Of a stretch of 10,830 nucleotides of DNA, positions 1-10,830 are shown piece after piece. The position numbers and the translations under genes are program-made. How positions within the stretch are numbered: the stretch's first letter is position 1; each line of letters begins with the position of its first letter. The notes below the pieces were generated by a model. It was not told where the DNA came from, searched no databases, and saw only the letters and a list, made by a program, of their open reading frames with translations. The stretch comes from a bacterium (GTDB taxonomy: Bacteria > UBP15 > UBA6099 > DSWB01). Location of the stretch: contig JAGUYV010000038.1 of assembly GCA_020061125.1 (NCBI GenBank), forward strand, positions 1 to 10,830, written 5' to 3'.

Positions 1-1
1 G

Positions 2-394
2 CAGCCCAAGCTTAGCGCGTCTCTGGCGCAGCTTTTCGGACCGGACGGCCCCGACGCCCTGTTCGAGTGCTCGGGCACGGCCCCGGCCACGCAGCAGGCC
101 ATCGCCATGGCCCCGCGCGGCGCGAGCATCGCCCTTGTGGGCATGTGCTCCGCGAGCGTCAGCATCATCCCCATGAGCCTGTTCCAGCGACAGATCGCCA
201 TCATCGGCTCGTTCGGCAACACCCAGACCGAGTGCATCGAGTGCATGGATCTCATGGCCGGCGGCGATATCCCGTCGCGCGAACTCATCACCAAGCGCAT
301 CGCCCTTGAGCAGGTTCCCGCGGAATTCGAGCTTCAGCTCACAAGCAAAACCGATATCAAAGTACAGACGCAGATGTTCGAGGAAACCAATTAG
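2..394 (+). CDS. Zinc-type medium-chain alcohol/polyol dehydrogenase, C-terminal part (5' end outside window)
   Basis: The frame is open from the window edge to TAG at 392-394, so the start and the catalytic zinc domain are missing. What remains (about 130 residues) fits the end of the Rossmann domain and the C-terminal tail of the MDR superfamily. It contains ALFECSGTAPATQQAI, then a hydrophobic strand ending in VG (IALVGMCSAS), then a RQIAIIGSFGN segment. The tail has the usual ITKRIALEQVPAEFEL helix and ends IKVQTQM. That pattern is typical of NAD(P)-dependent threonine, sorbitol or alcohol dehydrogenases; the substrate cannot be told from this part. It converges with the lipoprotein gene, whose stop lies 35 bases away. 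Confidence 0.85.
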   Translation, partial: QPKLSASLAQLFGPDGPDALFECSGTAPATQQAIAMAPRGASIALVGMCSASVSIIPMSLFQRQIAIIGSFGNTQTECIECMDLMAGGDIPSRELITKRIALEQVPAEFELQLTSKTDIKVQTQMFEETN

Positions 395-404
395 CAACGA
401 AGAT

Positions 405-431
405 AAAGGGCGGCAACCGCGGGCTTTGTTT
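405..431. terminator. Candidate weak bidirectional terminator between convergent genes
   Basis: AAAG (405-408) can pair with CTTT (424-427) around an inner GCGG-CAA-CCGC hairpin (410-420), with a small asymmetric internal loop. On + it is followed by GTTT. It sits exactly between two convergent stop codons. The stem is imperfect and the T-run short, so this is tentative. Confidence 0.35.
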
Positions 432-858
432 ACTTCTCCCCGGCTTCGCCCACAAACGGTTCGAGCCGTGGTTTGAGCGTTTCCCACTGCGCGGCGATGC
501 CTGCAAATGCGCCGGGGTGCTCATCGTATCCGAATCCGCCCAGTTGCGCATATAAATCCCCAAGCTCGATCACGAGTTTGTGCAGTTCCGCGCCCTGGCG
601 CGCGCTGGAATACCGGGGTTTCTGCTCCGCCAGCGCCTTCATGAACGCGTCCAGCGCTTCGGACAGCTCATCCGCAAAACCCATGTCCGCAGCCTCGCCG
701 CTTGCTGCAATCTGCATGAGGCTGTCAACCTTCTGATAGGCTTGCACCACAGCGGGATCGGGCGGAACCTGTTTTCTGAAAATGCACGACGGGCATGTCA
801 GAGCAACCATGAGCAAAAGCAAAGCGCGGAATGCAGATCCGGGATAAAGGGTCTTCAT
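430..858 (-). CDS. Small putative lipoprotein, function unknown
   Basis: The protein has 142 residues from the chosen start. An upstream in-frame ATG at 867 would add three residues, but it has GAAAG immediately before it. That GAAAG sits about 9 bases before the ATG at 858, a normal ribosome-site distance. The N-terminus has a short basic region, a hydrophobic stretch (ALLLLMVALT) and then PSC followed by a charged mature part. This is lipobox-like, although -3 is Cys, so lipidation is likely rather than certain. The mature part is helical and rich in Ala, Glu and Leu, with no catalytic motif that I recognise (for example VVQAYQKVDSLMQIAASGEA). The gene starts 20 bases after the ZIP transporter stop on the same strand, so the two are probably co-transcribed. 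It might be a periplasmic partner of that transporter, but this is only context. Confidence 0.72.
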   Translation of the reverse strand: MKTLYPGSAFRALLLLMVALTCPSCIFRKQVPPDPAVVQAYQKVDSLMQIAASGEAADMGFADELSEALDAFMKALAEQKPRYSSARQGAELHKLVIELGDLYAQLGGFGYDEHPGAFAGIAAQWETLKPRLEPFVGEAGEK

Positions 859-878
859 GGAAATCATCTTTCGGCAAT

Positions 879-2183
879 TTACGCCATGGCGCGGAACATG
901 AGCGCGGACAGGAACCCGAACACGGTCAGGATGCCCACCAGCCAGCCGCCGTGCTCATAAGCTTCGGGCAGCATGGTCTGCGCGATCATCGCCAGCATGG
1001 CGCCCGCGGCCAGGCCCTCGACAACCGCGTGCAAATGGTGCGGCACGGCATGGAATGTGACATTGCCGATGAGCGCTCCAATGCCTGTCAGGATGCACAG
1101 CGACATCCACATCCAGAAAATCTTGCCTGTGGAATGCCCCTGCTTTTTCATCATGGCGCCGCTGGACATGGCCTCGGGCAGGTTGGCGAAGAACAGGCCG
1201 CCGATGAGCGCGGGACTCACGGCCTTGCCGATCATGCTCGCGCCGATGACCAGGGACTCGGGAATGCCGTCCAGAAAGATGCCGAGCCACATGGACAGGG
1301 CTGCGTTGCCGCCGCCTTCTTTGTGCATGACTTCGGACATCTCGGCAGCGGACGGGCGCACATCTTCTTCGTGAATGTTTTTGATGGCGATGCTTTTCCA
1401 CTCTTGCGCGTCCATCAAGCCCATGGCCTGATTGCCCGCCCTGCGCTCGCCGGCCAGTTTGGTCACGGCATCGCGCAGCCGCGGCAGGGACGCTGTCAGG
1501 GCGGAGAAATCCTGGGCGTGGATTTCCCAGACCATGGTGTCCTCGAGGCATTCCACGGTAGCCGAGCGCGGCTCGTTCCATAGAAGCGCCATTTCGCCGA
1601 AAGTTTGCCCGTCCTCGAGTTCGGATATGGTTTTCTGATCGCCGCCCGTGTCCGCGGTCTGCACGCGCACCCGGCCGTTTTCGATGATGTACAGGGAGGT
1701 GGCGGGATCGCCCTGGCGGAAGACGATGTCCCCGGTCTTGAAGAACCGCTCAACGATGCTGGGCACGATGTGGTGCATGTCCTCGGGCGGCAGGGCGCGC
1801 AGGATGTCCACCTGGCTCAATTTGCTTAGCAGCGCCTGCATCTTCTCGCGCTTGTGCTTTTTGATGTGAGCGACCAGGGTCGAGGCTTTGCGCAGATAGC
1901 CGCCGCTGTTTTCCAGCGCGGCGTTGAGTCCCACGAAGACCAGGCCCCCGAGCACGCAGCCGATGCTTATGGGCCAGAAGCCTTGATGTACGAACGCAGG
2001 CTCGATTAGCTCGAGGGTGAGGGCGGACAGCAGGTTGCCCGCGCCGAACGCCATGAGCGCCGCCACGATGCGCGCCGACGGCTTGAGCCAGATGCCCAGC
2101 ATGGAGCCGAGCGGCAGGGACACCGCGGTGAACGCCCCGAACCAGAACGCCATCATATACGGCCTTGTCAGAAATTCCAGCAT
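879..2183 (-). CDS. ZIP-family metal transporter with inserted cyclic-nucleotide-binding domain
   Basis: The protein has 434 residues; the start is chosen because AAGGAG lies 7-8 bases upstream of ATG 2183 and the membrane protein begins right there. Three hydrophobic segments (about 9-30, 37-60 and 70-90) are followed by a complete cNMP-binding domain (about 120-245) and then five more (about 295-317, 322-345, 355-376, 384-403, 412-432). That is the eight-helix ZIP plan with the regulatory domain in the TM3-TM4 loop, which is cytosolic in ZIP proteins. ZIP signature helices are TM4 DGIPESLVIG (305-314) and TM5 ANLPEAMSSG (333-342). The canonical TM4 His-Asn is replaced by Asp305-Gly306. A His cluster lies at 378-385. 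The cNMP domain has GDIVFRQGDPATSLYIIENG (151-170) and an intact phosphate-binding cassette FGEMALLWNEPRSATV (195-210), with Glu197 and Arg206 in the ligand-contact positions known from PKA and CRP. Metal specificity and transport direction are unknown. It is divergent from the MBL-cNMP gene. Confidence 0.9.
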   Translation of the reverse strand: MLEFLTRPYMMAFWFGAFTAVSLPLGSMLGIWLKPSARIVAALMAFGAGNLLSALTLELIEPAFVHQGFWPISIGCVLGGLVFVGLNAALENSGGYLRKASTLVAHIKKHKREKMQALLSKLSQVDILRALPPEDMHHIVPSIVERFFKTGDIVFRQGDPATSLYIIENGRVRVQTADTGGDQKTISELEDGQTFGEMALLWNEPRSATVECLEDTMVWEIHAQDFSALTASLPRLRDAVTKLAGERRAGNQAMGLMDAQEWKSIAIKNIHEEDVRPSAAEMSEVMHKEGGGNAALSMWLGIFLDGIPESLVIGASMIGKAVSPALIGGLFFANLPEAMSSGAMMKKQGHSTGKIFWMWMSLCILTGIGALIGNVTFHAVPHHLHAVVEGLAAGAMLAMIAQTMLPEAYEHGGWLVGILTVFGFLSALMFRAMA

Positions 2184-2211
2184 AATATGCTCCTTGATAA
2201 AAATCAGATCA

Positions 2212-2251
2212 GGCCCGCGGCGGCCGCATCCGCGCATCCGCTTCGCGGGCC
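2212..2251 (-). repeat. GC-rich hairpin in the 5' leader of the ZIP transporter mRNA
   Basis: GGCCCGCG (2212-2219) and CGCGGGCC (2244-2251) form a perfect 8-bp inverted repeat with 24 bases between. The loop, read on the minus strand, contains GGATGCG twice. On the transcript the hairpin is followed by TGATCTGATTTTT and then the AAGGAG ribosome site. It could be an attenuator-like or stabilising leader structure. The T-run is about 8 bases from the stem, which is far for a classical terminator. Confidence 0.5.
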
Positions 2252-2302
2252 ATGCAAGCAGCTTGGAACCAATAATTGTCTTATGCGTGTCATCGGATAG
2301 GG

Positions 2303-2331
2303 ATTGTATTTTGTTTTTTCAAACAATGCAA
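2303..2331 (-). promoter_or_regulatory. Candidate sigma-70 promoter for the ZIP transporter gene
   Basis: On the minus strand TTGCAT (2331-2326) is separated by 17 bases from TACAAT (2308-2303). The -10 matches the consensus at 5 of 6 positions and the -35 at only 3. The spacer is almost exactly filled by the inverted repeat TTGTTT-N4-AAACAA, a typical placement for a repressor site. This would give a leader of about 110 bases that contains the GC-rich hairpin. Confidence 0.4.
2311..2326. promoter_or_regulatory. Inverted repeat TTGTTT-N4-AAACAA, candidate operator
   Basis: This is a perfect 6-bp inverted repeat with a 4-base centre (TTTC), lying in the spacer of the minus-strand promoter candidate. 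Its dimensions fit a dimeric helix-turn-helix protein of CRP/FNR or Rex type, though it matches none of those consensus sites exactly. The half-site TGTTT/AAACA recurs at 2368-2394 and 2407-2420. Confidence 0.4.
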
Positions 2332-2367
2332 CGCAAATTTTATTGCAGGCGCCGTGCGCAAACCCGG

Positions 2368-2394
2368 CATGTTTGCACTTTTGGGTGAAACATG
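2368..2394. repeat. Inverted repeat CATGTTT-N13-AAACATG overlapping the MBL gene promoter
   Basis: CATGTTT (2368-2374) and AAACATG (2388-2394) are perfect inverted copies. Adding CAC/GTG with one bulged G gives a 10-bp hairpin. It overlaps the -35, spacer and first base of the -10 of the plus-strand promoter candidate, so a bound protein would block it. Confidence 0.4.
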
Positions 2395-2399
2395 ATAAT
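2372..2399 (+). promoter_or_regulatory. Candidate sigma-70 promoter for the MBL-cNMP gene
   Basis: TTTGCA (2372-2377, 4 of 6) and GATAAT (2394-2399, 5 of 6) are separated by 16 bases in the AT-rich part of the intergenic region. The leader to ATG 2493 would be about 87 bases. A further short inverted repeat, ATGTT-TATC-AACAT (2407-2420), lies just past the expected transcription start. Confidence 0.4.
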
Positions 2400-2406
2400 T
2401 ATGGAA

Positions 2407-2420
2407 ATGTTTATCAACAT
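2407..2420. promoter_or_regulatory. Inverted repeat ATGTT-N4-AACAT, candidate operator
   Basis: This is a perfect 5-bp inverted repeat with a 4-base centre (TATC), at about +1 to +14 of the predicted plus-strand transcript. It shares the TGTT/AACA core with the two repeats upstream. Confidence 0.35.
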
Positions 2421-2492
2421 GGCCGTGCTGTAGCTGTACATCACAATCCTTTCCGGGCATCCGGCCCGTCATGCTGCGCCAGAGGTGGGTTC

Positions 2493-4688
2493 ATGCGAAA
2501 AATCACGGTTTCCACGGGCATTTACTGGGTCGAGATACCCGGCGCCGGGCTGCGCATCCTGTGCGGGTGCCCCGCGGATGCGGTCAAGCACCTCATGCGC
2601 CGCGGCCTCATTGTGACCATGGAGAAAAACGGCGTCACCTATGAGAGCGGCCCCAACGCCATTCTTCTCTCGGATGTGCCCCTTCAGAATGAGCGCTTCT
2701 CCAACCTGGGCGAGTTCCCGGTGCTGCAGATGTTGTACCGTCAGGGCATGATCCTGCCGGGGCATCCCAACAACACCGGCGCGCGGCCCATGCTCATCGG
2801 CGCTCGAGACCAGGTCGAGGCCCAGTCCCAGTACATTTTCCGCGGCAACTACGGGCTTGCGGACATCGCGGAACTCGAGGCCGCGGGCGAGAGTCCCGAA
2901 TCCGCCCGCGAGATGATGCGCCTCAAGCTCCGGTTTGCGTTCAACAAAATCAAGGCCACGGACGAATTGCTGGACATGCGCGTGGTGGGAGATGAATCCG
3001 TGGAACTCGCGCCCGGCGCATTCGTTCGCCGCAAGGCGCTGAACATTTACGAGTTCATGCACAATGACGAGCGCGTGACCGTGGACCTCAACCTGGCGCC
3101 GGGACAGGACTACGATCCTCCCTACAACCTCGGGTTCCATGAATTGCGGCGCGATTATTTCAGCGTGGTGCACAGCGGCGAGGGAGACGGCTGGGACCTG
3201 AACCGCCCGTGCATGGGCAGCATCATCACCTTCCAGGGCAAGATTTTCCTGATTGACGCAGGCCCGAACCTGGTGCACAGCCTCACCGCGCTCGGCATCA
3301 GCGTGAACGAAATCGAGGGCGTGTTCCACACCCACGCGCATGATGATCATTTCAACGGCATGACCGTGCTGCTGCGTGCGGACCACCGCATCAAGTATTA
3401 CGCTACCCCCTTGGTGCGCGCGTCCGTGGAAAAAAAGCTCTCCGCCCTGCTCCACATGAAACAGGGCGCATTCGACCGTTACTTCGAGGTGCATGAACTT
3501 ACTGAAGGACAATGGAACGATGTGGACGGCCTCGAGGTCTTGCCCGCCAATTCCCCGCACCCGGTCGAGACCACCATCATGTTCTTCCGCGCCCTGTGGG
3601 AGGACGGTTTCAAAACTTACGCGCACATGGCCGACATCGCCGCATTCGATGTGCTCAAAAAAATGATCACGGACGACCCGGCCGCCAGCGGCGTCTCGCA
3701 GGAATATTTCGACGCTGTGCGCGCTCTCTACCTCACACCCGTGGATCTCAAGAAAATTGACTGCGGCGGCGGCCTCATCCACGGCAAGCCCGAGGATTTC
3801 GCCGCCGACGGATCCGGCAAAATCATCATCAGCCACTCGGCTCTGCCATTCAAGGATTCACAGCTCGAGATCGGCGCCACCGCGTCCTTCGGCGCGGCCG
3901 ACATTCTCATTCGCGCGGATCAGGATTACACCAAGCCCGCGGCTTTCAGCCACCTGCGCGAGTATTTTCCCGCCGTGCCCCTGCATGAACTGCGCATGCT
4001 CCTGAACTGTCCCACGGCCGTGTTCAACCCCGGCTCGATCCTGGTCAAGCGCGGCGAGCACAACGGCAACATTTACTTCGTGCTGTCCGGGGTCATGGAC
4101 CTCATCCTGTCGTCCGCGGGCATCCACAACCGGTTGAGCGTCGGTTCCATGGCCGGAGAACTGTCCGGGGTCATGGACACGGAATCGCGCGGCACTTATG
4201 TGGCCCGAAGCGTGGTGCGCGCCATCTCCATCCCCAGCGGCCTGTACCGCGCATTTCTCGAACGCAACGGACTCATGGACGATCTCAAGGGCAGCCTGTC
4301 CATGCGCCGTTATCTGCAGAGCACCTGGCTGTTCGGCGAAATGCTCGGCTGCCCCCTCAAGAGCCGCATCGTGAAAAGCTCCACGCCTTTTTCCGCGCAT
4401 CCCGGCGAGCGCTTCCATAGCAAGGGCGGCGACGAGCTGTTCCTTATACGCGAGGGCGAGGCCGAGGTGGTGTGCGACGATGTGTCCGTAAGCAAAATCG
4501 GCCCCTCGGAATTCTTCGGCGCGGAACATATTCTGTTCGGCGAAGAGAGACGCATGCACGCCCGCGCCATCACCGCAGTCCAGGGGTTCCGCATCCCGGC
4601 CAGCGCCCTCGAAGGCATTCCCATTGTGCACTGGAAACTGCTCGAAACCTATGAAAAACGATTGCGCGGCGCGCATCTGCCCGAATAA
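2493..4688 (+). CDS. Metallo-beta-lactamase-fold hydrolase with two C-terminal cNMP-binding domains; possible cyclic-nucleotide phosphodiesterase
   Basis: The protein has 731 residues and starts at ATG 2493, preceded by GAGGTG at about 5 bases. The open frame runs on upstream to 2304, but without ribosome site or conserved look. Residues 1-165 form an N-terminal region (GIYWVEIPGAGLRILCGCPA) that I associate with a little-studied family named as cAMP/cGMP-dependent phosphodiesterases; this is from memory and unverified. Residues about 220-480 are the MBL domain: THAHDDH (280-286, giving His281, His283, Asp285, His286), then His356, Asp381 and His448 as the further metal ligands. Two CRP-like domains follow. 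In the first (about 500-600), Glu556 and Arg566 lie in a phosphate-binding-cassette position. In the second (about 620-715) the cassette is altered (FFGAEHILFGEERR). No signal peptide is seen, so it is cytosolic. It is divergent from the cNMP-ZIP gene and 21 bases from the SMP-30-like gene downstream. Hydrolysis of cyclic nucleotides is inference. Confidence 0.85.
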   Translation: MRKITVSTGIYWVEIPGAGLRILCGCPADAVKHLMRRGLIVTMEKNGVTYESGPNAILLSDVPLQNERFSNLGEFPVLQMLYRQGMILPGHPNNTGARPMLIGARDQVEAQSQYIFRGNYGLADIAELEAAGESPESAREMMRLKLRFAFNKIKATDELLDMRVVGDESVELAPGAFVRRKALNIYEFMHNDERVTVDLNLAPGQDYDPPYNLGFHELRRDYFSVVHSGEGDGWDLNRPCMGSIITFQGKIFLIDAGPNLVHSLTALGISVNEIEGVFHTHAHDDHFNGMTVLLRADHRIKYYATPLVRASVEKKLSALLHMKQGAFDRYFEVHELTEGQWNDVDGLEVLPANSPHPVETTIMFFRALWEDGFKTYAHMADIAAFDVLKKMITDDPAASGVSQEYFDAVRALYLTPVDLKKIDCGGGLIHGKPEDFAADGSGKIIISHSALPFKDSQLEIGATASFGAADILIRADQDYTKPAAFSHLREYFPAVPLHELRMLLNCPTAVFNPGSILVKRGEHNGNIYFVLSGVMDLILSSAGIHNRLSVGSMAGELSGVMDTESRGTYVARSVVRAISIPSGLYRAFLERNGLMDDLKGSLSMRRYLQSTWLFGEMLGCPLKSRIVKSSTPFSAHPGERFHSKGGDELFLIREGEAEVVCDDVSVSKIGPSEFFGAEHILFGEERRMHARAITAVQGFRIPASALEGIPIVHWKLLETYEKRLRGAHLPE

Positions 4689-4709
4689 ACGCCGCGCCGG
4701 AGACCGCCC

Positions 4710-5528
4710 ATGATGACGCGAATTCTTGTTGTGTGCCTGCTGCTCGCGGCCGCGCTGCCCGCGAGCGCAGCGGAACTCAAACCCGAGCTGCTTTTCGAAG
4801 ACAAACTCGAAAAGACCGAGGGCATCGCCGCCTGTCCCAACGGCCGTTTGTTCGTGTCCGAAAACGAACGCGGAACCGTTTACGAAATCCTCGGGGACGG
4901 CGGCCTGTCGCTGGTGGCGGACGGGCTTGCGCGCCCCGCGGGCATGGCCTGCGCCCCGGACAACACGCTCTTCGTGCTGCTCTACGCCAGTGGCAAGGCG
5001 GTTTCGCTCACATTCACGGAAAACGGCGCGGTTCAGAAAACCGTTTCCGAAAAGCTCACCACGCCCAATGCCGCGGTCGCGGCCTCGGACGGAACCCTTT
5101 TCGTTTCCGAAACCGACAACGGCCGCGTGGTCGTTCTGGGCAGGGACGGCTCTATCGAGGAGCTTGCGGGCGGCATCCCCTACGCCAACGGACTGGCTCT
5201 GAACGAAGACGAAACCATACTTTTTGTGAATTCCACGACGGGCGGCAAAACGCTTGCGGTTCCCCTGACAGGCGAGCACAGGAGCAAGAAAAAAACCGTG
5301 GCCAAGGGCATCCAGATGGCCGACGGCATCGTGCGCGCGCCGGACGGAACCCTTTATGTCGCCTCGTATGCAAAAGGGGAAATTGCGGCCGTGGATGCGG
5401 ACGGTCAGGTGGCCGTCGCGGCCTCGGGCCTGGTGTCCCCGGCCTCGCCCGCGATCTGGAACGGCGCGCTCTATGTCACCAGCCTCAACGGCAAAGGCGT
5501 TTACAGAATTCCGCTCGGCGCGGATTGA
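4710..5528 (+). CDS. Secreted SMP-30/gluconolactonase-like six-bladed beta-propeller
   Basis: The protein has 272 residues. The start is ATG 4710 with GGAG about 8 bases upstream; ATG 4713 is an equal alternative. A Sec signal peptide is clear: basic start, ILVVCLLLAAALP, then ASA before a likely cut at 20/21. The mature part is six repeats of about 40 residues, each with a Gly-containing turn and a Leu-Phe/Tyr-Val strand. Their cores are NGRLFVSENERG, DNTLFVLLYASG, DGTLFVSETDNG, DETILFVNSTTGG, DGTLYVASYAKG and NGALYVTSLNG. PYANGLALNEDE is the typical SMP-30/strictosidine-synthase-like element. Members hydrolyse lactones or bind sugars and use a divalent metal, but the substrate cannot be read here. 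It lies 21 bases after the MBL-cNMP gene and is probably in its operon. Confidence 0.85.
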   Translation: MMTRILVVCLLLAAALPASAAELKPELLFEDKLEKTEGIAACPNGRLFVSENERGTVYEILGDGGLSLVADGLARPAGMACAPDNTLFVLLYASGKAVSLTFTENGAVQKTVSEKLTTPNAAVAASDGTLFVSETDNGRVVVLGRDGSIEELAGGIPYANGLALNEDETILFVNSTTGGKTLAVPLTGEHRSKKKTVAKGIQMADGIVRAPDGTLYVASYAKGEIAAVDADGQVAVAASGLVSPASPAIWNGALYVTSLNGKGVYRIPLGAD

Positions 5529-5535
5529 CGCGCGC

Positions 5536-5564
5536 TTCACGCAGCGCGGCTTTCGTGTTATACT
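5536..5564 (+). promoter_or_regulatory. Candidate promoter (distal) for the YycJ-like gene
   Basis: TTCACG (5536-5541), a 17-base spacer, then TATACT (5559-5564, 5 of 6) with TG one base before it, an extended -10. It begins just past the stop codon of the SMP-30-like gene. Confidence 0.4.
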
Positions 5565-5645
5565 GTCGCCGTCGCACACGACTCGCAAGGCTCCCCGGGA
5601 GCTGTTTCAATCAGGGACGGAAAAACGGACTCGCTCGCGGCCGGT

Positions 5646-5654
5646 TGTTATAAT
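5646..5654 (+). promoter_or_regulatory. Candidate extended -10 promoter (proximal) for the YycJ-like gene
   Basis: TGTTATAAT is a perfect TATAAT with the extended TGn. No good -35 lies 16-18 bases upstream, which extended -10 promoters tolerate. A start near 5661 would give a leader of about 32 bases. Confidence 0.45.
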
Positions 5655-5692
5655 GGCCTATACGGCGCGCGCGCCGGGAAAGTTCGTCTGCC

Positions 5693-6538
5693 ATGTCCTT
5701 GAGAGTCTGCGTTCTGGGAAGCGGGAGCCGGGGCAACTGCACCCTGGTGCAAAGCGAGCACACCAATCTGCTCATAGACGCCGCACGGCTGGGAAGAAAA
5801 TACATCGCCGGGGAGCTTGAATCCCTGGATGTGTCCCTGGACGGCATCCACGGCATCGTGGCCACGCACATCCACGGCGACCATGTGGACTCCGGCACCA
5901 CCGCCGCCATCTGTCACATGCACGACATCCCCCTTTTCACACACTACGATTCCTACCCCGACCTGCTGCGCCGCTCGCCCAAATTCGAAGCCCTCAAGCG
6001 CGCGGGCCTGGTGCGCCTGTTCGATTTCGCCCCGTTCGCCGTGGGCGAACTCACCGTAACCCCGTTCCCCGTGACCCACGGCGGCGAATTCGGCAACGAC
6101 ATCGTGGGCCGCCCCGTGGGCTACACCATCGAGCAGCACAACGGCGGCGCGCCCCGCAAAGTCGGTTACACCACGGATCTGGGCCATGTGGACGGGCACA
6201 TCGCGGACCGCCTGGCCGGGTCCCAGTGCATCGTCATGGAGTGCAATCACGATGTCGAGGCCGAGCGCAACAGCACGCGCCCCTATTTCCTGGTGCGATG
6301 GGTGCTCGGCCCGCGCGGGCATTTGAGCAACGACCAGTGCGGCCACGCCCTGCGCGGCATCGCCAAACGCAGCAGCGGCGCCCTCAAAAACATCGTGCTC
6401 GCGCACTTGAGCGAAGATTGCAACTCCCCGGATCTCGCGCTCAACACCGTGCGCGCGCACCTCGAACAGGACGGACTCTCCCACATCCCCCTTCATGTGG
6501 CCATGCAGAGGCAGCGCACGGAAATCATCGAGTTGTAG
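5693..6538 (+). CDS. YycJ/WalJ-like metallo-beta-lactamase-fold hydrolase
   Basis: The protein has 281 residues, about the family's usual length. It opens with VCVLGSGSRGNCTLV, the N-terminal signature of the YycJ/WalJ group of MBL-fold hydrolases, followed by LLIDA. Metal-binding motifs are all present: ATHIHGDH (57-64), THGGEF (His129), TDLGHV (Asp162), ECNHD (His186), GHLSN (His210) and LAHLSEDCN (His238). It has no signal peptide and is cytosolic. Family members are predicted phosphoesterases or nucleases; YycJ/WalJ is linked to DNA replication and cell-wall control in Firmicutes, but the role here is unknown. The ribosome site is weak (GGGAAAG about 11 bases upstream). The zinc-finger gene follows after 26 bases. 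It is a different MBL subfamily from the 2493-4688 protein and not a close duplicate. Confidence 0.88.
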   Translation: MSLRVCVLGSGSRGNCTLVQSEHTNLLIDAARLGRKYIAGELESLDVSLDGIHGIVATHIHGDHVDSGTTAAICHMHDIPLFTHYDSYPDLLRRSPKFEALKRAGLVRLFDFAPFAVGELTVTPFPVTHGGEFGNDIVGRPVGYTIEQHNGGAPRKVGYTTDLGHVDGHIADRLAGSQCIVMECNHDVEAERNSTRPYFLVRWVLGPRGHLSNDQCGHALRGIAKRSSGALKNIVLAHLSEDCNSPDLALNTVRAHLEQDGLSHIPLHVAMQRQRTEIIEL

Positions 6539-6564
6539 CGCGCCGGGCGCAAGGCGGTATCCTC

Positions 6565-6792
6565 ATGGACATAGACGCCCAGAAAATCAATGTCTGCGAC
6601 TTCGAGGACCTGCTCTGCCACAAGTGCGGCAACGCTCCGCTTATTTACTATTGCCCGGCCTGCGATTTCAAGGTCTGCTCCGACTGCCTCCCCAAATGTT
6701 TCCGGCGGCTGCCCAATGGCGCGCTCGAATGCCGCAACTGCGCCCACATAGATAAAAAACTCACCACTTTCGTGGACGACAAAAAAGCCTGA
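6565..6792 (+). CDS. Small Cys-rich zinc-finger protein, function unknown
   Basis: The protein has 75 residues; ATG 6565 has AAGGCGG upstream at a usable distance. The frame is open further upstream inside the YycJ-like gene, but that part is out-of-frame shadow. It has ten Cys, eight of them in four CxxC pairs: 18/21 (CHKC), 30/33 (CPAC), 38/41 (CSDC) and 56/59 (CRNC), plus Cys11 and Cys45. This spacing fits two structural zinc sites, perhaps a cross-brace of B-box or ZZ/RING-like shape. Charged residues dominate the tail (DKKLTTFVDDKKA). It follows the MBL gene by 26 bases and ends inside the terminator stem, so the two form a short operon. It could bind nucleic acid or a protein partner; the sequence does not tell which. 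Confidence 0.78.
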   Translation: MDIDAQKINVCDFEDLLCHKCGNAPLIYYCPACDFKVCSDCLPKCFRRLPNGALECRNCAHIDKKLTTFVDDKKA

Positions 6793-6823
6793 CCGCGGCA
6801 GGGGCCGCAGCAAACGGCTTTTT
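6782..6823 (+). terminator. Intrinsic terminator of the YycJ-zinc-finger operon
   Basis: AAAAAGCC (6782-6789) is perfectly complementary to GGCTTTTT (6816-6823), with an inner GCGGC/GCCGC hairpin. The stem overlaps the last codons of the zinc-finger gene and ends in five T. The symmetric A/T ends would let it also work on the minus strand. Confidence 0.65.
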
Positions 6824-7011
6824 CAGTTTGCAAACCAATTTACTCCCATTGCGTTTTCGATCAAAAATGATCTGGTTCGCCAAAATTTAGTTGTTAAATC
6901 AAAATAGAGCCTTAAATTACCGTTTACTTCAAAATATCTATCAATTTCTTTAATAATCAAGAATACAGATCATTATATAACAACAGATATTAACCGAAAC
7001 AGGGCGGCGCA
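6824..7011. other. AT-rich spacer before lpxA with inverted repeat
   Basis: These 188 bases are clearly AT-rich compared with the GC-rich genes on both sides, and no gene is seen. GATCA-AAAA-TGATC (6859-6872) is a perfect 5-bp inverted repeat. Several TATA-like boxes lie near 6951-6981 (TAATAAT, TATATAA), but none has a convincing -35, so the lpxA promoter is probably here but cannot be placed. Confidence 0.5.
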
Positions 7012-7824
7012 TTGGAGAAAGTGCGTCTCGAACGCGAAACGGGAATGCAAGCACACGAAACGGCCGTAATCCATGCAAGCGCCCAGATTGGCGAAGGAGT
7101 CCGGGTAGGCGCATACAGCGTGATCGAGGCGGACACGGTCATCGGCGACAACACCGAGATCGCCAATCATGTGACCGTGAAGCAGTTCACCCGCATCGGG
7201 CCGGACTGCCGCATCCACACCGGCGCCGTGCTGGGCGATGTGCCCCAGGACACCAAGTTCAAGGGAGAAACCAGTTACCTGACAATCGGAAGAGGCAATG
7301 TGATCCGCGAGTACGCCACGCTGCACCGGGCCTCGGGCGAAGGCGCCGAGACCGTGGTCGGGGACCACAACATGCTTATGGCGCAGACCCATGTGGCGCA
7401 CAACTGCCGGGTGGGCAGCTTCGTGAACATGGCGAACCTGGCCACGCTGGGCGGGTTCGTGCAGGTGGGCGACCGGGCGTTTCTGGGCGGTCTGTGCGCC
7501 GCGCACCAGTTCGTGCGCATCGGAACCCTGGCCATGGCGGGCGGGGGCAGCATCCTGCTCGAGGACGCGCCGCCGTACATGACCGTGGCCGGCGGGTACC
7601 GGCCCCCGGTGGTGAGCCTCAACACCGTGGGCCTCATGCGCGCCGGGTTGTCCCAGGAAACCCGCAGCGAACTCAAGAAAGCGTTCCGCATCCTCTTCAA
7701 AAGCGGCGAAACGGTTTCCCGGGCTGCGGCCCGCATCCGGCAGGAACTTGTCCAGACGCCCGAGATCGAGCATCTCGCGGCGTTTCTCGATTCCAGCGAA
7801 CGCGGGATCTGTTCGGGAAAGTAG
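7012..7824 (+). CDS. lpxA: Acyl-[acyl-carrier-protein]-UDP-N-acetylglucosamine O-acyltransferase (LpxA)
   Basis: The enzyme transfers a 3-hydroxyacyl group from ACP to UDP-GlcNAc in the first step of lipid A synthesis, in the cytosol. A TTG start at 7012 with AGGG 7 bases upstream gives 270 residues; ATG 7045 (MQAHETAVIH) is closer to E. coli LpxA in length but has no good ribosome site. Residues about 12-195 are hexapeptide repeats of a left-handed beta-helix. GDVPQDTKFKGE (75-86) matches the LpxA substrate loop. In AQTHVAHNC the second His (130) aligns with the catalytic His125 of E. coli LpxA, and AAHQF (163-167) is also conserved. The C-terminal helical part (SLNTVGLMRAGLS onward, about 202-265) is the LpxA trimer tail, which rules out a plain sugar acetyltransferase. 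It stands apart from lpxD or fabZ in this window and is followed after 13 bases by a Gfo/Idh/MocA gene. Confidence 0.9.
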   Translation: MEKVRLERETGMQAHETAVIHASAQIGEGVRVGAYSVIEADTVIGDNTEIANHVTVKQFTRIGPDCRIHTGAVLGDVPQDTKFKGETSYLTIGRGNVIREYATLHRASGEGAETVVGDHNMLMAQTHVAHNCRVGSFVNMANLATLGGFVQVGDRAFLGGLCAAHQFVRIGTLAMAGGGSILLEDAPPYMTVAGGYRPPVVSLNTVGLMRAGLSQETRSELKKAFRILFKSGETVSRAAARIRQELVQTPEIEHLAAFLDSSERGICSGK

Positions 7825-7837
7825 GGGGATTTTCCAC

Positions 7838-8833
7838 ATGCGTATCGGAGTCATTGGCGTGGGCAAGATGGGCCACAACCACGCCCGCATCTTCAGCGAA
7901 ATGAAAAAAGTCAATCTTGTGGGCATCGCCGATGTGAATGAAGCCATGGTGCGCGAAGCCGCCGAGGAATTCAAGACCACGCCCTATGCGGATTACCGCG
8001 ATTTGCTGGCCATGAATCTGGACGCGGTCAGCATCGTTGTGCCCACCACCCTGCACAAGCCCGTGGCCCTGGACGCCCTGGCCGCAGGCTGCCACATCCT
8101 TGTGGAAAAACCCATCTCCGACACCGTGGAGAACGGCGTGGACATGATCCGCGCCGCAAACAAGGCCGGCAAAAAACTGCTCGTCGGCCATATCGAGCGA
8201 TTCAATCCCGCCGTGGACATCCTCAAGGAAATCATCGAGGACCAGGTGCTCGGCGATGTCGTGTCCATATCGTCCAAGCGCGTCGGCCCCTATTGCCCGC
8301 GCATCACCGACTCGGGCATCATTCTGGATTTGGCCCCGCACGACATTGATGTAATCTCCTACCTGTACGGCGACCGCGTCCGCGAGGTGTACGCCGTGGC
8401 CGGCAAAGCGTTCCATGCGTACGAGGACCACGCGTCCCTCATGCTCAAATTCCGCCGCGGCAACGCAGGCGTGATCGAAACAAGCTGGCTGCCCCCGCAC
8501 CGGGTGCGCAAGCTCAATGTGGTGGGCAACGCAGGCGTGGCCACCTTGGACTTCATCGAGCAGAAAGTCATCGTCTACGACAAAAACTGGGCGCGCGAAG
8601 CCAATGTGGACCGCCAGGAGCCTTTGCGCAACGAGCTTGAATACTTCGTGAAAATGGCCGCCAACGGCGACGGCCCGCTCGTGACGGGCGAGGACAGCCT
8701 GCACGCCCTGTCCGTGGCGCTCACCGCCATCAAGTCCTACCACAGCGGCCGCGTGCTCAAGGTGCCCCTGCCCAGCGTGGACGACATCCCCGCCAAAGTC
8801 TCGCATCTGCGCATCAAGCGCGACATGCACTGA
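7838..8833 (+). CDS. Gfo/Idh/MocA-family NAD(P)-dependent sugar oxidoreductase, GnnA-like candidate
   Basis: The protein has 331 residues; ATG 7838 is preceded by GGGGG at about 9 bases. The N-terminal Rossmann fold starts at once, RIGVIGVGKMGHNH, giving GxGxxG at 7-12. VEKPIS (89-94) holds the catalytic-type Lys91. GHIERFNP (117-124) and LDLAPHDID (163-171, His168 and Asp169) are the usual active-site parts of the C-terminal domain. The gene lies 13 bases after lpxA, so they are co-transcribed. In bacteria that make lipid A with 2,3-diamino-2,3-dideoxy-glucose, a family member (GnnA) oxidises C3 of UDP-GlcNAc before the aminotransferase GnnB acts, and the genes sit near lpxA. The same function is plausible here, but no gnnB is in the window and other sugar nucleotides are possible. 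Confidence 0.82.
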   Translation: MRIGVIGVGKMGHNHARIFSEMKKVNLVGIADVNEAMVREAAEEFKTTPYADYRDLLAMNLDAVSIVVPTTLHKPVALDALAAGCHILVEKPISDTVENGVDMIRAANKAGKKLLVGHIERFNPAVDILKEIIEDQVLGDVVSISSKRVGPYCPRITDSGIILDLAPHDIDVISYLYGDRVREVYAVAGKAFHAYEDHASLMLKFRRGNAGVIETSWLPPHRVRKLNVVGNAGVATLDFIEQKVIVYDKNWAREANVDRQEPLRNELEYFVKMAANGDGPLVTGEDSLHALSVALTAIKSYHSGRVLKVPLPSVDDIPAKVSHLRIKRDMH

Positions 8834-8970
8834 CGCCCCTTTTTTCACGGTCTGGATCGTCCCGTGATATATCCTTCTCGGGCCAAAAATCCATGTCCTG
8901 TACACAAAAGTGATTATTGTGCAATTGCAAATGCTCATGTTTGTTCTTTAATGTAGGCATATTTTCGAGA

Positions 8971-8999
8971 TTTACATGACAAGGCTTTTCTTTTATTAG
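8971..8999 (+). promoter_or_regulatory. Candidate sigma-70 promoter, alternative for the receiver gene
   Basis: TTTACA (8971-8976, 5 of 6), exactly 17 bases, then TATTAG (8994-8999, 4 of 6). It would give a leader of about 195 bases that includes the sigma-54 site. In an AT-rich stretch such matches arise by chance. Confidence 0.3.
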
Positions 9000-9074
9000 A
9001 GAAAAAATAAATCCTGCACAAAATAATTATTTGAACAAAGCCATTTTCAGTTTCCGGGCGGCATTGCTCTGGAA

Positions 9075-9090
9075 TGGCACCCGATTTGCA
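9075..9090 (+). promoter_or_regulatory. Sigma-54 (RpoN) promoter for the receiver gene
   Basis: TGGCAC-N5-TTGCA has the invariant GG and GC exactly 10 bases apart and matches the -24/-12 consensus TGGCACGNNNNTTGCW except at the first N5 base (C for G). The predicted start is about 9101, in the plus direction toward the receiver gene. Sigma-54 needs an AAA+ activator; the palindromes at 8920-8929 (about -180) and 9021-9032 (about -75) are possible activator sites. Confidence 0.65.
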
Positions 9091-9111
9091 TCAATGTAAT
9101 GCAAAGAAAGG

Positions 9112-9128
9112 CCGGGCGAAGCGCCCGG
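9112..9128 (+). repeat. Strong GC hairpin in the receiver leader, with alternative partner
   Basis: CCGGGCG (9112-9118), loop AAG, CGCCCGG (9122-9128) is a perfect 7-bp stem. CCGGGCG occurs again at 9175-9181, within the same longer word AAGGCCGGGCG. The strand 9122-9128 can therefore pair with either copy, and the second lies about 20 bases before the start codon. No T-run follows. Confidence 0.5.
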
Positions 9129-9202
9129 AGCACGGGGGCCATTACACGCACAGGGCCGCGGAAGCTTGAAAAGGCCGGGCGGACCGAAAGAACAGGCGCA
9201 CC

Positions 9203-9637
9203 ATGCGGCACAAGGCGCTGATCATTGACGACAACCCCGTGGCCGTCTACTTTCTGGAGGGTGTGTTAACGACACAGGAATATAAGGTTTTTACCGCCGG
9301 AACCGCGCAGCTTGGCGCGGACCTGGCGCAGAAAGCGATTCCGGATCTGCTGCTGGTGCAGGGAAAGCTGCCCGGCGGCTCGGGAATCGCGGTGATCAAC
9401 CATCTGCGCCGCAAGCAGGCCACACGGGATATCCCCGCGGTCTACTACACCGGTTCGCACAAGGAAAAAATGCGGTTCAGGCTCAATCCACCGGCGAACA
9501 CCTGGTACCTTCATTCGCCGTGGGACGCTTCGCGGCTGCTGGACATCATGCGCGAAGAGATTTGTTTGCAATACGGGGATGAACATTACAGCAATTTGCC
9601 GGGAGGGATGCCAGACCTTGAGCGCCGGATTCTGTAA
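9203..9637 (+). CDS. Stand-alone degenerate response-regulator receiver (REC) domain
   Basis: The protein has 144 residues; ATG 9203 has AGG 7 bases upstream. It has the REC layout: ALIIDDN (5-11, acidic Asp9 and Asp10), strand 3 PDLLLVQGKLPGGSG (47-61), strand 4 AVYYTGSH (79-86, Thr83) and strand 5 NTWYLHSPWD (99-108). The position of the phosphorylated Asp (in LLD-xxxP of normal receivers) is Gln53, and the usual Lys of the K-P pair is Ser105 before Pro106. Phosphorylation in the classical way is therefore not expected. There is no output domain; the last 25 residues (QYGDEHYSNLPGGMPDLERR) are a polar tail. It probably acts by protein-protein contact. It is monocistronic, with a sigma-54 promoter upstream and strong terminators downstream. 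No kinase is in the window. Confidence 0.85.
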   Translation: MRHKALIIDDNPVAVYFLEGVLTTQEYKVFTAGTAQLGADLAQKAIPDLLLVQGKLPGGSGIAVINHLRRKQATRDIPAVYYTGSHKEKMRFRLNPPANTWYLHSPWDASRLLDIMREEICLQYGDEHYSNLPGGMPDLERRIL

Positions 9638-9651
9638 AGAATCCAGCGCTC
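9620..9651 (+). repeat. Hairpin over the stop codon of the receiver gene
   Basis: GAGCGC (9620-9625) pairs with GCGCTC (9646-9651), and GGATTC (9627-9632) pairs with GAATCC (9639-9644), with one C/A mismatch. The loop TGTAAA holds the TAA stop. No T-run follows, so it is more likely to protect the 3' end than to terminate. Confidence 0.55.
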
Positions 9652-9672
9652 ACCAACAACACAGCTTGAAAT

Positions 9673-9716
9673 AGCGTTAACACTCCCGGGCGACCGGGAA
9701 CCCGTTACGCTTTTTT
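9673..9716 (+). terminator. Intrinsic terminator 1 of the receiver gene
   Basis: AGCGT-(T)-AAC (9673-9681) pairs with GTTACGCT (9704-9711) with one bulged T, enclosing CCCGG-N4-CCGGG (9685-9698). Six T (9711-9716) follow. Confidence 0.7.
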
Positions 9717-9736
9717 CAAAATCCTTGGGCTCTTTA

Positions 9737-9772
9737 CCGCGCCGGGCAACGCCCGGTGCGGGCTTTTTTTTT
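9737..9772 (+). terminator. Intrinsic terminator 2, very strong
   Basis: CCGCGCCGGGC (9737-9747), loop AAC, GCCCGGTGCGG (9751-9761) is an 11-bp stem with one G-T pair. GC and then nine T (9764-9772) follow. It lies 20 bases after terminator 1, a tandem arrangement. On the minus strand no T-run follows. Confidence 0.85.
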
Positions 9773-9777
9773 ATGGT

Positions 9778-9813
9778 GGATTCGTCAATACAAGCGAACG
9801 ATTTGACGAATCC
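9778..9813. repeat. Perfect 11-bp inverted repeat after the terminators
   Basis: GGATTCGTCAA (9778-9788) and TTGACGAATCC (9803-9813) are exact inverted copies with 14 bases between. No T-run lies on either side in the proper place, so it is not a usual terminator. GGATTC/GAATCC is also in the hairpin at 9620-9651. It could be a protein site or a 3'-end RNA structure of the minus-strand operon. Confidence 0.55.
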
Positions 9814-9821
9814 TGCAATCA

Positions 9822-9839
9822 CCCCATAACGGCATGGGG
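9822..9839. repeat. Small hairpin CCCCAT-N6-ATGGGG downstream of the DUF1648 gene
   Basis: A perfect 6-bp stem with a 6-base loop, located 34 bases past the minus-strand stop codon. It might help end the minus-strand transcript, but no T-run follows it on that strand. Confidence 0.35.
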
Positions 9840-9872
9840 CTGATTTTACAAAAGGCGCGAACAGCGCAGCCG

Positions 9873-10694
9873 CTAGGGCTGTTCCGTGACTCGGAATCGC
9901 TCCGTGGCGGCCCGGCGGCCGTTCCTGAACACCTCGACCCTCCACTCCCCGGTCACGCGCATGCCCTGTTCCCGGAAATGCCGCAGATCGAGCCGGTACC
10001 ACATGTTCCTGCGGGATTTGATGTGGTCGTATTTCTTCTCGAACCGGCCCGTGTGCGCGAGACCCCCGTCCGGGCTGAACCAGCGGTATTCCAGGCTCAC
10101 CCTGCCGTTGAGGTTTTTCCATCTGGTGAGGATGAATACGGTTTGCGCGTCCTGTGAAAAGGAATCGCCCGCGCGCACGGGATTCAGGTCCCTGTCCAGC
10201 GACTCGCAGAACACCGCGTCCGTATACTCCGCGGGCAGGCTCATCATGTAAAAGGGCAGGGCGGCGAACAGCGCGGACGACGCGATCATCAGCGCCAGGG
10301 GCGCGGCCAACTGCGGCCACGCGTTGCTTTCCTGCCCGAGCGCGACATTGATGATCAGCAACTGCGTGCGCAGCAGAAGCCAGCACAGAGAAAAAGTCAG
10401 CCCGGTTCCCGCGGCCAGAAAAAGCGCGGCGTCCGGCCCTTCCGCCCTGTAGATCATCAGGAAAAGGCCCGTCATGAAAATCTGCATGCACACGCACAGC
10501 ACAGGCGCCCAGAACACGCTGAACCGGCTCTTCTTCGCATAGCGGTCCGGTTTGCCGGACAGCCCGAAATGCACGGGCACGCGGTCTGGAAGGCGGTCGA
10601 ACTTTTCCTTGCCGTACTGCCATGATCTGATGGACATGGCCAGCATCCAGGCGTTGGCCGCGGCTACCAGAGACAACAGCATGGGTTCACTCAT
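9873..10694 (-). CDS. DUF1648-type membrane protein with C-terminal beta domain
   Basis: The protein has 273 residues; ATG 10694 has GGAGG at about 6 bases, better than the upstream in-frame ATG at 10721. A hydrophobic helix (MLLSLVAAANAWMLAMSI) is followed by LPDRVPVHFGLSGKPDRYAKK, the DUF1648 signature (Pro-x-His-Phe ... Gly-x-x-Asp), at about residues 35-55. Three further hydrophobic segments follow, near FWAPVLCVCMQIFMTGLFLM, ALFLAAGTGLTFSLCWLLL and PLALMIASSALFAALPFYM. From about residue 175 the protein is soluble and beta-rich (DAQTVFILTRWKN, then GEWRVEVFRNGRRAATERF), somewhat like DUF2914-type domains, most likely outside the cytoplasm. The start overlaps the end of the gene before it by 8 bases, so translation is coupled. 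The function is unknown; relatives of DUF1648 occur in sensor and regulator-linked membrane proteins. Confidence 0.75.
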   Translation of the reverse strand: MSEPMLLSLVAAANAWMLAMSIRSWQYGKEKFDRLPDRVPVHFGLSGKPDRYAKKSRFSVFWAPVLCVCMQIFMTGLFLMIYRAEGPDAALFLAAGTGLTFSLCWLLLRTQLLIINVALGQESNAWPQLAAPLALMIASSALFAALPFYMMSLPAEYTDAVFCESLDRDLNPVRAGDSFSQDAQTVFILTRWKNLNGRVSLEYRWFSPDGGLAHTGRFEKKYDHIKSRRNMWYRLDLRHFREQGMRVTGEWRVEVFRNGRRAATERFRVTEQP

Positions 10695-10830
10695 GAGGCC
10701 CCTCCGGAATAATCTGCACACTCTGGAATTGCGCGGCCAGGCGTTCGTGCGCGGCGTCGTTGGGCAGCACCACCCAGCAATGGCCGTCCAGGCGCTCGCC
10801 GTGGCGGTTGAGTCCGAACGCCACGCGCGC
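10687..10830 (-). CDS. Transglutaminase-core3/lasso-peptide B2-like protein, C-terminal end (partial)
   Basis: Only the last 47 residues are in the window; the frame is open to the right edge and ends with TGA at 10689-10687. FGLNRHGERLDGHCWVVLP resembles the last conserved block of the Transglut_core3 family (often named lasso peptide biosynthesis B2), where G-x-R ... L-x-x-HAW carries the catalytic His; here the word is HCW. Such domains are cysteine-protease-like. The assignment rests on this one motif. The stop overlaps the ATG of the DUF1648 gene (10694) by 8 bases, so both belong to one operon. No precursor peptide is visible. Confidence 0.55.
   Translation of the reverse strand, partial: ARVAFGLNRHGERLDGHCWVVLPNDAAHERLAAQFQSVQIIPEGPHE

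Follow-up and report, generated by a model that had tools for sequence, protein, structure and literature searches.

A divergent ZIP-fold protein with a cyclic nucleotide-binding domain between TM3 and TM4: a putative cNMP-regulated transporter from a patchily distributed bacterial family

Among proteins with the ZIP fold, BbZIP from Bordetella bronchiseptica (PDB 5TSA/7Z6M/8GHT) is an elevator in which TM2, TM3, TM7, and TM8 constitute a static dimeric scaffold and TM1, TM4, TM5, and TM6 slide by about 8 Å (PMC9873690). Its TM3-TM4 loop, the relevant segment of which is short (residues 146-166), acts as an intracellular zinc sensor that restrains uptake (PMC10256678). Cyclic nucleotide-binding domains (CNBDs) are found in MlotiK1, SthK, and HCN2 at the C-terminus, behind a tetrameric channel pore. 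The purine is contacted by R632 in HCN2 and R418 in SthK, and the pairs R591-R632 and R377-R418 are each spaced by 41 residues (PMC4308110). Direct cyclic-nucleotide gating of a secondary transporter is established for SLC9C1, the sperm Na+/H+ exchanger, where the shift of activation caused by cAMP disappears when a CNBD arginine is mutated (PMC6052114). As a secondary transporter with an attached CNBD, this exchanger is the nearest functional parallel to the protein described here; it differs by its NHE fold, its C-terminal CNBD plus voltage sensor, and its eukaryotic origin, and no homology of the transporter parts is claimed.

The window (the whole stretch of DNA that was analysed, 10,830 nucleotides) encodes a protein, here denoted CNBD-ZIP, that according to domain search and structural modelling is a divergent ZIP fold with a full CNBD between TM3 and TM4. 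We know of no bacterial secondary transporter directly gated by a cyclic nucleotide. The open-access literature yielded no such bacterial example and no published description of a cNMP domain within a ZIP protein. A sequence-only reading of the window had proposed the order TM1-3, complete CNBD, TM4-8 in a single frame without frameshift, leaving the strand unstated. The frame is indeed unbroken from 2183 to 879 on the minus strand, and the residue numbering of that reading, FGEMALLWNEPRSATV with E197 and R206, is correct. An alternative in-frame start at 2237 would give a longer protein; the ATG at 2183 is preferred because it is the start of the homologues and has AAGGAG at 2195-2190 just upstream. 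The gene is laid out as follows:

879-2183, minus strand: CNBD-ZIP coding sequence, 434 aa, ATG at 2183, stop at 879-881
2190-2195, minus strand: likely ribosome-binding site AAGGAG, read from the sequence just upstream of the ATG
1908-2162, minus strand: TM1-TM3 of the ZIP fold, residues 8-92, followed by a conserved GGYLRK motif (model helices; BbZIP match)
1431-1850, minus strand: inserted CNBD, residues 112-251, in the TM3-TM4 loop (PF00027; structural matches)
1320-1412, minus strand: two linker helices from the CNBD to TM4, residues 258-288 (model helices), a proposed coupling element
888-1310, minus strand: TM4-TM8 of the ZIP fold, residues 292-432 (profile match to BbZIP)

In Pfam, cNMP_binding (PF00027) matches residues 146-230 (E 5.8e-25) and Zip (PF02535) residues 270-424 (E 6e-9), the latter with 36.0 bits, only just above its gathering cut-off of 35.1 bits, under which several relatives fall. 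An AlphaFold2 model was built from 40 family members (mean pLDDT 89.6; model residue numbers are the protein numbers minus one). The best eight entries for this model in VIA-align were all BbZIP (Z 23-25), e.g. 7z6m with Z 24.8 and an rmsd of 2.4 Å over 225 residues for model residues 6-432, and model residues 102-251 matched the CNBDs of AKT1, SthK, CRP, PKA, and MlotiK1 (Z 16-17). Among the matches listed by plain Foldseek, only CNBDs and CNBD-channels appear; the ZIP match is seen in VIA-align and not there because the CNBD fills the list. Searched against the PDB at E <= 1, a TM4-TM8 profile found BbZIP entries only (best E 5e-9). Pfam domains and structural model agree on the proposed architecture, and both fold match and Pfam threshold place the protein in the ZIP (SLC39/PF02535) fold superfamily. 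It is not a cyclic-nucleotide-gated ion channel, which has a tetrameric pore N-terminal to the CNBD, whereas here the CNBD is internal and the transmembrane part has the ZIP fold. With BbZIP it shares the whole fold, elevator scaffold and transport helices, and a presumably regulatory TM3-TM4 loop, but this loop is formed by the CNBD. Right after TM3 the sequence has eight K/R against a single D/E, and K/R are absent from the short TM2-3, TM6-7, and TM7-8 loops; these charges fit a TM3-TM4 loop on the cytosolic side, as in BbZIP, and support the cytosolic placement of the CNBD in the sequence-only reading.

Relatives of CNBD-ZIP occur in three species of the same order (69-70% identity) and in two distant genomes (45-47%). 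A scan of the genomes of 84,980 species with just two short patterns yielded 53 loci, 49 of which were kept after one locus with a CNBD match only (L080), two fragments, and one frame-broken copy had been left out. Together with the window and four members from a profile search, they make up the family studied here (n=54). It extends over at least 11 named phyla (Pseudomonadota, Myxococcota, Spirochaetota, Delongiibacteriota, Planctomycetota, Bacteroidota, Calditrichota, Electryoneota, Armatimonadota, Latescibacterota, and Chlorobiota) plus unnamed lineages, and is patchy within phyla. The profile search covered a spread sample of 290 genomes with the TM4-8 region: all ten matches above 200 bits lie in frames of at least 432 aa with a CNBD, two matches near 120 bits are CNBD-less proteins of 263-274 aa with the same motifs, and canonical ZIPs reach at most 55 bits. 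No CNBD-ZIP match was found in the viral contigs searched, and plasmid records contained no full-length relative, the ZIP-type matches examined being CNBD-less proteins with the TM4 motif DGIPES. In the copy from Candidatus Scalindua rubra (L079:4001-5388), matches cover residues 1-433 and the frame from the match start is full of stops, which suggests a frameshift or an assembly error.

In a maximum-likelihood tree calculated from transmembrane columns only (the CNBD was not used), the CNBD-bearing proteins form one clade (94/90) and the CNBD-less DGIPES proteins another (97/91), with canonical ZIPs outside. These sisters share the TM4/TM5/TM7 motifs DGIPES, SN.PEG, and TM.PEA with CNBD-ZIP, but have no CNBD and a TM3-TM4 loop of just 13-20 aa, compared with 184-201 aa in the members and 372-377 aa in forms with a tandem CNBD. 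The insert site is identical in 54/54 members. Because the CNBD-bearing proteins are monophyletic, with the CNBD-less DGIPES clade outside, a single insertion explains the data. A chimera, chance fusion, or assembly artefact was considered and ruled out, the same architecture being present in 54 homologues of one clade.

Two features define the ligand pocket of this member:

1557-1601, minus strand: phosphate-binding cassette FGEMALLWNEPRSAT, residues 195-209 (E197, R206, A208), aligned to MlotiK1 with R206 at R307
1443-1445, minus strand: R247, C-helix arginine, aligned to MlotiK1 R348, HCN2 R632, and SthK R418

The intact cassette noticed in the sequence-only reading is borne out by the alignment to MlotiK1, and R247, unmentioned there, is present as well. 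R206 and R247 are 41 residues apart, which is also the alignment-derived R307-R348 spacing of MlotiK1 (R348 being numbered from a PDB chain alignment and a review's table). CNBD-ZIP hence has in common with MlotiK1, SthK, and HCN2 what marks a ligand-competent PF00027 domain: the CNBD fold, a cassette of the form FGE...PR.A, and a purine-binding C-helix arginine 41 residues later. R206 is followed by S in this member and by T in most relatives. It is very unlikely that this CNBD senses another small ligand, or that cNMP regulates only in trans, because no canonical cNMP contact tested is missing and the spacing is that of HCN2/SthK/MlotiK1. Degenerate clades of the family lend this alternative some ground: since their fold persists without R206 or R247, other ligands are likely for them.

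Across the family, E197 and R206 are kept in 28/54 members, termed intact, while R206 is lost in 26/54, where it is replaced by A/P (Lysobacterales), A/I/S/L (Bacteroidota), H (a SAR86-like group), or N/H/S (tandem forms). The tandem forms (L070, L075, L076, L077, and L078), with a double CNBD in an insert of about 375 aa, constitute one clade (99/92) in which all cassettes are destroyed. R247 is R in 28/28 intact versus 4/26 degenerate members, shows the strongest association with R206 among all 434 columns, and is spaced by 41 from R206 in 27/28 intact members. On the CNBD-free tree R206 was lost four times, and R247 in three of these losses, always with R206 and never alone; with four independent losses, a paired (sign) test cannot reach significance. 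Only R206, A208, and R247 of the 13 insert columns conserved to at least 90% in intact members collapse in degenerate ones, and the fold glycines and W262 are retained. Selection for nucleotide binding in the intact group, together with loss of binding but not of the domain in the others, would produce such a pattern. The CNBDs without R206 would so have another ligand or none, and, as about half of the members lack the ligand residues, cNMP gating is not family-wide judging from these residues. Of the direct cAMP/cGMP gating postulated in the sequence-only reading, the ligand residues stand for this member, a general property of the family does not, and gating itself is an inference.

What the degenerate members have kept bears on a further interpretation, i.e. 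that the CNBD serves for structure or docking (as a dimer contact, a partner-binding site, or a fixed brake) and is insensitive to cNMP in the window protein too, with the intact cassette as a residual. W262 in the linker helices is invariant (50/50 and 54/54), and CNBD fold and W262 persist in the 26 dead-pocket members, including the tandem duplications, which shows a cNMP-independent role of the insert. A precedent exists in Family 2B encapsulins, shell proteins with a CNBD (PF00027) inserted likewise in a loop of an unrelated fold, whose inserts are reported to bind no cyclic nucleotides (PMC12407261). The encapsulin domains, however, are reported to diverge at the ligand site, unlike that of CNBD-ZIP, and residual conservation does not explain the invariance of E197, R206, and R247 over 28 deeply divergent members. 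A purely structural module is considered unlikely here.

The transmembrane part carries two motifs in the region of the canonical metal site:

1254-1271, minus strand: TM4 motif D305-G-I-P-E309-S in place of canonical HNxPEG
1173-1184, minus strand: TM5 motif N334-L-P-E337 in place of QNxPE/QDxPE, aligned to BbZIP Q207-D208-V-P-E211

In the DGIPES superclade, which comprises proteins with and without a CNBD, D305 and E309 are invariant (60/60), N334 is found in 60/60 and E337 in 59/60; R98 and K99 of the GGYLRK motif occur in 60/60 and 57/60, respectively. The canonical ZIP outgroup has H at position 305 in 6/6. The BbZIP site H177/N178/E181/Q207/D208/E211/E240 stands against D305/E309/N334/E337 in CNBD-ZIP: in TM4, H177 corresponds to D305, N178 to G306, and E181 to E309; in TM5, Q207 to A, D208 to N334, and E211 to E337; in TM6 and TM7, E240 to T366 and E276 to T403. 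Compared with canonical zinc ZIPs of the GufA/BbZIP type, TM4 has retained only PE of HNxPEG, TM5 reads A-N-L-P-E, TM6 and TM7 present threonines, and the M2 and egress metal ligands are lost. CNBD-ZIP is not filed with the canonical zinc ZIPs on these residues and is treated as a ZIP-fold elevator with an altered, probably all-oxygen site. The substrate is uncertain because of these alterations; it is probably a divalent cation on the oxygen ligands D305, E309, N334, and E337, with zinc not assured. The label of metal transporter given in the sequence-only reading thus holds for the fold and fails for the canonical ligands (H177D, N178G, Q207A, D208N, E240T, and E276T).

Since most ZIP metal ligands are replaced, transport by CNBD-ZIP is putative. 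The protein might instead be a non-transporting membrane receptor (transceptor), in which binding of metal and cNMP is read by another partner, as could be suspected from the replacement of BbZIP H177, N178, Q207, E240, and E276 throughout the clade. Such a role is rather improbable: D305, E309, N334, and E337 are (nearly) invariant in bacteria and archaea with or without a CNBD, which fits a working altered site, and no partner gene is conserved across clades. The metal site is likewise altered throughout the CNBD-less DGIPES clade of bacteria and haloarchaea (L112-L115, L091, and L092). Its proteins, some on plasmids, are annotated by homology as 'ZIP family zinc transporter' (Deinococcus, Pantoea, and Rhizobium) or as 'hypothetical protein' (Haladaptatus), and the zinc assignment looks unsafe from the site residues.

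A supply of the signal is indicated by six class III cyclase matches in the window's genome. Such a match was detected in 44/50 member genomes and in 24/24 intact members tested. The six genomes without one (L034, L036, and L075-L078) also lack class I and all have degenerate CNBDs (Fisher p 0.023, uncorrected for phylogeny or incomplete genomes, both of which confound cyclase absence at the level of genomes and MAGs); in four of the five tandem-CNBD genomes, no cyclase of class I or III is detectable. In three same-order relatives, a HAMP/class III cyclase gene is the next upstream gene on the same strand (L028:1972-3810, L030:1978-3810, and L029:1977-3791, the last split into two frames), with about 150-200 nt from the cyclase end to the transporter. 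This adjacency is confined to one lineage and is absent at the window itself, where another gene takes the place:

2448-4685, plus strand: divergent neighbour, 746 aa, with a metallo-beta-lactamase (MBL) domain and two cNMP_binding stretches (Pfam)

A second MBL-fold protein is encoded at 5693-6538 and shows a weak Apyc1-like match; both are possible cyclic-nucleotide-related enzymes. About 12 nt past the CNBD-ZIP stop, a small lipoprotein-like ORF (430-867, minus strand, 145 aa, LTCPSC motif) was noticed, which has no Pfam match. No neighbour gene is conserved across CNBD-ZIP clades; conservation is seen only within close clades. On the grounds of the intact E197/R206/R247, their spacing of 41, the joint R206/R247 losses, and the upstream cyclase genes in three relatives, binding of cNMP (cAMP or cGMP) by this member is judged likely.

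Given the BbZIP helix roles and its own position, the insert would bridge the fixed scaffold (TM3) and the moving transport domain (TM4). cAMP (or cGMP) made by class III cyclases would bind the CNBD beta-roll via E197/R206, and R247 would draw the C-helix over the purine as a lid. Movement of the C-helix could then be passed by the linker helices (W262) to TM4, whose motion would lock the elevator or set it free. As for the sign, release of an apo-state brake by cNMP, i.e. activation of uptake, is very slightly favoured over inhibition. Such allosteric control of the elevator by the CNBD is plausible from the residues conserved, and is given somewhat better than even credence. With the same modest confidence, CNBD-ZIP is taken as a divergent ZIP-fold elevator transporter in which a functional CNBD has replaced the TM3-TM4 loop and cNMP regulates a working transporter.

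A broader view is put forward tentatively, at slightly less than even weight: a widespread bacterial solute-carrier family may be directly gated by cAMP/cGMP, with the nucleotide as the clutch that links scaffold and moving half in a ZIP-type elevator whose site is all-oxygen and not of the zinc type, while in several lineages, some without detectable cyclase, the sensor may have lost its ligand or been duplicated into a different regulatory module. If true, bacteria would tune a metal-type transporter by cAMP/cGMP post-translationally, within seconds and without transcription. With ligand-competent and ligand-dead CNBDs on one transporter, plus a CNBD-less sister clade, the family constitutes a natural experiment that lets the structural role of the insert be told apart from its sensing role.
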